Assembly: GCF_001879715.1 (NCBI RefSeq)
Contig: NZ_MNBW01000007.1
Span: forward strand, 1 to 64,000
Length of the DNA: 64,000 nt
Source of the DNA: Nioella nitratireducens
Lineage (GTDB): Bacteria > Pseudomonadota > Alphaproteobacteria > Rhodobacterales > Rhodobacteraceae
Direction of reading: 5' to 3'
The position numbers were made by a program, and so were the translations under genes. Position 1 is the first letter of the stretch. Each line of letters starts with the position of its first letter. The notes below the pieces were generated by a model. The model was not told where the DNA came from, made no database searches, and worked only from the letters and a program-made list of their open reading frames with translations. Of this stretch, positions 1 through 64,000 are shown piece by piece.

Positions 1-11
1 GCCCCCATAAC

Positions 12-1439
12 TCATTGAAATGACTCAGGCCACCACGTCAAAAAGCGAAAATCGCGCCTGATTTTGTCGAACTTGGGGTGCCCGGCAATGGTCAACGCCG
101 GGTAGGCGTGGCCATCCGGCGCTGCGCAGCCAAATGCCTCACAAAGCTTGGCACGCAGATCGACCGGCAAGGTGGCCGTCATCAGAATAGCGGATCCGTT
201 CATGCGCCGATGCAATCGCAGAAGGTGACACAGCTCTTGCGTCATATAGGGATCGCCCATCTCGTGAACCTCATCCACGATCAGGATCTTTCCCGACAGC
301 GCAAAGTGGCGCAGCATCGCGTGCCGGACAGGCAAGGCCGACAACAGCGCCTGATCTATGGTCCCCACTCCGACATTTGCCAACAGCGCACGGCGGCGAT
401 TATCTGCCAGCCATTCTGTGCAAGCCGGCATCGTTTTGCCCCTCGTGGCCTTTATCAGATCGCGAAACCGCGCTGACATCTCGGCACGCCCATGCGCCAA
501 CGCCAGGCTCGGGGCCGTGTCAAACAGACGCCCCGCAAGATCTGCGGCACGGTCGAACATCGCGTTTGCGGTGGCCATCGTCGGCAAGGCGAAGAACAAC
601 CCCTCCCCCAAACCGGCTTGCATCATCCGCTGCGCCAGTATCAGCGCGGCCTCTGTCTTGCCCGAGCCGGTTTCATCCTCGATCACAGCGAGAACAGGGC
701 CGTCAGGAAGGTCGATGGTCTGGGCGGTGGCCTGCATCGGACGTAGGGTCCAGCCTTGGGGCATCAACGGCGCGCTCGATACCTGCGGAACATCCAGACC
801 TGCAAGGTGCACCGCCTCCCTGGCAAGCGCACGGGCCCGATCCAGATACTTGGCCAGGTCCATCGCCTCCGCGACCGGCGGAAAGAAATCGGGATTCGAT
901 GCCACCCAATCCGCGACCGCAATCAACCCAGGAAGCCACCAAGTCTGCGCCGGGGTTTCCTGCCAAGGCAGGTCATAGCGAGCATCCGGCCAAATCTTGA
1001 AAATCTCTGCAAGGGCATTGCGGGCATCCCCTTCAGCCTCCTGGCCGGCCGCAGCGATCATGGGCTCGAAATTTTCCTGCACGGGCGGCAGGCCATGATG
1101 GCCCGCTATTGCGGCATAGAAATCCAGTCGATCAAAGCGATCATCGGCGATCGCGCCCAGATCCACATCGAAGCGCCGCAACCAGGCCTCGGTGACTTCC
1201 CAATGCCGCCCCTTTGTCTGCGCTGTGCCGTCGCGCAGCATTCCACGAAAACTGGCGCTGATTTTTCCAAGATCGTGCAATGCCGCAGCCAGCGCGTAGA
1301 AGGCCTTTCGGCACGGCGGAATATTCATTCGCTCGACAAGGCATTCCGCAACTGTGCCAACGTCGATCATGTGATAGAGCGCAGGGTGTTCGACCCCTTC
1401 GTCGGAGGTGGATTTCGCAGGCCAGTCAAGAATTGCCAT
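12..1439 (-). CDS. cas3: CRISPR-associated helicase/nuclease Cas3 (type I-E-like), C-terminally cut short
   Basis: Cas3 is the nuclease-helicase that degrades DNA bound by Cascade. The N-terminal HD nuclease is visible: ALHDLGK (His55-Asp56), AGHHG (113-116) and VADW (Asp177). The first RecA-like domain follows: TGSGKTE (257-263), a DEVH box (389-392) and TATLP (421-425). The wording around these motifs (FFALPTMATANAMFDR, GTIDQALLSALP) resembles type I-E Cas3. I chose the ATG at 1439 because GGAGGGATAGG lies directly upstream; an ATG 36 bases further out has no comparable site. The frame stops at 475 aa, whereas Cas3 is usually about 800-900 aa, so helicase motifs IV-VI are missing. An ATG overlaps the stop (ATGA), so the rest could be a separate ORF, or the gene is frameshifted; the window ends here. 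The remaining cas genes would lie to the left. Confidence 0.85.
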   Translation of the reverse strand: MAILDWPAKSTSDEGVEHPALYHMIDVGTVAECLVERMNIPPCRKAFYALAAALHDLGKISASFRGMLRDGTAQTKGRHWEVTEAWLRRFDVDLGAIADDRFDRLDFYAAIAGHHGLPPVQENFEPMIAAAGQEAEGDARNALAEIFKIWPDARYDLPWQETPAQTWWLPGLIAVADWVASNPDFFPPVAEAMDLAKYLDRARALAREAVHLAGLDVPQVSSAPLMPQGWTLRPMQATAQTIDLPDGPVLAVIEDETGSGKTEAALILAQRMMQAGLGEGLFFALPTMATANAMFDRAADLAGRLFDTAPSLALAHGRAEMSARFRDLIKATRGKTMPACTEWLADNRRRALLANVGVGTIDQALLSALPVRHAMLRHFALSGKILIVDEVHEMGDPYMTQELCHLLRLHRRMNGSAILMTATLPVDLRAKLCEAFGCAAPDGHAYPALTIAGHPKFDKIRRDFRFLTWWPESFQ

Positions 1440-1873
1440 CCTATCCCTCCGATAAGGCGGGGTCACATTGCTCAATCAACTCTTCTGAGGTTTGCGCCTC
1501 CACTTTTTTCAGTCAAGAGATAGTGCCATGATGCCCTTGCCGAACCGGTGCAGCTCGGACCTTGGCATTTCACTCAAGATGATGGTTTTCTTCTCCGCCT
1601 CCTTGGCTCGAAATGTCATTTAATCTGTGCTCCCAGGTTCATTGAACCTTTGCCGGCATCACCAGATTTTCCGGATGGCAAAAACACTTCAGGCAATCAG
1701 GGATCCCTTGGCCGAATTAGAACAGCTTGGCGGCCGGGGCTGAACTTCGCGAGGTGGGAAGAGGCAGCAGAACATGGGGCCTTGATCCATGCTTCCCAAT
1801 TCAACGGCTCTTCATCTGCCCGTCGACCATAACACGCTTGCCTAACACCGCCTATCCGGCAAGCATGATCCTT
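1440..1873. other. Intergenic region between cas3 and the HNH gene
   Basis: This 434-bp stretch separates two divergent genes and should contain both promoters. Frames that cross it carry no recognisable domain. No CRISPR repeats, tRNA or clear hairpin terminator is visible. The minus strand has TTGACT near 1520 as a possible -35 for cas3, but no convincing -10 follows it. Confidence 0.4.
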
Positions 1874-2773
1874 ATGGCATTCGGCGTCTTCCTCCACCGA
1901 ACGGATTCGATCTACGACGACGTTCCGTCGGAGCGTTACCAGTTTACAAAGCAGTATCTTACGCGAGCCCAACAGTGTGAGGGTGACTGGATCGTCTATC
2001 TGGAACCCAGCAAGATCCGGCACACGAAAGGCTATTTCGCCGTCGCCAAGTTGCAGGGGATCATCCCGGATCCACGTAAGCCGGACATGTTTCTCGCGAT
2101 CATTGCACCCGGCACATACTTGGACTTTGGCGACCCGGTTCCCTTCCGAGAGGAGAACACCATCTTCGAACAGGGGTTGCTGAACGATATCGGCAAATTG
2201 TCCGGACGGGCTCAAGCCGCCGTGCGCACGCTTGCTGCCACAGACTTCGCTCGGATCGTCGAACGCGGCCTGGGGCGAGACGAAAGCATACTACCCCGGG
2301 TGGATCCGCCCCCTGCACCGCAAGGCTTCGAAGAGGGTCAAGGGTCATTTCAGCACGTTTCACCTCGAGAGCGTGTCGTGCAGCTGACCAATAGGGCGAT
2401 TCGAGATCGGAATTTTCGAAAAACCGTCCTGCGCGCCTATGACGACCGCTGCGCGATCACAGGGATGCGTCTGGTCAACGGCGGCGGGCGGGCAGAGGTC
2501 GAGGCCGCGCATATCAGGCCCGTAGAGCATGATGGGCCCGATATCGTCAGCAACGGCCTCGCCCTCTCCGGGACCGCGCACTGGATGTTCGACCGGGGTT
2601 TGGTGGCCCTGCGCGATGACCTGGCGGTTATGGTCTCCCGTCAGGCCAACGACCCCGAGTCCATTCGCTCGATCGTCAATCCGACCGGAAAGTTGATTGC
2701 ACCGGGCCGTCTGTCAGAACGTCCGCGACCTGAATTTGTGCAGTGGCATCGGGAGAACTGCTTCAAGCACTGA
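1874..2773 (+). CDS. HNH endonuclease family protein
   Basis: The C-terminal third carries an HNH nuclease domain of the HNH_2 type found in putative restriction endonucleases: CAITGM, then EAAHIRPV (His213), SNGLAL (Asn227) and HWMFDRGL (His236). The N-terminal part (about residues 1-150) begins MAFGVFLHRTDSIYDD and includes GDWIVYLEPSK and PGTYLDFGDPVPF, a region I recall as conserved in this family but cannot name. I chose ATG 1874 because homologues, as far as I remember, begin MAFGVF; ATG 1865 is an equally plausible start, and neither has a good ribosome site. The length of 299 aa suits the family. It lies divergently from cas3, so a defence role is possible, but the target is unknown. 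Confidence 0.8.
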   Translation: MAFGVFLHRTDSIYDDVPSERYQFTKQYLTRAQQCEGDWIVYLEPSKIRHTKGYFAVAKLQGIIPDPRKPDMFLAIIAPGTYLDFGDPVPFREENTIFEQGLLNDIGKLSGRAQAAVRTLAATDFARIVERGLGRDESILPRVDPPPAPQGFEEGQGSFQHVSPRERVVQLTNRAIRDRNFRKTVLRAYDDRCAITGMRLVNGGGRAEVEAAHIRPVEHDGPDIVSNGLALSGTAHWMFDRGLVALRDDLAVMVSRQANDPESIRSIVNPTGKLIAPGRLSERPRPEFVQWHRENCFKH

Positions 2774-3088
2774 ACGCGGGAACGAAACTCCAAACTGCGG
2801 ATTAGTGTCTTTATTTTGAAACGACCTTCCAGTGGACTTTGCGACGGCACAGTTACCGATCGTTTTCTGATTTCAGGATCTCGCCGCAAAAGAGAGCACT
2901 CACTTTCACCGCCCCGACCAACGTCGGCAGACATGTCCGAGCACCCCATCAGTCGCATCAATCATGTGAGGTAATATTTTATTGACAGAATCATATACAA
3001 TCACTCACATCATGGATGCTTCAGAAGGAAACCACGCCATAAGGCCCCCGAAGCCATGCGAAAGAACCGCAATCCCAGGGAGACTGAC
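2774..3088. promoter_or_regulatory. Intergenic control region upstream of the Ehu-like operon
   Basis: This 315-bp AT-richer stretch precedes the operon. TTGACA at 2982-2987 is a consensus -35, but no good -10 sits 16-18 bases downstream. The adjoining TCATATACAAT (2991-3001) resembles half of the palindromic sites bound by GntR/FCD regulators (general form TNGTATACNA), which fits the gntR gene at 6178 being local. The overlap of box and hexamer would suit repression. This is inference from pattern only. Confidence 0.3.
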
Positions 3089-3949
3089 ATGAACCAGCAC
3101 ACGAAACCGCTCACCCAAGCCACACGAGGCCTTGCGATCGCTTTGACAAGCCTGCTTCTGGCGCCGGGTGTTGGCGCGCAAACGTTAAACGACACCGCTG
3201 ATGCCGACGGTGTCCGCGTGGCCTTTTTCAATTATGCTCCGTTCGCATATGTTGCGGATGACGGCAGCGTTATCGGCACCGATGTCGAAATTCTCGAAGC
3301 TGTCCTGGGCCAGATGGGAATCGAGTTGGCCAGCGCAGTGGCAACCGATTGGGGCGCGTTGATCCCCGGGCTTCAGGCCGGGCGTTATGACGTCGTCGCG
3401 GCAGGCATGTTCGTGACGCCTTCGCGCTGTGCAGAAGTCGCGTTCTCCGAGCCGACCTTCGGCATCCGCGCGACGCTGGTCGTTCCCGCCGGAAACCCAA
3501 GCGAGATCACGCTTTACGAAGACATCCTCGAACAGGGGGCCACGCTGGCTGCCGTCTCGGGAACCGCGCAGGTGGCTGCAGCGCTTGAGCTAGGCATCGC
3601 GCGCGACAACATCCAAGAATATCCCGATGCACCTACGGCCCTGGCCGCCGTGCGGGCCGGGCGGGCCGATGCCTTCGGCGTCGATGCCCCAAGTGCCCGC
3701 CAGATCATCGCCAACCAGCCCGGCGACGATTTCGAAATGGTCGAGCCCTTCGCCGAGATTGGCGGGCAATCGGCGGTTGACCATGGGGCCTTCGCCTTCC
3801 GGCAAGAAGACCAGGCCTTTGTCGACAGATTCAATGCGATCATGCAGGAATTCATCGGTGGTGCAGACTATGTTTCCATCAACGAGGCCCACGGCATGAC
3901 CGCCGACGAGGCCCCTGTGCTCAGCGTTTCGGATCTCTGCGGCGCGTAA
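3089..3949 (+). CDS. ABC transporter substrate-binding protein, EhuB-like (polar amino acid/ectoine family)
   Basis: This is the periplasmic receptor of an amino-acid-type ABC importer. A signal peptide covers about residues 1-31 (basic start, hydrophobic ALTSLLLAPGVGA, cleavage near AQ). The mature part follows the SBP_bac_3 fold: RVAFFNYAPFAYVADDGSV, then WGALIPGLQAGRYDVVAAGM and TPSRCAEVAFSEPTFGI. The last two runs closely follow my memory of the ectoine-binding protein EhuB. The residue after the first Asn (NYAPF) is Tyr where I recall Glu in EhuB, so the ligand may differ. The start at 3089 follows AGGGAGACTGAC; an ATG at 3056 lacks such a site. It is first in an operon of eight genes, followed by two permeases and the ATPase. 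Confidence 0.88.
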   Translation: MNQHTKPLTQATRGLAIALTSLLLAPGVGAQTLNDTADADGVRVAFFNYAPFAYVADDGSVIGTDVEILEAVLGQMGIELASAVATDWGALIPGLQAGRYDVVAAGMFVTPSRCAEVAFSEPTFGIRATLVVPAGNPSEITLYEDILEQGATLAAVSGTAQVAAALELGIARDNIQEYPDAPTALAAVRAGRADAFGVDAPSARQIIANQPGDDFEMVEPFAEIGGQSAVDHGAFAFRQEDQAFVDRFNAIMQEFIGGADYVSINEAHGMTADEAPVLSVSDLCGA

Positions 3950-4012
3950 TGTTGGCCCCCGGTCGTGCTGCAATCGAGTGGCCGGGGGCAATCTCTTGAC
4001 GCAAGGCCTCAA

Positions 4013-4732
4013 ATGTCCCGCAGTCCGATCGCCATCCTCGTCCCGCTTGCATTTCTGGCAGGACTCTATTTTGCAGTCTTCTCGTCGGTCGCGCAGTTCC
4101 TTCCCGCACTGCTGAACGGGTTGACGGTGACGGTTTCTGTGGCAGTGCCTTCGATTCTTCTAGCTTATGCGATCTCGCTCCTTGCCGGGCTGGGCCGTCT
4201 GTCTTCTATCGCACCGCTGCGTTGGGTCTCCGTCGTATATATCGAAGTGTTCCGCGGCGTGAGCCTACTGGTCGTCCTGTTCTGGCTCTACTTCGTGCTA
4301 CCCGAATTCGGCCTCACCCTATCGGCGTATACCGCTGCGCTTTTGGGTGTCAGCCTGAATGCCGGGGCCTATGGTGCGGAAATTGTGCGTGGCGCGGTGC
4401 GGGCAGAGCCCAAGGGGCAATATGAGGCTTGTGTGACGCTGAATATGCCACCCTTGCGCAAATACGCCCGCATCATCCTGCCGCAAGCTTTGGTGATCGC
4501 GATTCCGGCAATGACAAACATGACGATCGAGCTGCTCAAGGGAACCGCACTGGTTTCGGCGGTAACTTTGGTTGACCTGACCGCCGCCGGGGTGCGGCAA
4601 AACCAGCTGACCTATCGCACTGTCGAGATCTTTTCGGTTCTTGCGCTGATCTACTTCTGCCTTGCGCAGATAGTGCGTTTTTCCGGTGCACGGCTGGAAC
4701 ATGTCTTCAACCGACACCTGGGGGAGCGGTGA
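4013..4732 (+). CDS. ABC transporter permease, EhuC-like
   Basis: This inner-membrane subunit of 239 aa belongs to the HisM/GlnP permease family. It has several hydrophobic segments and the cytoplasmic EAA loop that docks the ATPase (YEACVTLNMPPLRKYARIILPQA, with the family G replaced by N). IEVFRGVSLLVVLFWLYF and GAYGAEIVRGAVRAEPKGQ match what I remember of EhuC. I chose ATG 4013 over an ATG at 3965 because the latter adds a hydrophilic tail absent from the family. The stop overlaps the next start (TGATG), suggesting translational coupling. It is expected to pair with the following permease as a heterodimer. Confidence 0.87.
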   Translation: MSRSPIAILVPLAFLAGLYFAVFSSVAQFLPALLNGLTVTVSVAVPSILLAYAISLLAGLGRLSSIAPLRWVSVVYIEVFRGVSLLVVLFWLYFVLPEFGLTLSAYTAALLGVSLNAGAYGAEIVRGAVRAEPKGQYEACVTLNMPPLRKYARIILPQALVIAIPAMTNMTIELLKGTALVSAVTLVDLTAAGVRQNQLTYRTVEIFSVLALIYFCLAQIVRFSGARLEHVFNRHLGER

Positions 4733-5403
4733 TGGACTGGCGTTGGGATTTCACCTTTGAAACCGTCTTGCCGCGCATCTTGCCGGGGCTCTGGGTCACG
4801 GTCGAGGTCACCTTTCTGTCCTTCGCACTGTCGCTGGTGCTGGGATTGTTCTTGATGATCGCGCGACGCTCAACGATCAGGCCACTTTCCGTCGCAGCGG
4901 GTGAGTTCATCGAGTTCATGCGCGGCATGCCATTGGTCGTGGTGATCTTTTTCCTGTTCTTCCTGTTGCCTGAAATCGGAATCTTCCTGGCCCCATTCTG
5001 GACAGGTGTTCTGGCCATGGGGATCTACAACGCCGCCCCAGTGGCTGAGATTCTGCGTGGAGGCTTGCAAGCCGTGCCAAAGGGGCAGTGGGAAGCCGCT
5101 CATGTGCTGAATTACTCGACCTACCGCACTTGGCGGCAGGTGATCCTGCCACAGGCGGTCAAGCCGGTCGTTCCGGGGCTGGGAAACCTTCTGATCCTGG
5201 CATTCAAGGAAACGCCGCTTCTGTCTTTCGTCGCCGTGCCCGAAATGCTGGATGCCGCGCGGCGCATCGCATCAGAAACCTATCGCTTTACAGAGCCGCT
5301 GACGGTGGTGGGGATTCTGTTCCTAATCCTCAGCCTGTTTTCAGCCGTTCTGATCCGCCTCGTCGAGCGGCACTTGCTCACGGAGACCCGCCATGGCAAA
5401 TGA
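4732..5403 (+). CDS. ABC transporter permease, EhuD-like
   Basis: This is the second permease of the importer, 223 aa, of the same HisM/GlnP family. The family motifs are present: TVEVTFLSFALSLVLGL near the N-terminus, IEFMRGMPLVVVIFFLFFLLP, and the EAA loop WEAAHVLNYSTYRTWRQVILPQA. The ATG at 4732 shares its A with the upstream stop and sits five bases after GGGGAG; a GTG at 4729 is possible. The gene overlaps the ATPase gene by 11 bases. Together these point to one co-translated transporter unit. Confidence 0.87.
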   Translation: MDWRWDFTFETVLPRILPGLWVTVEVTFLSFALSLVLGLFLMIARRSTIRPLSVAAGEFIEFMRGMPLVVVIFFLFFLLPEIGIFLAPFWTGVLAMGIYNAAPVAEILRGGLQAVPKGQWEAAHVLNYSTYRTWRQVILPQAVKPVVPGLGNLLILAFKETPLLSFVAVPEMLDAARRIASETYRFTEPLTVVGILFLILSLFSAVLIRLVERHLLTETRHGK

Positions 5404-6169
5404 GAAGATCCGCTTTGAAGGCGTCACCAAGCGGTTTGGCGCGCTGACCGTTCTGGACAAGCTGGACCTGTCGATAAACGACGGCGAGGTGGTGACGATC
5501 ATCGGCCCATCCGGGTCGGGCAAGACCACAGTGCTTCGCTGCCTGATGACACTGGAAAGCATCGAGGACGGGCTTATCCGCATCGACGGTGAACCCCTGA
5601 ACAAGATGGAGAGCGAAGGCAGGCTAGTCCCTGCCTCAAATGCGCATCTTCGCCGGATGCGTCTCAAACTGGGCATGGTGTTCCAGAGCTTCAATTTGTT
5701 CCCGCACCTAACCGTCCTGCAAAACTGCGTGGAACCTCCGATATTTGCCCTCGGGGTTACGCGTGACGAGGCGCGCAGCCGGGCGCAGGAGCTTCTGGAC
5801 ATGGTCGGCATGGGCGACAAGCAGGCGCACTACCCGGCGCAACTATCGGGCGGTCAACAGCAACGTGTCGCCATCGCCCGGACCCTGGCGATGCAGCCCG
5901 AGATTCTCGTGTTCGACGAACCCACATCGGCGCTCGATCCCGAAACCATCGAAGAAGTCACTTCGGTGATCCGCTCGCTGGCGGTCAAGCACAGCTACAC
6001 GATGCTGATGGTTACGCATCAGATCGCTTTTGCTCACGACATTTCCGATCGCATCTGCTTTTTCGACAAGGGCCGGATCGTTGAACAGGGCCCGCCTGCG
6101 GCGGTCATCGACGCGCCGACCGAAGCCCGCACCCAGCAATTCCTGCGCAAAGTCGCGCAGGCACGATAG
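5393..6169 (+). CDS. Amino-acid-type ABC transporter ATP-binding protein, EhuA-like
   Basis: This is the 258-aa cytoplasmic ATPase that powers the EhuBCD-like importer. All nucleotide-binding motifs are intact: Walker A GPSGSGKT (38-45), Q-loop VFQSFNLFPH (97-106), signature LSGGQ (151-155), Walker B ILVFDEP (Asp175-Glu176) and switch His209 in VTHQ. The insertion around residues 70-85 before the Q-loop is typical of the HisP/EhuA class. The start overlaps the permease gene. The regulator gene begins only eight bases after the stop. Confidence 0.9.
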   Translation: MANEKIRFEGVTKRFGALTVLDKLDLSINDGEVVTIIGPSGSGKTTVLRCLMTLESIEDGLIRIDGEPLNKMESEGRLVPASNAHLRRMRLKLGMVFQSFNLFPHLTVLQNCVEPPIFALGVTRDEARSRAQELLDMVGMGDKQAHYPAQLSGGQQQRVAIARTLAMQPEILVFDEPTSALDPETIEEVTSVIRSLAVKHSYTMLMVTHQIAFAHDISDRICFFDKGRIVEQGPPAAVIDAPTEARTQQFLRKVAQAR

Positions 6170-6177
6170 GACTGACC

Positions 6178-6909
6178 ATGACTGACTCGCTGATACTACC
6201 GAAATCGGAAATCGCCTATCTGAGGGTCAAGCAGGATATCCTCAATGGGCGCCTGTCCGATGACGTCCCCCTGCGCATCGAGGCCTTGAAATCGAACTAT
6301 GACGTCGGAATCACGCCGATCCGCGAGGCGCTGGCGCGCCTTGAGGCTGAGGGTTTCGTAAAACTGCACCACAATCGCGGCTATTACACGACCCCGCTGA
6401 GCGCCGAGGACTTCGAGGATCTCGTGTTCTCTCGGGCGGTTGTGGAAGCCGACTTGCTCAAGCGTGCCATCGAGCGTGGAGACGAGGAATGGGAAGTGGG
6501 TCTTCTTGCAGCACATCGCAGGTTGGCAAACTGCAAATTGAACCTGCACGATCCGGACTTGACCGATCTCGAACGATGGGAAGAACGGCACATAGAGTTT
6601 CATATGGCCTTGGTAAGCGCTGCCGGGGCCAGGCATCTCCTGACCTTCTACCGCGGCATCTACGACCACTTCCGGCGCCACCAGAAAGCCTTCGTCCTGC
6701 TTCCGTCAGTTAACCGGGTCGGGCAGGGCGACGAAGAGGCGCTGCTCGCAATCGATGAATTGGCACAGCGCATTTCGATTGAGGAACACACCGGCCTGAT
6801 GGATGCCGCGCTGTCCCGCGATGTCGAACTTGCCGTGCGTCTGATCCGGGAACACTCCAGCCTGACCCCATCAAAGATCGGGGTGCCCTATTTCGTAGGA
6901 TCACAATAA
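6178..6909 (+). CDS. GntR-family transcriptional regulator with FCD domain
   Basis: This 243-aa protein has an N-terminal winged helix (about 10-75; YLRVKQDILNGRL and VGITPIREALARLEAEGFV are typical) and a C-terminal all-helical FCD ligand domain (about 80-215). FCD regulators bind small acids or amino acids and usually repress catabolic genes. Sitting between the transporter and the enzymes in the same operon, it is probably the local, autoregulated control protein, with its site perhaps near 2990-3001. Its stop overlaps the next start (TAATG). Confidence 0.88.
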   Translation: MTDSLILPKSEIAYLRVKQDILNGRLSDDVPLRIEALKSNYDVGITPIREALARLEAEGFVKLHHNRGYYTTPLSAEDFEDLVFSRAVVEADLLKRAIERGDEEWEVGLLAAHRRLANCKLNLHDPDLTDLERWEERHIEFHMALVSAAGARHLLTFYRGIYDHFRRHQKAFVLLPSVNRVGQGDEEALLAIDELAQRISIEEHTGLMDAALSRDVELAVRLIREHSSLTPSKIGVPYFVGSQ

Positions 6910-7892
6910 TGCACGGGCAGGACTTGCAAGCGCCCGTGCGTATCCCTGATCTCGGCGAGATCACCGAAGCGGCACGTCGGATCGCACCCCATTTGGATGA
7001 AAGCCCGGTTTTCGAATTGCCGCTTGGCTTGCCGGGTAAAAGGATCTTCATCAAGGATGAGGGGCGCAACCGGGCCGGTGCATTCAAGTTGCGTGGCGCG
7101 TTGAACGCTGTTTTGTCTTGCCCGCACGAGCGGATCGCGGAGGGCGTCTGCACCGTCAGTTCCGGCAACATGGCCTATGCCGTGGCGGTGGCCGCGCGCA
7201 TCGCCGGGGTGCCGATGGCGGCCTACATGTATGCCCATGCGCCCCACTCCAAGATGGAGGGCGTGCGCGAAAATGGTGGCGAGGTTCGCATTGTCAGCGA
7301 CGAGGTCTACTGGTCCTACGCCCTTGGCCAGTCCGCGCCAGAAACGGAATGGGCCTATATTTACCCGGTCACCGATCAGGCCGTGATCACTGGCCATGCC
7401 TCAATCGGGCTGGAAATCGCGCAGCAAGTGCCGGATGCGGACGTGGTGTTGACACCATACGGCGCGGGTGGGTTGACCACTGGCACGGCCAGCGCCCTGC
7501 ACCGGCTTGGGCACACGGCTGAAGTCGTCGCGGTTGAGGCCGAGGTCGCGACGCCAGTCGCCGCAGCGCTCGCCGCCGGGCATCCCGTGACCGTTGAAAT
7601 GCAGCGCTCTTTCGTCAAGGCCATCGGAGCCCCGACAGTCATTGACGGTGTGTGGAGTGCGACCAGGCAATTGGTGCGGCGCAGTTCAGTGGTCACGCTT
7701 GAACAGACCGTCGCCGCGATGCGCCTTCTGTATGACGAGGCCAAGATCGTGACGGAAGGGGCTTCCGCCACCGCGCTGGCCGCAGCCATCCATGACCCGG
7801 CACTGACCGGCACGATCGTGTGCGTTCTCAGCGGCCACAACATCGACGCAGCAGACTATGCGACCGTTCTGCAAGGGGGGATTCCGCAATGA
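6909..7892 (+). CDS. PLP-dependent enzyme, serine/threonine dehydratase fold (EutB-like)
   Basis: This 327-aa protein has fold type II PLP architecture. The likely Schiff-base lysine is Lys60 in GAFKLRGA, the substrate-binding Ser-Gly-Asn is SSGNM (85-89), and the phosphate-binding loop is YGAGGL (184-189). The length matches IlvA-like catabolic dehydratases and EutB, which removes the hydroxyl group in hydroxyectoine breakdown. It diverges at several usually strict points (SGNMAY instead of SGNHAQ; TGHASIG instead of AGQGTIG), so the substrate may not be threonine or serine. A lyase or ammonia-lyase reaction on the imported compound is the likely role. It is co-translated with its neighbours (TAATG upstream, ATGA downstream). 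Confidence 0.8.
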   Translation: MHGQDLQAPVRIPDLGEITEAARRIAPHLDESPVFELPLGLPGKRIFIKDEGRNRAGAFKLRGALNAVLSCPHERIAEGVCTVSSGNMAYAVAVAARIAGVPMAAYMYAHAPHSKMEGVRENGGEVRIVSDEVYWSYALGQSAPETEWAYIYPVTDQAVITGHASIGLEIAQQVPDADVVLTPYGAGGLTTGTASALHRLGHTAEVVAVEAEVATPVAAALAAGHPVTVEMQRSFVKAIGAPTVIDGVWSATRQLVRRSSVVTLEQTVAAMRLLYDEAKIVTEGASATALAAAIHDPALTGTIVCVLSGHNIDAADYATVLQGGIPQ

Positions 7893-8752
7893 CCGAACCG
7901 CAAAACGACATTCCGGACGGGCGTTTCCTTTATGATCCATCTTTGGTCGGAAAAGTCGCCCTCATAAGTGGCGGAATGGGCGGTGTCGGGCGCGAGACCG
8001 TCAAGGCGATGGTGGCGCATGGCCTTCGCGTGATCCTGACCTACGCCGACGGGTTCGAAGATCCGGATAAGGCCACTGCATTTGCCAACAGCCTGAACGG
8101 GGAAGTGCACGCCATCGGCCTTAACCTGATGGATCGTTCCTCAATAGAGCGCTGCATGGATCAGGCATTCGAGACTTTTGGCCGCGTCGATATCCTCGTC
8201 AACAACGCTGCCGTCGGCTCAGCCACCGTCACGCCCTATGGCAAGACATTGGGCGAACAGGACCGGGCCATGCTGCTGATCAATGCCGACGGCACGCTTG
8301 CAATGGTGCAGGCCTTCCTGGCGCAGCGCGCGGCGCGCGAGATCGACGAAATGGCCAAGATCATCAACCTCAGCTCTGTAGGTGGCGGCACCACACAGAT
8401 TCCCGGCTTTCGCCTATCTGACGGCATGAGCAAATCCGCCATCGCCTTCCTGACCCGCGCCCTTGCGGCAGAACATGTGCATGACGGGGTCGATGTCTTT
8501 GCCGTCAGCCCCGGCGCGATCAATACCCGGATGTTGCAGGCAAGCACCCTTGACAGCATGAGCGAAGCAGAGCGCGGCGCCTATATCGCGCGACTGCCAA
8601 AGGGCCGCTTGATCGAGCCTTCCGAAATTGCTGCGATCATCCTGTTCCTGGCGTCGCATTTTTCCTCGCCATTGCATGGAAGCGTGATCGACGCCTCCAT
8701 GGGGTTGGGGGTTCGGCCCGGGCTGGCCTCGGAACCGGCCCCGGCTGCGTGA
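7889..8752 (+). CDS. SDR-family oxidoreductase lacking the catalytic tyrosine
   Basis: This 287-aa Rossmann protein has the SDR cofactor motif SGGMGGVG (27-34), the NNAA motif (106-109) and the catalytic serine region INLSS (159-163). At the active site the expected YxxxK reads D-G-M-S-K, so Asp178 replaces the Tyr while Lys182 remains. The C-terminal PGAINT and the SSPLHGSVIDASMGLG end are normal for the family. The start at 7889 overlaps the upstream stop (ATGA). Because Tyr is the usual acid/base, the enzyme may be non-redox, use another residue, or be non-catalytic; its step in the pathway is unknown. Confidence 0.82.
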   Translation: MTEPQNDIPDGRFLYDPSLVGKVALISGGMGGVGRETVKAMVAHGLRVILTYADGFEDPDKATAFANSLNGEVHAIGLNLMDRSSIERCMDQAFETFGRVDILVNNAAVGSATVTPYGKTLGEQDRAMLLINADGTLAMVQAFLAQRAAREIDEMAKIINLSSVGGGTTQIPGFRLSDGMSKSAIAFLTRALAAEHVHDGVDVFAVSPGAINTRMLQASTLDSMSEAERGAYIARLPKGRLIEPSEIAAIILFLASHFSSPLHGSVIDASMGLGVRPGLASEPAPAA

Positions 8753-8761
8753 GGTGGCGTG

Positions 8762-9892
8762 ATGCACGCAGACAGGATTAGGGCCGCCCTATCTGTGATA
8801 GAGGACAACGAGCTGGATGCCGCGATCCTGTTCGATCCCGCTGCGCAGTTCTATTTTCTCGGGCATGACTCCTTTGCCGGCGTCAACACGCCCCAGGCCC
8901 TGATCCTATCACCGCATCTGACTCGGCCCTGCATGGTCATCTGGGCCGCTGACGCACCAATGCTGCCCGGTGGCGGAACAGGGCTCGATCTGCGTCGTTA
9001 CCAGTTCGGTGTGGATAGCCCGGCTAGTGCGCTGGCCGAAGTGCTGTTCAAGAGCTTTCCCGCCTCTGCAAAGTTCGGATGGGACGCGCAATCCGCTGCG
9101 TTGAATCACGCTCTGGCCAGCGAGATCATTGCAGCATGCAATATCACCCCGGTCGACATCTCGGCTGCGCTCGCCCGATTACGGATTTTCAAGACGTCCG
9201 AGGAAATGGCCGCGATGCGCAAGGCGGGAGACATTGTCGAGCACGGCCTGAAAGCTTTTCGTCACGCAGCACGGGTTGGAGCGTGTGAACGCGAGATCGC
9301 CACCGAGATCGAAATCGCACTGCGCCGCGCCGGATCAGACTACTGGGCAGTGCCCATCGAAATGGCCTCCGGCGACTGCGCCCACCATGTCCACGGCACG
9401 CCGTCAGAGCGTGTCTTGCAGCGCGGCGACCTGCTGCATGTCGAGTTCGGCGCCGTGCATCGGCGCTACCATGCCGTCGGTCTACAAACATTGGTCATCG
9501 GAGACGCCGATCCCAGGGCTGCATGGTATTATGACGTGGCCCGGCGCTGCCTTACGGCAGGATTGGCTACAGCCCGCCCGGGCATCCCTGCCGCCGACAT
9601 CGAAGCCCCCGCGCTCGATATCCTCCGCGCAGAGGGCCTCTCGGAAACGTTCGCCATGCGGTTTGGCTACAGCGTCGGCATCGGCTATCCGCCGACCTGG
9701 CTGGAGCCCTTCGGCATCACACGGACGAACCGCGCCCCTATCTTGCCGGGCATGACCTTCGTATTGCACGCTTGCCTTCTGGACGAGGACACGTCGCTCG
9801 GAGTGCTCGTCGGAGGCACCTACGCCATGACGGAGCAAGGCCTGACCCAGATAGCCGGCGCGGGTGACTGCTCCCTGCTACAGATATCCTAG
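8762..9892 (+). CDS. M24-fold hydrolase, EutD/DoeA (ectoine hydrolase)-like
   Basis: This 376-aa protein has a creatinase-type N-terminal domain (1-140) and a pita-bread C-terminal domain (about 145-370). The metal ligands of Xaa-Pro peptidases are absent: the first Asp region reads HVEFG (Glu228), the second reads YHAV, and the His region reads FGYSVGIGYPPTW. The HVEFG-RRYHA and GY-x-G-x-YPP-W pattern matches my memory of ectoine hydrolases EutD/DoeA, which work without metal. It probably opens a ring or hydrolyses a C-N bond in the imported compound. The ATG at 8762 follows GAGGTGG; a GTG at 8759 is less likely. It is the last gene of the operon. Confidence 0.8.
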   Translation: MHADRIRAALSVIEDNELDAAILFDPAAQFYFLGHDSFAGVNTPQALILSPHLTRPCMVIWAADAPMLPGGGTGLDLRRYQFGVDSPASALAEVLFKSFPASAKFGWDAQSAALNHALASEIIAACNITPVDISAALARLRIFKTSEEMAAMRKAGDIVEHGLKAFRHAARVGACEREIATEIEIALRRAGSDYWAVPIEMASGDCAHHVHGTPSERVLQRGDLLHVEFGAVHRRYHAVGLQTLVIGDADPRAAWYYDVARRCLTAGLATARPGIPAADIEAPALDILRAEGLSETFAMRFGYSVGIGYPPTWLEPFGITRTNRAPILPGMTFVLHACLLDEDTSLGVLVGGTYAMTEQGLTQIAGAGDCSLLQIS

Positions 9893-10435
9893 ACTTCTAC
9901 CCATTTGACGAAAGCACCGGCCGATAAGACAGGCTTGCTGAACTTCAGTGGGATGGTCTTGTCGACGAGATAAGCGAAGGCCTCATCACATCAGCATTGG
10001 TCAGTTCGGCGATCATTGCAGGCAAGGCTGCTCGGGGGCAACACCTGCCAGGGTCGCAGATACGCGCATTGCTGGTCGCTGCAGGGAACAGCGCGACAAC
10101 GGCAGCTGTGCTGAACGTGTTGCTTCCCCCGATTACGACGTGACTTCTTTCAGCGAAACGTCCGCTCACTGGAAGAAGTCAAATATCGAACCAATAAGTC
10201 CCACTTTTACCCACACCAATCCGCGCCTGGAATAGGTAGGCGCCTAAGGGGCTTAATTCATAAGATATAGGTTGCTAGATGGTGTCCGGCAGTGAAATCA
10301 AACCACCGACACGAGAGCTGGAATCTGTCTAACAAAACCCGATCAGACAGTATCCCGGCCGCAATCAGACTGCGCCAAGTATCGGCTTGTTTGGGCTACA
10401 AGCGGCCAACCGACGAAACCAGATGCGCCTTGTGT
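9893..10435. other. Intergenic region with decayed fragments
   Basis: This 543-bp stretch separates the Ehu-like operon from the sugar block. It contains a decayed tRNA-Phe 3' end (listed separately). An open frame of about 70 codons near 9929-10143 (+), rich in Ala, Ile and Val, has no start codon and looks like a gene remnant. Nothing else is recognisable. Such debris is typical of an insertion boundary. Confidence 0.4.
10280..10316 (-). repeat. Decayed 3' fragment of tRNA-Phe (possible att site)
   Basis: Read on the minus strand, this 37-bp stretch ends in ACACCA and carries the variable loop, T arm and 3' acceptor strand of the tRNA-Phe gene at 21400-21474, in the same orientation. About 29-31 of 37 positions agree, and most differences are C-to-T or G-to-A. 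The core GTGTCGGTGGTT is identical. A 3' tRNA fragment in direct orientation is the usual trace of site-specific integration into a tRNA gene. Confidence 0.6.
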
Positions 10436-11551
10436 TCAGCCAAGCGGTGTCCATTTGCCGTCCGCAAGGCTGGACTTTAGTGCGGCCTGAATGAACCGCA
10501 TCCCTTCGACACCGTCGTCGAGCGTTGGTAGCAGCGCGAGGTCGGTCCCGTTGCGGATCACATCAGCGAAGTCGGCGTAGAGTGTCGCGAAAGCTTCAAG
10601 GTAGCCCTCCGGGTGGCCTGGCGGGATGCGGATGCCGAGCTCGTCACCATTGGCATCGCTCGCTCCCCGGCTGAGACGCTGCTTTGCATCGCCGAAGCCG
10701 GTGAACCAGAGCACGTTGGGGTCTTCCTGCCGCCACTCCAGCCCGCCCTTGTCCCCGTATAGCCGCAGCGCAAGGCCGTTCTCGCAGCCCGGTGCGACCT
10801 GGCTGGTCCAAAGCATCCCTTTGGCGCCGCCTTCGAAGCGGAGCATCATGTTCACGTTGTCGTCGACCTGCCGCCCGGGCACGAAGGCCGTCAGATCGGC
10901 GCTGAGCGAGTCCAAAGCCAGGCCGCTGACAAACCGGGCGAGGTTGTAGGCATGGGTGCCGATATCGCCGATGCATCCCCCTGCCCCGGACCGCGCTGGA
11001 TCGGTGCGCCAGTCGGCTTGTTTATTGCTGGCGGGCTCTGTCAACCAGTCCTGCGCATACTCGACTTGCACCAGCCGAAGCTGCCCGAGCCGCCCCTCTG
11101 ACACCATCCGCCGCGCATGGCGCACCATCGGATAGCCGGTGTAGTTGTGCGTCAGCAGGAACCGCGCACCATTGGCCGGTTGGAGAGCTGCCAGGTCAAG
11201 CGCATCCTCCAGCGTCGAGGCAAGCGGCTTGTCGCAGATCACGTGGATGCCGGCCTTCAGAAAGGCTTTGGCAGGAGCCACGTGCATATGGTTCGGGGTG
11301 ACGATGGCGACTGCTTCGATACCGTCGGCACGGGCAGCCTCCACCTTCGCCATATGCTCAAAATTGGTATAGGCGCGGTCCGGGGCGATTCCCAAAGCCT
11401 TTGCCGATTGCCGGGCGACCTCTGCGCGAGAGGACAGGGCCCCGGCCAGCAGTCGGTAACGCCCATCAAGCCGCGCTGCGATGCGGTGAACCTGGCCGAT
11501 AAAGGCACCCTCGCCACCGCCCACCATGCCCAGTCTGATTGGGTCACTCAT
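10436..11551 (-). CDS. Gfo/Idh/MocA-family oxidoreductase (sugar dehydrogenase-like)
   Basis: This 371-aa NAD(P)-dependent enzyme has the Rossmann start RLGMVGGGEGAFIG, the catalytic lysine motif CDKPLA, and GDIGTHAYNLARF with the conserved Asp/His of the active site. The family oxidises sugar or cyclitol hydroxyl groups, often at C3. The start follows GGAGAGGCAAG and overlaps the upstream isomerase gene by four bases (ATGA). It is the last gene of the seven-gene minus-strand operon that starts at 18547. It is only distantly similar to the second Gfo protein at 15280-16440, so the two probably act on different substrates or steps. Confidence 0.88.
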   Translation of the reverse strand: MSDPIRLGMVGGGEGAFIGQVHRIAARLDGRYRLLAGALSSRAEVARQSAKALGIAPDRAYTNFEHMAKVEAARADGIEAVAIVTPNHMHVAPAKAFLKAGIHVICDKPLASTLEDALDLAALQPANGARFLLTHNYTGYPMVRHARRMVSEGRLGQLRLVQVEYAQDWLTEPASNKQADWRTDPARSGAGGCIGDIGTHAYNLARFVSGLALDSLSADLTAFVPGRQVDDNVNMMLRFEGGAKGMLWTSQVAPGCENGLALRLYGDKGGLEWRQEDPNVLWFTGFGDAKQRLSRGASDANGDELGIRIPPGHPEGYLEAFATLYADFADVIRNGTDLALLPTLDDGVEGMRFIQAALKSSLADGKWTPLG

Positions 11552-12618
11552 CTTGCCTCTCCTTCACTCACGCCAAGCATGGACCTGATGGCCGCACGAT
11601 CCGTGCCGCTGCCCGCGAAGTCATCAAAGGCGGTCTCGGTCACGCGGATGATGTGATCAGCGATGAACCGGGCCCCTTCCCGCGCCCCATCCTCGGGGTG
11701 CTTGAGACAGCATTCCCATTCCATCACGGCCCAACCGGCAAAGTCCATCGCGGTCAGCTTGGAAAAAATTGCGCGAAAATCGACCTGCCCGTCGCCGAGC
11801 GACCTGAACCGCCCTGCCCGCTTCAGCCAGGGCTGGTAGCCGCCATAGACGCCCTGACGCCCGGTCGGATTGAATTCCGCGTCCTTCACATGAACCATCC
11901 CGATCCGGTCAGCATAGATGTCGAGGAAATCGAGGTAGTCGAGGCATTGCAGCACGAAATGGCTGGGATCATAGAGGATACGCGCACGGGGATGGTTCCC
12001 GACTGCCTCCAGAAACATCTCCCATGTCGCGCCATCATGCAGGTCCTCACCAGGGTGGATCTCGTAGCACAGATCCACGCCCGCCGCGTCAAAGGCATCG
12101 AGGATCGGGCGCCACCGGCGGGCCAGTTCTCCGAAGGCCTCTTCGACCAGCCCGGCAGGTCGTTGCGGCCAGGGATAAAGATAGGGCCAAGCCAGCGCGC
12201 CGGAGAAGGTCGCGTGATGGGTCAGCCCCAGATTGGCAGAGGCCCGTGCGGCCTTCAGCACCTGATCACGTGCCCAGTCCGTCCGCGCCGCGGGGTTTCC
12301 ATGCACCGCTGCCGGGGCAAAGCCATCGAAGGCCGTGTCATAGGCCGGGTGGACCGCCACAAGTTGCCCTTGCAAGTGGGTTGAGAGCTCCGTGATCTCG
12401 ACGCCATGCTGCGCCGCCTGCCCCCTCAACTCGTCGCAATAGATTCGCGAGTCTGCCGCCTTGTCGAGGTCGATCAGCCGGGCATCCCAACTGGGCAGTT
12501 GCACGCCCTTGAACCCGAGCCCGGTCGCCCATTCACAGATCGCGGAGAAGCTGTTGAATGGCGCGGCATCGCTGGCGAACTGGGCCAGGAAGATCGCGGG
12601 ACCCTTGATGGTTTTCAT
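11548..12618 (-). CDS. Sugar phosphate isomerase/epimerase (AP-endonuclease-2 TIM barrel)
   Basis: This 356-aa TIM-barrel protein has the expected metal-binding acids and histidines: CYEIHPGED (Glu), LYDPSHF (Asp/His), MVHVKDAEF (His) and MEWECC (Glu). The family includes isomerases, epimerases, inosose dehydratases and beta-eliminating lyases on 3-keto sugars. The start at 12618 follows GAGGAGGAACAGCC; a longer start lacks a signal. Co-translation with the dehydrogenase downstream suggests oxidation followed by isomerisation or elimination. Confidence 0.85.
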   Translation of the reverse strand: MKTIKGPAIFLAQFASDAAPFNSFSAICEWATGLGFKGVQLPSWDARLIDLDKAADSRIYCDELRGQAAQHGVEITELSTHLQGQLVAVHPAYDTAFDGFAPAAVHGNPAARTDWARDQVLKAARASANLGLTHHATFSGALAWPYLYPWPQRPAGLVEEAFGELARRWRPILDAFDAAGVDLCYEIHPGEDLHDGATWEMFLEAVGNHPRARILYDPSHFVLQCLDYLDFLDIYADRIGMVHVKDAEFNPTGRQGVYGGYQPWLKRAGRFRSLGDGQVDFRAIFSKLTAMDFAGWAVMEWECCLKHPEDGAREGARFIADHIIRVTETAFDDFAGSGTDRAAIRSMLGVSEGEAR

Positions 12619-12737
12619 GGCTGTTCCTCCTCTCGCCTGCCGCAGTCCGGGCAAGCCTTTCCCGTAGCCTGCCGGGGGCAGGTCCGGTCTCTGTCAGTTC
12701 GGTTGCAGTGGGCGGACAGGCTGCTGTCCGCCCGGTC

Positions 12738-13718
12738 TCAGTCCTGTTTGCGACCCGCTTGGCTGATGGCCACAGCAAGGATGATGATGGCACCGCGCGC
12801 GATCAGCTGTTGAGAATACTCGAGGCTCATCAGGATCAGGCCGTTGTTGATCACACCGATCATCAGCGCCCCGACGATGGATCCGATCACGGTGCCCCGG
12901 CCACCGAAGAGCGAAGTGCCACCGAGCACCGCCGCCGCGATGACCGACAACTCATCCCCTTCGCCAAGCTGGAACCGCCCCGATTGCAGGCGACCGGCAT
13001 AGAGCATCCCGGCAAGTGCTGCCGTGGTCGAGGAGATGACGAGCACGCCCATCTTGATCCGCGCAGTGTTCACGCCGGAATAGCGAGACGCGACAGCGTT
13101 GCCCCCGACCGACAGAACCTGCCTGCCGAACCGGGTGTGGCGCAGCGTGACATGCCCCAGGATCCCGGCGAAGATCATCCACAGAAGCAGCGAGGGGATG
13201 CCGAACGGTGTGCCGCCGCCGAAGAACCCCGCAAAACTCTGGTTCAGAACCGGCACAGCGCGGGTGTCGCTGATCCACATGGCGGCGCCCGTTGCGATGC
13301 CCATCATGGCCAGCGTGGTCAGGAAGGTCGGAATGGCCAGTTTTGTGGACAGGAACCCGTTGATCACGCCGACCGCAACCCCGGTCAGAAGACCAACCGC
13401 AACCCCCATGACCAACCCGCCCGAGGCGATGGCCAATGCGGTTGTGACCGAGGCCAGTCCGGCAACGGCGCCGACCGACAGATCAATCTCGCCCGAAGAC
13501 AGGACCAGCGTCATCGCAACCGCCATGACCGCGATGATCGCGCTTTGGCGGAAGATGTTGAGCAGGTTCAGCGGATCGGTGAAGCCACGGTCGTGCAGTG
13601 TGATGGCAAAGAACACGAAAACCGCGACGAAGCCGAAATAGATGATGTTCTGACGCCAGCTGGATTTGAACCAGCTCACGAGGTCGAAGCCGCCTTGGCG
13701 CGTGTCGGTATGGGCCAT
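12738..13718 (-). CDS. Sugar ABC transporter permease (RbsC/XylH family)
   Basis: This 326-aa membrane protein of the ribose/xylose/galactose permease family has about nine hydrophobic segments. The family motifs are visible: GEIDLSVGAVAGLASV, the region ending FLTTLAMMGIATGAA, and GGTSLFGGRGTVIGSIVGAL near the C-terminus. The start overlaps the ATPase stop (two ATGs at 13721 and 13718; I take 13718, spaced better from GGGAG). It forms the importer with the ATPase upstream and the binding protein at 16561. Confidence 0.9.
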   Translation of the reverse strand: MAHTDTRQGGFDLVSWFKSSWRQNIIYFGFVAVFVFFAITLHDRGFTDPLNLLNIFRQSAIIAVMAVAMTLVLSSGEIDLSVGAVAGLASVTTALAIASGGLVMGVAVGLLTGVAVGVINGFLSTKLAIPTFLTTLAMMGIATGAAMWISDTRAVPVLNQSFAGFFGGGTPFGIPSLLLWMIFAGILGHVTLRHTRFGRQVLSVGGNAVASRYSGVNTARIKMGVLVISSTTAALAGMLYAGRLQSGRFQLGEGDELSVIAAAVLGGTSLFGGRGTVIGSIVGALMIGVINNGLILMSLEYSQQLIARGAIIILAVAISQAGRKQD

Positions 13719-15277
13719 CATGCGGCTCCCTTCTGAATAAGCAGTTGCAGTCGCTGTTCGGCGCGCTGGAAGGCGCTGCCGGTCAGGGAGTCGACCTCTT
13801 CGGGGTCGACATGCAGGTCGTGGCGGCTGATCGTTTCGGTCACGCTGCCGTTCTTCATGACCGCGATGCGGTCGGACACGGCCAGAAGCTCGGCCAGTTC
13901 GGAAGAAATGAAGATTACCGACTTGCCAGCCGCGGCCAGCGCCCGGACGAGCTGAATGATTTCGGTTTTCGATCCGATGTCGATCCCCGCAGTCGGTTCG
14001 TCCATGATCAGGATCTCCGGCAAAGCCGCCAACCATTTGCCGATCACGATCTTCTGCTGGTTGCCGCCTGACAGCGCATTCGCGGGCGATTTGCGGCTGT
14101 CGGTCTTGATCGACATCTTGGCGATGGTTTCATCGGCCAGCTTGGCCCGGCGTTTGCCATGGACCATGATCCGGCCAGAGACTGCCCCCAGAACAGGCAG
14201 GGCGATGTTGTCCTCGACGGAGTGTTCCAGCACCAAGCCTTGCCGCCGCCGGTCCTCCGGCACCAGCGCGATGCCATGTGCCATGGCATCAGAGGGGCTG
14301 CGGATCGACACCGTGGTGCCATTGATCTCGATCTCACCCACGGCGCCTGACTGCAATCCGAACAGGGTGCGTGCGATCCGCGACCGGCCCGCACCCATCA
14401 GCCCGGCCAGCCCCAGAACCTCGCCTGCATGCAGGTCGAGATCGACCGACCCGGGCCGCCCTTCGACCCCGACACCGCGCAGTTTCAGAACCACGTCAGA
14501 GGTCGCCGCAGAGTCCGCGATCAGGTCCGACATATCGCGGGTTGCCTTGCCCATGATGTCGGCGATCAGGGTTTCAAGCGTGTAGTCAGCCAGCGGCCGG
14601 GTTGCGATCTTGTTGCCATCGCGCAGAACCGTTGCGCGATCCGCGATGCGGAAGATCTCGTCCATCCGGTGAGAGACGTAGACAATCGCCCTGCCCTGTG
14701 CCCTGAGGTTGTCCAGCAGTTGGAACAGGATCTCCACCTCAGACGCGGTCAGCGCCGATGTTGGTTCATCAAGGATCAGGACAGACACATCCTGGCTCAG
14801 CGCCTTGGCGATTTCCGTCAACTGCTGCTGGCCTGCGCTCAACGAGTTCACCTCGGCGCGCGGGTCGATATCGACCCCCATCGTGGCAAAGATCTCTCTT
14901 GCCTTTGCCACCATCTGACGATCCGAGATCAAGCCAAGCGCATTCGTCGGTTCACGCAGAAGAAAGATATTCTGCGCGACCGTCAGCGTCGGAACCAGGC
15001 TCATTTCCTGGAAGATCATGCCGATGCCAAGCTCGGAGGCGAGGCGCGGGGTCAACCCCGACACCTCCTTGCCTCCGACCACGATGGTGCCGCTCGTCGG
15101 CTGATAGACCCCCTGAAGGATCTTCAGGATGGTCGATTTCCCAGCCCCGTTTTCACCCAAAAGCGCATGAATCTCGCCGAAGGCAACCGCGAGGTCGACC
15201 GACTTCAGGGCGCGGACGCCACCGAAATTCTTGACCATCGCGCGCATTTCGAATGCGTTTGAAGTTGCCTGTGACAT
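13718..15277 (-). CDS. Sugar ABC transporter ATP-binding protein (RbsA/MglA family, duplicated)
   Basis: This 519-aa protein has two tandem ATPase halves, as in RbsA and MglA. The first half has Walker A GENGAGKST (41-49), signature LSAGQQQ and Walker B ILDEPTSAL. The second has the degenerate GLMGAGRSR, signature LSGGNQQK and MDEPTAGID, typical of this class. The start follows GAGGTCTGAAA. The gene begins just after the Gfo gene and overlaps the permease gene, indicating one operon. Confidence 0.92.
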   Translation of the reverse strand: MSQATSNAFEMRAMVKNFGGVRALKSVDLAVAFGEIHALLGENGAGKSTILKILQGVYQPTSGTIVVGGKEVSGLTPRLASELGIGMIFQEMSLVPTLTVAQNIFLLREPTNALGLISDRQMVAKAREIFATMGVDIDPRAEVNSLSAGQQQLTEIAKALSQDVSVLILDEPTSALTASEVEILFQLLDNLRAQGRAIVYVSHRMDEIFRIADRATVLRDGNKIATRPLADYTLETLIADIMGKATRDMSDLIADSAATSDVVLKLRGVGVEGRPGSVDLDLHAGEVLGLAGLMGAGRSRIARTLFGLQSGAVGEIEINGTTVSIRSPSDAMAHGIALVPEDRRRQGLVLEHSVEDNIALPVLGAVSGRIMVHGKRRAKLADETIAKMSIKTDSRKSPANALSGGNQQKIVIGKWLAALPEILIMDEPTAGIDIGSKTEIIQLVRALAAAGKSVIFISSELAELLAVSDRIAVMKNGSVTETISRHDLHVDPEEVDSLTGSAFQRAEQRLQLLIQKGAA

Positions 15278-15279
15278 TT

Positions 15280-16440
15280 TCAGACCTCAATCCAGCTCTG
15301 GCTTTCGCCCGAGGCGATGATGGCGTCCGCGATCTGGCAGATGCGGAATCCGTCATCGAAACTCGGACTTGGCTGCTCACCCGAAGTGATCGCCCGAAAC
15401 AGGTCATAGCATTCGATGATCTTGGTTTCACCATAGCCGATGCCAAGGGCCGGGATCGGCCACAGCCCCTCGCCATAGGGATGGGCGGCACCGGTGTAGA
15501 TCGTGCGGAAACCGCGCACATCGGCGGGATCGTCCGCGAACATGACCTGAAGCGCGTCGCGGTGCTCATAGTCGAAAAGGATCGATCCCTTGGTGCCGTG
15601 GATCTCGAAGGTCAGGTAGTTGTTGCGCCCATGGGCGTTCCGGCTGGCCTCGATCGAACCATAGGCACCGCTGGAAAAGCGCAGTTGCGTGATCATTTCG
15701 TCATCTACATCGACGATGCCGCGCTTGGCATTGGCATCGCCGCCACCGACGCCGAGCTTGTCGACATTGCCTTCCTGAACCGGGCGGGTGGGAATAAGGG
15801 TGCGGTTGACGGAATTCACCGCCGCGATCTCGCCCACCAGATAGCGCGCGAAATCGACGACATGGGTGCCGATATCGCCGATGGTGCCCGACCCGGCCAC
15901 ATCCTTCTGGAAACGCCAGGACAGCGGGCTGTCGGGATCGGCAGACCAGTCCTGCAGGTAGGTGCCCCGGAAATTGACGATCTCGCCGATGCGGCCTTCG
16001 TCGATCAGCTTGCGCGCAAGGGCCACCGCCGGGGTGCGGCGATAGTTGAAGGCAACCATGTGGATCACGCCTGCCGCCTGCACGGCGTCGAGCATGGCCT
16101 TGGCCTCCTCGGCGGTGCGGGCAAGCGGCTTTTCACTGATGATGTGCTTGCCGGCCTTGGCCGCCGCGATGGCAATCTCGGCATGGGTGTCATTCGGGGT
16201 GCAGATATCGACCACATCGATATCGTCACGGGCGACGACGGCGCGCCAATCGGCCGACCCTTCCTCGAAGCCGAAGCGGGTGGCCGCCTCGTCGGCGCGG
16301 GCCTGGTCGATATCGACAACCACCTTGCGCACCGGAATGGCCGGGGCTGGCCAGAAGAACATCGGCATTGCCGCATAGGCCATGGCGTGGGCCTTGCCCA
16401 TGAAACCGCCGCCGATCATTGCTACATTCATCGTTTTCAT
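15280..16440 (-). CDS. Gfo/Idh/MocA-family oxidoreductase
   Basis: This 386-aa dehydrogenase has NVAMIGGGFMGKAHA at the nucleotide fold, SEKPLARTAEEA with the catalytic lysine, and GSGTIGDIGTHVVDFARY with the His of the active site. The C-terminal barrel-like domain carries EIHGTKGSILFDYE, common in sugar dehydrogenases of ABC-linked clusters. Possible starts are ATG 16440 and ATG 16431; neither has a strong ribosome site. It lies second after the binding protein gene and is separated from it by a stable hairpin. Confidence 0.88.
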   Translation of the reverse strand: MKTMNVAMIGGGFMGKAHAMAYAAMPMFFWPAPAIPVRKVVVDIDQARADEAATRFGFEEGSADWRAVVARDDIDVVDICTPNDTHAEIAIAAAKAGKHIISEKPLARTAEEAKAMLDAVQAAGVIHMVAFNYRRTPAVALARKLIDEGRIGEIVNFRGTYLQDWSADPDSPLSWRFQKDVAGSGTIGDIGTHVVDFARYLVGEIAAVNSVNRTLIPTRPVQEGNVDKLGVGGGDANAKRGIVDVDDEMITQLRFSSGAYGSIEASRNAHGRNNYLTFEIHGTKGSILFDYEHRDALQVMFADDPADVRGFRTIYTGAAHPYGEGLWPIPALGIGYGETKIIECYDLFRAITSGEQPSPSFDDGFRICQIADAIIASGESQSWIEV

Positions 16441-16453
16441 TGCTTCGCTCGCA

Positions 16454-16475
16454 CTTCGGGCGTTTGCGCCCGAGG
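16454..16475 (-). other. Intercistronic GC hairpin between binding-protein and dehydrogenase genes
   Basis: TCGGGCG and CGCCCGA form a 7-bp stem (extended by one wobble pair) with a four-base loop at 16456-16473. There is no U-tract, so it is not a classical terminator. Hairpins after periplasmic binding-protein genes commonly protect that upstream message and raise its level over the downstream genes. Confidence 0.45.
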
Positions 16476-16560
16476 GGGGCACAGCACGCGGGGTCTGTCA
16501 GAAAGATTGGGAGAGAGAGGCGGCCAGCCGAGGGAGGACAGCTGGCCGCCAGGTGCAGGG

Positions 16561-17682
16561 TTACTGCATGCTGCCCACGACGGTAGCGGGCGCCTCGGTC
16601 GAGTAGACTTCTTCCCAGGCGTCAAGCAGGTTGTCCTGCATCACCGGCAGGGCCGGCAGCGCAACATAGGCAGGCGCTTCGCGGTCCAGCAGGCCATAGC
16701 CGGCCAGGATCGCCTCGGTCACGCCCTGTTCAAACGGGCGCTGTGCTCCGAGACCGTGGATGTATCCGCCACGCGCCATGTCGATGGCGACGTTCTCGCC
16801 CAGGTCGATGGTGGTGATGATCAGATCGTCCCGGCCTGCGGCACGGGCGGCAGCGATCACGCCTTCGGCGGGAACGTCCCAGACGGCCCAGATACCGTCG
16901 ATTCCCCGGTTGGAGATCATCATTGCGCTCGCCACACGCTCGGCGTCACCGATGAAATCCGGCCCGCCGATGCCCTGCTCGGCGACGATCTCGATATTGG
17001 GATAGTTCTCCTCGATGGTGGCGCGGAAGGCGTCATAACGCTGGCGCGTCACGAAGAAATCCGCCGCGTGATAGACGATTCCGATTTCGCCGCCTTCCTC
17101 GCCAAGGGCCTGTGCCATCAGATGGGCCGATGCGACGCCATTGCCGTAGTTGTCGGCCGATACGACAGAGACATAGTCTTCACCTGCGGTCAGCCCGGCA
17201 GGCACGTTGTCCATGAAGACCAGTTCGACACCCCGTTCAGCTGCCATGCGGTAGGCACTGGCGGTTGCGACCGGATCGGTCGGGATCGACACGATGATCG
17301 AGGGATTTTGGGCCATGATCGTCTCGATATCGGACATCTGGGTTGCCGCTGAGAATCCGGCATCAGTGACCGCAATCACCTCGATCCCCATGATCTCGAA
17401 CTGGTGACGAAGGCCATTCACCTGGGCCTGGCTCCAGTCATTCCCGCCGTAATGCAGCACGATAGCCGCGGTCGCGTTCATCGCACGGATCGCCTCGAGA
17501 TCCGCCTCGCTGAGCGAGATCTCGGAGGCTGCGGTCGGCGCCTCGCCATTGGGTCCGGTGGACAGCACCTGCCCGGCAAGCTGCTCCAGCGCCTCGGCTG
17601 CCGATTGCGCGGCGACAGGCGTCGCCCCAAGGATCGCGCCCAGGGCCATGGCCGCAAGACTGGTATGTTTCAGAAAGCTCAT
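16561..17682 (-). CDS. Sugar ABC transporter substrate-binding protein (periplasmic, LacI/RbsB fold)
   Basis: This 373-aa protein begins with a Sec signal peptide (about 1-25, ending TPVAAQ). Its mature part has the two-lobed type I binding fold: AAIVLHYGGNDWSQAQVNGL, SIIVSIPTDPVATASAYR, VSVVSADNYGNG and DLGENVAIDMARGG. An excellent ribosome site, GGGAGGAG, precedes the ATG. It is paralogous to the leaderless protein at 20183-21214. The ligand is probably a sugar or cyclitol, given the two dehydrogenases and two isomerases in the operon. Confidence 0.9.
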   Translation of the reverse strand: MSFLKHTSLAAMALGAILGATPVAAQSAAEALEQLAGQVLSTGPNGEAPTAASEISLSEADLEAIRAMNATAAIVLHYGGNDWSQAQVNGLRHQFEIMGIEVIAVTDAGFSAATQMSDIETIMAQNPSIIVSIPTDPVATASAYRMAAERGVELVFMDNVPAGLTAGEDYVSVVSADNYGNGVASAHLMAQALGEEGGEIGIVYHAADFFVTRQRYDAFRATIEENYPNIEIVAEQGIGGPDFIGDAERVASAMMISNRGIDGIWAVWDVPAEGVIAAARAAGRDDLIITTIDLGENVAIDMARGGYIHGLGAQRPFEQGVTEAILAGYGLLDREAPAYVALPALPVMQDNLLDAWEEVYSTEAPATVVGSMQ

Positions 17683-17719
17683 TTCGGTCTCCTCCCGAAG
17701 GTAATGTTGGATGATAGTG

Positions 17720-18547
17720 TCAGGCTTTGGCCAGAGCGGCCTTCAGCCAGTCGTAACTTGCGCGCGCACCCGCTGCCGGGTCGGGCCATGTATCGAGTTC
17801 GGTGGTGATCCATCCGCTGAACTGCGTGTCTTTCAGCGCCTGGACGATGGCATCCATGTCCAGATCCCCCTGTCCGAGCGGCGTGAAGCCGAAAGGTTCG
17901 GACCGAAGCCCTTTGAGGTGGACATAGGTGATGCGGTCAGCCCATTGGCGGATTAGAGCGGGCACATCGCATCCGCCGGCCGCCAGATGTGCGGTGTCGG
18001 GACAGAAGTGAATCTCGGTATGGGCGAAGATTTCCGCGATCTCGTCAGGTGCCTCGGCCAGCGTTGTGAGATGCGGATGATAATGCGCCTCCAACCCTGA
18101 CCGACCAGCGATTTCCCGACAGGTTTCAAGGCCAGCCCCAACGGCAGCCCGGTCCTCCGGCCTTGGACCCGAAAGGCGCTTTGCGCCTCCGCCAATGACA
18201 AGGTGCGTGGTGTCGAATTCAGCCGCAAGGTCTGCGACCCGGCGGATCTTTTCGAATTCTTCCTTGGCGATGTCAGGAAAGATGAGGTTTGCACCGGAGT
18301 AGACGGCCAGCAACCCCAGCCCGTTGTCAGCCAGCAGCGCTTTCAGTTCGGCTTTGCGGTCCGCGTATTCCAGCAGGTTCCCGTCGAAAATTTCCACGCC
18401 CGAATAGCCAGCTGCGGCGATATCGGCGAAGGCCTCTGCCATGTCGGCAAAGGTCATGTAGGTCAGGCTACCGATCGAGGTGACGCCGACGGGGTGCCCG
18501 CCGAGCGGCCCCCAGCAATTGGCGTGATAAGCCAGCTTCGCAACCAT
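17720..18547 (-). CDS. Sugar phosphate isomerase/epimerase (IolE-like TIM barrel)
   Basis: This 275-aa TIM-barrel protein of the AP-endonuclease-2 family opens with KLAYHANCWGPLGG and has LEAHYHPHLTT, HFCPDTAHLAAGG, YVHLKGLRSEPFGF and WITTELDTW, which supply the His, Asp and Glu metal ligands. The pattern is close to inosose dehydratase/keto-sugar isomerase members. ATG 18547 is chosen, with GGGAG about nine bases upstream; ATGs at 18556 and 18580 are alternatives. It is the first gene of the seven-gene operon and is divergent from the ROK regulator gene. Confidence 0.84.
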   Translation of the reverse strand: MVAKLAYHANCWGPLGGHPVGVTSIGSLTYMTFADMAEAFADIAAAGYSGVEIFDGNLLEYADRKAELKALLADNGLGLLAVYSGANLIFPDIAKEEFEKIRRVADLAAEFDTTHLVIGGGAKRLSGPRPEDRAAVGAGLETCREIAGRSGLEAHYHPHLTTLAEAPDEIAEIFAHTEIHFCPDTAHLAAGGCDVPALIRQWADRITYVHLKGLRSEPFGFTPLGQGDLDMDAIVQALKDTQFSGWITTELDTWPDPAAGARASYDWLKAALAKA

Positions 18548-18580
18548 GTCCTGCATCTCCCGCATTCTGATAGCGACCAC

Positions 18581-18782
18581 TTTTGTCGCCGTTTCATCTC
18601 ATAGCGCTCAATATTCAGTCTTCATACGCTTAAGTCAATATATTAAATGCACAAGCAACTTATCTTTTGCTTTTTATCAACATAAGTAATGCATTGTGAT
18701 GCAACTAACCGCTGTGATATGCAGAACAAGACAATCCCAGAAGGTCTCGCGCCCATGAACCCGCGCTTGGAAACTCAGAATC
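18581..18782. promoter_or_regulatory. Divergent promoter region with palindromic operator candidate
   Basis: This AT-rich region lies between the divergent isomerase and ROK genes. It contains a perfect inverted repeat, TGCAT-TGTG-ATGCA, at 18690-18703. Its position beside the regulator gene makes it the best candidate operator for the ROK protein. No clear -35/-10 pair can be assigned with confidence. Confidence 0.45.
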
Positions 18783-18821
18783 ATGTCACCCCCCAGCACC
18801 GCTCCGAGTCGGGAGGAATCG

Positions 18822-20168
18822 ATGCCTGAGTCCGTCAAGCCGCGCGGAAAGGGGCGACCGCGCAGTAGCGAAACACCGAACCAGAGCCTGATGACGATCC
18901 TGAACCTGGTGCGTCTGGGCGCGGCCACCACGCGACAGGAGCTGGAACGAACCTGTGAACTCGGCCGGGCAGTCGTTGCAGACCGCCTGTCGACCCTGAC
19001 CGACCTCGATCTTGTCGATGAGAGCAAGTCGGGCGTTGCAACCGGCGGGCGTGCACCGAAACTCGTCAGCTTCCACCCCAATGCAGGCTGCATCCTGGTC
19101 GCAGCGCTGGACCAGACTTCGCTGAGCATCGGCATCGCCGACCTTTCGGGGCGGCTGATCACCGAACATCACGAAGCGTCGGAGCTGTCTCTTGCCCCAC
19201 GGAGCATCCTCGACCGGCTGGTCAAACTGATCGAGTGGATCCTCCCGCGCCATGCCGATGCCGGCCCGCTCTGGGGCATCGGGCTGTCGGTCCCCGCCCC
19301 TGTCCCCGTCCAATCATCGGAAATGTTCCTGAGCGAGACCCCCGTCTTCCTTCCCGGCTGGGAAACGACGCCGGTCGTCGAGACGCTCATCGACCGTTTC
19401 AAGGCCCCGGTCTGGGTTCGCAGCAGTGTCGAGACCATGACCATGGGCGAACTCACCGCAGGTGACGGAACCGACGTGGACACAATGCTGTTCGTCAAGG
19501 TCGGCAAACGCATCGGCGCGGGCCTGACCATGAACCGAACCCTGTTTCGCGGCGCGCAGGGAGCAGCCGGGCTTATCGGCCAGTTGCCGGTCACCGAGGG
19601 CGGAAAGACCGGACCTCTGGAAACAATGGCCGGGGCTGACATGATCCAGCGGGAAGGGCTTGCCGCGGTGAAGGACGGACGCAGCAGTTACCTGGCGGAC
19701 ATTCTTGCGAGGATGGAGGAACTGACGCCCTTCGATGTCGCCCAGGCCGCTCAGGCGGGTGACGGGGCCAGCATGGATATCCTGTCGCGCAGCGGCCGCA
19801 TGATCGGGCATTCCGTGGCCTATCTCGCCACGATGCTCAACCCCGAACTCATTGTCCTGGGCGGCAGCGTGGCGATGACGAACGATACCCTTCTTGCGGC
19901 GGTCCGCGAGGTCGTCTACCGAGAAAGTCACCCGCTGGTCACCCGTGACCTGCGGATCATCCGGTCGCAGATGGGCAGTTCCGCCGGGCTCGTCGGGGCC
20001 GCGATGGTGGTGACCGAGGCCTTGTTCGACCCGGCCCTCTTGCGTGGATGGATCCTGAGCGGACGCCCAATGGCCCACCCGGAATTCCTCGCCGCAAGAG
20101 AGGCCGCGGCCCGTCGCCTGGCCGAGCTCTCCGAAACACCCGCGCCGCCACCGGCGCCATCCATTTGA
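18822..20168 (+). CDS. ROK-family transcriptional regulator
   Basis: This 448-aa protein has an N-terminal winged helix (about 20-85: LMTILNLVRLGAATTRQELERT) joined to a ROK sugar-kinase-like domain. In the ROK part, VGKRIGAGLTMNRTLFRGAQGAAGLIGQL carries the ROK glycine/His region, but the usual CxCGxxGC zinc motif is replaced by TGPLETMAG, so structural zinc is probably absent. The ATG at 18822 follows GGAGGAATCG. Such proteins repress sugar operons until a sugar or sugar phosphate binds; the target is likely the divergent seven-gene operon and itself. It lies 14 bases upstream of a sugar-binding gene. Confidence 0.87.
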   Translation: MPESVKPRGKGRPRSSETPNQSLMTILNLVRLGAATTRQELERTCELGRAVVADRLSTLTDLDLVDESKSGVATGGRAPKLVSFHPNAGCILVAALDQTSLSIGIADLSGRLITEHHEASELSLAPRSILDRLVKLIEWILPRHADAGPLWGIGLSVPAPVPVQSSEMFLSETPVFLPGWETTPVVETLIDRFKAPVWVRSSVETMTMGELTAGDGTDVDTMLFVKVGKRIGAGLTMNRTLFRGAQGAAGLIGQLPVTEGGKTGPLETMAGADMIQREGLAAVKDGRSSYLADILARMEELTPFDVAQAAQAGDGASMDILSRSGRMIGHSVAYLATMLNPELIVLGGSVAMTNDTLLAAVREVVYRESHPLVTRDLRIIRSQMGSSAGLVGAAMVVTEALFDPALLRGWILSGRPMAHPEFLAAREAAARRLAELSETPAPPPAPSI

Positions 20169-20182
20169 AGAGGGCAGACACG

Positions 20183-21214
20183 ATGGGTTCCGTTACTCCC
20201 CCGACGACACCGTCCCAGTCCATATCCGGCCTCGGTCCACATGGCGAACGCGCATCCGACCCACGGCGTCTTGTCATTACGGCAAGTGACGCAGCAGCGG
20301 CCCGCGATGGCGGGTATCGTGTCGCCGTCGTTCTGCACACCCTGTCCGGGAACTGGTCGGAGCAACACCTGGCAGCGATCGCAGGAACGCTTGGTGATGT
20401 TTCGATCTCACTCTTGGAGGCGGTCGATTGCCAGTTCAACCCGGACCGCCAGATCGCGGCGCTGGACCGGCTGATCGACCTTCGCCCGGATGCCATCATC
20501 TCGTTGCCGGTGGAAAACACCGCGGTCGCCGCCGCGCACCGGCGCGTGGCCGAGGCCGGCATCAAGCTGCTGCTGCTCGACAATGCCCCAACCGGGCTGC
20601 TGCCGGGCAAGGACTATGTGTCTCTCGTGTCAGCCGACAATTTCGGACTTGGCCGGACAGGCGCGGAACTCCTGGCCCCGCACCTGCCGCAGAACGCGTC
20701 TGTCGGCGTGCTGACCTATGGCGTGGATTTCTTTGCTACGAACCAGAGAGAGATCGCCTTCAGCAAATGGATGGGCGGGCAGCGACCGGATGTGACGCTC
20801 AAAACGGCTGCGTTCCCCGCGCCGCATCTTGCAGGCGGAACGGCCGAGAGCTTTCTGTCGACCACGCCCGACCTCGACGGGCTCTTCGTGGTCTGGGACG
20901 AGCCCGCGGTTCAAGTGCTGGAAACGATGGAACGCCTGGGCGTCTCGATGCCAGTCACGACCGTTGACCTCGGGGAGAAGATGGTGCCGCGGCTGGCTGA
21001 TGGAACGGTCCTCAAGGGCGTTGCGGCGCAGAATCCCTACTCCCAGGGCCTCGCTATGGCGCAGGTTGCAATCCTCGCGCTCCTCGGGCGCCAAACACCT
21101 GCCTGGATCGCCCTGCCGGGGCTTCCGATCACGTCTTCGAGCATATTGGGCGGCTACCAGTCTGTATGGAGAGCCCCTGCACCGGCCGAGATCGTTGAAA
21201 TGACCGCGAGGTAA
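20183..21214 (+). CDS. Leaderless sugar-binding protein (RbsB/LacI-type domain without HTH)
   Basis: This 343-aa protein is clearly related to the periplasmic receptor at 16561-17682: AVVLHTLSGNWSEQHLAAI, AIISLPVENTAVAAAHRRVA, YVSLVSADNFGLGRTG and TTVDLGEKMVPRLADGT line up with it. It has no signal peptide (the first 45 residues are Pro/Ser/Arg-rich and polar) and no helix-turn-helix, so it should be cytoplasmic. It lies immediately after the ROK regulator gene in the same direction. It could sense the sugar inside the cell, assist the regulator, or be a retired receptor. I know of no named family for it. Confidence 0.7.
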   Translation: MGSVTPPTTPSQSISGLGPHGERASDPRRLVITASDAAAARDGGYRVAVVLHTLSGNWSEQHLAAIAGTLGDVSISLLEAVDCQFNPDRQIAALDRLIDLRPDAIISLPVENTAVAAAHRRVAEAGIKLLLLDNAPTGLLPGKDYVSLVSADNFGLGRTGAELLAPHLPQNASVGVLTYGVDFFATNQREIAFSKWMGGQRPDVTLKTAAFPAPHLAGGTAESFLSTTPDLDGLFVVWDEPAVQVLETMERLGVSMPVTTVDLGEKMVPRLADGTVLKGVAAQNPYSQGLAMAQVAILALLGRQTPAWIALPGLPITSSSILGGYQSVWRAPAPAEIVEMTAR

Positions 21215-21399
21215 GCGATGAGGTCATAGGGCACGGTGACCTATTGCACCCTTGAAAGATCCTCGGGACCCGCTTTGCAGAGTTGAGCGCTACGCCCGGG
21301 CCCTGCGGCTTAAGGTTCCTCGAGACAGCTAGTAGCTTATTGGCAGATGATGTCTCCTTGCAGGACCAAGGAGGTATGGAAGTTTCCCGTTGCGATAAA

Positions 21400-21474
21400 T
21401 GGTGCCCGGGGGCGGAATCGAACCACCGACACGAGGATTTTCAATCCACTGCTCTACCCCTGAGCTACCCGGGC
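21400..21474 (-). tRNA. tRNA-Phe (GAA)
   Basis: The minus strand folds as a tRNA: acceptor GCCCGGG/CCCGGGC, D arm GCTC-GAGC, anticodon loop TTGAAAA (anticodon GAA, Phe), T arm GGTGG-TTCGATT-CCGCC, and an encoded CCA. The anticodon stem has one T-T mismatch. Its 3' half is repeated in decayed form at 10280-10316 in the same orientation. Confidence 0.93.
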
Positions 21475-21634
21475 ACGGGTGCAGGTCTCGCCTGCGGGTG
21501 GAGGCGTTCTAGGGGGTTCCGCGGGGGCTGTCCATAGGGTCTTGCGAAAAAAATTTGTCTCCGGTGATGCGGGGTGGCGCAGGCTGTGACAGGGTCGACG
21601 GAAAGTCAACTTTCCTCCGCAAAACAACGGCCAA

Positions 21635-21660
21635 GAGGCCACGCTTGACGGCGCGGCCTC
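21635..21660 (-). terminator. Hairpin downstream of xsc (weak terminator)
   Basis: On the minus strand GAGGCCGCGC and GCGTGGCCTC pair over ten bases (one G-U) around a six-base loop, about 30 bases after the xsc stop. The following bases are only moderately T-rich, so termination may be incomplete. Confidence 0.4.
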
Positions 21661-21687
21661 CCGTAGGTTTTGTCTCGATCCCGCGGC

Positions 21688-23457
21688 TCAGCCCTGCTTG
21701 CGCATGTCGGCCGTGCTGATACCTGCCACGGCGACCGGCTTCTTCATCGCGTCGCGGCGGAACGGCTCGCCCAGTTCCTGATTGATCAGCGCTTCGATCA
21801 GCGTCGTCTTGCCTGCCGCCTGATCTTTCAGCGCCTGATCCAGCGCCGCGGTCAGCTCATCCATCGTGCGCGCGACCACGCCTTGCAGGCCACAGGCCTT
21901 GGCGATGCCGGCGTAGCTGACCTGCGTGTCCAGTTCTGTGCCGACGAAATTGTCGTCATACCACAGAGTCGAGTTCCGCTTCTCGGCCCCCCACTGGTAG
22001 TTACGGAAGACGACCTGCGTGATCGCGGGCCATTCCTTGCGGCCGATGGCGGTCAGCTCGGTCACGGCAATGCCAAACGCCCCGTCGCCGGAGAAGCCTA
22101 CGACCGGCGTTTCAGGACAGGCGATCTTGGCGCCGACCACTGCGGGAAGGCCATAGCCACAGGGGCCGAAGAGGCCGGGGGCAAGGTATTTTCGCCCTTC
22201 CTCGAACGACGGATAGGCATTGCCGATGGCGCAGTTATTGCCGATGTCGGAGCTGATGATCGCCTCTTTCGGCAGAGCCCGCTCGATCGCGCGCCACGCC
22301 ATGCGGGGGCTCATCCAGTCGGGCTTGTCGGCGCGGGCGCGCTCGTTCCATGTGGTGCCGGGATCGTCGTCTTCGTGATCCATCGACGAAAGCTGCTGCG
22401 CCCAGGCCGATTTTGTCTGCGCGATCAGGGCCTTGCGCTCGTCCCGGCCCGCATCGCCTGCGGTGTCGGCCAGTTGCGACAGGATCGCGGTCGCCACCTT
22501 CCTCGCGTCGCCGACAATGCCGACGCTGACCGTCTTGGTCAGGCCGATGCGATCGGGGTTAATGTCAACCTGAACGATCTTGGCATTGGACGGCCAATAG
22601 TCGATGCCATAGCCCGGCAGGGTGGAAAACGGGTTTAGGCGGGTGCCAAGGCACAGCACCACGTCGGCCTTGGAAATCAGCTCCATCCCCGCCTTGGAGC
22701 CGTTATAGCCAAGCGGTCCGGCAAACAACGGGTGCGAGCCGGGGAAGGCATCATTGTGCTGATAGCCCACGCAAACGGGCGCATCCAACCGCTCGGCCAG
22801 CGCCATGGAGGCTGGGATCGCGCCGCCCAATACCACACCCGCACCGTTCAGGATCACCGGGAACTTGGCCTCCGACAGCAGGCGCGCGGCCTCGGCCACG
22901 GCCTCTTCCCCGCCAGCGGGGCGTTCGAAGGCGACGATCGCGGGCAGGTCGATGTCGACCACCTGGGTCCAGAAATCGCGCGGCATGTTGATTTGCGCAG
23001 GCGCCGACGCGCGCTTGGCATTCATGATCACGCGGTTCAGCACCTCGGCCACGCGAGTCGGGTCGCGCACCTCCTCCTGATAGGCCACCATGTCTTTGAA
23101 GGCGGCCATCTGCTCAACCTCCTGAAAGCCCCCCTGCCCCATCGTCTTGTTGCCCGCCTGCGGCGTGACCAGCAACAGAGGCGTATGGTTCCAAAAGGCG
23201 GTTTTCACGGCGGTGACGAAGTTGGTGATGCCGGGGCCATTTTGGGCGATCATCATCGACATCTTGCCGCTGGCGCGGGTGTAGCCATCGGCCATCATCC
23301 CGCCAGACCCTTCGTGGGCGCAGTCCCAGAACTGGATACCCGCCTGTGGGAACAGGTCGGAAATCGGCATGAAAGCCGAGCCGATAATTCCGAAAGCATC
23401 CTCGATGCCATGCATCTGGAGCACTTTCACAAAGGCTTCTTCGGTGGTCATTTTCAT
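21688..23457 (-). CDS. xsc: Sulfoacetaldehyde acetyltransferase
   Basis: Xsc uses thiamine diphosphate to split sulfoacetaldehyde with phosphate into acetyl phosphate and sulfite, completing taurine breakdown in the cytoplasm. The 589-aa protein has the three ThDP-enzyme domains: N-terminal PYR (MTTEEAFVKVLQMHGIEDAFGIIGSA), a middle domain, and the C-terminal PP domain with GDGAFG and N near 485. The N-terminal sequence and QNGPGITNFVTAVKTAFWNHTPLL closely follow known Xsc proteins. The start at 23457 has GGAG nine bases upstream; ATG 23451 is possible. It is next to tauR. The usual partner pta (phosphate acetyltransferase) is not adjacent. Confidence 0.94.
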   Translation of the reverse strand: MKMTTEEAFVKVLQMHGIEDAFGIIGSAFMPISDLFPQAGIQFWDCAHEGSGGMMADGYTRASGKMSMMIAQNGPGITNFVTAVKTAFWNHTPLLLVTPQAGNKTMGQGGFQEVEQMAAFKDMVAYQEEVRDPTRVAEVLNRVIMNAKRASAPAQINMPRDFWTQVVDIDLPAIVAFERPAGGEEAVAEAARLLSEAKFPVILNGAGVVLGGAIPASMALAERLDAPVCVGYQHNDAFPGSHPLFAGPLGYNGSKAGMELISKADVVLCLGTRLNPFSTLPGYGIDYWPSNAKIVQVDINPDRIGLTKTVSVGIVGDARKVATAILSQLADTAGDAGRDERKALIAQTKSAWAQQLSSMDHEDDDPGTTWNERARADKPDWMSPRMAWRAIERALPKEAIISSDIGNNCAIGNAYPSFEEGRKYLAPGLFGPCGYGLPAVVGAKIACPETPVVGFSGDGAFGIAVTELTAIGRKEWPAITQVVFRNYQWGAEKRNSTLWYDDNFVGTELDTQVSYAGIAKACGLQGVVARTMDELTAALDQALKDQAAGKTTLIEALINQELGEPFRRDAMKKPVAVAGISTADMRKQG

Positions 23458-23544
23458 TGGGGAACTCCGCGCGAAAGGGGGCCAGGGGCCGAAGGATCGT
23501 TGCACCGGTTTTAACGGGTTCCCCCCCGGTGCGGTTAGGGCCAG

Positions 23545-25026
23545 TCAGGCTGGCTCCGTATGTCCACAGGCGGCGATATCCTCTGCGATGCGGCGAATGC
23601 CTTCGGGGATCTTCTCAGCCGCGATGGAACTGTAGGCGATGCGATAGAACCGGCGGCTGAAGCGCGCCGGATCGAAAAACGAGCGCCCCGGCTCGATCAC
23701 CACGCCACGCGCCCGCAGCCGCTGCGCGAGGGCTTCGGTATCGACACCGTCCGGGGCCATCATCCAGAAGCTCGACCCGCCATGGCCCGCCGCCCCCGCA
23801 ATCTGCAAGCCGTTGTCGGAAATCGCTTGTTCCATCACCGCGCGGCGCTCTTCATAGGCTTTGCGCATCCGGTTGATCTGCGCGTCGTAATGGCCGAGCG
23901 ACAGGAAATAGGCGACGGTGCGCTGGATATGGCCCGGCGGGTGGCGCAAGACCAGCGCCCGCAGCGCCCGCGCCTCACGGATAAACTCCTCGGACGCCAC
24001 GACATAGCCAAGCCGCAGCCCCGGAAACAGCGATTTCGAGAAAGACCCGATATAGACCACTGCCCCGCTTTCATCCATCGACTTCAACGCGGGCGAGGGC
24101 GCGCCCTTGAACGACAGCTCGAATTCGTAGTCGTCCTCGACAATCACGAAACCCCGCTCGTTGGCCATCTCCAACAACCGCTTGCGCCGGTCCAGAGGCA
24201 TGGTCGCATTGGTCGGGCAATGGTGCGACACGGTGGTAAAGACCACGTCCGTGTCTTCGGGCAACGCCTCGGGTGGCAAGCCGCCGCCATCCACATCCAC
24301 CGGTGCCACATGGCATCGCGTGAGGGTCAGAATCTCGCGCAAGCCGGGATAGACCGGGTTTTCCACCGCCGCCGTGCGCCGCTGCGTCAGCAGGATCTGC
24401 GCCGACATCCACAGCGCGTTCTGCGCCCCGAGCGTGATCAGGATCTCGTCCTTGCGCGCCGCGATCCCCCGGCGCGGCAGGATATGACGCTGGATATGCT
24501 CGACCAACCGTTCGTCATCGGCCTCGTAACGGTCGGCGGTCAGGATGGTGAAATCCTTTTGCCCAAGCGCCTGCAACGCGCATTGCCGCCATGTCTGGTG
24601 GGAAAACAGCGTCGGGTCCGCCTGCCCGTAGATGAACGGATAGGGGTAGCCTTGCCAGTCCAGCGGACGGATCGGCAGGACCGGGCTGTGAAAGCGCTGC
24701 CCGATCGCGCGCGACCAGTCGATCCCCGCCCGCGGGGCCTTGCCCGGCAGGTCGAAGGCCGGGGGGGTCGGCGCGGTGTCCGACACGAAATAGCCCGAAC
24801 GCCCCCGCGAATTCAGGTAATCATCGGCCACCAGTTCAGTGTAGGCATTGGTCACCGTGATGCGGCTGATGCCCAGATGCCGGGCAAGTTTTCGGCTGGA
24901 GGGCAGCTTTTCCCCGGATCGGAACCGCCCCGAAAGAATCCCCTCGGCCACCAGCCGCTGAACCTTTTGTTGCAAGGTTCCTTCCGCTTCCGGATCGAGA
25001 AAGAAGGACTCTACGGGTATCGACAT
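23545..25026 (-). CDS. tauR: MocR-type regulator TauR
   Basis: TauR is the taurine-responsive activator of tpa and tau genes in Rhodobacteraceae. The 493-aa protein has a GntR winged helix (about 10-80: GEKLPSSRKLARHLGISRITV) fused to a fold I aminotransferase-like domain with the PLP lysine in GSFSKSLFPGLRLGY. It is encoded divergently from tpa across a region with CTGGAC boxes, and followed by xsc in the same direction (about 90 bases apart). The C-terminal domain probably senses taurine through PLP rather than catalysing transamination. Confidence 0.93.
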   Translation of the reverse strand: MSIPVESFFLDPEAEGTLQQKVQRLVAEGILSGRFRSGEKLPSSRKLARHLGISRITVTNAYTELVADDYLNSRGRSGYFVSDTAPTPPAFDLPGKAPRAGIDWSRAIGQRFHSPVLPIRPLDWQGYPYPFIYGQADPTLFSHQTWRQCALQALGQKDFTILTADRYEADDERLVEHIQRHILPRRGIAARKDEILITLGAQNALWMSAQILLTQRRTAAVENPVYPGLREILTLTRCHVAPVDVDGGGLPPEALPEDTDVVFTTVSHHCPTNATMPLDRRKRLLEMANERGFVIVEDDYEFELSFKGAPSPALKSMDESGAVVYIGSFSKSLFPGLRLGYVVASEEFIREARALRALVLRHPPGHIQRTVAYFLSLGHYDAQINRMRKAYEERRAVMEQAISDNGLQIAGAAGHGGSSFWMMAPDGVDTEALAQRLRARGVVIEPGRSFFDPARFSRRFYRIAYSSIAAEKIPEGIRRIAEDIAACGHTEPA

Positions 25027-25028
25027 TT

Positions 25029-25131
25029 CTGGACTTACTCCGATTGCTCGATTGGCCTGCCGGTCACAAGACCGAGCGGTCTGGCGCTTGTCAATGCACT
25101 GGCGCTATGAAAGGCTGATCACTGGACCTAT
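25029..25131. promoter_or_regulatory. TauR box cluster in the tauR-tpa divergent promoter
   Basis: Direct repeats of the CTGGAC type are seen at 25029 (CTGGACTTAC), 25099 (CTGGCGCTAT) and 25122 (CTGGACCTAT), with a weaker CTGGCGCTTG at 25081. The 25099/25122 pair is spaced 23 bp start to start, two helical turns. TauR of Rhodobacter capsulatus is known to bind CTGGACYTAA-like direct repeats, so this is very likely the activator site for tpa. Confidence 0.65.
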
Positions 25132-25193
25132 CTGCCCCCCGCGCGACCCGGCAGATTGTCCCCATCAGCCCCATTCCCGTCGGGAGAGCCCAC

Positions 25194-26594
25194 ATGAATA
25201 CGCCCTTCAACCCCAATGACCTCAGCCATGTGATCGAAGCCGATCGCGCCAATGTCTGGCACCATCTGATCCAGCACAAACCGTTTGAAACGGGCGAACC
25301 GCGCATCATCGTCGAGGGCAAGGGAATGCGGGTCTGGGATGCCCATGGCAAGGAATATATCGACGCCGTCTCGGGCGCGGTCTGGACCGTCAACACCGGC
25401 TACGGCCGCGAGCGCATCGCCGATGCCGTGCGCGAGCAGCTGGTCAAGATGTGCTACTTCGCCCAAGCTGCGGGCTCGATCCCCGGCGCGCTCTTCGCCG
25501 AGAAGCTGATCGAGAAGATGCCGGGCATGTCCCGCGTCTACTACACCAACTCCGGGTCCGAGGCGAACGAGAAGGCCTTCAAGATGGTGCGCCAGATCGC
25601 GCACAAGAAATACGGCGGAAAGAAAACCAAGATCCTCTACCGCGACCGCGACTACCACGGCTCCACCTTGGCTGCGATGTCGGCAGGCGGGCAGGATGAA
25701 CGCAACATGCAATACGGCCCCTTCGCGCCCGATTTCGTGCGCGTGCCCCACTGCATGGAATACCGCAAGGAAGAGGTTGGCTTGGGCCATCTGTCGGGCC
25801 GCGACTTCGGTATCGCGGCGGCGAACCTCATCGAAGAGGTGATCCTGCGCGAAGGCCCGGAAACCGTCGGCGCGCTCTGCCTCGAACCGGTCACCGCCGG
25901 CGGTGGCGTCATCACCCCGCCCGACGGCTACTGGGAACGGGTTCAGGAAATCTGCAAGCAATACAACATCCTGCTGCATATCGACGAGGTTGTCTGCGGC
26001 GTTGGCCGTACCGGCACGGAATGGTTCGGCTACCAGCATTACGGCATCCAGCCCGACTTCGTGACCATGGCCAAGGGCGTCGCCTCGGGCTATGCCGCCA
26101 TCGCCTGCATGGTGACCACGGAAGAGGTGTTCGACCTGTTCAAGTCCGACCCCACAGACAAGCTCGACCACTTCCGCGACATCTCCACCTTCGGCGGCTG
26201 CACCGGCGGTCCGGCGGCGGCGTTGGAGAACATGGCCATCATCGAGGAGGAAAACCTGCTCGAAAACTGCGCCGCCATGGGCGCGCGGATGATGGGCAAT
26301 CTTCAGGCCCTGATGGACAAGCACGGCGTCATCGGCGACGTGCGCGGCAAGGGCCTTTTCCTCGGGGCCGAACTGGTCAAGGACCGCGGCACCAAGGAAC
26401 CGGTCGAGGAAAAGGACGTGGGCGCCGTGGTCGCGGAATGCGCCAATCTGGGCGTCATCATCGGCGCGGCCAACCGCTCTATTCCGGGGCGAAACAACGT
26501 GCTCTGCTTCAGCCCGGCCCTGATCGCCACCGCCGCCGATATCGACGCGATCACCGACGCGGTGGACAAGGCGCTGACCAAGGTCTTCGCCTAG
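25194..26594 (+). CDS. tpa: Taurine:pyruvate aminotransferase
   Basis: Tpa moves the amino group of taurine to pyruvate, giving sulfoacetaldehyde and alanine. The 466-aa protein is a class III (omega) aminotransferase with YYTNSGSEANEKA, the Asp of the PLP pocket in LLHIDEVVCGVGRTG, and the PLP lysine (about Lys294) in VTMAKGVASGYA. TFGGCTGGPAAALENM and the N-terminal start NDLSHVIEADRANVWHHL match Tpa. GGGAG precedes the start. It stands divergent from tauR and upstream of a bidirectional terminator; its product feeds Xsc. Confidence 0.94.
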   Translation: MNTPFNPNDLSHVIEADRANVWHHLIQHKPFETGEPRIIVEGKGMRVWDAHGKEYIDAVSGAVWTVNTGYGRERIADAVREQLVKMCYFAQAAGSIPGALFAEKLIEKMPGMSRVYYTNSGSEANEKAFKMVRQIAHKKYGGKKTKILYRDRDYHGSTLAAMSAGGQDERNMQYGPFAPDFVRVPHCMEYRKEEVGLGHLSGRDFGIAAANLIEEVILREGPETVGALCLEPVTAGGGVITPPDGYWERVQEICKQYNILLHIDEVVCGVGRTGTEWFGYQHYGIQPDFVTMAKGVASGYAAIACMVTTEEVFDLFKSDPTDKLDHFRDISTFGGCTGGPAAALENMAIIEEENLLENCAAMGARMMGNLQALMDKHGVIGDVRGKGLFLGAELVKDRGTKEPVEEKDVGAVVAECANLGVIIGAANRSIPGRNNVLCFSPALIATAADIDAITDAVDKALTKVFA

Positions 26595-26942
26595 GCCGCG
26601 GCCCCTTGCATCCTGTCCAGAACCCGCCCGGGCCGCCGCTGCTGCCCGGGCCGTTTTCTGCCCAAAACCGCCTGTCGCCGCCCGTACACCTCGCGTGCAC
26701 CCCCTGTACACCCTGCGTACACCGGTTCGGCCCTTTTCGACCCTCCTGCCCTTCTTCTTGGCCGAAATACCTCCGGGGTTTGGGGCAGCGCCCCAAGTGG
26801 CCCGACGAGGCCCCTGCCCGGCAGGGGCCGAGACGGGCCACCCCCCGGTCGGCGCGCACGCGCGACGAAATCAGCTCAGGGTCGGCGCCAACGTTAACCT
26901 TTTGTCCGGACTCCTGGCCTTGTTCCGTCGGATGAATTCATC
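26595..26942. other. Intergenic region after tpa
   Basis: This 348-bp tail region contains an 11-bp-periodic repeat (26684-26723) and a conserved-looking hairpin segment at 26747-26797 with the perfect stem TTGGGGC-AGC-GCCCCAA (26780-26796) following CTTGGCCGAAATACCTCC. I recall similar hairpin segments scattered in Rhodobacteraceae intergenic regions. There is no convincing gene here. Confidence 0.4.
26684..26723. repeat. Four-copy 11-bp tandem repeat (GTACACC...)
   Basis: GTACACC or GTGCACC begins at 26684, 26695, 26706 and 26717, an exact 11-bp period of about one helical turn. The variable parts are GC-rich. It lies 90 bases after tpa. It is too short and regular for CRISPR, and its function is unknown. 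Confidence 0.5.
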
Positions 26943-26970
26943 AAAAAAGCCCCCGCGCGCGGGGGCTTTT
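26943..26970. terminator. Bidirectional Rho-independent terminator between tpa and tauC
   Basis: A perfect GC-only palindrome, GCCCCCGCG-CGCGGGGGC (26949-26966), is flanked by AAAAAA on the left and TTTT on the right, so it can terminate the convergent tpa (+) and tauABC (-) transcripts. Confidence 0.8.
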
Positions 26971-26993
26971 CCAAAGGCAGGTATCGCGAAAGG

Positions 26994-28265
26994 TCAGACC
27001 TTGCCCTTCCACGGCACCAGTAGCCGTTCGGCCCAACGCATCAGCATGTCGATGCCATAGCCGATGATCCCGATCAGGATGATCCCCATGATCACGATAT
27101 CGGTCAGCTGGAACTTGGACGCCGCGACGATCATCTGCCCCGCCCCCTGCTCGGCGGCCACCAGTTCCGCCGCCACCACCGTGCCCCAGCAGACCCCCAT
27201 GGCAACGCGCGCGCCGGTGAAGATCTCGGGCAGGGAATTGGGGATGATGACGTGGCGCATGATCTGGCTTTTCGACGCGCCCAGCGAGTAGGCGGCGTGG
27301 ATCTTGGACAGCGCCACCCCCGAAACCCCGGCCCGCGCCGCAATGGTCATGATCCACAGCGCGGCTAGGAACAGCAGGAAGATCTTGCCGCTTTCGTCGA
27401 TTCCGAACCAGATGATGACCAGCGGGATCAATGCCAGGGGTGGCACCGGCCGCATGAATTCCACGATCGGGTCGAACCAGCCGCGAAACCAGTTGGACAG
27501 CCCCATCGCATAGCCCAGCGGAATCCCCACCGCTGCCCCGGCGATGAAACCGGCCAACACGCGAAACAGCGAATAGCCAAGATGTTGGGCCAGCGTGAAG
27601 CCACGATAGCCGTCGCGGCTGATTTCAACCAGGCGGTCCCACACGTCTTCGGGCGCGGGCAGCCAAATGGGCTCCATCTGCATACCGGCATTGGGGGTAA
27701 AGCGCACCGTGCCCCGGCGGCTGAGGGTGACGATACCGTCACCGGTATCGACCTCGCCCTCTTCGGGGGCGATGGCCTGACCGTTGATGGCCACGACGTG
27801 GTAGCCGTCTTCATCGGCGCCGATGTCATTGTCGGCGGTCTGGATCAGGCTTGACCGGCCGCCATTGACCTCGTCGCTGTCATCGAGTGCAAAGCCGTCG
27901 CCGCCGCCATCGCCTGCGGGCACCGCCACCTCTTCGCCCACGGGATGCACGACGATGCGCACGGTGGCGTCATCGCGTGCGCCTGCCGCGTTCTCGGCGG
28001 TGTAGGTGAAAGAGGTTTCGCCCAGAAACGGCCCCGGCACGTGGATCGGAACAAGGCTCGACCCGGTGAAGGCCCCCCATATCACGAAGATCGACAGGAC
28101 CGAGATGACCGAGGCCGCCCGCGTCGGGCGCACCGCGCTTTCGTCGCCAAAAGTCACCGTCTTGAGCGAGGTGAAATCGCGCGCCGCGTGGTGGCGGGCC
28201 GCGATGAAGCGCACCACGAGGAAGGCCACGACGAAGATCGAGAGGTATATGGCCGCGATCAGCAT
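26994..28265 (-). CDS. tauC: Taurine ABC transporter permease TauC with an extra periplasmic domain
   Basis: The C-terminal half (about 215-420) is a normal TauC/SsuC permease with the EAA loop YSLGASKSQIMRHVIIPNSLPEI and the conserved MRPVPPLALIPLVIIWFGI. At 423 aa it is about 150 residues longer than usual. The extra N-terminal part has a membrane helix at 1-22, a second at about 50-72, and a roughly 130-residue hydrophilic stretch with a beta-rich Ig/cadherin-like piece (ETSFTYTAENAAGARDDAT, VRIVVHPVGEEV) and an Asp/Gly-rich linker. That stretch should face the periplasm. Its start overlaps the tauB stop by one base. Confidence 0.88.
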   Translation of the reverse strand: MLIAAIYLSIFVVAFLVVRFIAARHHAARDFTSLKTVTFGDESAVRPTRAASVISVLSIFVIWGAFTGSSLVPIHVPGPFLGETSFTYTAENAAGARDDATVRIVVHPVGEEVAVPAGDGGGDGFALDDSDEVNGGRSSLIQTADNDIGADEDGYHVVAINGQAIAPEEGEVDTGDGIVTLSRRGTVRFTPNAGMQMEPIWLPAPEDVWDRLVEISRDGYRGFTLAQHLGYSLFRVLAGFIAGAAVGIPLGYAMGLSNWFRGWFDPIVEFMRPVPPLALIPLVIIWFGIDESGKIFLLFLAALWIMTIAARAGVSGVALSKIHAAYSLGASKSQIMRHVIIPNSLPEIFTGARVAMGVCWGTVVAAELVAAEQGAGQMIVAASKFQLTDIVIMGIILIGIIGYGIDMLMRWAERLLVPWKGKV

Positions 28266-29071
28266 CAGACGGTCTCCTCGGTGCGGCCCATGATCTCTTC
28301 TTCCATGTCCCAGATCATCGACAGGATTTCCTCGCGTTTTTCCCCGAACTCCGGGTGTTTCTTGACCTCGCGCAGATCGGCGCCCACGCCCATATCGGCG
28401 AAGGGCAGTTTGTATTCCTTGTGCAAGCGGCCCGGTCGCGGGGCCATGACGATCAGCCGCTCGCCCAAAAGCAGCGCTTCCTCGACCGAGTGGGTGATCA
28501 GGATGATGGTCTTGCCGGTCTCTTTCCAGAGCTTCAGCACCAACCCCTGCATCTTTTCCCGCGTCAACGCGTCGAGCGCGCCCAACGGTTCGTCCATCAA
28601 GATCACATCGGGGTCATTGGCCAGGCAGCGGGCCAGCGCCACGCGCTGTTGCATCCCGCCAGACAGTTCGTAGACGGCCTTTTCCTTGAAGGCCTGAAGG
28701 CCGACGACTTCCAGCAGGTGATTGGTGATCTTGTCGCGCTCGGCCTTGGCCATGCCCTTCATCCGGGGGCCGAAATCGACGTTGTGGCGCACGCTCATCC
28801 ATTCGAACAGCGCGCCTTTCTGAAACACCATGCCGCGCTCGGCGTCGGGGCCGGTCACCGCGTGGCCGTTCAGGATCACCTTGCCTTCGGTTGGGGCAAG
28901 AAAACCCGCGACGATGTTGAGAAGGGTCGTCTTGCCACAGCCCGAGGGGCCGAGAACCGACAGGATCTCGCCTTCCTCGATGGTCATGGAGACATCCTTG
29001 AGCGCCTGGACCGAGCCGCCGCCCGGCAGGTCGAAGCGCATCGAGATATTTTCGAGCTTGAGCCCGGTCAT
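28265..29071 (-). CDS. tauB: Taurine ABC transporter ATP-binding protein TauB
   Basis: This 268-aa ATPase drives taurine uptake. It has Walker A GPSGCGKT (41-48), Q-loop VFQKGALFEW, signature LSGGMQQR, Walker B VILMDEPLGALDALTR and His in ITHSVEEAL, all typical of the TauB/SsuB/NrtD family. It lies between tauA (77 bases upstream) and tauC (one-base overlap) in the taurine operon. Confidence 0.93.
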   Translation of the reverse strand: MTGLKLENISMRFDLPGGGSVQALKDVSMTIEEGEILSVLGPSGCGKTTLLNIVAGFLAPTEGKVILNGHAVTGPDAERGMVFQKGALFEWMSVRHNVDFGPRMKGMAKAERDKITNHLLEVVGLQAFKEKAVYELSGGMQQRVALARCLANDPDVILMDEPLGALDALTREKMQGLVLKLWKETGKTIILITHSVEEALLLGERLIVMAPRPGRLHKEYKLPFADMGVGADLREVKKHPEFGEKREEILSMIWDMEEEIMGRTEETV

Positions 29072-29147
29072 GCTGCCCTGTCCTCTCTGTCGGAAATGGT
29101 CGAGGAAAGGGGCGGCGCAGGAGCGCCCACGCCGCCCCGATCAGGGA

Positions 29148-30152
29148 CTACATGCCGTCCTGCACCATTTGCAGCGGGCGCGTGTTGACCGCACCTTCAT
29201 AGCTGTCGCGGGCGCTGTCGAGGTTCCCGGTTTCAACGAAGAAGTTGCCCACCTCCAGCAGGAAGCTCTGGGTGCCGCCGCCAAACCATGCGGACGAGAG
29301 CTGTTCATCGACCGAGGGGAAGACGAACCCGGCCAGCGTTGCGGCGGTGGCGTCTTCGTCCATACCCGCGTCGCGGGCGATCACCGGCAGCATCTCGTCG
29401 GTATGCTCGCCGGAATTCCACATCGCGTTCATCTCGGCGGTCACGGCAAGGAACGAGGCCACCAGTTCCGGCTCTTCCTCGACGAAAGAGGCGGGGGCCG
29501 AGGTCACGTCGAAGACATAAATGCCGAGATCCTGCTTTTCGGCGCCGGTCAGCAGCACGTTGCCATGTTCCAGCATCCGACGCAGCGCACCACCCCAGCC
29601 GCAGGCCATGTCGAGCGAGCCTTGGGCCAGTGCGGCAGCCGAGTCCGCCGGGGCCATGTCGACCACTTCGAGGCTGTCCACGTCGATGCCGAAATGCTCC
29701 ATCTGGCGCAGGAACCCGTAATGCGCGGCGGTGCCGATCGGCACGCCCACGCGAGAGCCTTCGAGGTCCGCAACGTTGGAGGCGTCGATTTCGAGCGATT
29801 CATGCACCACGCAGTTGTCATTGTCGGAATAGCTGACGGCCACGTCGATGGCCTGCAAATCCTGACCGGCCGAGGTGGCCACCACGAAGGGCGGAACGCC
29901 CTGGCTGACGGCGATCTGCACATCGCCCGACGCCATGGCCGCCGACATTGCGGTGCCGGTATCGAAGGCGCGCCAGTTGATGGTGACGCCCATCTCTTCT
30001 TCGTAAATGCCCATCTGCTTGGCGTATTCGAACGGCATCGGCCATTCGAGGAAATAGGCCACGGTGATTTCGTCCATACCTTGGGCAAAGGACGCTGTCG
30101 TTCCCATCAAGAGGCCAAGGGCGGCCCCGGACACGGCAAGTTTCTTCATCAT
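29148..30152 (-). CDS. tauA: Taurine ABC transporter substrate-binding protein TauA
   Basis: This 334-aa periplasmic taurine receptor has a Sec signal peptide at 1-24 (ending TTASFAQG). The mature part follows the NrtA/TauA fold: ITVAYFLEWPMPFEYAKQ, SQGVPPFVVATSAG, ACGWGGALRRMLEHG. ATG 30152 follows AGGGAG; ATG 30149 is a close alternative. It heads the tauABC operon, transcribed away from TauR boxes at 30250-30281. Confidence 0.93.
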   Translation of the reverse strand: MMKKLAVSGAALGLLMGTTASFAQGMDEITVAYFLEWPMPFEYAKQMGIYEEEMGVTINWRAFDTGTAMSAAMASGDVQIAVSQGVPPFVVATSAGQDLQAIDVAVSYSDNDNCVVHESLEIDASNVADLEGSRVGVPIGTAAHYGFLRQMEHFGIDVDSLEVVDMAPADSAAALAQGSLDMACGWGGALRRMLEHGNVLLTGAEKQDLGIYVFDVTSAPASFVEEEPELVASFLAVTAEMNAMWNSGEHTDEMLPVIARDAGMDEDATAATLAGFVFPSVDEQLSSAWFGGGTQSFLLEVGNFFVETGNLDSARDSYEGAVNTRPLQMVQDGM

Positions 30153-30249
30153 TTTACTCCCTGTTCATGCGCAGCAGGTGTCACGCCCACGCTTGTCGCA
30201 AGGGAAGCTTGCGAGGGCGGCAGGCCGTGCGTCAAGGAAATCGTGGAAT

Positions 30250-30300
30250 CTGGACCGATGAAACGCCGCAACTGGACTGATGATTTCAGGTCTGGCTTAA
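30250..30300 (-). promoter_or_regulatory. TauR boxes upstream of tauABC
   Basis: CTGGACCGAT (30250-30259) and CTGGACTGAT (30272-30281) are direct repeats 22 bp apart, with a weaker CTGGCTTAA at 30292. They match the boxes in the tauR-tpa region, so taurine import and taurine transamination are probably activated together by TauR. Confidence 0.62.
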
Positions 30301-30374
30301 TCGAGATTTAACAATTGCTTACACCAGCGAAAATGCTGGGCGAGTCGCCCGTTTTCCGGGCCGCGCGTGAACGC

Positions 30375-30557
30375 TCAATGCAGCCGGTCCGGGTTGCTGG
30401 CGATCTGCTCGATCGCCTCCTCGATATCCTCGGGGTCGGTCGAGGCCACCGCGTAGCTGCCATTCAGCCAGCGCCCCAGATCCAGATCGGCACAGCGGCG
30501 CGAGCAGAAGGGGCGGTATTTCGGGTCGGCGGGTTTCTTGCAGATCGGGCAGGTCAT
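30375..30557 (-). CDS. yacG: DNA gyrase inhibitor YacG (zinc-binding)
   Basis: This 60-aa protein has the CPIC (3-6) and FCSRRC (18-23) cysteine pairs that bind one zinc, followed by DLGRWLNGSYAV, the standard YacG sequence. YacG binds GyrB and blocks DNA binding in E. coli. It ends the minus-strand housekeeping block, 40 bases after the RNase gene. No start choice problem is seen. Confidence 0.9.
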   Translation of the reverse strand: MTCPICKKPADPKYRPFCSRRCADLDLGRWLNGSYAVASTDPEDIEEAIEQIASNPDRLH

Positions 30558-30597
30558 CGCGCAAACTTAGGCGCAGGCCGGGGCGGGTGCAACCGGG

Positions 30598-31641
30598 TCA
30601 GACCAGCAGCGACAGCGGCCAGCGGTCGCGCTTGCGTTGCAATTCATACATGCCAAGCGGCGTCCACCCGGCCAGCACGGTGTCGGTGCCATCGGCCCGG
30701 AACGCGCGGCGCAGGGCGTCTTCGAACTGGCGGCGATCCTTCTTGGGCATCGGCGCCACGTCCAGCGTGATCTGCCCCCCCAAACCGCGCAGCCGCAATT
30801 GGCGCGGCAGGTCGCGGGCGGCAGCGAGGTTGGCCTTGAGACCGGCGGCAAGCGTGCTGTCGGGGCCGGTATTCACATCAACCGCCACAAGGGCCGAGGT
30901 CGGCTCGACCATCATCGACGCCCCGGCGGCGAGCGGCACGGCGGTGCCGAGCGCTGCGTCGATCTCTTCCATCACGCCCAAATCCTCGAACCCGCCCTCG
31001 CGGTCGATCACCTCATCCGGTTCCGGCGAGGCCCAGTCCCGCCACGCGGCCTCGTGTGCGTCGGGGGCATCGACCAACAGTTCGGCCTCGCCCTCCTGGT
31101 CGGCCATCACGGTCGCGGCCAGATCCCGCATGGCGAGGATGTCTTCGGCCAAGGCGTCGCCATCGGCCTCGTCCGCGGCGCTGCGCAGGATCAGGCCAAA
31201 GCCCTCGGGCGCGCCCTGCATTGCCTCGTGCGCGATTTCCAGCAAGCGGTCGCGTTCGTCATCGTCCTTGATCGAGCGGGCGATATTCAACCCCGGTGCG
31301 TTCGGCGTGACAATGGCGTAGCGCGATTTGAACAAGACCCGCGTAGTGACCGGCGTCGCCTTGCCGTCCTGCCCCAAACCGGTGACCTGCACCAGCAGCG
31401 TCTGGCCGGGTTTCAGGCCCTTGCCCTGTTTCAAGAAGGCGCTTTGCCCATCGGGCAGGCGCAGGATCATGCCGCCCTGCCCCTTGAGCGGGCGGTCGCA
31501 GACGCCGCGCAGGATCGCGCCGATCGCTGGCACCGTGTCTTCGGGCGGGTCGATCAGCAGGTCTTGCAGGCGGCCATCCACCATCAGCGCAGCGGCCGCG
31601 CGGCCCTTGATATGGTCGAGCAGGACGATACGGCCTTTCAT
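30598..31641 (-). CDS. Ribonuclease E/G family protein (short form)
   Basis: This 347-aa RNase G-like protein has an N-terminal S1-like region (1-75), a 5'-sensor/RNase H-like middle, and DNase I-like catalytic acids in [11 protein letters not shown] and [12 protein letters not shown]. It lacks the C-terminal CPxCxG zinc link and the long scaffold of RNase E, so it is a compact family member, as is common in this position next to maf and yacG in alphaproteobacteria. ATG 31641 follows GGAGACCGGA and overlaps the maf stop (ATGA). Confidence 0.85.
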
Positions 31642-32213
31642 TCCGGTCTCCAGACTGGGTAGCCGGCAGCGTCGAGCAGATGCGCGGTTTCCGGCAATGG
31701 CAGGCCCATGATGGCGTGAAAACTGCCGGAAATCCACGGGATGAACGCGCCTGCCGGCCCCTGGATCGAATAGCCACCCGCCTTGCCCTGCCAATCGTCG
31801 CTGGCGAGATAGGCGTTAAGCTCCACATCCGAGAGGCGTTTCATCTCGACCCGGCTTTCGACGGTGCGTTCCCACAGCCGGTCGCCCCGGCGCACGGCAA
31901 CCGAGGTGTAAACCCGGTGGCGACGGCCAGACAGCGCGGTCAGAAATTCCGCCGCTTCGCCCGCGTCAGTTGGCTTGCCCAGAATCCGGCGCCCCATGGC
32001 GACTGTGGTGTCGGCGCACAGCACGATATCGTCCGGCGCGGCCTGCACGGCCTGCGCCTTTTCCCGCGCCACCCGTTCGCAATAGGGGCGCGGCAATTCC
32101 CCCTTGCGGGGGTCTTCGTCGATATCGGGGGGCCGGATCGCGTCCGGCACGACGCCCAACACCCCCAACAGCTCCTGCCGCCGGGGGCTTCCCGATCCCA
32201 AGACAAGTCGCAT
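31638..32213 (-). CDS. maf: Maf family nucleoside triphosphate pyrophosphatase
   Basis: This 191-aa protein hydrolyses non-canonical or specific NTPs and has been linked to division arrest. The family motifs are visible: [12 protein letters not shown] (5-16), [15 protein letters not shown] with the catalytic Asp, and [15 protein letters not shown] near the C-terminus. It sits between infA (seven bases upstream) and the RNase gene (four-base overlap). Confidence 0.92.
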
Positions 32214-32220
32214 GAAGCGG

Positions 32221-32439
32221 TTACTTGAAGCGGTAGTTGATCCGACCCTTGGTCAGATCATAGGGGGTCATTTCGACTTGCACCTTGTCGCCAGCCAGAA
32301 CCCGGATGCGGTTCTTGCGCATCTTGCCTGCCGTATGTGCGATGATTTCATGGCCGTTTTCAAGCTCGACCCGGAATGTCGCATTCGGCAGGAGTTCCTT
32401 CACGACACCGGGAAATTCGAGCATTTCTTCCTTGGCCAT
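32221..32439 (-). CDS. infA: Translation initiation factor IF-1
   Basis: This 72-aa S1/OB-fold protein binds the ribosomal A site during initiation. The sequence [20 protein letters not shown] and the end [12 protein letters not shown] are near-invariant in the family. ATG 32439 follows TAGGAGAGACC; a start ten residues upstream lacks a site. It lies directly before maf in the conserved block. Confidence 0.97.
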
Positions 32440-32523
32440 GGTCTCTCCTACAGTCATTAACCGCGTCAAGCGCGCGGATTGGCGGTTAAATGCGCCTCAT
32501 TGGCGCAATTTTCAAGGCGAATC

Positions 32524-33393
32524 TCACGCCCCCGGCACAAGTTGCACCTGCACCAGCCCCGTGCGGCTTTCCGGCCAGTGGGCAAAATTGCCGACCTGCC
32601 CGGTCTGGCGGGGCGCGGCGATGGCGGCGGGGTCGACCACGGCCAGCACCGGGCCGGGGCGGTCGCTCTCGCCCTGGGCCAGAATCCCGTCATCGGGCAG
32701 GCCGGTATCGGGCGGGCAGAACAGGCCCGCGCGGCCCGTGGCCTGATCGACAATCTCGCAGCCCTCGACCGTGCCCACAAGCGGGGCCTGCACGACAAGG
32801 CACTGATTTTCCACGGCGCGCGCCCGGCAGGACTGGCGCACACGGGTCTGACCGGCCGGGAAATCGGTGCAGGAGGGGACAAGGATCATATCCGCCCCGG
32901 CCTCGCACAATGCGCGGGCCTGAAGGGGAAATTCGCTGTCATAACAGATCAGGATGCCGATCTTGCCAAGGGCGGTCTCGAAAAGGCGCATCTCGTCGCC
33001 CGGCACCATGGCGATGTCGTCGCGCTCATAGGGGGTCAGGATCAGCTTGTCCTGGTGCAGGACGCTGCCATCGGGGGCCACCAGCCACGCCCGGTTGACA
33101 ACCCCGCGATCCGTGGCGGCGGGGCCAGAGCCTGCAAGAATATGACAGCCGTGGCGGCGGGCCGCGCGGCGCATCTGCGTCACCCATTGGTCGGCCCGTT
33201 CGGCGGCGCGGTCGCGCCATGCCATCGCGCTCATCGTGGCGGGGGCGGCGACCAGGGCCGCTTCCATCGAGGCGTATTCGGGCAGCACAACCAGATCGGC
33301 GGCGGCCTCTTGCAACAGGGCGGTCAGTTTTTCTTCCTGCGCGGCCCAATTCGGGAAACGGTCGCAGTGATAGGCGACGGCGGCGATTTTCAT
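32524..33393 (-). CDS. Carbon-nitrogen hydrolase (nitrilase/amidase superfamily)
   Basis: This 289-aa cytoplasmic hydrolase has the catalytic triad Glu39 (LPEYAS), Lys116 (HQDKL) and Cys150 (LICYDSEFP), with Glu in the YERDD loop. These features indicate an amidase or nitrilase of small aliphatic amides or omega-amides; the substrate cannot be read. It is not a usual member of the murA-hisD-infA block and sits next to a 396-bp gap with a poly-G tract, so it may be an insertion into that block. Confidence 0.86.
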   Translation of the reverse strand: MKIAAVAYHCDRFPNWAAQEEKLTALLQEAAADLVVLPEYASMEAALVAAPATMSAMAWRDRAAERADQWVTQMRRAARRHGCHILAGSGPAATDRGVVNRAWLVAPDGSVLHQDKLILTPYERDDIAMVPGDEMRLFETALGKIGILICYDSEFPLQARALCEAGADMILVPSCTDFPAGQTRVRQSCRARAVENQCLVVQAPLVGTVEGCEIVDQATGRAGLFCPPDTGLPDDGILAQGESDRPGPVLAVVDPAAIAAPRQTGQVGNFAHWPESRTGLVQVQLVPGA

Positions 33394-33789
33394 GACGGCT
33401 CCCCTCTTCGGTCATCCGCCCCGCTATACAATCCCCCGCCGCCGCCAGAAAGGGGTCAGGCGCCCCTTGGTGGGGTCTTGGGCGATCTATGGTGCTGCCC
33501 ACCCGATGCATGGGTCCCGCACATCGCCGGGCTGCGGTTCGGCGATCCGGCCTTTGTGCAGCAGCACTTTATGGCGGCCAAATCCGAAGGCTCTCTGAGC
33601 CTCGCGACAAGCCCGGCCAAATCGCTGTGTCGGGGGGGGGGGGGGGGGCAGCGGCGCGCGGCGGCCGCTGTTTCGCGCAGGCAGCATGGCGGCAAATCTT
33701 GCTGGGTGTGTCGCCTGCGGTGGGACAGGAACACCGGGTGGCCCCGGACCATATCCGGGGCGCGAGGCGATGTGGCACGGACAGACTGC
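33394..33789. other. Gene-free gap with 17-G homopolymer
   Basis: This 396-bp stretch lies between the nitrilase gene and the phosphatase gene. It contains an uninterrupted run of 17 G at 33632-33648. Frames on either side of the tract are short and show no known domain. The tract is prone to slippage and could vary in length between cells. It could also mark a decayed gene or an assembly artefact. Confidence 0.6.
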
Positions 33790-34263
33790 CTATTCTTCGG
33801 TTTCAGTCGGCGGTCCGAAACGGTCCAGCATCCGCTTCACCAGCATGTCGCGGGTCTGGCGATAGGCATCGAGCTTGGCCTCGCGCGTGTTGCCGATACC
33901 CGAAGGGTCGAGGATCTGCCAGTGTTCCACATCGACATGGTAGTGCCGGGTCAGTTCCTGCGCGCGGCGCAGGCTGGCGGGGCTGAGCGCGATGATCAGG
34001 TCGAACCCCGACAGGTCGTCACCCCATTGTTCCATCTCGTCGAAACTGCGCGAGCGGTGGGTTTCCAGCTTGACCCCCATCTCGGCACAGACCGCGATGG
34101 CGAAGCCGTCGATTTCCAGATCGTTATGGACCCCCACCGACTGCACATAGGCGCTGTGGCCGTAGAATTTCTTCATCAGCCCTTCGGCCATAGGCGAGCG
34201 GATCGCGTTATGATCGCAGCAAAACAGGACGGAATGGGGGATGTCCTGCGGCACCTCGGTCAC
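33790..34263 (-). CDS. Low-molecular-weight phosphatase family protein (ArsC/LMW-PTP)
   Basis: This 157-aa protein has the CX5R active-site loop CDHNAIRS (Cys16, Arg22) near the N-terminus and the general-acid Asp in LDPSGIG near residue 119. These are the LMW protein tyrosine phosphatase marks; arsenate reductase activity is possible in the same fold. It is translationally coupled to the upstream gene through a GTG start overlapping its TGA. It belongs to the conserved hisD-UPF0262 group. Confidence 0.87.
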   Translation of the reverse strand: MTEVPQDIPHSVLFCCDHNAIRSPMAEGLMKKFYGHSAYVQSVGVHNDLEIDGFAIAVCAEMGVKLETHRSRSFDEMEQWGDDLSGFDLIIALSPASLRRAQELTRHYHVDVEHWQILDPSGIGNTREAKLDAYRQTRDMLVKRMLDRFGPPTETEE

Positions 34264-34742
34264 CCGCCGAAATGAAGAACACAGACGAGGGTAAACAGGC
34301 GGCGGGCTGTATCGTGATCGACCTCGGCCTTGCCGTCCAGCCGTTCCTGAAGCACCCGCGCCCCTTCGTTGTGGATGCCGCGCCGGGCCATGTCGATCGC
34401 CTCGATCTGGCTGGGGGGCAGCTTCTTCACCGCGTCGTAATAGCTTTCGCAGATCTGCCAGTAATCCTTGACCACTTGCTTGAAGGGGCTGAGCGACAGG
34501 TGGAACTCGGCCGCGTCCTCGCCGCCTTCGGTGTCGACGTCAAAGACCAGCCGCCGGTCGCGGATCGCCAGGTGCAGCTTGTAGGGCGGCACCGGCACCT
34601 CGCGCTCTTCCCGAGCGGGCAGGGCAAAGCTGTTGTCTTCCAGAAGGTCGAAGATGGCGACCTTGCGTTCCTGTTCGATCTCGGGGGTCGGCGCGGGCAG
34701 GCCCGTGTCGTCGATCTCGATCTGGCAGATATCCTTGCTCAT
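34260..34742 (-). CDS. UPF0262 family protein
   Basis: This 160-aa protein of unknown function begins MSKDICQIEIDDTG and contains PPYKLHLAIRDRRLVFDV and LSLSPFKQVVKDYWQICESYY, the recognisable UPF0262 sequence found next to hisD in many alphaproteobacteria. The start overlaps the hisD stop (ATGA) and its stop overlaps the phosphatase start. No membrane segment or catalytic motif is visible. Confidence 0.9.
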   Translation of the reverse strand: MSKDICQIEIDDTGLPAPTPEIEQERKVAIFDLLEDNSFALPAREEREVPVPPYKLHLAIRDRRLVFDVDTEGGEDAAEFHLSLSPFKQVVKDYWQICESYYDAVKKLPPSQIEAIDMARRGIHNEGARVLQERLDGKAEVDHDTARRLFTLVCVLHFGG

Positions 34743-36052
34743 TCCCCTGCCTCTTGGTTCAGCCGGTCCAGCCGGGCGCGGACGCTCAGCCCATGTGCTT
34801 GCAGACTTTCGGATCTGGCCAGCGTTTCCGCCGCCGGGCCGATGGCTTTCAGGGCTCCGGGGGTCATCTTGGCAACAGTCGTGCGCTTTAGGAAGTCCAT
34901 CACGGACAAGCCCGAGGAAAACCGGGCCGAGCGTGCCGTGGGCAACACATGGTTGGGGCCGCCGATATAGTCGCCAATGGCCTCTGGCGTCCATTTCCCG
35001 AGGAAGAGCGCCCCGGCGTGGATGGTCTTACGGCTCAACGCCTCGGGGTCAGCGACGCACAGCTCCAGATGTTCGGGGGCGATCCGGTTCGACAGCATGG
35101 CCGCCTCGTCGAGATCACGCACGGTGATAACGGCACCGAAATCGCGCCAGCTTGGGCCTGCGATGGCGCGCCGATCCAGCGTTTCAAGGCGCGTGGCCAC
35201 CGCCTCGGCCACCGCGCGGCCGAACGCGGCATCATCGGTGATCAGGATCGACTGTGCGCTTTCATCGTGTTCGGCTTGGCTTAGCAAGTCGATGGCCAGC
35301 CAATCCGGGTCATTGTCCTTGTCGGCAATCACCAGGATTTCGGACGGCCCCGCGATCATGTCGATCCCCACCTTGCCAAAGACCCGGCGCTTGGCCGCCG
35401 CGACAAAGGCATTGCCGGGGCCGGTGATCTTGTCGACGGGCTGGATGGTCCGGGTGCCATAGGCCATGGCGGCCACCGCCTGCGCGCCACCAATGCGATA
35501 AACGGTGTCGACGCCCGACAGATGCGCGGCCAGCAGAACCAGCGGGTTGGCCTTGCCATCCGGCGTTGGGGCGCAGATGACCAGCCGCTCGACACCCGCC
35601 ACCTGCGCCGGGATCGCGTTCATCAACACCGACGAGGGATAAGACGCCAGACCGCCCGGCACATATAGCCCCGCCGCCGACACCGGCGACCAGCGCCAGC
35701 CAAGCGTCGCGCCCTCGGGGTCGGTCCAATGGTGGTCTTCCGGCATCTGGCGAACATGATAGGCCCGGATACGCTCGGCGGCCAGTTCCAGCGCCTCGCG
35801 TTCGTCCGCTGGCACCTGCTCGATCGCGGCGGCGATTTCGTCGGGCGTGAAGGCCAGCGTTTCAGGCGTCAGGGTCAGCCGGTCGAACCGCTCGGTCAAC
35901 GCGATCACGGCGGCATCGCCGCGCGCGCGGACATCCGCGATGATCCCGGCCACGGTTTCATCCACGTCGGGGGAATCCTCGCGCTTCATTTCCAGAAGCG
36001 CCTTGAAACGCGCCTCGAACCCGTCGTCGCTGCTGTTCAGAAAGACCGGCAT
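34739..36052 (-). CDS. hisD: Histidinol dehydrogenase
   Basis: HisD catalyses the last two steps of histidine synthesis, oxidising histidinol to histidine with two NAD. The 437-aa protein has the zinc ligands Gln/His in SQAEHDESAQ, Asp in IGDYIGGPNHVLPT and His in LQAHGLSVR, as well as the NAD-pocket stretch KITGPGN and GPSEILVIAD. Length and start are normal. It heads a co-translated set with UPF0262 and the LMW phosphatase. Confidence 0.96.
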   Translation of the reverse strand: MPVFLNSSDDGFEARFKALLEMKREDSPDVDETVAGIIADVRARGDAAVIALTERFDRLTLTPETLAFTPDEIAAAIEQVPADEREALELAAERIRAYHVRQMPEDHHWTDPEGATLGWRWSPVSAAGLYVPGGLASYPSSVLMNAIPAQVAGVERLVICAPTPDGKANPLVLLAAHLSGVDTVYRIGGAQAVAAMAYGTRTIQPVDKITGPGNAFVAAAKRRVFGKVGIDMIAGPSEILVIADKDNDPDWLAIDLLSQAEHDESAQSILITDDAAFGRAVAEAVATRLETLDRRAIAGPSWRDFGAVITVRDLDEAAMLSNRIAPEHLELCVADPEALSRKTIHAGALFLGKWTPEAIGDYIGGPNHVLPTARSARFSSGLSVMDFLKRTTVAKMTPGALKAIGPAAETLARSESLQAHGLSVRARLDRLNQEAGE

Positions 36053-36199
36053 GGCTCACCCTTTATGCTCTTTGTCCTTTCCTCTAGCCGGGTTTCGCTG
36101 GGGATTGAACCTCTTGGCGGTGCGATTTTTCGCGCCCGGCCTTCATGGGCGGCCCTCCTCCCCGCCTGCGACCGGCGCGGGCACAGGCACAGGCACGGG

Positions 36200-36694
36200 T
36201 TACAGGTCGCGTGACAGCGTGATCAGGTCCAGCAGCCGCCCGTCCCGAGACAGCGCGCGCGCGGCGCGGGCCTGACGGCGGAACCCGGCGGCGAGGTAAA
36301 AACGCAGCGCGGGATGGTTGGTTTCGGCCACCGTCAGCGTCAGACGGCGCAGCCCGGCCTGTTTGGCGATGCGCAGCACTCGGGCCATCAGGCGGCGCGC
36401 AAGCCCCCTGCCCCGCTGGTCGGGACGGATATAGACGGCTGTGATCTCGCCGGTCTCGCCCTCGGCATCCAGCGCCATGGACCCCACCAAGTCGCCCCTG
36501 AAGAACGCCCCGAGGATAACAGCCCGGTTCAGACGGTCGACGAAGACCGAAAGCGGCTGGCCTGCCCACTCGTCATGGGTCGATCCGAAGGCTTCCGGAT
36601 GCAGGCGCAGCGCCTCCAGCCGCAGCGCGCGCCAGGGTTCCGCATCCTCCGCCAATAGCCGCCGCACCCGAACCTGCGGGCGCCACCACCTCAT
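36200..36694 (-). CDS. GNAT family N-acetyltransferase
   Basis: This 164-aa acetyltransferase carries the acetyl-CoA loop RPDQRGRGLARRLM (about 97-110) after the central strand GEITAVYI and the C-terminal HPALRFYLAAGFRR. Substrate is unknown; small GNATs at this locus may modify proteins or amines. Its ATG overlaps the stop of the DUF2948 gene, so it belongs to the murA-DUF2948 transcript. Confidence 0.86.
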   Translation of the reverse strand: MRWWRPQVRVRRLLAEDAEPWRALRLEALRLHPEAFGSTHDEWAGQPLSVFVDRLNRAVILGAFFRGDLVGSMALDAEGETGEITAVYIRPDQRGRGLARRLMARVLRIAKQAGLRRLTLTVAETNHPALRFYLAAGFRRQARAARALSRDGRLLDLITLSRDL

Positions 36695-37161
36695 TCCGGG
36701 TGGCCCGGCACCTTGCGCGAGGGCGCGATATAGGGGCGGGTCACGTCCTTGAGCATCACGTCAACGCATTCCACATCGACGGCCACGGCCCCGTCGCCCG
36801 CCAGAACCAGCGTCAGCCGCCCGCTGCCGTCCTCGCCCGCCGTCCAGTCCAGCGCCAGCAGCGACAGCACCGTGTCCTTGTCACTCAGATCGACGCCTTG
36901 GCTGGCCACGGCCTGCACATCGTCGATGGCCAGCACCGATTGAACCCGCTCGGGCGGATGCGCCGTGATGCTCTCGCCTTCTTCCCAGCGGAACCGGTTG
37001 AGCAGCAGCGCAAAGCGGCGGCGGGGGCGGTCCCACGTCATCTCGGTGATCGGGAACACCGCGTCCTGCACCAGCGCCGAAATAACCTTCAGGTCATCGC
37101 CGTCCAGCGCCTTCAGCCGCAGCGGCTGTGCGCCACCATCTTCGAACCGTGCATCAGCCAT
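36691..37161 (-). CDS. DUF2948 family protein
   Basis: This 156-aa protein of unknown function is conserved in alphaproteobacteria beside murA. Typical stretches are [20 protein letters not shown] and [20 protein letters not shown]. It has no membrane or catalytic motif. ATG 37161 overlaps murA by eight bases; a GTG at 37164 is an alternative. Confidence 0.85.
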
Positions 37162-38425
37162 CACTCTTCACCCGTTCGATCTGCGCCCCGCAGGCGCTCA
37201 GTTTATCTTCCACCCGCTCATAGCCCCGGTCCAGATGGTAGACCCGGTTGACGATGGTTTCGCCCTCGGCCGCCAAGGCCGCAAGGATCAGCGACACCGA
37301 GGCCCGCAGGTCCGTTGCCATCACCGGTGCGCCGCGCAGCTTGTCAACGCCCGTCACCGTGGCGTGTCCCCCCTGCACGTCGATGCGCGCCCCCATGCGC
37401 ACCAGTTCCGGCGCGTGCATGAAACGGTTTTCGAAAATACGTTCCTCCAGCACCGACACGCCATCGGCGGTGCACATCAACGCCATCATCTGCGCTTGCA
37501 GGTCGGTGGGAAAGCCCGGAAACGGCTCGGTCACCACGTTGACCGCGTTCACACGGCCATTCGCGCGCTTGACCGCAAGCCCCGCCTTGGTTTCGGTCAC
37601 GTCGATCCCGGCATCGTGCAGCTTCTCGGCAAAGCTCTCGACCAGATGCATCTTGCCGCCAAGCAATTCGACCTCGCCGCCGGTGATGGCGGGGGCCAGC
37701 ATATAGGTGCCCAGTTCGATCCGGTCGGTCACCACGGGATGGGTCGCGCCGTGCAGCCGGTCGACGCCCTGAATCTCGATGGTCGAGGTGCCCTCGCCCG
37801 CGATCTGCGCCCCCATCGCCCGCAGGCAGGCGACAAGATCCACGATTTCCGGCTCGCGCGCGGCGTTTTTCAACACGGTCGTGCCCTTGGCCAGCGTCGC
37901 GGCCATCACCATGTTTTCCGTCGCCCCGACGGACGCAAAGCCCAGTTCATGCACCGCGCCCTTCAACCCGGTCGGCGCCTTGGCGTGCAGGTAGCCGTCG
38001 CGCAGTTCGATCTCGGCGCCCAGCGCCTCCAGCGCGGTGATGTGCAAATCCATCGGTCGCGCGCCGATCGCGCAGCCCCCCGGCAGCGACACCTCGGCCC
38101 GCCCGTGCCGCGCCAGAAGCGGCCCAAGGACAAGGTTCGAAGCCCGCATTTTCCGCACGATATCGTAATGCGCGAGGTGATTGTCGGCGTTGTGCGACGA
38201 CATGGCGATGACCTTGCCGTCATTCAGCGCCGACACCTCGGCCCCGAGCGACACCAGCAACTCGGTCATGGTGCGGATATCGCTCAGCCGTGGCGCATTG
38301 GTCAGCGTCAGCGGTTCGTCGCTCAGCAGAGTGGCAGGCATGAGGGTGAGACAGGCGTTTTTCGCGCCCGCAATGGGAATCGCGCCGGAAAGTTCCGCGC
38401 CCCCTTGTATGATGATCCGATCCAC
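37154..38425 (-). CDS. murA: UDP-N-acetylglucosamine 1-carboxyvinyltransferase
   Basis: MurA transfers enolpyruvate from PEP to UDP-GlcNAc, the first committed step of peptidoglycan synthesis and the fosfomycin target. The 423-aa protein has Lys22 in AGAKNACL and the reactive Cys118 in [14 protein letters not shown], so it should be fosfomycin-sensitive. I use the GTG at 38425 because family members start with DRIIIQGG-like sequence right after Met; a longer ATG frame starts in unrelated sequence. It heads the minus-strand block with DUF2948 and GNAT. Confidence 0.95.
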
Positions 38426-38475
38426 TGCCCTGCCGCCTTTCTGATTCTCGCTGACCTGTCCCGGCGCGATGCCGG

Positions 38476-38649
38476 TCAGCCCTCGTCCTGCTCTGCATCC
38501 GTCGCCCTGGTCGCGGCCCGCGCCCGCGACTGCGCTTTCCGCTTGCCCATATTGGCCTTGAGCGCCGCCTTCAACCGCTCTTCGCGGCTGGTCTGCGCGG
38601 GCTTGGCGGGCGCACCGCCCTTTGATCCTTGGGGTTTCGCTGTGCTCAT
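38476..38649 (-). CDS. Small basic Lys/Arg/Ala-rich protein
   Basis: This 57-aa protein ([11 protein letters not shown]..., then [19 protein letters not shown]) is strongly basic with an acidic tail. I recall similar short proteins immediately upstream of murA in Rhodobacteraceae, but no function is known. ATG 38649 is preferred to ATG 38661. The [15 protein letters not shown] stretch can form one helix. It might bind nucleic acid, but this is speculation. Confidence 0.65.
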
Positions 38650-38741
38650 GCCCCCTTGCATACATCCAAGGGGAAAAAGGGTCCAGATTGCGCTTGCACC
38701 CTCGGGCGATTGAGTCTAATTCCCCCCCCACAACGAACGAG

Positions 38742-38816
38742 GCCGCAGTAGCTCAGTGGTAGAGCGCACCCTTGGTAAGGGTGAGGTCGGGAGTTCAATC
38801 CTCCCCTGCGGCACCA
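38742..38816 (+). tRNA. tRNA-Thr (GGT)
   Basis: The plus strand folds as a tRNA: acceptor GCCGCAG/CTGCGGC, D arm GCTC-GAGC, anticodon stem CACCC/GGGTG with loop TTGGTAA (anticodon GGT, Thr), T loop TTCAATC, and encoded CCA. It lies about 230 bases upstream of the N-ATPase operon. Confidence 0.94.
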
Positions 38817-38974
38817 TCGTAAATCCCCTGAAATCGCCAGTATCTATCCGGCCTGAGCGGCGCGTTGCAGGCGCGGGGGCCATCGACCTTTGCCCGAGGG
38901 ATCGCCCCCAAGCCCCCCAACCCCGCCAAGACCGATGCGGCCCGCCAGCGGACCGGGTTTTCGGGTTTATTTGA

Positions 38975-40930
<1,956 letters not shown>

Positions 40931-40938
<8 letters not shown>

Positions 40939-41215
40939 CAGCCCGAAAAACCATGACGAGGTCGAAGACGCCGCCCGCCGCGCTGCCGCCCGCGACCGGT
41001 TGGAACAGGAAGACCCCGAACCCTCGCTTGGCAAGCGGCTTGGGCAGATCGGCATTCTGGGATGGGCCATCGTGGTGCCGATGCTGCTTGGCGTGGTGCT
41101 TGGCCGTCTTGCCGACCGGCTGTTCGAAACCGGCATTTTCTTCACCGCCCCGGCGATCCTGATCGGCGCTGCGGTCGGCCTGCATGCCGCGTGGAAATGG
41201 ATGCACCAGCAATGA
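40931..41215 (+). CDS. atpQ: N-type ATPase subunit AtpQ
   Basis: This 94-aa protein has a charged N-terminal half and two membrane segments (about 41-60 and 68-88: IGILGWAIVVPMLLGVVLGR, FTAPAILIGAAVGLHAAWKW). This is the AtpZ/AtpI-like AtpQ found only in N-ATPase operons and proposed to help assembly or ion supply. It overlaps atpC and atpR. Confidence 0.87.
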
Positions 41216-41484
41216 CCCTGCCCCTTGTCCCTGCCCTACTGGGTCTTGTCCTTGGCCTTTTCGCCGGGCTCGTCCATTTCGCCTCGCTCAAACGGGTGAC
41301 GGCGCTCTATCTCGACGGTCGCTCGACGGGGCTGGCCATTGGCCTGCAACTGGGGCGGCTGGTCCTGCTGACCGGGGTGCTTGTCGTGCTGGCCCTGCAA
41401 GGCGCGCTGCCGCTGCTGGCCGGGGCGCTCGGCGTGGTCGCGGCGCGGGTGATCGTGCTGCGCTGGACGAAAGAGGGATCGTGA
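41212..41484 (+). CDS. atpR: N-type ATPase subunit AtpR
   Basis: This 90-aa protein has about three hydrophobic segments (LVPALLGLVLGLFAGLVHFA, and two near 42-78) and conserved-looking Arg residues between them, as in AtpR of N-ATPases, which is suggested to interact with the c-ring. It starts inside the atpQ stop (ATGA) and its TGA is followed by overlap with atpB. Confidence 0.84.
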   Translation: MTLPLVPALLGLVLGLFAGLVHFASLKRVTALYLDGRSTGLAIGLQLGRLVLLTGVLVVLALQGALPLLAGALGVVAARVIVLRWTKEGS

Positions 41485-42182
41485 TGGGCAATCCGCTTTC
41501 GCTCGACCCGCTGTTCAACATCGGCCCGGTCCCGATCACCGCGCCGGTTGTGGTGACATGGGCCATCATCGCGGGGCTGGCGCTGTTCTCGATCCTGGCC
41601 ACCCGCCGCCTGCGGCTGTTGCCGGGGCGCACGCAAACCCTGCTTGAACTGATCGTTACCACGCTGGACGGCCAGATCCGCGACACGATGGACCGCGACC
41701 CTGCCCCCTATCGCCCGCTGATCGGGACGATCTTCCTGTTCGTGCTGGTGGCGAACTGGTCATCGCTGATCCCCGGTATCGAACCGCCCACGGCCCATAT
41801 CGAGACCGACGCGGCCCTGGCGCTGATCGTCTTCGCTGCCACCGTGGGTTTCGGTATTTCGCGCCTCGGGCTCAAGGGCTATCTCGCCACCTTCGCGGAA
41901 CCGAGCTGGGTCATGATCCCGCTCAATATCGTCGAGCAGATTACCCGCACCTTTTCGCTGATCGTCCGACTGTTCGGCAACATGATGAGCGGCGTCTTCG
42001 TGATCGGCATCGTGCTGTCGTTGGCCGGGCTGTTCGTCCCGATCCCGCTGATGGCCCTCGATCTGCTGACCGGGGCCGTGCAGGCCTATATCTTCGCAAT
42101 CCTCGCAACCGTTTTCATTGGCGCGGCGGTCGGCGATCCGCCAAACCGCGCCAAATCCCCCAAGGAGGGCACAGAACAATGA
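41484..42182 (+). CDS. atpB: N-type ATPase subunit a
   Basis: This 232-aa membrane subunit forms the half-channels for the transported ion. The essential arginine is Arg162 in FSLIVRLFGNMMSG. Further family marks are VANWSSLIPGIEPPT and the C-terminal VQAYIFAILATVFIG. ATG 41484 overlaps the atpR stop and follows AGAGGG; the longer frame upstream is a shadow of atpR. The stop overlaps atpE. Confidence 0.94.
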   Translation: MGNPLSLDPLFNIGPVPITAPVVVTWAIIAGLALFSILATRRLRLLPGRTQTLLELIVTTLDGQIRDTMDRDPAPYRPLIGTIFLFVLVANWSSLIPGIEPPTAHIETDAALALIVFAATVGFGISRLGLKGYLATFAEPSWVMIPLNIVEQITRTFSLIVRLFGNMMSGVFVIGIVLSLAGLFVPIPLMALDLLTGAVQAYIFAILATVFIGAAVGDPPNRAKSPKEGTEQ

Positions 42183-42427
42183 CCGGAAACCTCGTTCATA
42201 TCGTCTCGATCCTCGCCGCCGCTCTGGCAGTGAGCTTTGGCGCCATCGGCCCCGCCCTTGCCGAAGGCCGCGCTGTCGCCGCCGCGATGGACGCCATCGC
42301 GCGCCAGCCCGAGGCCGCCGGCACCCTCAGCCGAACCCTGTTCGTGGGCCTTGCGATGATCGAGACCATGGCGATCTACACGTTGGTGATCGCCCTGCTC
42401 GTCCTCTTCGCCAATCCCTTCGCCTGA
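42179..42427 (+). CDS. atpE: N-type ATPase subunit c
   Basis: This 82-aa two-helix hairpin forms the rotor ring. The ion-binding carboxylate is Glu62 in AMIETMAIY, followed by Thr63. A second carboxylate, Glu29, stands in helix 1 (ALAEGRA) at the position of the Na-ligand Gln of Na-dependent c subunits. ARQPEAAG is the loop. This double-carboxylate arrangement is known for N-ATPases, thought to pump Na or protons. Start overlaps the atpB stop. Confidence 0.94.
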   Translation: MTGNLVHIVSILAAALAVSFGAIGPALAEGRAVAAAMDAIARQPEAAGTLSRTLFVGLAMIETMAIYTLVIALLVLFANPFA

Positions 42428-42439
42428 TCGGGCCGCGCC

Positions 42440-43177
42440 ATGACAATCGACTGGTGGACACTGGGCCTGCAAACGATCAACGTCCTCGTCCTTGTCTGGA
42501 TTCTGGCGCGTTTCCTGTTTCGTCCGGTGACGCAGATGATCACCGAACGGCAGGCCGCCGCCCATGCCGCGCTCGATGACGCCCGCGCCGCCAAGGCCGA
42601 GGCCGAGGCCGCCCGTGCCGCCGCCAAGGACGCCGCCGCAGGCGTCGCCAACGACCGCACCGCGCTGCTGGCCAAGGCCCGCGCCGATGCCGAGCAGGAA
42701 AAGCAGCGCCTCCATGACGAGGCCATGACCGAACTGGACACCCTGCGCGCCGACGCCCGCACCGAGATGGCGCAAGCCGCGAAGGACCGCCAACAGGCGC
42801 TTTCGGAACAGGCCGGTGCCCTCGCCCTCGACATCGCGGCCCGGCTGATCGACCGCCTGCCCGACGAGGCGCGGATTGCCGGTTTTATCGACGGTCTGGC
42901 CGACGCGGTGGCCAAGCTGCCAGAGGCCACCCGCGCGGCGATCGGCGACGGCGCACCGGTCGATCTGCGCGCCGCCCGCGCGCTGACCGACGCGGAAAAG
43001 ACCCGGCTGACGGACCGCCTGCAAGCCGTCCTCGGACGGCCCGTCGATATCACCGTCACACCCGACCCCAGCTTGCTGGCCGGTCTGGAACTCGACGCCG
43101 CCACAGCGATCGTGCGCAATACCCTGCGCGCCGATCTCGACCGCATCGAGGCCGAGGTGACACGCCATGACGGATGA
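42440..43177 (+). CDS. atpF: N-type ATPase subunit b with delta-like C-terminal domain
   Basis: This 245-aa protein starts with a membrane helix (about 8-28), continues as a long Ala/Glu/Arg-rich coiled coil (about 30-135), and ends with a domain of about 100 residues whose tail ([35 protein letters not shown]) resembles the C-terminus of the delta subunit. No separate delta gene exists in the operon, so this domain may replace it. It starts 12 bases after atpE and overlaps atpA by 11 bases. Confidence 0.9.
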
Positions 43178-44699
43178 CCAGACGCCACGGGACTGGCTGG
43201 AAACCCGCCGCGCCCGGCTGGCGCAGACCGTGCTGGCCCCCGAGGCCCGGATCGTCGGCCAAGTGGCACGGCTGGCCGATGGCATCGCCGAGGTCACGGG
43301 CCTGCCCGACACCGGGCTGGGGGCATTGTTGCGCTGCGAAAACGGGGCCTATGCCTTTGCCCACAGCCTCGACCGCGACCTCATCGACGCGGTGCTTCTG
43401 GATGACACGACCGATGTTGCCGTGGGCGATCACGTCACCGACACCGGCGACGTCATGCGGGTGCCCGTGGGCGCGGCGCTGCTGGGGCGGGTGGTCGACC
43501 CGCTTGGCCGCCCGCTCGACGGCGGCCCCGCGCCCGAAACGCACGACCTGTGGCCGATCGAACGCCCGGCCCCCGAAATCATCGACCGCGACCTGGTCTC
43601 TGCGCCGCTCGAAACCGGGGTTCTGGCGGTAGACAGCCTCTTTGCCCTCGGTCGCGGCCAGCGCGAACTGATCGTCGGCGACCGCTCCACTGGCAAGACC
43701 TCGCTCGCGGTCGATGCGATCATCAACCAGAAAGACACCGATGTTGTCTGTGTCTACGTCGCCGTTGGCCAGCGCGCCTCGGCGGTGGAACGGGTGGTCG
43801 AGGCGGTGCGCGACAACGGCGCGCTCGACCGCTGCATCTTTGTCGTCGGCGGCGCGGCGGCGGCCCCCGGCCTGCAATGGATCGCCCCCTTCGCGGGCAT
43901 GACCATGGCCGAATATTTCCGCGACAACGGGCAGGACGCCCTGATCGTGATCGACGATTTGACCCGCCACGCCGCGACCCACCGCGAACTGGCGCTGCTG
44001 ACCCGCGAACCGCCGGGGCGAGAGGCCTATCCCGGCGACATCTTCTACCTGCACGCCCGCCTGTTGGAACGCGCAGCGAAACTGGCGTCGGACTTGGGTG
44101 GCGGCTCGCTGACCGCGCTGCCGATTGCCGAAACCGACGCAGGCAACCTGTCAGCCTATATCCCGACCAACCTGATCTCCATCACCGATGGTCAGATCGT
44201 CCTGAATTCACATCTCTTTTCGGCCAACCACCGCCCCGCCGTCGACGTTGGCCTCTCGGTCAGCCGCGTCGGCGGCAAGGCGCAGAAACCGGCCCTGCGC
44301 GCGGTTTCTGGCCGGGTGCGGCTGGACTACGCCCAGTTTCAGGAACTGGAGATGTTCACCCGCTTCGGCGGCCTGCCCAACACCCGCGTCAAGGCACAGA
44401 TCGCGCGCGGCGAACGCATCCGCGCACTCTTGTCGCAACCGCGCTACAGCGGCCTGCGGCTGGCCGATCAGGTTGCGCTGCTCGCGGCGCTCGCCGACGG
44501 CGCGCTCGACACGTTGCCGGTGACATCCCTGCCCGACCTGCGCACCCGACTGCCCCGCTGGCTCGACGACACCGCCGCAGGTCTGGTGGCGCAGATCGAC
44601 GACAGCGGCGCGTTGCCCGATGCCCTGCGCCGATCGCTCGTGGCCGCCGTTGCCGCCCTTGCTCGGCAAATCTCCCCCGCCGGGACGACCTCCCCATGA
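43167..44699 (+). CDS. atpA: N-type ATPase alpha subunit
   Basis: This 510-aa non-catalytic nucleotide-binding subunit has Walker A GDRSTGKT (171-178), the [12 protein letters not shown] stretch, and [17 protein letters not shown] near the C-terminal half. The length matches alpha. It overlaps atpF upstream and atpG downstream (ATGA). With beta it forms the hexamer of the F1 part. Confidence 0.94.
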
Positions 44700-45541
44700 G
44701 CGGACGTTTTGCCGAGGTCACCGAGCGGATCGAAACCGTGCACAAGCTTGGCGCGGTGATCTCGGCCATGCGCGGCATCGCCGCCTCGCGGGTGCAAGAG
44801 GCGCACCAGCATCTCGACAGCATCCGCACCTATGCCGATACGATCGGCGCCGCGATTGGCGAGGCCCTGGCCCTGCTGCCGCATCCCGAGGCCGACGCCG
44901 GGACAGACACCGACGGCGGGCGCAACGTGCTGATCGTCTTCACCGCCGAACAGGGCTTCGCCGGCAGCTTTTCCGAAAAGACCCTCGCCGCCGCCGCGCC
45001 CCTGCGCCAAGCAAGCAGCGACCTGTTCCTGATCGGGGACCGGGGCCTCTTCGTCGCGGATGAGCAACAAATTCCCGTGGCATGGTCCACCCCGATGATT
45101 GCCCATCCAGCGCAGACCGCGGCCCTTGCCACCCGGATCACCGAGCAGATCTATGACAGGGTGGCGAATTCCCGAACCACGCGGGTCACGGCCATTCACG
45201 CGCTGCCCGGCGGCGGCGACCAGATGCGCGTGGTCATCAAGCATCTTGTCCCCTTTGACTATGACCGCTTCCCGCTGGCCACGACACGGGTCCAGCCCCG
45301 CATCACCCTGCCCCCGGCCCGCCTGCTGGAGCAACTGGTCGAGGAGCATATCTTCGCGGAACTGGGCGAGGCGATCATCCAGTCCTTCGCCGCCGAAAAC
45401 GAGGCGCGGATGCGCGCGATGATCGCCGCGCAGGACAATACCGACGCCTCGCTGCAAGAGCTGATCGGAACCTCGCGCCGCCTGCGGCAGGACGACATCA
45501 CCGAGGAAATCATCGAGCTGGCCACCGCTAGCCTGATGTGA
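44696..45541 (+). CDS. atpG: N-type ATPase gamma subunit
   Basis: This 281-aa rotor stalk has the terminal helices expected of gamma: N-terminal [22 protein letters not shown] and C-terminal [20 protein letters not shown] and [15 protein letters not shown]. The middle is divergent, as is usual in N-ATPase gamma. The start at 44696 is in the frame overlapping the atpA stop; the long frame upstream is a shadow. It is the last gene of atpDCQRBEFAG. Confidence 0.92.
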
Positions 45542-45566
45542 CCCCACTGGCCCCCAGGAGGTAGCC

Positions 45567-46538
45567 ATGCCCAAAGCGCCCGAAGACAGCCCCGCCAAAC
45601 CCGCCCCGGTCGATGCCTCGCGCCGAGAGGTAGACCTGCCATGGTGCGCGCCGAAACCCGGACGCGAAGACATCCGCGCGCCCGATCTGGTACGCGACAT
45701 CACCCACGCGCCCAATTACCGCCTTGCCGACGCGGACGTGGAGTTCCTCAACCGCGACGACATGCGCGGCACCCGGCTGCAACTGGATTACCAAAAGGCC
45801 GAAACCCTGTTGCGGGAACAGGGCATTGCCCATTCCATCGTGGTTTTCGGTGGCACCCGCATTCCCGAACCCAAGGCCGCTGCCGAGAAACTGGCGCAGG
45901 CGCAGGCGGCCAGCGATGCCGCGCCCGGCGATGACGCACTGCGCACCCGGCTTCAGATCGCCCGGCGCATCGCCGACAAAAGCCGCTACTACGACATGGC
46001 CCGCGCCTTCGGGCGCATCGTCGGGGCGGCCGAGGGGCCGCATGGCAACCGGCTGGTCGTCGTCACCGGCGGCGGCCCCGGCATGATGGAGGCCGCCAAC
46101 CGGGGCGCCCATGATGTGGGCGCGCGCACGGTGGGGCTGAACATCACCCTGCCGCACGAACAGTTCCCGAACCCCTATATCTCGCCCGATCTCTGTTTCC
46201 GGTTCCGCTACTTCGCCTTGCGCAAGCTGCATTTCCTGCTGCGCGCCCGCGCGTTGGTGGTGTTTCCGGGGGGCTTTGGCACGCTGGATGAACTGTTTGA
46301 AACGCTCACCCTGATTCAGACCCGCAAAATCCGGCCCGTCCCGGTCGTTCTGGTGGGCCGCGCCTATTGGAGCCGGGTGTTCGACCCCGCGTTTCTGGTG
46401 GCCGAGGGCGTGATCGACCCCGAAGACCTGTCGCTGTTCTGGTATGCCGAAACCGCGCAGGAAATCTGGGACGACATCAAGCGCTGGTATGCCCGCGCAG
46501 GCCTCGACCTGACCGGGCCCGCGCCGGAAGCGCCCTAG
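45567..46538 (+). CDS. LOG family protein (TIGR00730-type, nucleotide phosphoribohydrolase-like)
   Basis: This 323-aa protein carries the LOG motifs GGGPGMMEAANRGA and PGGFGTLDEL, which form the nucleotide/phosphoribosyl site in cytokinin-activating LOG and nucleotide 5'-monophosphate nucleosidases. The N-terminal 80 residues are an extension. It starts 25 bases after atpG, with AGGAGG nearby, so it may be transcribed with the N-ATPase. In bacteria such enzymes probably cleave AMP or other NMPs; the exact substrate is unknown. Confidence 0.86.
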   Translation: MPKAPEDSPAKPAPVDASRREVDLPWCAPKPGREDIRAPDLVRDITHAPNYRLADADVEFLNRDDMRGTRLQLDYQKAETLLREQGIAHSIVVFGGTRIPEPKAAAEKLAQAQAASDAAPGDDALRTRLQIARRIADKSRYYDMARAFGRIVGAAEGPHGNRLVVVTGGGPGMMEAANRGAHDVGARTVGLNITLPHEQFPNPYISPDLCFRFRYFALRKLHFLLRARALVVFPGGFGTLDELFETLTLIQTRKIRPVPVVLVGRAYWSRVFDPAFLVAEGVIDPEDLSLFWYAETAQEIWDDIKRWYARAGLDLTGPAPEAP

Positions 46539-46562
46539 CCAGCAGCCCCCCTGCCGCGCGTC

Positions 46563-47396
46563 TCAGCCCATGGCCGAGGCCCGCTTGACCTGCCAGATGC
46601 GCCGCAGGAAGGCCACGATGAACACCGCCGTCAGGATCAGCACCACCGTCGGCGCGGGCGCGCTGTCGATGAAGAAGCTCGCATAGACCCCGGCCACCAT
46701 CGACGCCATGCAGACCCCGACCGACACGACCAGCATCCGGCCAAAGCTCTGCACCAGCAGGAACGCAATCGCCCCCGGCGCGATCAGCAGGCTGACCGCA
46801 AGGATCAGCCCGGTCGCGGTCAGCGTCGCCACGATGGTCAGCGACAGGATCGTCAACAACCCGTAATGCAGCAGGTTGACCGGCAAGCCCGAGGCCCGCG
46901 CCTGCGCCGGGTCGAACGCATGCAGCATCAGATCTTTCCACTTCAGCAACAGTGCCACCGTCACCACCGCCGAAATCGCCCCGGCGGCCCACAGATCCTC
47001 GGGACCGACGCCAAGCAGGTTGCCAAACAGGATATGGTCCAGATGCACATTGGTATGGATCGAGACATAGATCACGATGCCCAGACCGAACATGCCCGAA
47101 AACACCACGCCCATCACCGTGTCCTGCTTTACCCGGCTGTTGTCCGACAGATACCCCGTCGCCAAGGCCGTCACCATGCCAGCCAAGAACGCCCCAAGAA
47201 TCAGCGGCAGCCCCAGCACATAGGCCACCACGATCCCCGGCAGCACCGCATGGCTTACCGCGTCGCCCATCAGCGCCCAGCCTTTCAGCACCAGAAAGCA
47301 CGACAACAGCGCCGTGGGCACCGATACCAGCATGGCAATCCAAAAGGCATTTTGCATGAAGGCAAACTGGAAGGGGAACAGAAGCGTTTCCATCAT
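46563..47396 (-). CDS. sitD: Manganese ABC transporter permease SitD
   Basis: This 277-aa member of the ABC-3 (ZnuB/MntC) permease family has about eight membrane segments, with SCFLVLKGWALMGDAVSHAVLPGIV near the N-terminus and LLKWKDLMLHAFDPAQARASG in the middle. The ATG at 47396 follows AGGAG by seven bases; the longer frame upstream is a shadow of sitC. It pairs with SitC in the membrane. It is the last gene of sitABCD. Confidence 0.9.
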   Translation of the reverse strand: MMETLLFPFQFAFMQNAFWIAMLVSVPTALLSCFLVLKGWALMGDAVSHAVLPGIVVAYVLGLPLILGAFLAGMVTALATGYLSDNSRVKQDTVMGVVFSGMFGLGIVIYVSIHTNVHLDHILFGNLLGVGPEDLWAAGAISAVVTVALLLKWKDLMLHAFDPAQARASGLPVNLLHYGLLTILSLTIVATLTATGLILAVSLLIAPGAIAFLLVQSFGRMLVVSVGVCMASMVAGVYASFFIDSAPAPTVVLILTAVFIVAFLRRIWQVKRASAMG

Positions 47397-48247
47397 CGGG
47401 CCGCTCCTGTCTCTGCCGCGCGGCGCCTGGACGCCAGAATCCCGTGCTTGGGCGCGAATACGAAGGTCGTCAAAAAGATCAGCGTTTGCAGCACCACGAT
47501 CACCCCGCCGGTGGCCCCGTCGAGGAAATAGCTGGCATAGGCCCCGACAAAGCTGGTCACCGTGCCGATTGCGACCGAGGTCAGGATCAGTCGCGGAAAG
47601 CGGTCGCACAGCAGATAGGCCGTCGCCCCCGGTGTCACCACCATGGCGATCACCAGAAACGCCCCCACCGTCTGCATCGCCGCCACGACACAGGCCGACA
47701 GCAGCACGAAAAACACCGCTTTCAGCAGGCCGGGCCGCAGCCCGATAGACCGCGCGTGGCTTTCGTCGAAAAACACCACCATCAGGTCTTTCCACTTGGC
47801 CAGCAACACCACCAGCGACACCACTCCGATGATCACCAGTTGCAGCGTGTCCTCGGGCGTGATGGCAAGGATATTGCCCATGGTAATGGTCTGGATCGAC
47901 ACCGCCATCGGGTTGACCGAGGCCATGAACAGCCCCAGCCCGAAGAACGAGGTGAATATGATACCGATGATCACGTCGACCTTCAGGCCCGACCGGTCCG
48001 ACAGAAACAGCATCGCCGCCGCCGCCAGCCCGCCCGAGATGAACGCGCCAAGCGCGAAGGGCAGCCCAAGGATATAGGCCCCCGCCACCCCCGGCACGAC
48101 CGAATGGGACAGCGCGTCACCGATCAGCGACCAGCCCTTGAGCATCAGGTAGGACGACAAGAAGGCACAGACCCCGCCGACAAGGGCCGAAACCCACATC
48201 GCGTTGGTCATGTAGCCGTAGGAGAAAGGCTCCAGCAGGGCCGTCAT
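47393..48247 (-). CDS. sitC: Manganese ABC transporter permease SitC
   Basis: This 284-aa ABC-3 family permease has [28 protein letters not shown] (in two quoted parts: the [17 protein letters not shown] motif is the family mark) and [21 protein letters not shown]. It is a paralogue of SitD. The gene overlaps sitB upstream and sitD downstream by four bases, indicating one translationally coupled operon. Confidence 0.9.
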
Positions 48248-49131
48248 GTGCCCTCCTCCGACACCCGGACTTCATCGCCATATTGCACGAAGGGCCGTTC
48301 ATCATCGGTCAGGATCGAGATGCCGCGTGCGTCGTCATCCTCGTGCAGGTCCGACCCGCCAAGGGTGAAGTGGCGCAGCACGCCGCCGAACGCGGCCTCC
48401 AGGTTGGCGCGGGTAAAGGTGGTCTCGGTCGGCCCATGGGCCAGCACCGTGCCCTTGACCAGAACCGTCCGGTCGCAGAATTCCGGCACCGTGCCAAGGT
48501 TGTGGGTCGAGACCAGCATCACCCGCCCCTCGTCGCGCAGCTCGCGCAACAGGGCGATGATCTGTTCCTCGGTCTTCACATCGACGCCGGTAAAGGGTTC
48601 GTCCAGCAAGATCACCTGCCCGTCCTGCGCCAGCGCCCGCGCGAGGAAAACGCGCTTCTTCTGCCCGCCCGACAATTCACCGATCTGGCGGTGGCGATAG
48701 TCCTGCATGTTGACCCGCCGCAGGGCCGTTTCGACCGCCGCGTGATCGGCCGCCTTCGGACGGCGCAGAAACCCCATATGCCCGTAGCGCCCCATCATCA
48801 CCACGTCTTCGACCAGCACCGGAAACGACCAGTCGACCTCTTCGGATTGCGGCACATAGGCGACGAGGTTCTTCTTCAGCGCCTCGCGCACGGTCATGCC
48901 GAGCAGCCGGATCTCGCCCCGCGCGACCGGGACAAAGCCCATGATCGCCTTGAACAGCGTCGACTTGCCCGCGCCATTCACCCCGACCAGCGCCGTCACG
49001 GTGCCGCGCGGAATCTCGAAACTCGCCGCGCGCAGCGCCGTCATGCCGTTGCGATAGGTGACGGTGACATCGCGCGCCACAAGCCCGCCATCCGCCGCGC
49101 CGCCGCGCCCGGTCTTGCCCGTCAGGATCAT
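48244..49131 (-). CDS. sitB: Manganese ABC transporter ATP-binding protein SitB
   Basis: This 295-aa ATPase of the metal-importer class has Walker [10 protein letters not shown] (50-58), Q-loop [10 protein letters not shown], signature LSGGQKKR and Walker [16 protein letters not shown], and His in VSTHNLG. The signature and VPQSEEVDW are typical of Mn/Zn/Fe chelate-type importers. Its start and stop overlap sitA and sitC. Confidence 0.91.
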
Positions 49132-50036
49132 TGCCCCCGCCCTTCCGTCAGGCCCTGGGCAATGGTGCGCGCGGTAACGCTCAGCAGGTCCAGGTAGGTC
49201 GGCACCGGGCCATCGGCCTCGGACAGGCTGTCGACATAGAGAACGCCGCCATACCGCGCCCCGGTCTCGCGCGCCACCTGTTCGGCGGGGCCGGTGTTGA
49301 CCGTGCTTTCGCAGAACACCACCGGCACGTCATGCGCCCGCACCCCGTCGATCACCGCGCGCACCTGTTGCGGCGTGCCCATGCGGTCGGCGTTCATCGG
49401 CCAGAGGTAAAGCTCCTGCATTCCGAAATCGCGCGCCAGGTAGCTGAACGCGCCTTCGCAGGTCACCAGCCAGCGCTGATCCTCGGGGATCTGGGCGATC
49501 TGGTCACGCAAGGGTTCGATCGTGGCGCGTAACTCGGCTTGGTAGGCATCAGCGTTGGCGCGGTAGATGTCGGCGTTGTCAGGGTCGTGCCCGGCAAAGG
49601 CATCGGCGATATTGTCGATATAGATCAGCGTGTTGTCCAACCCCATCCACGCATGTGGGTTGGGCAGCCCCTCATAGGCCCCCTCCGCGATCGGAATCGG
49701 GTCGATCCCTTCGGTCAGCGTGACCGAGGGCACGTCGTCCAGATTGCGCAGGAATTGCGCGAACCACAGTTCCAGATTCAGCCCGTTCCACAGGATCAGG
49801 TCAGCGTCCTGTGCCCGAACGATGTCGCGCGGGGTGGGCGAATAGCCATGGATCTCGGCCCCCGGCCGGGTGATCGAAACCACCTCGGCCGCGTCGCCCG
49901 CCACCCGCTGCGCCATGTCCGCCAGAACGGTGAAGGTCGTGACCACCCGCAGTCGGTCCTCGTCCGCCTGCGCGGCCCCGGCAAGCAGCGCCGACATCGC
50001 CACCCCGCCGACAAGGCGCACCATCGCATTGGGCAT
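49128..50036 (-). CDS. sitA: Manganese ABC transporter substrate-binding protein SitA
   Basis: This 302-aa periplasmic cluster A-I receptor has a signal peptide at about 1-24 (ending GAAQA). The four metal ligands are visible: His63 ([11 protein letters not shown]), His128 (NPHAWM), Glu194 ([13 protein letters not shown]) and Asp269 ([11 protein letters not shown]). This His2-Glu-Asp set favours Mn or Fe over Zn, whose proteins have more His. The start at 50036 follows AAAGGACAATTC. It heads sitABCD, divergent from mur across candidate Mur sites. Confidence 0.91.
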
Positions 50037-50083
50037 GAATTGTCCTTTCCGTGATCGGGGCCGGCCTTGGCCCCGGATGTTTC

Positions 50084-50146
50084 TGCAAATGACTCGCAAC
50101 AAGACCTAGCTGATCTCGCATTTTTTGCAAGTGCAATTCATTTGCA
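50084..50146. promoter_or_regulatory. Mur-responsive sites between sitA and mur
   Basis: Three related AT-rich palindromic elements occur: TGCAAATGACTCGCAA (50084-50099), TCGCATTTTTTGCAA (50116-50130) and TGCAATTCATTTGCA (50132-50146). They resemble the manganese-responsive sequences bound by the Fur-family Mur regulator of alphaproteobacteria (TGCAAAT-type inverted repeats). Placement between sitABCD and mur suggests Mn-dependent repression of sitA. Confidence 0.6.
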
Positions 50147-50279
50147 TCTGCGCGACGCCCCGCCACCTTCCCTCTGCCCCGGTTTTCTGCTCAATATGCG
50201 TCGGTCCGACACCGGCCAGACGCCCCCGGCTGGCAGCGCGGGGGCCAGGAACGGTACGAACGAAAGGGACGGCGCGCAG

Positions 50280-50711
50280 ATGAAACACCCGGTCCGCAAG
50301 ACCCTGACCGAGCGCTGCAAACGCAAGGGGTTGAGGATTACCGCCCCGCGCCGTGTGATCCTGCAAGTCCTTGAAACGGCGCAAGATCACCCCGATGTCG
50401 ATGAATTGCACAGCCGCGTCAGGGAAATCGAACCCGGCGTGAACATCGCCACGGTCTACCGCACCATGAACACGCTGGCCGAGCACGGGTTGATCGAGCG
50501 CCACAGCTTCTCGGACGGGCGCGCCCGCTACGAAGCGGTGCCCGAATCCCATCATGACCATTTCATCAATGTCGACACCGGCGAAGTGATCGAATTCCGC
50601 TCGGACGAGATCGAGCGCATTCAGGAAGAGATCGCCCGCACCTACGGCTTCGACATCGTCAGCCACCGGCTCGACATCTATGTCAGGCCGCGCCAGCCGG
50701 ATGACGACTAG
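50280..50711 (+). CDS. mur: Manganese-responsive Fur-family regulator Mur
   Basis: This 143-aa Fur-family repressor has the winged helix (KGLRITAPRRVILQVLE, VNIATVYRTMNTLAEHGLIE) and the metal-sensing dimerisation region ESHHDHFINVDTGEVIEF. The CxxC structural zinc pair of Fur is absent (DTG in place of DCG), as in rhizobial and rhodobacterial Mur. ATG 50280 is used because the upstream frame lacks similarity. It is divergent from sitABCD, its likely target. Confidence 0.86.
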   Translation: MKHPVRKTLTERCKRKGLRITAPRRVILQVLETAQDHPDVDELHSRVREIEPGVNIATVYRTMNTLAEHGLIERHSFSDGRARYEAVPESHHDHFINVDTGEVIEFRSDEIERIQEEIARTYGFDIVSHRLDIYVRPRQPDDD

Positions 50712-50902
50712 ACCCGACCGCGCCTTGACCGCCCCCGTCCCAATCCGGTCGCAAGACGCACATTCGGCCCGCAAATGGTGCCCGTCGCGCCCTCGGGCCG
50801 GACAAATGGCACGATCCATCCCGCTGCGGCGTCGCAGAAATTGCAAAGAGCGGTGTGGTTGCTTATCGACTGGATCTATTGTGTTCGCGACAGGCCCCGA
50901 CA

Positions 50903-52681
50903 ATGACCCTTGATCAGATCTTCGTGCTCGCGCTCCTCGGGGTGGTCTTCCTGAGCTTCTTCAAGGAACTCTACCCGCCCGAGGTCACGGCCCTCGGCGC
51001 CTCGGCGGCCTTGCTGGCCACCGGGATTATCCAGACCGGCGATTTCCTGACCGTATTCAGTTCGTCCGCCCCGATCACGATTGCCATGATGTTCATCATC
51101 TCGGCGGCGCTGGAACGGACCGGCGTCCTCGTGCTGTTGGGCGACTACCTCAAGACGCAGGCGCGCGGCTCTTACCTGCGCACGACCATGTTGATGATGG
51201 TCGGCACGATGGTCGCCTCGGCCTTCATGAACAACACGCCGGTGGTGATCCTGCTGACCCCGATCATGATCTCGCTGGCAGGGTCGGTCGGAGTCGCGCC
51301 GTCACGCCTGCTGATCCCGCTGTCCTATTCCGCGATCTTCGGGGGAATGCTGACGCTGGTCGGCACCTCGACCAATATCCTGATGAGCGGCGTCGCCCGC
51401 GATGCGGGCCAACCGCCCCTGTCGATGTTCGAGATGACCTTGCCCGCGCTGATCTTCGCCACCGTGGGCATGATCTACATGTTCTTCGCCGGGCGCTTCA
51501 TGCTGCCCGACCGGGCCTCGCTCGCCAGTCTTCTGGGCAAGGAGGGCAAGCGCCGGTTCCTCGCCCGCCTGCTGATCCCCTCCGGCTCGCGCTATATCGG
51601 CAAGCCGCTGTCCGACCTGCCGTTTCAAAACAGCGGCGGCGCGCGCATTGTCGACGTGATCCGGGGCGAGGTGTCGCTGCGGCGCAAGCTCGAAGAGGTG
51701 ACGCTGTCCCCCGGCGACCGCATCGTGCTCAAGACCAACACCGGCGAAATCCTCGGCCTCAAGGAAAACGGCGAAATCGAGTTTCACGACATGGGTGCCT
51801 CCGGGCTGGTGCCCGTGACCGCCGATCAGACCCTGACCATGGAGGCCTCGGTCGGCCCCAAATCCCACCTGCGCGGACGCCCGATCAAAGACCTCAAGCT
51901 GCGCCGAAAATACGGCGTCTACCTGATGGCGGTGCACCGCGAGGAACAGAATATCTCGGACAACGTGCAGGATTTGCGCCTGCAATTCGCCGATACGCTG
52001 CTGCTGGAAGGCCCGCCGGAAGGCCTGCAACGGATGATCGAGGATGGCGGGATCGTCAACCTCACCACCCCGGCAGACCGCCCCATGCGCCGCACCAAGG
52101 CCCCGATCGCTATTGCTACGATCATCGGCGTGATGGCACTGGCGGCGGCGGGCGTGATGCCCATTGCCGGGCTTGCCGTTATTGGGGCGGTCGTCGTGAT
52201 GATGACCCGCTGCGTCGACCCGGAAGAGGCCTTCGACGCCATCGACTGGCGCATCCTGTTCCTGATCTTCGGGATGCTCGGCCTCAGCCAGGGGCTGCAA
52301 ACCACGGGCGCGGCGCAGGTTCTGGTCGATGCGGTGGTGTCACTGGTGGGCGGCTACGGTCCGCTCGCGGTGCTGGCAGCGGTCTACATCCTGACAAGCA
52401 TCCTGACCGAAATGGTGTCGAACAACGCGGTCGCGGTGCTGGTCGGGCCCATCGCCATCGCCCTTGCCCAGCAACTCGGGTTCGATCCGCGCCCGTTCAT
52501 CATCGCGGTGATGTTCGCGGCCTCGGCCAGTTTCGCCACCCCCATCGGCTACCAGACCAATACTTTCGTCTACGGTGCGGGCGGCTACAAGTTCAGCGAT
52601 TTCCTCAAGGTGGGGCTGCCGCTGAACCTTATTTTCGTGGTGCTTGCCCTTCTGGTCATCCCGGTCTTTTTCCCGTTCTAG
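50903..52681 (+). CDS. SLC13/CitM-type anion transporter with two RCK_C domains
   Basis: This 592-aa inner-membrane protein has about ten hydrophobic segments. The N-terminal block carries SAFMNNTPVVILLTPI and YSAIFGGMLTLVGTSTNILMSG, and the C-terminal block EMVSNNAVAVLVGPIA, both the paired SNN/NTP hairpin marks of the divalent-anion/sodium symporter family. Between them (about 205-400) are two TrkA-C/RCK_C domains that may bind a regulatory ligand. The substrate (sulfate, dicarboxylate, or other anion) cannot be read. The start at 50903 has only a weak ribosome site. Confidence 0.86.
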   Translation: MTLDQIFVLALLGVVFLSFFKELYPPEVTALGASAALLATGIIQTGDFLTVFSSSAPITIAMMFIISAALERTGVLVLLGDYLKTQARGSYLRTTMLMMVGTMVASAFMNNTPVVILLTPIMISLAGSVGVAPSRLLIPLSYSAIFGGMLTLVGTSTNILMSGVARDAGQPPLSMFEMTLPALIFATVGMIYMFFAGRFMLPDRASLASLLGKEGKRRFLARLLIPSGSRYIGKPLSDLPFQNSGGARIVDVIRGEVSLRRKLEEVTLSPGDRIVLKTNTGEILGLKENGEIEFHDMGASGLVPVTADQTLTMEASVGPKSHLRGRPIKDLKLRRKYGVYLMAVHREEQNISDNVQDLRLQFADTLLLEGPPEGLQRMIEDGGIVNLTTPADRPMRRTKAPIAIATIIGVMALAAAGVMPIAGLAVIGAVVVMMTRCVDPEEAFDAIDWRILFLIFGMLGLSQGLQTTGAAQVLVDAVVSLVGGYGPLAVLAAVYILTSILTEMVSNNAVAVLVGPIAIALAQQLGFDPRPFIIAVMFAASASFATPIGYQTNTFVYGAGGYKFSDFLKVGLPLNLIFVVLALLVIPVFFPF

Positions 52682-52775
52682 GCGGCGTTCCCGCCCGTCA
52701 GGCATTGAAAACAGGGTGGAACGCGCATAGGTTGTGCGCTCGAAAACAAAAAAATTGCCAGAGCAGACCTGACAC

Positions 52776-53234
52776 ATGGTCCCGATCCTGAAGAAAGCGT
52801 GGAGCGAAGTGCTCCACCCGTTATTGCAACGCCCCAACCGATTGCAGGTTGCGGCGCTTTGCTATCGTGGACAGGGCATGGAAAAGCAGGTTCTCCTGAT
52901 CACCAGCCGCGGCACAGGGCGCTGGATTCTGCCCAAGGGCTGGCCGATGAAAGACCTTGGCGCAGGTGAAGCCGCGATGCAGGAAGCCTGGGAAGAAGCT
53001 GGCGTCAGCAAGGGCAACCTGTGTGAAAAGGCCGTCGGAACGTACACTTACGACAAGGCTCTCGACAGCGGCTGGTCGATCGTGATCGACGCGATGGTGT
53101 TTTCTATCGAGGTCGAGGCGCTGGAGGACGAATTTCCCGAAGCACACGAACGCCGCCGCACATGGGTGTCACCGTCCGAGGCGGCCAATATGGTTGAGGA
53201 ACCGGGGCTTCAGTCCATCCTGCGGCAGTTTTAG
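52776..53234 (+). CDS. NUDIX hydrolase
   Basis: This 152-aa protein has a Nudix box at 55-77 with GWPMKDLGAGEAAMQEAWEEAGV-like spacing (G55, E64, EEAG 73-76), except that the usual Arg of REUXEE is Gln69. LPKG before the box is typical. It resembles diadenosine/diphosphoinositol polyphosphate hydrolases. Substitution of that Arg is tolerated in some family members. It stands alone upstream of the phosphate transporter. Confidence 0.86.
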   Translation: MVPILKKAWSEVLHPLLQRPNRLQVAALCYRGQGMEKQVLLITSRGTGRWILPKGWPMKDLGAGEAAMQEAWEEAGVSKGNLCEKAVGTYTYDKALDSGWSIVIDAMVFSIEVEALEDEFPEAHERRRTWVSPSEAANMVEEPGLQSILRQF

Positions 53235-53317
53235 CCGTTTCATCGCGCCGTCGTGGCAAGGGCGTTGATTTGTCCCTTTGTCTTGCTTACCCCGCCCCGG
53301 ACGCGAGGGGATAGATC

Positions 53318-54802
53318 ATGGAAAAACAGTCACGCGAAACGCGCCATCTCGACACGTTGGACCGTGACCTTGGTCGGCTCTCGTATCTTGAGGCAGGCGC
53401 GCAATACGTCGCCCGGCCCATGGTCGGCCCCGGCATCTCGCTGATCTTCGTCGTCTTCGCGGCCCTCATGGCAGCGCTATTCTTCGGCCAGACCACGCAT
53501 GGCATGATCGTTGCCGTGGCCGCCGTGTTCGGCGCCTACATGGCGCTCAACATCGGCGCAAATGACGTGGCCAACAACATGGGCCCCGCCGTCGGTGCCA
53601 ACGCCCTGACCATGGGTGGCGCCATCGCCATTGCCGCGATTTTCGAAAGCGCCGGCGCGCTCATTGCTGGCGGGGATGTGGTTTCGACCATCGCCGAAGG
53701 CATCACCGAGCCCGCCAGCATGGTCTCGGCCGAGGTTTTCATCTGGGCGATGATGGCCGCGCTCCTGTCCTCTGCCCTCTGGGTCAACCTCGCCACGTGG
53801 CGCGGCGCACCGGTCTCGACCACCCATTCCATCGTCGGCGGCGTGATGGGGGCGGGCATCGCGTCTGCCGGCTTCGGCGCGGTCAGCTGGTCGACCATGG
53901 GCGCAATCGCCGCCAGCTGGGTCATATCTCCCGCGCTTGGCGGACTGATTGCCGCCGGGGTCCTGTGGTTCATCAAGGCCCGCATCATCTATCGCGACGA
54001 CAAGATTTCGGCGGCAAAGGTCTGGGTGCCGGTTCTGGTCGGCATCATGGCGGGCGCATTCGCCGCCTATCTCGCCCTCAAGGGGCTCAAGCATCTGGTC
54101 CACATCTCGCTTGGCACGGCGCTGCTGATCGGCCTTTTGGCAGGCATCCTTTTTTGGCTGGCGATGATCCCGGTCACCCGCCGCCAATCCAGGGGGTTGG
54201 AGAACCGCAACAAGTCTCTCAAGGTGCTCTTTGGCATTCCGCTGGTGGTCTCGGCTGCGCTGCTCAGCTTTGCCCATGGCGCCAATGACGTGGCCAACGC
54301 GGTCGGACCGCTTGCCGCCATCGTGCAGGCCTCGCAATCGGGCGATTTCACCGCCGCCGTCAGCATTCCCCATTGGGTGATGATCATCGGCGCCTTCGGC
54401 ATCTCTTTCGGCCTGTTCCTGTTCGGCCCCAAGCTGATCCGCATGGTCGGCAGCCGGATCACCAAGCTCAACCCGATGCGCGCCTATTGCGTCGCCCTGT
54501 CGGCAGCGATCACCGTGATCGTGGCCAGTTGGCTCGGCCTGCCGGTCAGTTCGACCCATATCGCGGTCGGTGGCGTCTTCGGCGTCGGCTTTTTCCGCGA
54601 ATGGCACACCGAACGCCGAATTCTCAAGGCCCGCCGCGCCATGCCGAACCAGGCCCGCATCGCCCCCGAAGAGCGCCGCCGCCGAAAGCTGGTGCGCCGG
54701 TCCCATTTCATGACCATCGTCGCCGCCTGGATCATCACCGTGCCCGCCGCCGCCCTGATGTCGGCGCTGCTCTTCCTCGGGATGCAAACGCTTCTGGGCT
54801 GA
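53318..54802 (+). CDS. pit: Inorganic phosphate transporter, PiT family
   Basis: This 494-aa membrane protein imports phosphate coupled to protons or metal. The two inverted PiT signature repeats are clear: GANDVANNMGPAVGANAL and GANDVANAVGPLAAI, each followed by SSTHS/SSTHI-type segments (APVSTTHSIVGG, LPVSSTHIAVGG). The N-terminal 30 residues are a hydrophilic extension. About ten membrane segments are expected. No phoU-like partner gene is adjacent. Confidence 0.92.
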   Translation: MEKQSRETRHLDTLDRDLGRLSYLEAGAQYVARPMVGPGISLIFVVFAALMAALFFGQTTHGMIVAVAAVFGAYMALNIGANDVANNMGPAVGANALTMGGAIAIAAIFESAGALIAGGDVVSTIAEGITEPASMVSAEVFIWAMMAALLSSALWVNLATWRGAPVSTTHSIVGGVMGAGIASAGFGAVSWSTMGAIAASWVISPALGGLIAAGVLWFIKARIIYRDDKISAAKVWVPVLVGIMAGAFAAYLALKGLKHLVHISLGTALLIGLLAGILFWLAMIPVTRRQSRGLENRNKSLKVLFGIPLVVSAALLSFAHGANDVANAVGPLAAIVQASQSGDFTAAVSIPHWVMIIGAFGISFGLFLFGPKLIRMVGSRITKLNPMRAYCVALSAAITVIVASWLGLPVSSTHIAVGGVFGVGFFREWHTERRILKARRAMPNQARIAPEERRRRKLVRRSHFMTIVAAWIITVPAAALMSALLFLGMQTLLG

Positions 54803-54840
54803 CGGCCCGGTGTGTTAAGGTTTTCCGACGGACCTGTCAG

Positions 54841-54867
54841 AAAAAACCGACGGCGGCGTCGGAAAAA
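54841..54867 (-). terminator. Rho-independent terminator after the lysR gene
   Basis: On the minus strand the stem CCGACG-CCGC-CGTCGG (54847-54862) is followed by TTTTTT (54846-54841), nine bases after the lysR stop. This is a good intrinsic terminator for the minus-strand gene. Confidence 0.8.
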
Positions 54868-54875
54868 CGTGCCGC

Positions 54876-55844
54876 TCAGGTATAGGTCCGGTCCGAAATC
54901 GGGGTGCGTTCGATCTTGTCCAGCAGGCAGGTCAGCAGCGATTGTTCGGCCCGGTTCAGCCGCGATTGGGGGTTCCAGACCACATGCACATCAATGGCGG
55001 GCGGGTTGTCATAGGGCGGCAAGCGCCACAGCAGCCCCTCCTCCACATCCCGCGCCGCGACATGGACAGGCAGCGGCCCGATCCCCAGTCCGGCCACGAT
55101 CATCCGGCGCACTTCCTCAAGGTGGCTCGACGTGCCAACCACCTGCTCGCCTATGTCTGACTCCGCCCGCAACAGGGCCACCGGCTTCAGCACATCTTGC
55201 AACCTATCTGTCTGAAAACTAACTGTATTATGCCCCTTCAGATCGGCGGGCTGCAATTTTTCTCGCCCGAAAAGCGGATAGGGCGGCCCGCAAAAAAGCC
55301 CAAAGAATTCCCGGTAGAGCCGCCGGTATTCCAGCTTCGGATTGCGGTCGCGCACAAGGCACACGCCAAAGGATGCCGAGCGCGCCTGAACCGCGCCCAC
55401 GGCGGCGGAACTGGTCAACACGTCGATGGACAGCGTCGCCTTGGGATGGGCCGCGTGGAATTCGGCCAGTGCCTCATCGAGCAGCGGACAGATCACATGG
55501 CTGGCCACGGCCAGTTGCACATGGCCGCTGACCTCATCCGTCATTTCCCGCATCAAGGTCGTCAACCGCAGAATTGACCCCTGGATGTCCAGCGCCTCGG
55601 TGAACAGCCGCTCACCCGCCTCAGTCAATTGAAATCGCCCGGGTTTTCGGTCGATCAGGGTGCGGCCCAACCGGTCCTCCAACCGCTGCAACGCGGCCGA
55701 GACAGAGGGCTGCGTCAGGTTCAACCGCCGCGCCGCATCGGTCACCGAGCGCGACTGCGCCAGCACCACGAAGGTGCGCAACAGGTTCCAGTCCAATTCC
55801 CGCAGGATTCGTTCGGGGGACAGGCGGGTATCACGACCGGGCAT
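54876..55844 (-). CDS. LysR-family transcriptional regulator
   Basis: This 322-aa regulator has the LysR winged helix near residues 18-77 (LLRTFVVLAQSRSVTDAARRLN, LTQPSVSAALQRLEDRLGRTL) and a periplasmic-binding-like effector domain (about 105-310). It stands divergent from the PotBCDA-like operon with a 95-bp intergenic region, the classical LysR arrangement, so it probably controls that operon in response to its substrate or a product. Confidence 0.88.
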   Translation of the reverse strand: MPGRDTRLSPERILRELDWNLLRTFVVLAQSRSVTDAARRLNLTQPSVSAALQRLEDRLGRTLIDRKPGRFQLTEAGERLFTEALDIQGSILRLTTLMREMTDEVSGHVQLAVASHVICPLLDEALAEFHAAHPKATLSIDVLTSSAAVGAVQARSASFGVCLVRDRNPKLEYRRLYREFFGLFCGPPYPLFGREKLQPADLKGHNTVSFQTDRLQDVLKPVALLRAESDIGEQVVGTSSHLEEVRRMIVAGLGIGPLPVHVAARDVEEGLLWRLPPYDNPPAIDVHVVWNPQSRLNRAEQSLLTCLLDKIERTPISDRTYT

Positions 55845-55939
55845 AGATGAAACCTATTATCAGAATACCGATTATCTATTTGATCTATGCTTAGCGCCTT
55901 TCCATGCTCCGTCCAACCCCGCCCGCAAAAGGACACCGG
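55845..55939. promoter_or_regulatory. Divergent lysR/permease promoter region
   Basis: The short AT-rich region holds an imperfect inverted repeat, ATTATC-N8-GATTAT, at 55856-55875, a candidate LysR binding site. No certain -35/-10 can be assigned. Confidence 0.35.
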
Positions 55940-56806
55940 ATGTCGATCGAAGCCCGAGAGGCCCGCCAGCCCTGGATCCTGCTATCACCGTCGCTTGCGG
56001 TGATCACTTTGCTGCTGATCGTGCCGGTCCTGTTCATCGTGGTCTATTCCTTCTGGCTGCGCACCTCGGTCGGCGATGTTCAGCCAGGCTTTTTCCTCGA
56101 CAACTGGCAAGATGCGCTGACTGACAGATTCTTTCGGGACATCCTGCTCAACACATTGAAAATAGCAGCAATTACCACGGTGGTCTGTGCCCTGATGGGT
56201 TACCCGGCGGCCTATTTCATCGCGCGGGCCAAGGGCAACAAGGCGCTGCTCTTGCTGCTTTTGATGCTGCCCTTCTGGATCAGCTACATCATCCGCACGA
56301 TGAGCTGGATCTACATTCTCGGCACCTCCGGCGCGCTCAACACGGCGATGGAATGGCTCGGCATCATCAACGAGCCGATCCAGATGCTCTACAACGAGAC
56401 GACCGTCATTCTCGGCCTCGTGCATTTCCTGCTGCCGTTCATGGTGCTGAATGTCTATGTCAGCCTTGAGGGCGTCGATACCACACTGGAAGACGCGGCC
56501 GGATCGCTCGGCGCGACCAAGTGGCAAAGCTTCCTGCAAGTGACCCTGCCCCTTTCGTTGCCCGGCCTCGCCGCCGGCGGGCTGCTGTGCTTTGTCCTTG
56601 GGGCCGGCACCTATATCACCCCCGCCGTTCTGGGCGGACCGCGTGATGCCATGTTCGCGAATCTCGTCTTCGAGGCGATCATCACCCAGCTCAACTGGCC
56701 AATGGGCGCGGCGCTGTCGCTGCTGCTGCTGGCCGTGCTTGGGGTTTTGGTGATGGTCTACAATCATTTCCTCGGCCTCGGCCAATTGATGAAGGGGTTG
56801 GGCTGA
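55940..56806 (+). CDS. ABC transporter permease, PotB-like (polyamine family)
   Basis: This 288-aa permease of the spermidine/putrescine class has six hydrophobic segments and the EAA loop LEDAAGSLGATKWQSFLQVTLP. MSWIYILGTSGALN and LPFMVLNVYVSLEGVD are typical of PotB/PotH. ATG 55940 follows AAAGGACACCGG; an ATG at 55904 is less likely. The stop overlaps the next permease start (TGATG). Together with the following genes it forms a complete importer. Confidence 0.9.
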   Translation: MSIEAREARQPWILLSPSLAVITLLLIVPVLFIVVYSFWLRTSVGDVQPGFFLDNWQDALTDRFFRDILLNTLKIAAITTVVCALMGYPAAYFIARAKGNKALLLLLLMLPFWISYIIRTMSWIYILGTSGALNTAMEWLGIINEPIQMLYNETTVILGLVHFLLPFMVLNVYVSLEGVDTTLEDAAGSLGATKWQSFLQVTLPLSLPGLAAGGLLCFVLGAGTYITPAVLGGPRDAMFANLVFEAIITQLNWPMGAALSLLLLAVLGVLVMVYNHFLGLGQLMKGLG

Positions 56807-57606
56807 TGGGATGGCCACTGATCCGCCTGTGGGCCATTCTGGTCTACCTGTTCATGTTCCTGCCGATCGCGGTGGTGGTGCTGCTCAGCGTCAACGCCAG
56901 CCAGTTCGGCGCCTTCCCGATGACCGGCCTGTCGCTGCGATGGTTCGAGGCGCTGTTCAACAATGATGCGATCCTGCGGGCGCTGCGCACCTCGCTGATC
57001 CTCGGCAGCCTGACGGCGGTCGTGTCCACCACGCTTGGCGTGCTCGCCAGCCTTGCCCTCGTCCGCTACAACATCCCCTTCCGCAACGCGATCTCCACCC
57101 TGCTGATCGCGCCCATCCTTGTGCCCGAGGTCGTGCTGGCCGTCGCGCTGCTGCTGTTCCTGCAATTCCTCGGCATCCACAAGAGCTTTACCCTGCTGCT
57201 TTTCGGGCATGTGATTTTCACCCTGCCCTTCGTGATCCTCGTGGTACAGGCGCGACTGGTCGGCATCCGCCGCGATGTGGAAGAGGCCGCGATGAGCCTT
57301 GGCGCCTCGCCGATGCAGACCTTTTTCACCATCACACTGCCCCTGCTGACGCCTGCTGTCGCGGCGGGCGGGCTCTTTGCCTTCACCATCAGCTTCGACG
57401 ACATCACCGGAACGTTGTTCTGGAAGCCGGGCGGAGTGGAAACCGTGCCCACCCAGATTTTCGCAATGCTGCGCAATTCCATCAGCCCCGAGATCAACGC
57501 GCTCGGCACGCTGATGATCGTGATCACCGCCGGGCTGCCGCTGCTTGGCCTTGCCATTTCCCGCCGTCTGGCGCTGCGGCGCGAGCGGGCGGGACAATCC
57601 GAATAA
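56806..57606 (+). CDS. ABC transporter permease, PotC-like
   Basis: This 266-aa second permease has six membrane segments and the EAA loop EEAAMSLGASPMQTFFTITLP, with SFDDITGTLFW near the C-terminus as in PotC/PotI. It is translationally coupled to the PotB-like gene. A 52-bp gap with AGGGAG separates it from the binding-protein gene. Confidence 0.9.
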   Translation: MGWPLIRLWAILVYLFMFLPIAVVVLLSVNASQFGAFPMTGLSLRWFEALFNNDAILRALRTSLILGSLTAVVSTTLGVLASLALVRYNIPFRNAISTLLIAPILVPEVVLAVALLLFLQFLGIHKSFTLLLFGHVIFTLPFVILVVQARLVGIRRDVEEAAMSLGASPMQTFFTITLPLLTPAVAAGGLFAFTISFDDITGTLFWKPGGVETVPTQIFAMLRNSISPEINALGTLMIVITAGLPLLGLAISRRLALRRERAGQSE

Positions 57607-57658
57607 TAACAAGACCAACCAACCTCAAGACCTCACCAAGAACAGGGAGATCGAAAAA

Positions 57659-58801
57659 ATGGACAATACAACCCGTTATCAACGCCTGCTGGAGCGGTTC
57701 CAGAACGGAGATATCGAACGCCGGAATTTCCTCGGCCTGATCGGGGCCGCGGGCCTGGCCTATGGGGTGCAGACGCCCTTCGCCAAGTATGCCGCCGCGC
57801 AAAGTGTCAGCGAAGTGCGCTTCGACGGCTGGGGCGGCATCGTGTCCGAGGCCTTCCGCGAATATGCCTTCGACCCTTTCACGGCCGCGACCGGCATCAA
57901 CGTGGTCGACGGCACTTTCGGCGGCGGTGACGAATACCTCGCCCGTGTGCGCACCAGCCAGCCGGGCGAATACAACATCGCGCACCTGTCGGGCGTGTTC
58001 GACTATGCGCGCTATCACAACCTCGGCCTCTCGGTGGAACTGAACGAAGCCAATATCCCCAATCTCGACCTCTGCATTCCCGCGCTGTCGGACGCGTTCC
58101 GCTCGATCAGCGGCGGGCCGTTGTCGGCCGTGCCCTATGACTATGGCACCACCGGCATCGCCTATAACCGCGCCTATATCTCGGACGAGGAAGCGCAGGC
58201 TCAAGGCGCACGTCTGCTGATCAACGAGGCCTATTCCGGTAAAATCGGTGGCTGGGCCGACTGGCGCACCCGGATCTGGTATGGTGCATTGCAAACCGAC
58301 CAGGACCCCAACAACATCCAGGACATGGAGGCCGTCTGGGACGCCGTGCGCCAGCACCGCGACCTTGCCTTGCGTTACTGGACCTCGGGCGCCGAACTGA
58401 TGAGCCTTCTGGCGGAAGAAGAGATCTACGTGACCGAAGGCTGGTCGGGCCGCATCTACGCCCTGCAAGAACAGGGCCACGACATCGGCTATATCGACCC
58501 GCCCAACGGGTTCGGCTGGCAGGAATGCCTGTTCGTTCTGGCAGGGTCGCCACTGGAAGCCTGCGAAGAACTGCTGAACTTCATGCTGGCGCCGGAAACC
58601 TCGATCGCCGTGGCCGAAGGGCAGAACTATCCCCCCGCGCTCGACCCGACGCAGGTGGATCTGGGCGACAAGATCCCGACCCTGCCCGCTTTCGATCCGA
58701 CCGGCACCCTGTCGGGCCTGACCTTTGCCGTGCCGGATTACTGGAACGGGAACGAGCAGGAGTGGTCCGAAACCTTCAGCCGCGTACAGCGCGGATACTG
58801 A
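57659..58801 (+). CDS. ABC transporter substrate-binding protein, PotD-like, Tat-exported
   Basis: This 380-aa periplasmic receptor has a twin-arginine signal (ERRNFLG, Arg21-Arg22, then a moderately hydrophobic stretch to AAAQ at about 48). The mature part has the SBP_bac_8/PotD-like fold: VRFDGWGGIVSEAFREYAF, VPYDYGTTGIAYNRAY, YVTEGWSGRIYALQEQG. The ATG 57659 follows AGGGAGATCGAAAAA. It is presumably the ligand receptor for the PotBC-like permeases; a polyamine or polyamine-like compound is likely. Confidence 0.88.
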   Translation: MDNTTRYQRLLERFQNGDIERRNFLGLIGAAGLAYGVQTPFAKYAAAQSVSEVRFDGWGGIVSEAFREYAFDPFTAATGINVVDGTFGGGDEYLARVRTSQPGEYNIAHLSGVFDYARYHNLGLSVELNEANIPNLDLCIPALSDAFRSISGGPLSAVPYDYGTTGIAYNRAYISDEEAQAQGARLLINEAYSGKIGGWADWRTRIWYGALQTDQDPNNIQDMEAVWDAVRQHRDLALRYWTSGAELMSLLAEEEIYVTEGWSGRIYALQEQGHDIGYIDPPNGFGWQECLFVLAGSPLEACEELLNFMLAPETSIAVAEGQNYPPALDPTQVDLGDKIPTLPAFDPTGTLSGLTFAVPDYWNGNEQEWSETFSRVQRGY

Positions 58802-58863
58802 ACCTGACCCAAGGGGTGGCGCCTGTTCGCGCCGCCCCTCCCCCCACTGGAAGGACTGTGGTC

Positions 58864-59943
58864 GTGAGCGCCGTCACCCTGAGCAATATCGAGAAGAAGT
58901 TCGGCAATTTCACCGCCGTCCATCCCATGTCGCTGGAAATTCCCGAGGGGGAATTCGTGACCCTTCTGGGTCCGTCCGGCTGCGGCAAGACCACCACCCT
59001 GCGCATGGTCGCCGGGCTGCTCGACCCGACCAAGGGCGAAATCTCGATCAAGGGACGCCGGGTGAACGACCTGCCAATCCACAAGCGCAACCTGGGCATC
59101 GTGTTCCAGAACTATGCGCTGTTTCCGCACAAATCCATCGCCGAGAACGTCGGCTTCGGCCTGCGCTATCGCAACGTGTCCAAAGACGACGCCGCCCGCC
59201 GCGTGAAGGACGCGCTGGAATTGGTGCAACTGCCGCATGTCGCTGACCGCTACCCTTCGGCCCTGTCTGGCGGTCAACAACAGCGGATCGCCCTGGCCCG
59301 CGCCATCGTCATCGAGCCTGACGTTCTGTTGCTGGACGAGCCGCTGTCGGCCCTCGACGCCAACCTGCGCGAAGATATGCGGGTGGAACTGAAGCGCATC
59401 CAGCACCGCATCGGCGTAACCTCGATCTTCGTCACCCACGACCAGGCAGAAGCGCTGGCGATGTCCGACCAGATCGTGGTGATGTCGGATGGCCGCGTGG
59501 AACAGGTGGGCCCGCCGGAAGAGGTCTACAATGCGCCCGCCAGTGAATTCGTGGCGAATTTCCTCGGCGCCTCCAACATCCTGTCCGGGCAGTGCACCGC
59601 ACGCGAAAACGGCACCGTTGCCATTGACGCCCCGCTGTTTGGCACCGTGCCCGTGCCCGCCGAAAAGGCCCCGAACATCCCCGGCCCCGGCGCCGCCAAG
59701 CTGGTGCTTCGGGCCGAGAAACTGCAACTCGTGGCGAAAAACGCCCCGTCTGATGGCTTGATCTCAACCGAGGCCGTCGTGGAAACGGTAGACTACCAGG
59801 GGCAGGCCGTGCGCTATTTCGTGCGCGTTGGCGACACCCAGTTGCAGGCGATCAACATGATCGACACGCGCCCCTTCGCCGAAGGCGACACGGTGCGGGT
59901 CCAGTTCAGGCCACGCGATTGCGCGGCCCTGCCAGGAGCGTGA
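58864..59943 (+). CDS. ABC transporter ATP-binding protein, PotA-like
   Basis: This 359-aa ATPase has Walker A GPSGCGKT (36-43), Q-loop VFQNYALFPH, signature LSGGQQQR, Walker B LLLDEPLSALDA and His in VTHDQAEAL, followed by a C-terminal TOBE regulatory domain (about 280-355), as in PotA. No ATG fits; GTG 58864, eight bases after AAGGA, is the likely start. It completes the importer and is followed after four bases by the aminotransferase gene. Confidence 0.9.
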   Translation: MSAVTLSNIEKKFGNFTAVHPMSLEIPEGEFVTLLGPSGCGKTTTLRMVAGLLDPTKGEISIKGRRVNDLPIHKRNLGIVFQNYALFPHKSIAENVGFGLRYRNVSKDDAARRVKDALELVQLPHVADRYPSALSGGQQQRIALARAIVIEPDVLLLDEPLSALDANLREDMRVELKRIQHRIGVTSIFVTHDQAEALAMSDQIVVMSDGRVEQVGPPEEVYNAPASEFVANFLGASNILSGQCTARENGTVAIDAPLFGTVPVPAEKAPNIPGPGAAKLVLRAEKLQLVAKNAPSDGLISTEAVVETVDYQGQAVRYFVRVGDTQLQAINMIDTRPFAEGDTVRVQFRPRDCAALPGA

Positions 59944-59947
59944 GAGG

Positions 59948-61303
59948 ATGACGAGGGAGGGGAAAAGTCACCTGTTCTATCAGGGGCGGGGGCGCAAACC
60001 CGTTCTGGATCAGGCGCGTGGCGTCTATATGTGGGACACCGAGGGCAAACGCTACCTCGATGGCTCGTCGGGCGCCATGGTCTGCAATATCGGCCATTCC
60101 AACGATACCGTGCTGGATGCAATGCGCCGCCAAATGGAGCGCTCGACCTTCGGCTACCGGTTGCATTTCGAAACCGAAGCCTCGGAAACGCTGGCCCGCA
60201 AGACAGCTGCCGTGACGCCAGAGGGGCTGGACAAGGTGTTCTTTGTCTCGGGTGGCTCTGAAGCGGTGGAAAGCGCGATGAAGCTGGCCCGCCAATATGC
60301 CGTGGCGACCGGAAGCGGCAGCCGTTGGAAGGTGATTTCCCGCGCGCCCAGTTATCATGGCTGCACGCTCGGTGCGCTGGCCATCACCAGCTATTCCCCG
60401 CTCACCCGGCCCTTCGAGCCGATGATGCAGCCCATGCCCAAGGTTCCGGCCCCCCGCGCCTATCTCGACGGGCTGGACCCCGAGGATGAGGCGACCGGCC
60501 ACCACTACGCCGACATGCTGGAGGCCAAGATCCTTGAGGAAGGCCCCGACAGCGTGCTGGCCTTCATCGTCGAGCCGGTCGGCGGTGCCTCGACCGGCGC
60601 GCTGGTGCCGCCTGTTGGCTACATGGAGCGGGTGCAGGAGATCTGCGCGCGCCACGGTGTGCTTCTGATTTTGGACGAGGTCATGACCGGGGCGGGCCGC
60701 ACCGGCAAGTTCCTGGCTGGCGATCACTGGGGGATCCGCCCCGATATCGTCGTGATGTCCAAGGGGTTTGCCGCGGGCTATATGCCCCTTGGGGCCATGG
60801 TCGCGCATGAACGGCTGGTCGAACCGGTGCTGGACGACGGCGGCTTTCAGCACGGGTTCACATACGCGGGCAACCCACTGGCCTGTGCTGCCGGGGTGGC
60901 GGTGCTGTCGGAAATCGAGCGCCTGAACCTGTGCCACAACGCCGAAGTCATGGGTATGGGGCTGAAAGCGCGGCTCAAGGGCCTGATGGACCGCTATCCG
61001 ATCATCGGCGACGTGCGCGGCAAGGGTCTGCTGACGGCGTTCGAGTTCATGTCGGATCGCAAGACCAAGGCGCCACTTCCCAAGGAACTGCGCGCCTTCG
61101 ACCGCTTCGTGCAGATCGCCTATGAAAACGGTCTGATCGTCTATTCCCGCCGCACCCGTGATGGGACCGAAGGCGACCATATCCTCGTCTGCCCGCCGAT
61201 GATCGTGACCGAGACCCATCTGGATGAGATCACCCATATGCTCGACGCATCGCTCAAGCAGTTCATGGAGGAAATCCACCACAAGCTGCCCAAAACCGCC
61301 TGA
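59948..61303 (+). CDS. Class III (omega) aminotransferase
   Basis: This 451-aa PLP enzyme has VFFVSGGSEAVESAMKLAR, PSYHGCT, LLILDEVMTGAGRTG with the PLP Asp, and the PLP Lys272 in VVMSKGFAAGYMPLG. Its family includes amine- and diamine-pyruvate aminotransferases. Following a polyamine-type importer and preceding a BKACE, it probably removes an amino group from a polyamine, acetylated polyamine or similar amine, giving an aldehyde or keto acid. Exact substrate unknown. Confidence 0.86.
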   Translation: MTREGKSHLFYQGRGRKPVLDQARGVYMWDTEGKRYLDGSSGAMVCNIGHSNDTVLDAMRRQMERSTFGYRLHFETEASETLARKTAAVTPEGLDKVFFVSGGSEAVESAMKLARQYAVATGSGSRWKVISRAPSYHGCTLGALAITSYSPLTRPFEPMMQPMPKVPAPRAYLDGLDPEDEATGHHYADMLEAKILEEGPDSVLAFIVEPVGGASTGALVPPVGYMERVQEICARHGVLLILDEVMTGAGRTGKFLAGDHWGIRPDIVVMSKGFAAGYMPLGAMVAHERLVEPVLDDGGFQHGFTYAGNPLACAAGVAVLSEIERLNLCHNAEVMGMGLKARLKGLMDRYPIIGDVRGKGLLTAFEFMSDRKTKAPLPKELRAFDRFVQIAYENGLIVYSRRTRDGTEGDHILVCPPMIVTETHLDEITHMLDASLKQFMEEIHHKLPKTA

Positions 61304-61309
61304 GGCCCC

Positions 61310-62236
61310 ATGTCAAAAATCATCATCACCTGTGCGGTCACCGGGTCGATCCACACCCCCTCGATGTCGCCCTATCTGCCGGTGACGCCGGACGAAATCA
61401 CGACACATGCCGTCGAGGCGGCCGAGGCCGGGGCGTCGATCCTGCACCTGCACGCGCGCGACCCCGAAACCGGGCAGCCCTCGGCGGAAACCGATCATTT
61501 CATGTCCTTCCTGCCGCGGATCAAGCAGGCGACGGACGCGGTGCTGAACATCTCGACCGGCGGCAGCGCGGTGATGACACTGGACCAAAGGCTTGCCGCG
61601 CCAAAACGGGCCGAGCCCGAGATGTGCAGCCTGAACATGGGCACGATGAATTTCGCGCTCTACCCCGCCGCCGACCGGATCACCGAGTGGAAACACGACT
61701 GGGAAGAGCCCTTCCTGCGCAATTCCGACGACCTCGTGTTCAAGAACACCCCCCGCGACATTGCCCGCATCCTGACCGAAATGGGCGAAGACCGCGGCGC
61801 GAGGTTCGAATTCGAATGCTACGATGTCAGCCACCTCTACATGCTGCGCCACTTCGTGGATCGTGGGCTGGTCAAGGCCCCGGTCTTCGTGCAATTCGTC
61901 TTTGGCGTGCTTGGCGGGATCGGCCCCGACCCGGAAAACCTGATGCATATGAAGCTGATCGCCGACAAGCTTTTCGGCAACGACTATGCCTTTTCGGTGC
62001 TGGCCGCCGGACGTCACCAGATGCCGCTGATCACCATGGGGGCCACCATGGGGGGCCATGTACGCGTGGGGCTGGAAGACAGCCTGATGATCGCGCGGGG
62101 GCAACTGGCCAAAACGAATGCCGAGCAGGTCGCCAAGATCCGCCGCATTGTCGAAGACCTTGGCCGAGAGGTTGCCACGCCGACCGAGGCGCGCGCCATG
62201 CTGGACCTCAAGGGCGCGGACAGGACGGCGATCTGA
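61310..62236 (+). CDS. Beta-keto acid cleavage enzyme (BKACE, DUF849)
   Basis: This 308-aa TIM-barrel enzyme has the Zn/substrate motif HLHARDPETG (His46, His48, Arg50) and RVGLEDSLMI near the C-terminus, the two marks of the BKACE family. These enzymes condense a beta-keto acid with acetyl-CoA to give acetoacetate and a CoA ester. Next to an aminotransferase, it may act on a keto acid that arises from amine breakdown. The substrate cannot be read from sequence. Confidence 0.88.
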   Translation: MSKIIITCAVTGSIHTPSMSPYLPVTPDEITTHAVEAAEAGASILHLHARDPETGQPSAETDHFMSFLPRIKQATDAVLNISTGGSAVMTLDQRLAAPKRAEPEMCSLNMGTMNFALYPAADRITEWKHDWEEPFLRNSDDLVFKNTPRDIARILTEMGEDRGARFEFECYDVSHLYMLRHFVDRGLVKAPVFVQFVFGVLGGIGPDPENLMHMKLIADKLFGNDYAFSVLAAGRHQMPLITMGATMGGHVRVGLEDSLMIARGQLAKTNAEQVAKIRRIVEDLGREVATPTEARAMLDLKGADRTAI

Positions 62237-62239
62237 GCC

Positions 62240-62722
62240 ATGGACACCGTGACAATCCGGCCCGTGGAAGAGGCCGACCTGCCCTTGCTGGACTCGGCGC
62301 TGCGGGCGCTGTCGGACGATCTGGACGATCCGCATCGGGCGGGGATGAAGGCGCTGCGAGCCGCCGGGTTCGGCCCCTGCCCCGCCTTCCATGCCCTGCT
62401 GGCGCTGGACGGGGCGGATATGGTCGGGGCGATCATGTTTTCGCCCGTGTTTTCCACGGTGCGCGGCGTGCCGGGGCTTTACGTGTCTGACCTCTGGGTG
62501 TCGGACGCGGCGCGCGGCACGGGGCTGGGGCGGCGGTTGCTGGCGGCGGCGGCGGCGCGGGCCTGCGCGCTCTGGGGCGCGGGGTATTTGCGGCTCGATG
62601 TCTATGACGACAGCGCGGGGGCGCAGGGGTTTTACAACCGATTGGGCCTGACACCGATGACGGGGCAGCAGACGCTGGCCCTGTCCGGCGACGGCTTTGA
62701 CAGACTGAAAGGTGAGGCATGA
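62240..62722 (+). CDS. GNAT family N-acetyltransferase
   Basis: This 160-aa GNAT protein has the acetyl-CoA loop SDAARGTGLGRRLL (about 89-102) after GLYVSDLWV, and the C-terminal DSAGAQGFYNRLGL. In this operon it could acetylate an amine or polyamine, opposing the downstream deacetylase, or act on another substrate. Its start is four bases after the BKACE stop; its stop overlaps the next start. Confidence 0.85.
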   Translation: MDTVTIRPVEEADLPLLDSALRALSDDLDDPHRAGMKALRAAGFGPCPAFHALLALDGADMVGAIMFSPVFSTVRGVPGLYVSDLWVSDAARGTGLGRRLLAAAAARACALWGAGYLRLDVYDDSAGAQGFYNRLGLTPMTGQQTLALSGDGFDRLKGEA

Positions 62723-63741
62723 GAGCGATCTTCGACGACCGGCAGTGGCGCCACGACCCCAAGCATTTCATGGCCAACGGGGCGATCCTGCCCAACCCGG
62801 AACAGCCCGCGCGCATCGACATCCTGCGCACCGGGGCGCAGGCGGCGGGCTGTGTGTTCGAGGCTCCGGCAGATGCCGGGCTTGGCCCCATTGCAGCGGT
62901 TCACACGGCGGAATACCTGAGTTTCCTGCGCCACATCTACCCCCGCTGGCAGCGGATCGACGGCGCGGGCGAAGAGGTGATCCCCAATATCCACCCGGCC
63001 AACCGCAGCGACGGCTACCCGAAATCCGCCGTTGGGCAAGCGGGCTATCATCAGGCAGACACCGCCTGTCCGATTGCGGAGGGCACATGGGAGGCCGCGT
63101 ATTGGTCTGCACAATCGGCAATTACCGGGGCAGATCTGGTGACGGGCGGCGAGCGCGCGGCCTATGTCCTGTCGCGCCCGCCGGGGCATCATGCCTTTGC
63201 CGATCTGGCCGGCGGGTTCTGCTTTCTCAACAATTCCGGCATCGCCGCGGAACGCTTGCGCGCCAAGGGGTTACGGCCCGCGATCCTTGATGTGGACGTG
63301 CATCACGGCAATGGCACGCAGGGCATGTTCTACCGCCGGGGCGATGTGCTGACGGTCTCGATCCATGCCGATCCCGAGCGGTTCTACCCCTTCTTCTGGG
63401 GCCACGCGCAGGAACGTGGCGAAGCAGACGGGATGGGTGCGAACCTGAACCTGCCGCTGCGGCGCAAGACCGATGACGCGGGCTATCTCAAGACACTGGA
63501 TACGGCGCTGGACCGGATCACCAGTTTCGGGGCCGACGTGGTGGTGGTGGCGCTTGGCCTAGACGCCTTTGAAGGCGATCCTTTTCAAGGACTGGCCGTC
63601 ACGACGCCGGGCTTTGCCCGGATCGGCGCGGCGATTGCGGGGCTGGGGGTGCCGACGCTTTTCGTGCAGGAGGGCGGTTATATCTGCGACGGGCTGGGCG
63701 ACAACCTGACCAGCGTGCTGAGCGGGTTTCAGGGCGCCTGA
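62719..63741 (+). CDS. aphA: Acetylpolyamine amidohydrolase (class II-like histone deacetylase family)
   Basis: This 340-aa zinc deacetylase aligns with acetylpolyamine amidohydrolases: catalytic His157-His158 (PPGHHAF), Zn ligands Asp193/His195 (DVDVHHGNGT) and Asp282 (LGLDAFEGDP), transition-state Tyr321 (EGGYICDG). It removes acetyl from N-acetylputrescine/spermidine/cadaverine. In this operon it would free amines after import as acetyl-polyamines. The symbol follows the Mycoplana enzyme. Confidence 0.88.
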   Translation: MRAIFDDRQWRHDPKHFMANGAILPNPEQPARIDILRTGAQAAGCVFEAPADAGLGPIAAVHTAEYLSFLRHIYPRWQRIDGAGEEVIPNIHPANRSDGYPKSAVGQAGYHQADTACPIAEGTWEAAYWSAQSAITGADLVTGGERAAYVLSRPPGHHAFADLAGGFCFLNNSGIAAERLRAKGLRPAILDVDVHHGNGTQGMFYRRGDVLTVSIHADPERFYPFFWGHAQERGEADGMGANLNLPLRRKTDDAGYLKTLDTALDRITSFGADVVVVALGLDAFEGDPFQGLAVTTPGFARIGAAIAGLGVPTLFVQEGGYICDGLGDNLTSVLSGFQGA

Positions 63742-63744
63742 GGG

Positions 63745-64000
63745 TCAGCCCGTGACCACCTCGTAGACGAGCTTGGCAGACACCACGGCCAGCGCGATCT
63801 CGATCAGCAGGAAGAAGGCACGTTCCGGCAGGTGGCGGGTGATCCTGGACCCGCTCCACGCCCCCAGAAGGGCTGCGGGCGCAAGCCAGACCGCTTGCCC
63901 CGCGCTGTCCCAAGTGATTTGGCCCGCAAGAATAAAGGGAAGCACTTTCAGAAGGTTGACTGCCGAGAAGAAGATCGCGTTGGTGCCGAGATAGGTCATC
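63745..64000 (-). CDS. TauE/SafE-family permease, partial at the window edge
   Basis: The C-terminal 85 residues of a membrane protein are seen on the minus strand: TYLGTNAIFFSAVNLLKVLPFI, then APAALLGAWSGSRITRHLPERAFFLLIEIALAVVSAKLVYE. This is the C-terminal half of a TauE/SafE (sulfite/sulfonate or organic anion exporter) protein. The start lies beyond the window. Substrate is unknown; it is not adjacent to the taurine genes. Confidence 0.75.
   Translation of the reverse strand, partial: MTYLGTNAIFFSAVNLLKVLPFILAGQITWDSAGQAVWLAPAALLGAWSGSRITRHLPERAFFLLIEIALAVVSAKLVYEVVTG

Follow-up and report, generated by a model that had tools for sequence, protein, structure and literature searches.

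An Ehu/EutB/EutD-like operon of Nioella nitratireducens, probably directed at a ring compound other than ectoine

Eight genes at 3089-9892 of the window (the whole 64-kb stretch of Nioella nitratireducens DNA analysed here) form a conserved operon assembled from relatives of ectoine-pathway components. Its most probable role is that of an accessory, self-contained system for uptake and catabolism of a carboxylated ring compound that is neither ectoine nor hydroxyectoine. All eight ORFs were confirmed on the forward strand, in the order given by an earlier note on this DNA (Table 1); the family names proposed there were upheld by NCBIfam profile scores and domain assignment. The coupling it described is indeed tight: distances between consecutive genes are, from 5' to 3', 63, -1, -11, 8, -1, -4, and 9 nt, so that six of the seven junctions overlap or span no more than 9 nt. 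The listing of open reading frames begins the M24 ORF at a GTG at 8759 instead of 8762. The GC content of the operon was not distinguishable from that of its surroundings, and a search for repeats around it gave nothing telling.

Table 1. Features of the operon and its upstream region (window coordinates).
Feature	Coordinates	Strand	Evidence
Promoter/operator-like block, TTGACA then AATCATATACAATC; putative GntR operator	2982..3002	+	upstream regions compared by eye
SBP_bac_3 substrate-binding protein (SBP), EhuB-like, altered pocket	3089..3949	+	profile scores, domain assignment, alignment
ABC permease, EhuC-like	4013..4732	+	226.6 bits vs cut-off 197.0
ABC permease, EhuD-like	4732..5403	+	238.9 bits vs cut-off 205.2
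ABC ATPase, EhuA-like	5393..6169	+	385.1 bits vs cut-off 345.4
GntR-family regulator with FCD domain	6178..6909	+	top named model CsiR, 124.5 bits vs cut-off 218
Fold-type II PLP enzyme (PALP), EutB-like, outside EutB clade	6909..7892	+	profiles, tree; lysine motif GAFKLRGA retained
SDR, Asp178 at catalytic Tyr position (Asp178-Gly-Met-Ser-Lys182)	7889..8752	+	profiles, alignments
M24 'pita-bread' hydrolase, EutD/DoeA-related, separate clade, without usual metal ligands	8762..9892	+	profiles, tree, model

A neighbourhood survey, as the earlier note had suggested, recovered the eight-gene order in three further genomes, four in all, marking it as a conserved unit. Of 36 gene pairs, 24 had a computable dS; in these dN/dS was 0.04-0.16, values that are only rough because many dS estimates were high. 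A chance gene cluster was ruled out by the shared gene order of the four genomes together with the low dN/dS. The operon is also rare. Within the order Rhodobacterales the M24 gene was found in 3 of 292 genomes and the SDR gene in 2 of 390, the window included; at the level of the class, SDR and PALP were each found in 2 of 337 genomes (E <= 1e-60), again counting the window genome. The other class-level matches, an SDR in one genome (G575, with one TAG within the matched stretch) and a PALP in another (G491), do not lie in such an operon. We noticed no published account of such a set of genes in the literature searched, and the main text of a 2026 EutD survey (PMC13188858) makes no mention of Nioella, Defluviimonas, GntR, kynureninase, short-chain, or oxidoreductase.

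By profile alone the importer would be named Ehu. It exceeds all four cut-offs (EhuB, EhuC, EhuD, and EhuA) and shares the order SBP-permease-permease-ATPase with the EhuABCD ectoine importer (S. meliloti EhuB, PDB 2q88/2q89); the margin for EhuB is 9 bits (200.3 against a cut-off of 190.9 for the NCBIfam equivalog). Five other matches to the EhuB model scored 272-394 bits, and the SBPs of the ectoine-linked loci L103-L107 scored 189-198 bits. Since these ectoine-linked proteins score no higher than the window SBP, its margin is uninformative on ectoine, and the bit score was dropped as a test of ectoine binding.

The pocket of the SBP is more telling. At spacing-matched positions, given in what we take to be S. 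meliloti EhuB numbering, the alignment with EhuB shows Glu21 replaced by Tyr, Tyr60 by Trp, and Glu134 by Gln, while Phe24, Phe80, and Arg85 are retained. The window protein has thus kept the Arg, lost both Glu, and carries Phe, Trp, and Phe at the aromatic positions. The ectoine pocket of EhuB comprises Glu, Tyr, Phe, Phe, Arg, and Glu (PMC6915088), a set that the window SBP does not reproduce. Glu21 is present in the SBPs of all eight loci sampled in which EutB or DoeA is closely matched (L099, L100, and L102-L107), and Tyr occupies the position in all three readable SBPs of the window clade. The replacement of an ectoine-binding Glu by Tyr, noted earlier, is therefore real, and it supports as probable the earlier claim that the target is not ectoine. 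Among the eight ectoine-linked SBPs only Glu21 and Arg85 are constant; the other changed positions, including the second Glu, vary there as well, and so the pocket argument hangs on a single residue. In the SBP tree the window clade sits on a long branch (0.90). A second, commoner group of Ehu-like importers carries Ile or Val at the Glu21 position (7 of 22 EhuB matches). The SBP gene of Defluviimonas aestuarii has an in-frame stop at the codon of the pocket Tyr, so that this copy of the operon may be decaying. The predicted structure of the window SBP (pLDDT 32.9) was too low in confidence for use.

Ectoine-type genes do occur elsewhere in the genome. Contig C45 encodes a EutB (419.8 bits, above the cut-off) with EutC adjacent, plus SSADH-like and DoeD-like genes; the labels DoeD and DoeC/SSADH are our own: NCBIfam assigns the DoeD-like gene to a hypothetical subfamily (PRK07482), and the SSADH-like gene scores below the SSADH cut-off. 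Contig C84 encodes a DoeA (598 bits, narrowly missing the cut-off of 613) with an ArgE-type M20 gene. A search of the genome gave no EutE. Searches of the whole window by tblastn with the genome's own proteins (1e-8) found no EutC, EutA-like, SSADH-like, or M20 gene. The earlier statement that other ectoine-pathway genes are missing thus holds for the locus and the window but fails for the genome, which has EutB, EutC, and DoeA on other contigs; the window enzymes are accordingly diverged paralogues. Ectoine catabolic loci have eutD side by side with eutE and mostly enuR too (PMC8739950); the eight window genes include neither EutE nor a MocR-type regulator.

These genes raise the alternative of a split ectoine/hydroxyectoine locus, whose importer in the window would feed DoeA, EutBC, and an aminotransferase on other contigs, the window enzymes being accessory paralogues. 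The window SBP is the sole strong EhuB match in the genome, the importer passes every Ehu cut-off, and in the relatives L103, L105, and L106 genes of this catabolic type sit with an Ehu importer whose SBP does not outscore that of the window. We considered this explanation first and then lowered it to rather improbable, given the Tyr at a position that is invariably Glu in ectoine-linked SBPs and the genome's own DoeA, EutB, and EutC, the first two sharing just 26% and 33% identity with their window counterparts. The operon, moreover, has its own hydrolase, PALP, and regulator, the last with an FCD domain where EnuR has an aminotransferase domain. If the target is instead a compound other than ectoine, any use of ectoine would need another importer, there being no other strong EhuB match.

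The enzymes also stand apart from their ectoine namesakes. The M24 protein scored 67.8 bits against EutD (cut-off 613) and 112.2 against DoeA_2 (575), and fell outside the DoeA clade (support 100). With the EutD/DoeA ectoine hydrolase (PDB 6twk) it shares a metal-less M24 fold: it lacks the residues that we take to be metal ligands in prolidases, and it retains Glu228, presumably equivalent to the EutD nucleophile, and Arg235-Tyr236-His237. It differs from DoeA in carrying His336 in place of Met and Gly352 in place of Glu. The structural model (pLDDT 91.7) matched EutD with a TM of 0.88, which does not discriminate because prolidases reach 0.87. Judged from its sequence, then, the M24 protein is a metal-less enzyme outside the DoeA clade. 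At locus L034 an M24 relative (39% identical) directly precedes a PALP, one that differs from the window type in scoring above the PRK08246 serine/threonine dehydratase cut-off.

In the tree the window M24 joins rhizobial plasmid enzymes (34-36% identical) in a clade with support of 100, and their neighbourhoods suggest a narrower form of the main reading, which we hold to be improbable: the substrate would be an amino acid that is N-acylated or of the proline or hydroxyproline type, and M24 would free it. At the R. etli locus are genes of the proline-racemase and DHDPS families together with one for a semialdehyde dehydrogenase; the latter two types recur in the Mesorhizobium locus, and the unannotated Microvirga locus has, by eye, a proline-racemase-like ORF. 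The proline-racemase-family protein, however, falls under all its family cut-offs, the ABC genes adjoining the rhizobial M24 are of a different type, and none of the three loci has a PALP or SDR match. R. etli additionally has, 4-9 kb downstream, a set of amino-acid ABC genes (ATPase 48%).

The window PALP scored 157.4 bits against EutB (TIGR02991, cut-off 413.4) and lies outside the EutB clade (support 100). Like the EutB-EutC hydroxyectoine pair and BhcB-BhcD, it is a PALP lyase next to a candidate reductase gene; unlike them, its partner is an SDR and not an OCD-family enzyme. A sister of the window PALP (L127, 38% identical) adjoins an OCD-family reductase gene.

The SDR lacks the classical Ser-Tyr-xxx-Lys active site. 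Ser163 and Lys182 are retained, and an Asp (Asp178) stands four residues ahead of the Lys in all seven subfamily members aligned; it is placed at the catalytic Tyr by the alignment with 2p68, whereas profile alignments show a gap at the Tyr position. SDRs with an altered catalytic Tyr have precedents, for example peroxisomal dienoyl-CoA reductase; a literature search for such enzymes found no support for precedents. The SDR may be non-redox, and the step proposed for it calls for caution.

Kynureninase neighbours in two loci provide a lead on the substrate. On a plasmid of Shinella sp. PSBB067, an SDR 57% identical to that of the window and with the same Asp motif lies 26 bp upstream of kynU; the same locus includes a GntR regulator (38% identical) and a gene for hydantoinase A (best model caprolactamase alpha, 456.6 bits, below the cut-off of 1000). 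This locus differs in its importer, in having hydantoinase-like genes in place of M24, and in showing no PALP in the listed region. Nioella sp. MMSF_3534 has two kynureninase genes: one (TIGR01814, 269.8 bits, cut-off 246.4) immediately precedes the operon, and the other kynU is located elsewhere, beside an ORF that by eye resembles tryptophan dioxygenase. Together with the aromatic-rich pocket, these loci bring into view an aromatic, kynurenine-like substrate (e.g. ring-oxidised tryptophan), with M24 opening a lactam-like ring and the products reaching kynureninase. We regard this narrower form of the main reading as unlikely: by tblastn no kynU was found in the window, in L031 (21 kb), or in L029, which starts just 253 bp upstream of the SBP gene. 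A promoter-like block separates kynU from the SBP gene in Nioella sp. MMSF_3534, where the contig ends 157 bp beyond kynU, and this kynU is nearer to housekeeping kynU (63-64%) than to that of Shinella (57%).

Upstream of the SBP gene, ATTGACANAATCATATA is common to the window, L029, and L030 (read by eye, without a statistical test), and a script identified a 12-bp palindrome, ATCATATATGAT, in the L029 region. By eye the block was not seen in the same form at L031, and no k-mers of 7-10 were common to the upstream regions of all four loci.

For a carboxylated ring compound other than ectoine, the operon could work as follows: the importer would take up the compound, the pocket Arg holding its carboxylate within the retained aromatic cage and with both pocket Glu gone; the regulator would sense the compound or a product and act on a promoter that precedes the SBP gene; M24, a metal-less hydrolase, would open the ring or cleave a C-N bond; the PLP enzyme would then eliminate water or ammonia from the freed amino acid; and the SDR would act on the resulting unsaturated or keto product, in the role that EutC, an OCD-family reductase, has beside EutB. 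This largely follows the route sketched in the earlier note (import, C-N or ring hydrolysis, elimination, SDR step), whose last step is weakened by the Asp at the catalytic Tyr; the reactions, their order, the effector, and the substrate are our suggestions. A bolder proposal, which we offer as doubtful, is that a natural cyclic derivative of an amino acid, other than ectoine and possibly ring-oxidised tryptophan leading to kynureninase chemistry, is degraded by an undescribed route in which the metal-less M24 opens the ring and the Asp-type SDR reduces or rearranges the product of the PLP enzyme in place of EutC.

The Ehu models name the window importer an ectoine importer, which the pocket and active-site evidence suggests is probably wrong here; the same may be true of the commoner Ile/Val group. 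Counts of ectoine consumers based on Ehu names could be too high. The operon itself offers a compact system for a metal-less M24 hydrolase and an SDR subfamily that lacks the usual Tyr.

The open reading frames of the window bear out the earlier note: eight plus-strand genes occupy the stretch it gives and follow one another as it describes. At six of the seven junctions, neighbouring genes overlap or are separated by no more than 9 nt, and 63 nt separate the first two genes. NCBIfam and Pfam assign the first four genes to an Ehu-type ABC importer and the remaining four, in turn, to a GntR/FCD regulator, PALP enzyme, SDR, and M24 protein. All four importer proteins passed their NCBIfam Ehu equivalog cut-offs, whereas the PALP enzyme reached 157.4 of the 413 bits required by the EutB model TIGR02991, and the M24 protein 67.8 of the 613 bits required by the EutD model. 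GC content did not set the operon apart. A promoter-like block, ATTGACANAATCATATA, read by eye upstream of the SBP gene, was common to the window and the loci of MAG HF-Dia14 (L029) and Nioella sp. MMSF_3534 (L030).

Coordinates of the operon and of other features observed in the window and related loci
Feature	Sequence	Position	Strand	Remarks
Eight-gene operon	window	3089-9892	+	SBP, two permeases, ATPase, GntR/FCD, PALP, SDR, M24
HNH endonuclease-like gene	window	1727-2770	+	immediately upstream of the operon
Cas3 gene	window	12-1475	-	PADLOC Cas3e, 394 bits; match limited to profile positions 24-393 of 680; adjoins contig end
Aminotransferase-like stretch 1	window	25242-26588		31-33% identity (both stretches) to the class III aminotransferase of contig C45
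Aminotransferase-like stretch 2	window	59966-61234		as for stretch 1
Diaminopropionate ammonia-lyase-like gene, M24 gene, EutA-like gene	L022 (own genome, contig C84, ~68-71 kb)	6041-8971		adjoining; neighbours overlap or are separated by 1 nt; no importer noticed beside the trio
In-frame TAA in SBP gene	L031 (Defluviimonas aestuarii)	4436-4438		codon is Tyr in other copies

The ectoine pocket of Paenibacillus EhuB is strictly conserved as Glu, Tyr, Phe, Phe, Arg, and Glu, according to excerpts of PMC6915088. Pocket residues (S. meliloti EhuB numbering) were compared in 18 fetched regions plus the window and Nioella (20), then in the remaining two of the 22 EhuB-like matches found at E <= 1e-40 in 244 genomes. 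Position 21 was Glu in all eight loci with a close EutB or DoeA match, defined as at least 55% identity (L099, L100, L102-L107), and also in L082, L098, L101, and L109. The SBPs of the window, L029, and L030 have Tyr there, which upholds the earlier suggestion that Tyr replaces an ectoine-binding Glu; the Defluviimonas fragment begins past this position. Arg85 was retained in every compared row, and the other pocket positions differed even among ectoine-linked SBPs. In the SBP tree, the clade of the window sat on a long branch adjacent to the S. meliloti-type EhuB group. Position 21 was Ala in L116 and Ile or Val in all seven loci that carry EutA-like genes without a close EutB or DoeA match (L108, L110-L115); EutA-like genes also occurred in two Glu loci, L099 and L100. 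These seven Ile/Val importers, from genomes of the same order, make up 7 of the 22 matches, with M24 matches at five of their loci, and look like another non-ectoine system.

That the rest of the ectoine pathway is absent held for the 64-kb window, where tblastn (1e-8) returned no match to EutC, EutA-like, SSADH-like, M20, or KynU proteins, but not for the genome (4.0 Mb, 84 contigs; the window begins contig C67). On C45, a EutB above cut-off is followed by EutC (PRK08291, 467.2 bits, cut-off 408; TIGR02992, 440.5 bits, cut-off 471.7); an SSADH-like gene is also present there, as is a class III aminotransferase. On C84, DoeA (598.5 bits, cut-off 613) precedes an ArgE-type M20 gene. The genome-wide check for eutC and eutE thus recovered the former, beside EutB, and found no EutE. 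The only strong EhuB match in the genome was the window SBP. After a recount, the EhuB score was dropped as an argument, and none of the likelihoods given to the competing readings depended on it.

Both enzymes likened to the ectoine pathway fell outside its clades. The PALP enzyme lay outside EutB in the tree; its sister in the sample (38% identical) adjoins an OCD-family reductase gene, a pairing that echoes EutB-EutC and BhcB-BhcD. According to PMC8739950, it is not known exactly which reactions R. pomeroyi EutABC carry out, which limits the analogy. The M24 protein was outside DoeA by sequence and by tree. At the prolidase metal-ligand positions it carries Glu228, Val239/Gly240, Tyr303, His336, and Gly352. 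Glu228, Arg235, Tyr236, and Tyr303 were invariant across 22 aligned M24 sequences; these were picked by patterns including GIGYPPTW, so conservation of the YPP motif partly reflects that choice of sequences. By E-value, the predicted structure of the M24 protein (pLDDT 91.7) was closest to prolidases; by TM score, EutD led very narrowly (0.88 vs 0.87 for prolidases). Relatives at 34-36% identity are on rhizobial plasmids, that of R. etli adjoining proline-racemase-family, DHDPS-family, and semialdehyde dehydrogenase genes.

Searching genome contigs with the M24 alignment yielded 49 loci, some of them short. The survey proposed for the same eight-gene order found it complete in three further genomes: Nioella sp. 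MMSF_3534 (L030, identical with L027), MAG HF-Dia14, and Defluviimonas aestuarii, with protein-by-protein identities to the window of 65-90%. Four loci (L032-L035) had M24 genes 39-49% identical without the full gene set; the others were more distant. Within the order, and counting the window genome, M24 matches at E <= 1e-50 occurred in 3 of 292 genomes and SDR matches at that threshold in 2 of 390; three other genomes of the genus Nioella had no SDR match. dN/dS was 0.04-0.16 in 24 of 36 gene pairs, many of these with dS > 1.5, and the remaining 12 were saturated. The SBP gene of D. aestuarii is interrupted by a stop codon, and its other seven operon genes are open.

Asp178 stands four residues ahead of Lys182 in all seven SDRs aligned (window, L029, L030, L031, the Shinella plasmid, genome G575, and S. 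clavuligerus pSCL4). Two other SDRs of the Shinella locus, present in a wider alignment, fall outside this subfamily and were excluded from this count. Asp178 pairs with the catalytic Tyr in the alignment to 2p68; profile alignments show a gap there. At the Shinella sp. PSBB067 plasmid locus (L121), kynU comes after the Asp-type SDR gene. The same locus encodes a TPP enzyme, hydantoinase A/B, and a GntR regulator, and the best model for its hydantoinase A is caprolactamase alpha, although the score lies under the cut-off; the set perhaps represents an undescribed lactam or oxindole breakdown pathway.

Kynureninase neighbours were seen at two loci, Nioella and Shinella; tblastn found none in the window or the Defluviimonas locus, and the L029 sequence begins too near its SBP gene for this to be judged. 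An aromatic substrate for the operon is therefore only a lead. Conserved residues and synteny are best fitted by a route for a compound other than ectoine: the importer would take it up, the M24 protein would open a ring or hydrolyse a C-N bond, the PALP enzyme would carry out a PLP-dependent elimination, and the SDR would act on the elimination product.
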